A stretch of DNA of 8,729 nt from an uncultured Bacillota bacterium (GTDB lineage: Bacteria > Bacillota_I > Bacilli_A > Erysipelotrichales > Erysipelotrichaceae), in assembly GCA_946619805.1 (NCBI GenBank), contig CAMOMM010000025.1:1-8729 (forward strand). Reading direction: 5' to 3'. Under the pieces are notes generated by a model. It ran no database searches and was not told the origin of the DNA. It saw nothing but the letters and a program-made list of their open reading frames with translations. Of this stretch, positions 1-8,729 are shown in pieces. The position numbers and the translations under genes were made by a program. Each line of letters opens with the position of its first letter. Position 1 is the first letter of the stretch.

Positions 1-592
1 TGTGAGTGATGACAGCTCTCTTTACTTCTGCTTCATATTCGTTGGTAGTAGTGACACCCATCTGTTCATGTATTCCATTGGAACCGATGAAGCAGACATC
101 GAAATAATACTGGGTTACCTGCCGGGCAGTCTTGATACCGGTGATGGCCATGGTACTTGGCCTGACATGTCCACCCGGAACAATGGTGTTGATACCCAGA
201 GACAGAAGCTTGCTGATGTGAGGAATTCCTACGGTACAGACAGTAATGTTCTTGGCAGTAATGTAGCCCAGCATTTCATAGGTGGCACTGCCGGCATCAA
301 TGTATACCAGCTGGTTGTCTTTGATCAGGGAAGCGGCATAGCGGCCCACCATCTGCTTGGCATGAGCATTGGTCTCTGATTTCAGCATCATCGGCGGTTC
401 GGACAGTCTTGTGGTATTGTATCTGGCACCGCCATGGAAACGGGTGATCATGGAGTTTTCCTCCATCTCCAGCAGATCTCTTCTGATCGTAGCCAGGGAG
501 GTATTGAATTCCCGGGCCAGCTCTTCTACCGTGACTTCCTTTTTGATCTTGATTATGTTCAGTATTTCATTCCATCTGTCCTGTTTTTTCAT
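1..592 (-). CDS. DeoR-family transcriptional repressor, C-terminus cut by window edge
   Basis: The first 197 residues can be read on the minus strand with no stop. Residues of about 1-55 form a DeoR-type winged helix-turn-helix, including VEELAREFNTSLATIRRDL and the wing motif RFHGGA. The following sugar-phosphate sensing domain shows YIDAGSATYEML, matching the DAGST phosphate-binding motif, and the family hallmark GVTTTNEYEAEVKRAVI near the truncated end. Family members are usually about 250 residues, so roughly 55 are missing. The ATG at 592 is chosen because AAAGAGGT lies about 8 bases upstream. A further ATG at 600 is out of frame and stops after three codons. DeoR proteins generally repress sugar catabolic operons and release DNA on binding a sugar phosphate. 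The gene follows the LacI-family gene by 55 bases on the same strand with no terminator visible between them. Its target could be either flanking operon; nothing here decides this. Confidence 0.93.
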   Translation of the reverse strand, partial: MKKQDRWNEILNIIKIKKEVTVEELAREFNTSLATIRRDLLEMEENSMITRFHGGARYNTTRLSEPPMMLKSETNAHAKQMVGRYAASLIKDNQLVYIDAGSATYEMLGYITAKNITVCTVGIPHISKLLSLGINTIVPGGHVRPSTMAITGIKTARQVTQYYFDVCFIGSNGIHEQMGVTTTNEYEAEVKRAVITH

Positions 593-613
593 ATGGGCAT
601 ACCTCTTTTTATT

Positions 614-619
614 ATTATA
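614..619 (-). promoter_or_regulatory. Candidate -10 box for the DeoR-family gene
   Basis: The minus strand reads TATAAT here, about 21 bases upstream of the ATG at 592 and just ahead of the AGAGGT ribosome binding site. No convincing -35 box is present at 16-18 bases. A second TATAAT on the same strand lies at 636-641. Given the AT-rich 55-base gap, the gene may have its own promoter, may be read from the LacI-family gene upstream, or both. Confidence 0.4.
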
Positions 620-647
620 TCATTTATGCAGGTTAATTATATGTGCT

Positions 648-1658
648 TCATGAGGCAGTAGATTCACGCTGAACCAGACTGCAGCTGAGTATTGTGTGTT
701 TTTCGGCCGGTTTGTTTCTGATCAGGTTCATCAGAACTTCAGAGGATATCCTGCCTAATGAGGAAGGACTTCTTTCGACGGTAGAGAGTGTCGGAGTTGA
801 TATCCTTGACTGGAACTGATTGTCAAAACCGTAGACCTTGATGTCTTCAGGAACCCTGTATCCCCGGCGTTTGACAGCTTCCATGGCTCCGATAGCCTGA
901 TTGTCACTGGTACAGATGATGCCGTCTACCTTGTTGCCCCGGGATATATAGTTGAAGACGGATGTTTCACTGTGTATGATTGAAGGTCCGCTTTCCAGCT
1001 GAATGATCGTCTGCCGGGAAGCCGGAAACCCATGATCTTTCAGGGCTTCCTGATATCCTTCATATCTGTTGGTGGAAACGTAGGTTGCCAGGAATGATGA
1101 TATGAAGATGATGTTGCGGCAGCCTTTCTCAATCAGTGAAGTGGTTGCCTGATAAATGCCGTTTTTGGCGTCGGAAGTAACGATTGGAAGATCCATGTCG
1201 TTTTGCGGCAGCCTGTCGAGCAGGACGATCGGGATGTTTCGTGAAATGACATCTTTTTCGATTTTTTTCTGACAGGAAATGACAATTATCCCGTCCACTC
1301 TCATTGAATCAAGACGGCGGAAGTATCTTCTCTCTTTCTGTGGATCATTGTCAGTGTTGCAGATGAACAGGGAATAATCGTAGTAATCAAAGAACTGTTC
1401 AATGGTTACGGCGATTGAAGAGAAGAAGTCGTTGTTGATGTTGGGAATTATAAGTCCGACAGTATGGGAGGCAGAGGATTTCAGTGATCTGGCATTGTTG
1501 TTGGAGACATAGCCGTACTGTTCTATTACCTTCATGACTTTTTCCTCAGTCTCTCTGGAGAAGCGTCCGCTCTTGTTGATGACATGCGAAACAGTTGCCG
1601 TGGAGACTCCGGCAAGTCTGGCAACATCGATAATTGATAACATTTTCTTATTTTCCAT
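648..1658 (-). CDS. LacI-family repressor, likely controls the divergent PTS operon
   Basis: This is a complete LacI/GalR-family repressor of 336 residues, the normal family length. Residues 8-28 are the helix-turn-helix (SIIDVARLAGVSTATVSHVI). Residues 56-62 (ARSLKSS) are the hinge, with the leucine that typically inserts at a central CpG. The effector domain starts at VGLIIPNINNDFF and keeps family pocket motifs: NRYEGY at 197-202, TSDNQA at 250-255 and FDN at 278-280. It is transcribed away from the EIIBC operon, and two palindromic operators with a central CpG lie between them, so it very probably represses that operon and perhaps itself. Its inducer is probably the imported sugar or its phosphate; this is inferred. 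ATG 1658 lies only about 6 bases from a strong -10 box, so the first methionine may be leaderless or the true start may be Met6 (1643). It resembles the HTH-less protein at 5338-6153 throughout the effector domain. Confidence 0.96.
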   Translation of the reverse strand: MENKKMLSIIDVARLAGVSTATVSHVINKSGRFSRETEEKVMKVIEQYGYVSNNNARSLKSSASHTVGLIIPNINNDFFSSIAVTIEQFFDYYDYSLFICNTDNDPQKERRYFRRLDSMRVDGIIVISCQKKIEKDVISRNIPIVLLDRLPQNDMDLPIVTSDAKNGIYQATTSLIEKGCRNIIFISSFLATYVSTNRYEGYQEALKDHGFPASRQTIIQLESGPSIIHSETSVFNYISRGNKVDGIICTSDNQAIGAMEAVKRRGYRVPEDIKVYGFDNQFQSRISTPTLSTVERSPSSLGRISSEVLMNLIRNKPAEKHTILSCSLVQRESTAS

Positions 1659-1664
1659 GACTGT

Positions 1665-1673
1665 ATTATAGCA
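1665..1673 (-). promoter_or_regulatory. Extended -10 promoter of the LacI-family gene
   Basis: The minus strand reads TGCTATAAT, an extended -10 element (TG-n-TATAAT). No clear -35 box is present, which extended -10 promoters can tolerate. The expected transcript start falls at or within a few bases of the ATG at 1658, leaving essentially no leader. The half-sites at 1681-1700 sit in the -35 region, so a protein bound there could autoregulate the gene. Confidence 0.65.
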
Positions 1674-1680
1674 TAAAAAT

Positions 1681-1700
1681 GGTTAAACAGATGGTTAAAT
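1681..1700. repeat. Tandem operator-like half-sites (GGTTAAAC, GGTTAAAT)
   Basis: GGTTAAAC at 1681-1688 and GGTTAAAT at 1693-1700 are direct copies, 12 bases apart, of the left half of the operator at 1769-1784. GATTAAAC at 1701 starts the next site. They could be accessory contacts for the LacI-family repressor over its own -35 region, or decayed operators. Neither forms a good palindrome alone. Confidence 0.45.
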
Positions 1701-1716
1701 GATTAAACGTTTAACT
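1701..1716. promoter_or_regulatory. Upstream LacI-type operator (O1)
   Basis: GATTAAACGTTTAACT contains the perfect 12-base palindrome TTAAACGTTTAA at 1703-1714, with a central CpG as in PurR/CcpA-type LacI-family operators. It differs at two positions from GGTTAAACGTTTAACC, the consensus I draw from this site and the one at 1769. It lies about 60 bases upstream of the predicted EIIBC operon transcript start. It matches only the core of the catabolite-repression cre consensus and not its outer TG/CA, so a dedicated repressor fits better than CcpA. Confidence 0.72.
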
Positions 1717-1732
1717 TTTTGTGAAAAACCTA

Positions 1733-1761
1733 TTGTGTTTAGTAAAAGCCAATGATATATT
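1733..1761 (+). promoter_or_regulatory. Promoter of the PTS operon
   Basis: TTGTGT at 1733-1738 is the -35 box. TATATT at 1756-1761 is the -10 box, preceded by TG-A, which makes an extended -10. The spacer is exactly 17 bases. The predicted transcript start is near 1768, at the edge of the downstream operator, which is a standard arrangement for blocking initiation. This promoter would drive 1802-6153. Confidence 0.7.
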
Positions 1762-1768
1762 CGAATTG

Positions 1769-1784
1769 GGTTAAACGTATAACC
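1769..1784. promoter_or_regulatory. Downstream LacI-type operator (O2) at the operon transcript start
   Basis: GGTTAAACGTATAACC is an imperfect 16-base palindrome with one mismatched base pair (positions 6 and 11 of the site) and a central CpG. It differs from the inferred consensus GGTTAAACGTTTAACC at a single base. It covers about +1 to +16 of the predicted transcript, just before the AAGGAGG ribosome binding site. Its centre is 68 bases from that of the upstream operator. Confidence 0.75.
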
Positions 1785-1798
1785 AACAAGGAGGATAA

Positions 1799-3169
<1,371 letters not shown>

Positions 3170-3184
3170 TCATCATTGAAAATG

Positions 3185-3217
3185 AAGCCGGTAGTACAAA
3201 AAAGTATTTACCGGCTT
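3185..3217 (+). promoter_or_regulatory. Intercistronic hairpin after the EIIBC gene
   Basis: AAGCCGGTA at 3185-3193 pairs perfectly with TACCGGCTT at 3209-3217, a 9-bp stem with a 15-base loop. It is followed by only three T residues before AAACTG, so it is a poor intrinsic terminator. It is better read as an mRNA-stabilising or processing hairpin, or a leaky terminator, that would keep EIIBC message more abundant than the downstream genes. Confidence 0.6.
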
Positions 3218-3222
3218 TAAAC

Positions 3223-3231
3223 TGTTATAAT
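3223..3231 (+). promoter_or_regulatory. Possible internal extended -10 promoter
   Basis: TGTTATAAT is a perfect extended -10 element, placed just after the intercistronic hairpin and about 20 bases ahead of the next start codon. No good -35 is seen; the hexamer 17 bases upstream is AGTATT. It might give low-level, repressor-independent expression of the enzyme genes. The AT-rich gap makes a chance match possible. Confidence 0.35.
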
Positions 3232-3250
3232 TATTACGGAGGTATTAAAT

Positions 3251-4186
3251 ATGTCTAATGTTGTTCGCCTGATCAGTGCAACAAAATCAGATTTCCAGCA
3301 AATGAGTGCCATGGAGCTCAAGGAATCCATATATAAATCAGAATCAAGAACCATCATGGGTCAGCATCTTCTCTTTGCCGGTCCGGGTGTCGTCAGAGGT
3401 GTCACAAATTCAGAACTGATGTTTGCCTGGGGTGCAGACATGGTCATGCTTAATACCATTGACCTCGACAATCTTGACAACAATCCGGGATTATGCGGAC
3501 TGTCCCTTAAGGAACTTAAGGAAAGATGCAACCGCCCGATCGGTGTCTATCTCGGCTGCCCGAAGGCCGGCTCAGAAGATGGCGGCAAGAAGGCCCTTTA
3601 CAGAAGAGAAGGCATGGTTGCGACAAAGGAACATATTCTCAAGTGCAGAGAGATCGGAGCAGATTTCATTGTTCTGGGTGGAAATCCTGGTTCAGGAACA
3701 TCTCTGAGTGATGTTATTGAGTGTACCAGACTGGCAAAATCCCTGTTAGGTGATGATATGATCATCATGGCAGGCAAGTGGGAAGATGGCATAACTGAAA
3801 AGGTACTGGGTGATCCGACTGCTGATTATGATACAAAAGACATTATCCGCCAGCTTATCGATGCCGGAGCAGACTGCATTGACCTGCCTTGCCCGGGATC
3901 AAGAGGCGGAATCACTGTTGAAGACATCCGTTCACTTGTTCAGTATGTACATCAGTATAAGCCAGGTACTCTGACAATGTGCTTTTTGGATTCATCAGTG
4001 GAATGTGCTGATGAACGGACCATCAGACAGGTCGCAATTCTGATGAAACAGACCGGAGCAGACATTCACGCAATCGGTGACGGCGGCTTTGGTGGATGCA
4101 CCTGGCCAAAGAACATCTATCAGCTGTCTGTATCGATCAAGGGCGAACATTATACCTGGTTCAGAATGGCCAGTGTAAACAAGTAA
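3251..4186 (+). CDS. Conserved barrel-like protein of unknown function in a sugar PTS operon
   Basis: I cannot assign a function. The 311-residue protein has no signal peptide or membrane segment and looks like a (beta/alpha)8 barrel. GAD recurs at 61, 137, 206 and 269, each followed by a hydrophobic strand: GADMVMLN, GADFIVLGGNPGSGTS, GADCIDLPCPGSRGG and GADIHAIGDGGFGG. Glycine-rich segments at 143-151 and 277-282 could bind a phosphate group. Other distinctive segments are LFAGPGVVRG (41-50), RPIGVYLGCPKAG (95-107) and AGKWEDG (174-180). CGGAGGT lies 7 bases before the ATG. Its place between the permease and a sugar-phosphate isomerase suggests a role on the same sugar or its phosphate. A role comparable to SgcQ/BtpA-type barrel proteins of sgc-like PTS operons is possible, but I see no diagnostic motif. 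I recall a hypothetical gene at the equivalent place in a Listeria cluster; this is not verified. Confidence 0.85.
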   Translation: MSNVVRLISATKSDFQQMSAMELKESIYKSESRTIMGQHLLFAGPGVVRGVTNSELMFAWGADMVMLNTIDLDNLDNNPGLCGLSLKELKERCNRPIGVYLGCPKAGSEDGGKKALYRREGMVATKEHILKCREIGADFIVLGGNPGSGTSLSDVIECTRLAKSLLGDDMIIMAGKWEDGITEKVLGDPTADYDTKDIIRQLIDAGADCIDLPCPGSRGGITVEDIRSLVQYVHQYKPGTLTMCFLDSSVECADERTIRQVAILMKQTGADIHAIGDGGFGGCTWPKNIYQLSVSIKGEHYTWFRMASVNK

Positions 4187-4215
4187 CAATTAATTAAGGA
4201 AAGGAACCTCTGAAT

Positions 4216-4680
4216 ATGAAACTGGCAATTGGAAATGACCACGTAGCATTGGAAATGAAAAAGGAAATCAAGGAATATCTCGAAGAAAAGGGATATGAAG
4301 TAATAAATGTCGGCACGGATTCAAGTGAAAGATTCAACTATCCTGTTTCCGGCTATAAGGTAGCCAGAATGGTAGCTGACGGTGAAGTTGACGGCGGTAT
4401 CCTGATCTGCGGGACAGGGGTAGGAATCTCTCTGTCAGCCAATAAGGTCCATGGCATCAGAGCCTGCGTATGTTCTGATCCATATACAGCCAGACTGTCA
4501 AAGCAGCACAACAACACCAACATCATCGCCTTCGGTGCCAGAGTAATTGGAATCGAGACAGCCAAGATGATCGTTGATGAATGGCTTAACGCCAAGTATG
4601 AAGGCGGCAGACATCAGGTCAGGATCGACCAGATAAAGGAAATCGAGGAAACTCAGCATCTGAAGGCTGCGGAGGAATAA
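4216..4680 (+). CDS. rpiB: RpiB-type sugar-phosphate isomerase (ribose/allose 6-phosphate)
   Basis: This is a cytosolic aldose-ketose isomerase of the RpiB/LacAB family, 154 residues, a normal length. Catalytic features of RpiB are present: GNDHVA with Asp8 and His9, Cys65 in GGILICGTGVGISLSANK as the predicted catalytic base, and His98 in SKQHNNTN. The later segment YEGGRHQVR also matches E. coli RpiB closely, including the C-terminal arginines that bind phosphate. RpiB interconverts ribose 5-phosphate and ribulose 5-phosphate. E. coli RpiB is also known to isomerise allose 6-phosphate to allulose 6-phosphate (AlsI activity). With an AlsE-like gene directly downstream and a PTS upstream, the hexose reaction is the likelier job here. 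Its ribosome binding site is a doubled AAGGA about 10 bases from the ATG, less ideal than those of its neighbours. Confidence 0.94.
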   Translation: MKLAIGNDHVALEMKKEIKEYLEEKGYEVINVGTDSSERFNYPVSGYKVARMVADGEVDGGILICGTGVGISLSANKVHGIRACVCSDPYTARLSKQHNNTNIIAFGARVIGIETAKMIVDEWLNAKYEGGRHQVRIDQIKEIEETQHLKAAEE

Positions 4681-4682
4681 AT

Positions 4683-5336
4683 ATGTCAGAAAGACTGTTA
4701 TGTCCGTCAATGATGTGCGCCAACTACGGACATCTGGCTGATGAAGTAAGAGCACTTGATGATGCCGGTGTAGACATCTTCCATTGCGATATCATGGATG
4801 GGACCTTTGTACCAAACTTTACCATGGGTGTCATGGACGTGGAAACCGTCAGAAGATATACCGATAAGCTGGTAGACTGCCATCTGATGATCGAGAACCC
4901 GGCCAATAAGGTCGACTGGTTCATCAAGGCAGGTGCCAATATTATCTATATTCATCCGGAAAGTGAAAGATATGTAGTCAAGACACTGGCCCATATCAAG
5001 GAAATGGGAGCTTATGCCGGTATTGCGGTCAACCCTGATACTTCTGTAGCTTCTCTGTCGGAAATACTGAACCTGTGTGATTATGTGATGGTAATGACGG
5101 TTAATCCGGGCTTTGCCGGACAGGCCTTCATTGACTTTACCAAGAAGAAGATCAAGCAGCTGGTTGAACTGAAGGAAGAGTATGGTTTCAAGATCATGAT
5201 CGACGGTCACTGTACACCGGAAGTCATTGAAGATCTCAGTAATCTTGGTGCAGACGGATTCATCCTCGGTTCATCAGCCTTATTCCGCAAGGGAAAGACC
5301 TATAAGGAAATCATAAGGGAATTAAGAGGTGAGTAA
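4683..5336 (+). CDS. alsE: Allulose-6-phosphate 3-epimerase (AlsE-like), Rpe superfamily
   Basis: This 217-residue (beta/alpha)8 epimerase keeps the metal and acid-base set of the ribulose-phosphate 3-epimerase family: His34 and Asp36 in FHCDIMDGTFVPN, His67 in DCHLMI and Asp174 in IMIDGH. Ser9 and the phosphate-binding GSSALF (196-201) are also present. Three signature positions look like E. coli AlsE rather than Rpe: SMMCAN (9-14) against AlsE SLMCMD and Rpe-type SILSAD; VNPGFAGQ (140-147) against AlsE VDPGFAGQ and Rpe VNPGFGGQ; and IHPES (90-94) against AlsE LHPET. I therefore favour conversion of D-allulose 6-phosphate to fructose 6-phosphate, with pentose-phosphate epimerase activity as the alternative. 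GGAGG inside the end of rpiB lies 7 bases before the ATG, and the gap to rpiB is 2 bases, so translation is probably coupled. Confidence 0.85.
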   Translation: MSERLLCPSMMCANYGHLADEVRALDDAGVDIFHCDIMDGTFVPNFTMGVMDVETVRRYTDKLVDCHLMIENPANKVDWFIKAGANIIYIHPESERYVVKTLAHIKEMGAYAGIAVNPDTSVASLSEILNLCDYVMVMTVNPGFAGQAFIDFTKKKIKQLVELKEEYGFKIMIDGHCTPEVIEDLSNLGADGFILGSSALFRKGKTYKEIIRELRGE

Positions 5337-5337
5337 G

Positions 5338-6153
5338 ATGAAGAAGATTGGCATGATCATACCTACTACCGATAATTCATTCTTCTCATTTCTGGGACAC
5401 CAGGTCCAGAAACAGTTAAGAGAGGATGAACAGCTGTTCTTATGCGATTCAAGCAATTCTTCAGAAAGGGAGAAGGAATATCTTAAGACACTGTCTTCAT
5501 TCTGCGATGGCATAATCGATGTATCAGGACTGTCTGAATTAGGTGAAGGTCTTCTTGAAGAGAACTACCCGTTAGTATTGGTTGACAGGAAACCCGTTAC
5601 CGCAAGAGAAATACCGTGGGTTGGCAATGATGACAGTTCAGCCATGGAAGAAGCCACCCAGTATCTTATTCACAAGGGATGCAGAAACATTCTGTTAATG
5701 CCGGGATACATAGCTGAAAAGCAGGAAAACCCGAGAATAGCCGGATACAGAAAGGCTCTGGAGAACAATGGCCTTCAATATGATGAATCATTTGTCCTTA
5801 ACAGAAAAGGGTTTAAGAGTTCGGAAGAGGAAACCGCTGAACTGGTCATGGAATATTTCCGCAAGGGAATAAAGATCGACGGCATCATTACTTCTTCAGA
5901 CAGAGCAGCCTTTGGTGCAGTTAAGGCTCTGGGAAGATTAGGATACTATGTGCCTGAGGATGTCAGACTGATATCATTTGACAACAGTCCGTATTCCTTA
6001 ATGGCATCACCGTCTATTACCTCAATTGACCGCAATGGAGCCCGGATTGCCCGGAAAGCTCTGGAGGCATTAAGATGTCTGTTGGAGGGAAACAGGCCGG
6101 AAAGGGAAACAGTCATTCCTGTTTCACTGGTAAAAAACGACAGTACAAGATAG
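5338..6153 (+). CDS. LacI-like sugar-sensing protein lacking the DNA-binding domain
   Basis: The 271 residues match the effector-binding domain of LacI/GalR repressors from its first strand (KKIGMIIPTTDNSFFSFLG) to the usual C-terminus (PVSLVKNDST). The N-terminal helix-turn-helix and hinge are absent. Pocket motifs are intact: LVDRK (81-85), RIAGYRKAL (133-141), TSSDRAAFGA (185-194) and FDN (214-216). There is no signal peptide, so it is not an ABC-type exported binding protein. The start is ATG 5338, one base after the alsE stop, because AGAGGTGAG lies just upstream; the in-frame GTG at 5329 is inside that site. The preceding DNA codes for the end of the epimerase, so no HTH can have been missed. 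It is clearly paralogous to the LacI protein at 648-1658. A role as hetero-oligomerising co-sensor or sugar-phosphate sink is inferred; no enzyme motif is visible. Confidence 0.92.
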   Translation: MKKIGMIIPTTDNSFFSFLGHQVQKQLREDEQLFLCDSSNSSEREKEYLKTLSSFCDGIIDVSGLSELGEGLLEENYPLVLVDRKPVTAREIPWVGNDDSSAMEEATQYLIHKGCRNILLMPGYIAEKQENPRIAGYRKALENNGLQYDESFVLNRKGFKSSEEETAELVMEYFRKGIKIDGIITSSDRAAFGAVKALGRLGYYVPEDVRLISFDNSPYSLMASPSITSIDRNGARIARKALEALRCLLEGNRPERETVIPVSLVKNDSTR

Positions 6154-6182
6154 AGCTGTTTGAATAACAGCTTTTTCTTTTT
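6154..6182 (+). terminator. Intrinsic terminator of the PTS operon
   Basis: AGCTGTT at 6154-6160 pairs perfectly with AACAGCT at 6166-6172 around the 5-base loop TGAAT, followed by TTTTCTTTTT. The stem begins on the base after the TAG stop of the HTH-less LacI-like gene. It closes the operon and separates it from the gene at 6241. Confidence 0.88.
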
Positions 6183-6216
6183 GGCAAATATTAAGAATTG
6201 TCCGGATCAATACAGG

Positions 6217-6222
6217 TATAAT
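6217..6222 (+). promoter_or_regulatory. -10 box of the PstS-like gene
   Basis: A consensus TATAAT sits downstream of the operon terminator and 18 bases before the ATG at 6241. No good -35 is found at 17 bases (AAGAAT). The transcript would start around 6229, right at the GAGGAAA ribosome binding site, giving a very short leader. Confidence 0.5.
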
Positions 6223-6240
6223 GTATTTGAGGAAAATGCA

Positions 6241-7686
6241 ATGAAGAAAAAACATATTGTATTAAAGATAATCCTGGCAGTATTTCTATGTATAGTCCGG
6301 ATTGGTGGATATATGATCTGGAAAGCGTACAGTGATCATAAGAAATACATGGGGCATGGCTTTGATTACATGCACGGCTGGTCAACAACAGACTTTACGG
6401 GATATCACGTCTATGACGGTAAGAAACTGGTTACTCTTGATCACGAAGCTTCATTGATAATTGAAAACGAAGAGGACATGCCGGTACTGGATGGGGCGGA
6501 AGCCTGTTATCCGGTTTACAGTGCCCTGGCAAAAGCCGTCTATAAGGACATCGGTGCCATTGAAGGAAAATACCATGATGAAGCGGAAAAGGCCTGGAAT
6601 TCAAGAGACGGAATCAAGAGCGTGGATTACGTTGTCAGAAATACTTACTTTTACAATGGAAGGATCGTAACCTTTACCAATACGGTTGAAGGATACCGAC
6701 GACTGGTATGCGGCGATGTGGATATTGTATTGGCTGCCAGACCTTCACGGAACCAGAAGGAAGAAGCCACGCATCAGATGGAACAGATCATGACCATTCC
6801 TGTCGGAAAGGAAGCCTTCATCTTCTTTGTGGAAGAAGATAATCCGGTGGATAATCTTACCAGCGAGCAGATAAGAGGGATCTACCACGGTGATATAACC
6901 AACTGGAAACAGGTCGGCGGTAAAAACCAGAAGATCATTGCCTTCCAGAGACCGGAGGATTCAGGATCACAGGTCATGATGAAATGGTTCATGGGTGATG
7001 TAAGCCTTAAGGAACCTAAGAAGGTTGAGTATGTCGGAGGCATGGGTGAACTTTTCAGCAAGGTTGCGGAATACAACAATGAAAGAGGAGCCATGGGCTA
7101 TACCTTCAGATATTTTCTGACCGGTCTTAATCAGGAAACCCATGTAAAGATACTGTCAGTCGACGGTGTTGAACCGACTATGGAAAACATCAAGAACGGC
7201 AGTTATCCGGCAACTGTTGATCTGGTATGCGCATATCTGGCATCCAATGATAAGGAAAGCGTCAGGCAGATGATAGAGTTCATGTTATCGGATGACGGCC
7301 AGTACATCATTGAACAGACAGGCTACCGGGGATTACCGGACCGCAATGTCACAGCCAGAGTGGAAAACGAAGTGGAACAGGCTGAACCAGATGAATATGT
7401 TTCCCGGGATGGCAGCTGGACACTTAACCGCTATTATTCCAGCCTGGATAAGCTTGTCATTCTGGAATTCAGAAACGGGAAAACCCGAGTGAAGGGTAAC
7501 CTGTGGTACTATGGCGTAGAAGAGGATAAGAACTGGCCATATCAGTTTGAAAGGTTCGGCACATACATGTGCATCGACATGAATTATGACGGTGATAAGG
7601 ATCAATATATGATCGGTCAGGCTTATGGGGAAATAACGATGGAACTGCCGCCTGAGGGAACAGTCTTTATCAGAAAAAGCCAGTAA
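6241..7686 (+). CDS. Membrane-anchored PstS-like substrate-binding protein with extra C-terminal domain
   Basis: This 481-residue protein starts with MKKKH and one hydrophobic segment (about residues 6-27), a signal anchor or signal peptide. The cysteine in it lacks a lipobox. Residues of about 75-365 are a type 2 periplasmic-binding fold of the PstS kind. DNLTSEQIRGIYHGDITNWK (204-223) followed by VGG and RPEDSGSQVM (237-246) match the PstS pattern in which SGT-type residues bind the oxyanion. Residues 385-481 are an additional domain rich in aromatic residues. It contains DMNYDGDKDQ (446-455), similar to a D-x-N-x-D-G-x-x-D calcium-loop or FG-GAP motif. The start is ATG 6241, with GAGGAAA 5 bases upstream; an in-frame TTG at 6160 would lie within the terminator. 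No transporter subunits adjoin it. Surface phosphate or other ligand sensing is possible, but the ligand is unknown. Confidence 0.85.
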   Translation: MKKKHIVLKIILAVFLCIVRIGGYMIWKAYSDHKKYMGHGFDYMHGWSTTDFTGYHVYDGKKLVTLDHEASLIIENEEDMPVLDGAEACYPVYSALAKAVYKDIGAIEGKYHDEAEKAWNSRDGIKSVDYVVRNTYFYNGRIVTFTNTVEGYRRLVCGDVDIVLAARPSRNQKEEATHQMEQIMTIPVGKEAFIFFVEEDNPVDNLTSEQIRGIYHGDITNWKQVGGKNQKIIAFQRPEDSGSQVMMKWFMGDVSLKEPKKVEYVGGMGELFSKVAEYNNERGAMGYTFRYFLTGLNQETHVKILSVDGVEPTMENIKNGSYPATVDLVCAYLASNDKESVRQMIEFMLSDDGQYIIEQTGYRGLPDRNVTARVENEVEQAEPDEYVSRDGSWTLNRYYSSLDKLVILEFRNGKTRVKGNLWYYGVEEDKNWPYQFERFGTYMCIDMNYDGDKDQYMIGQAYGEITMELPPEGTVFIRKSQ

Positions 7687-7695
7687 ATAAAGCAG

Positions 7696-7734
7696 AAAAC
7701 GGGGAATGCTTCCGATGGAGACATTCCCTGTTTT
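7696..7734 (+). terminator. Intrinsic terminator after the PstS-like gene
   Basis: The 13 bases at 7696-7708 (AAAACGGGGAATG) pair with 7722-7734 (CATTCCCTGTTTT), with one G-T wobble and a 13-base loop. The T-rich end TTTTGTATTT completes the terminator. The A-run on the left arm means it might also work on the minus strand. Confidence 0.85.
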
Positions 7735-7737
7735 GTA

Positions 7738-7766
7738 TTTATATAAGAGATAAAATGGTTTATAAT
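7738..7766 (+). promoter_or_regulatory. Promoter of the glgB gene
   Basis: TATAAT at 7761-7766 is a consensus -10 box 20 bases before the ATG. The hexamer 17 bases upstream is TTTATA, a weak -35. It lies directly after the terminator, so glgB probably begins its own transcription unit. Confidence 0.55.
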
Positions 7767-7786
7767 GTTAAACAGGAGATTATGCT

Positions 7787-8729
7787 ATGATAAATAAAGA
7801 ACTACAGTCATTCTATGACGGATATTCATTACATGCCTACAACGTTTTTGGCGCTCACTTTACCAAGGGAAAGGAAGGCGTATGCTTCAGGCTGTACGCT
7901 CCCAATGCCAGAAGTGTCAGACTGATAGGCGATTTTAATAACTGGAACAAGGATGCGACCCTGCTGAAGAAGATCAATAAGGAAGTCTGGGAGACGACGG
8001 TAAAAGGACTGCCGGAATATGCACAGTACAAATATGTCATTGAGCAGGCAGACGGAAGTTTTGTCACCAAGACTGACCCGTTCGCTTTCTATAATGAAAT
8101 GCGTCCGGGATGGGTCTGCAAGGTCGTTGATGTTGACGAATACAAATGGTCTGATGAGGAATGGATCAGAAACAGAAACTGCAATCTTGATAAGCCGATG
8201 AGTATTTATGAAGTTCATCTGGGCGGCTTCAAGCATCACGGTGCCGGCAGATGGTTCACCTACTATGAAATGATCGATGAACTGATTCCTTATGTTAAGG
8301 AAATGGGATATACCCATATTGAGCTGATGCCTCTGAACGAATACCCGTTTGACGGGTCCTGGGGTTATCAGCAGTACGGCTATTTCTCTGTTACCAGCCG
8401 TTATGGCAACTGTTATCAGCTGCAGATGTTCATTGATGCCTGCCACAGAAACGGCATCGGAGTCATCATGGACATAGTCATGGCTCACTTTGTCAAGGAC
8501 GAATTCGGCCTGATTAAATATGACGGAACCTGTGTGTATGAAAGCAATGATCCGGGCAAGAGTGAAAGCCAGTGGGATACCCTGTATTTTGATTTCTCCA
8601 AGAATACGGTTGTCAGCTTCTTGATGAGTTCAGCTTCATTATGGATCGACAAGTATCACTGTGACGGTTTACGCGTCGATGCCGTCAGCAACCTGATCTA
8701 TCACAACGGGGACTCTACCAAGGGTGAAA
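7787..8729 (+). CDS. glgB: 1,4-alpha-glucan (glycogen) branching enzyme, 3' end cut by window
   Basis: The frame is open for 314 codons to the window end. GlgB moves a stretch of alpha-1,4 glucan onto a 6-hydroxyl to make glycogen branches in the cytosol. The N-terminal CBM48/E-set domain is visible (VCFRLYAPNA and RLIGDFNNWN), followed by the GH13 barrel. Landmarks are MSIYEVHLGGFKHH, FDGSWGYQQYGYFS, TSRYG, conserved region I DIVMAHF (229-235) and region II DGLRVDAVSN with predicted nucleophile Asp298. The acid-base glutamate and the C-terminal domain lie beyond the window. Compared with E. coli GlgB it lacks the extra N-terminal domain of about 100 residues, as in shorter bacterial forms. 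DIVMAHF differs from the usual DWVPAHF, so it is a somewhat divergent branching enzyme. CAGGAGA lies 7 bases before ATG 7787; an ATG at 7782 is out of frame and stops after two codons. Confidence 0.93.
   Translation, partial: MINKELQSFYDGYSLHAYNVFGAHFTKGKEGVCFRLYAPNARSVRLIGDFNNWNKDATLLKKINKEVWETTVKGLPEYAQYKYVIEQADGSFVTKTDPFAFYNEMRPGWVCKVVDVDEYKWSDEEWIRNRNCNLDKPMSIYEVHLGGFKHHGAGRWFTYYEMIDELIPYVKEMGYTHIELMPLNEYPFDGSWGYQQYGYFSVTSRYGNCYQLQMFIDACHRNGIGVIMDIVMAHFVKDEFGLIKYDGTCVYESNDPGKSESQWDTLYFDFSKNTVVSFLMSSASLWIDKYHCDGLRVDAVSNLIYHNGDSTKGE

Follow-up and report, generated by a model that had tools for sequence, protein, structure and literature searches.

The operon and its last gene

The DNA analysed here is a stretch of 8,729 nucleotides from an uncultured member of the Erysipelotrichaceae (hereafter the window). 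It contains an operon in which genes for a PTS EIIBC, a DUF7916 protein, an RpiB-type isomerase and an Rpe/AlsE-type epimerase precede a gene coding for a LacI-type effector core that lacks an HTH, and a full-length LacI-type regulator is encoded divergently (Table 1). One base separates the stop codon of the epimerase gene from the ATG of the HTH-less gene; the epimerase gene is intact, in agreement with the preliminary description of this DNA, which had recognized its coding end there. The window epimerase scored above the cut-off of the rpe HMM and below the cut-off for E. coli AlsE. A gene coding for a PstS-like binding protein (PF12849, 6241-7686) adjoins the operon; this protein begins with a hydrophobic stretch and shares 89% identity with its counterpart in G004.

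Table 1. Genes and sites of the HTH-less locus in the window.
Feature	Position	Strand	Evidence or remark
Divergent LacI-type regulator, full-length with HTH	648..1658	-	34% identity to the HTH-less protein
Palindrome TTAAACGTTTAA, likely operator of the divergent LacI	1703..1714		Site comparison across loci
Second, variant site TTAAACGTATAA, likely operator	1771..1782		Site comparison across loci
PTS EIIBC, nearest the beta-glucoside type	1802..3169	+	Below the cut-off of that model
DUF7916 protein	3251..4186	+	PF25509, 3.9e-92
RpiB-type sugar-phosphate isomerase	4216..4680	+	Frequent, not constant neighbour
Ribulose-phosphate / allulose-6-phosphate 3-epimerase (Rpe/AlsE type)	4683..5336	+	PF00834, 2.7e-59; TIGR01163, over cut-off
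Shine-Dalgarno-like AGAGGTGAG	5325..5333	+	Sequence; within the 3' end of the epimerase gene
HTH-less LacI-type effector-core protein	5338..6153	+	271 aa; main finding
Terminator-like hairpin and T tail, 3' of the HTH-less gene	6152..6174	+	Hairpin scan; number of matches (3 found, 3.4 expected) not above chance

A Pfam search of the HTH-less protein identified a complete LacI-type effector core (PF00532/PF13377/PF13407), while the LacI HTH (PF00356) was absent and no extra domain was found. In the AlphaFold model (pLDDT 89.8) the protein begins at beta-strand 1 and the hinge is absent, and by inspection neither a signal peptide nor a lipobox was evident, with MKKIGMIIPTTDNSFF leading directly into strand 1. 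These results confirm the earlier view of a full effector core without HTH, hinge or, as judged by inspection, signal peptide. Structure comparison identified the CcpA core as the nearest fold, with the cores of RbsR, PurR and LacI also near. The cores of LacI-family proteins are textbook examples of gene switches, with periplasmic binding proteins as known relatives. The possibility that the gene codes for a periplasmic binding protein was set aside because of how the sequence begins and how near it is to LacI proteins; unlike the periplasmic ribose-binding protein and its kin, the protein has no evident signal peptide and falls in a LacI subfamily (see below).

Homologues, selection and origin

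A search of about 5.8 billion proteins returned 277 homologues, the best 120 of which were used for details. These 120 proteins were 263-281 aa long, all with a start Met and with N-terminal extensions of only 0-8 residues, and their precomputed Pfam annotation included a LacI HTH for none of them. HTH-bearing orthologues at the locus, which the preliminary description had named as evidence against its proposal, were not present among these best 120 of 277. One HTH-less protein (P0018) has been labelled 'LacI family transcriptional regulator' by one source. Cultured gut commensals with the gene include Sharpea porci (P0044) and strain M10-2 (L029). Genome searches (matches at E <= 1e-60; up to nine candidates scored per genome in the search of the family and up to eight in that of the order) detected the HTH-less gene in 25 of 315 genomes of the order, namely 24 of 272 in the family and one of 43 outside it (G042), and, when 395 genomes spread over the class were searched, in the window's own genome and in G042 alone. 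Two HTH-less genes are truncated by contig ends, that of G091 at 227 aa (371 bits) and that of G116 at 170 aa (244 bits); the others had open frames of 272-311 aa and scored 355-478 bits, separate from 19 HTH-bearing genes found in the search of the order (207-303 bits, frames of at least 336 aa). G091 (98% complete; isolate RGIG4473) was included among the 25 genomes despite the partial fragment, the gene of G116 being partial as well. Two contigs of G091, L031 (1-686) and L032 (1-351), begin inside the HTH-less gene, and these fragments, 96% alike in DNA, represent either two gene copies or strain variation within the assembly.

No HTH was found upstream of the HTH-less gene at 24 loci, the window included; this upstream DNA, together with a related assembly, rules out a frame error or hidden HTH, a reservation attached to the original proposal. 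A chance ORF or pseudogene is ruled out by the uniform homologue lengths and by pairwise dN/dS values of 0.03-0.11 (eight computable pairs), which are rough because dS was 0.9-3.0 and exceeded 1 in every HTH-less pair except one. They are near those of the divergent LacI (0.04-0.16, six pairs); synonymous sites were saturated in a ninth HTH-less pair (window versus G006) and in one LacI pair. R133, S187, D188 and D215, positions that we take to correspond to sugar contacts in LacI and PurR, are invariant in 120 of the best 120 of 277 homologues, and an alignment of 35 sequences contained 51 invariant positions. The binding-pocket signature, previously noted as intact, is kept under purifying selection, and the decayed reading frame or lost pocket residues also raised as counter-evidence were not encountered. 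The gene codes for a real HTH-less LacI-type protein and reflects neither an error of assembly nor gene decay. With its core complete and its pocket invariant, the protein is expected to have kept the ability to bind a sugar or a sugar phosphate. Six residues (W94, R156, R189, F192, P218 and Y219) are conserved to at least 90% in the HTH-less clade and differ in DNA-binding relatives; R189, F192 and Y219 are fixed, versus a consensus of N, I and Q (56-60%) in those relatives. All six are candidate positions of a new contact, and some of them presumably fall on the C-subdomain dimer face (LacI numbering).

In a tree of 86 hand-picked proteins (31 HTH-less, including the window's, and 55 labelled HTH, including the window's LacI), all 31 HTH-less rows were located on one side of a branch with support of 100/100, and the same branch was present in 100% of 200 bootstrap trees. 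The same single HTH-less clade (100/100) was obtained from core columns only with 80 rows, none of them a periplasmic protein; this tree left out the long-branch rows L018, L019, L023 and L024 as well as P0157 (269 aa) and P0178 (285 aa), two proteins without HTH annotation whose start Met falls within the core or shortly ahead of it and which resemble 5'-truncated gene models. The trees were left unrooted by the program; with an outgroup picked by the analyst, the HTH-less clade lies inside a subfamily (100/98) that includes the window's divergent LacI as well as L119 and L120, LacI genes adjoining EIIBC-Rpe-DUF7916-RpiB clusters in G310 and G068. The HTH-bearing neighbours of the clade are L059 (G214), P0167 and L060; since their order is partly weak (supports of 93/9, 99/88 and 94/70), we claim no specific LacI gene as the ancestor. 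The simplest reading of the trees is that a regulator of such an operon would have lost its DNA-binding part once.

According to the two-domain definition of LacI/GalR-family transcription factors in the accessible part of PMC4052901, the protein is not a LacI-family factor, because the HTH was tested for and is absent; it derives from the LacI family without being a member by this definition. Its whole effector core, pocket signature, nearest folds and position inside the family in the tree are like those of the family. It differs from the family as described in that part of PMC4052901 by the absence of HTH and hinge, a feature shared by the best 120 of 277 homologues, and also by being encoded behind an enzyme and by being kept in genomes without a related DNA-binding LacI.

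Linkage to the epimerase and variation of the other neighbours

DNA upstream of the HTH-less gene was available in 24 of the 25 genomes, and in all 24 the gene directly upstream codes for an epimerase with 83-100% identity to that of the window. At each of these loci the distance from the rpe/alsE stop to an in-frame start of the HTH-less gene is -23 to +10 nt, and in 13 of 24 a start overlapping by 4 nt is available, a spacing that would suit translational coupling. An epimerase at E <= 1e-100 was found in 27 of the 272 family genomes: in the 23 with at least 83% identity the HTH-less gene lies directly downstream (23/23), and in the four with 68-73% the family genome search gave no HTH-less match, the gene not being downstream in G068, G069 and G295 and the contig ending behind the epimerase in G123. 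G091, whose HTH-less fragments sit at contig ends, gave no epimerase at E <= 1e-100. Such linkage indicates a shared function and does not by itself indicate contact. Median pairwise identity was 57% for the HTH-less protein versus 89% for the epimerase, and this much faster evolution argues against a large rigid interface. Pairwise distances of the HTH-less protein correlated no more than moderately with those of Rpe (Pearson 0.58) and of RpiB (0.68 over 18 loci). In G006 the HTH-less protein falls with genus g3, whereas Rpe falls with genus g1 (support 74-81), a disagreement between the trees indicating that both genes have not always moved together. In G042, which belongs to another family, the HTH-less protein (68%) and Rpe (91%) are both nearest genus g3 and RpiB (88%) is nearest g48, the margins amounting to no more than a few per cent. 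The two genes appear to have moved together mostly, not always.

The remaining neighbours vary. RpiB with at least 80% identity is encoded at 18 of the 25 HTH-less loci, and an EIIBC with at least 85% identity together with the divergent LacI at eight (the window and seven others); because some loci are short contigs, absence of EIIBC or LacI from a locus is not absence from the genome, and in G091 and G110 the two genes lie together elsewhere. Searches of whole genomes (matches listed to E <= 1e-30) detected a dedicated LacI with at least 39% identity in 10 of the 25 genomes and none in the other 15, among them G042, G192 and G193, each 99% complete. With these counts, neither EIIBC nor the divergent LacI can be the generally linked partner of the gene. 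The EIIBC-rpiB-alsE order, whose conservation the preliminary description had put forward as a check, is constant in its epimerase (24/24) and not in RpiB or EIIBC. Changing neighbours include GH1 hydrolases, ROK kinases, a rhamnosidase, an EIIC, an amidohydrolase and an SBD_N/NBD_C kinase-like protein. Near one HTH-less locus (L070, 3367-5244), phosphomannose-isomerase-type and ROK kinase domains are combined in one 625-aa protein. A second full-length LacI-like match (L112, G168:C14:8051-9097), 37% identical to the window LacI, contains an in-frame TAA.

In relatives, the DUF7916 protein is 68-96% identical beside a PTS gene or isomerase; among 392 genomes of the phylum, 34 gave a match (28 of them above the cut-off), 14 control genomes gave none, and no paper naming it was found in the open-licence PMC literature. 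Three DUF7916 matches, L166 (G712), L172 (G317) and L173 (G475), from genomes of 0.7-0.8 Mb, each contain one in-frame TGA, consistent with TGA being read as tryptophan.

Both likely operator sites of the window lie between the LacI and EIIBC genes. A scan of the 25 HTH-less loci (the LacI loci of G091 and G110 left out) detected TTAAACGTTTAA at seven of the eight loci with a divergent LacI, and neither this palindrome nor close variants of it at the 17 loci without one, several of which are short contigs. In 500 letter shuffles of the window the palindrome gave a mean of 0.02 sites.

Pathway and possible roles of the HTH-less protein

With an RpiB-type isomerase, an Rpe/AlsE-type epimerase and a sugar PTS, the window has als-type gene content. 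In the accessible part of PMC5893763, lmo0734-0736 of Listeria monocytogenes are reported as required for growth on D-allose, and the cassette lmo0734-0739 is listed as coding for a LacI, an epimerase, an isomerase, a TIM-type protein, a beta-glucoside-type PTS gene product and a 6-phospho-beta-glucosidase. The likeness to the window, which is one of gene content and primer-encoded protein starts and not of full proteins, extends to an EIIBC nearest the beta-glucoside kind, GH1 (in relatives), RpiB and Rpe/AlsE, and the starts read MSKKLICPS, MKIAIGNDHV and MDYQKLAKE in the Listeria primers versus MSERLLCPS, MKLAIGNDHV and MDYKKTASE in the window. The Listeria LacI begins like an HTH protein (MKKTSIKDI), and that part of the paper describes no second LacI-type gene for the cassette. 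Allose-6-phosphate is among the LacI-family effectors listed in the accessible part of PMC4052901. By analogy, the window operon may handle D-allose or its glycosides; a search of open-licence PMC papers for an alloside with 6-phospho-beta-glucosidase returned nothing.

Lacking a DNA-binding part, the protein would have to exert its output through protein contact or simple binding, and we chose the epimerase as its partner because it is the only constant companion of the gene. Our leading suggestion, offered tentatively, is that the protein descends from a repressor that lost the ability to bind DNA a single time, and that it now serves the epimerase as a partner binding a sugar phosphate. An ancestral LacI-type repressor would have lost its DNA-binding part in a single event; the pocket of the remaining core would bind a sugar phosphate of the pathway (of the allose-6-, allulose-6- or ribulose-5-phosphate class); and the protein would contact the epimerase, or the epimerase-isomerase pair, changing flux by adjusting epimerase activity. 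Given the missing DNA-binding half and the one epimerase gene directly upstream, the former gene switch would likely tune the enzyme. In a stricter version, to which we are less inclined, a LacI-family repressor would have been converted, in one event, to a dedicated allosteric epimerase subunit that senses the sugar phosphate and controls the enzyme by contact. The preliminary description had considered contact with an enzyme or with EIIBC; the former fits best, the enzyme being the epimerase (24/24 and 23/23) and the contact itself putative, and the latter is unsupported as a general rule, EIIBC being encoded at only 8 of 25 loci. Cra of E. coli, a LacI-family protein, has been reported to contact the sugar-phosphate enzyme FruK; Cra retains its HTH, whereas the protein described here has lost it.

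As an anti-repressor, the protein would form hetero-oligomers with the divergent LacI, as was suggested earlier, or with another LacI-family protein, and these would weaken operator binding in a feedback from the end of the operon. LacI-family cores dimerise, and the protein shares 34% identity and a subfamily (100/98) with the local LacI, which together with EIIBC is encoded at the same locus in the window and seven genomes, seven of these eight loci having TTAAACGTTTAA. Id proteins and SinI, which inhibit a regulator, are likewise relatives that have lost the DNA-binding part. However, unlike in those systems, a dedicated DNA-binding relative (at least 39% identity) exists in the window and nine genomes and is missing in 15 of 25, including the three that are 99% complete; moreover, the palindrome is absent from the 17 loci without a divergent LacI, several on short contigs, and R189, F192 and Y219 are fixed away from the consensus of DNA-binding relatives. 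Hetero-oligomers with the divergent LacI are hence unsupported as a general rule and the explanation as a whole is rather unlikely, anti-repression of the local LacI being possible where that LacI exists.

A protein that only binds, stores or shields a reactive sugar phosphate, as a buffer or carrier making no protein contact, would account for the complete core, the invariant pocket residues, the lack of an extra domain and the coupling of the gene to enzymes making the metabolite, but a free buffer needs no one-to-one pairing with one epimerase type and would require a high copy number, and we consider this quite improbable. Smaller still is the weight that we give to contact with a general regulator or PTS protein in the style of CcpA and HPr, tying the pathway to sugar supply: CcpA is often among the nearest solved cores, several of them complexed with HPr or Crh, yet identity is only about 26%, other LacI-family cores lie within 2-3 Z units, and such contact gives no reason for the epimerase linkage. 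That the protein is a functionless relic carried along with the epimerase gene, as its missing DNA-binding part and the lack of a known role might suggest, is hardly credible, being contradicted by the selection data, the length of 263-281 aa in all of the best 120 of 277 homologues and the 51 positions invariant in 35 sequences.

In titles and abstract starts of open-licence PMC papers, we found no description of an HTH-less LacI-type core encoded in an operon of this kind. In some gut bacteria, the half of a repressor that binds sugar is still encoded, directly behind one epimerase gene, with the DNA-binding half missing, which suggests that the label 'LacI family transcriptional regulator' is misleading for such proteins. 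If the proposed partnership with the epimerase is true, this would be a transcription factor leaving transcription, and an enzyme regulator made from a gene regulator.
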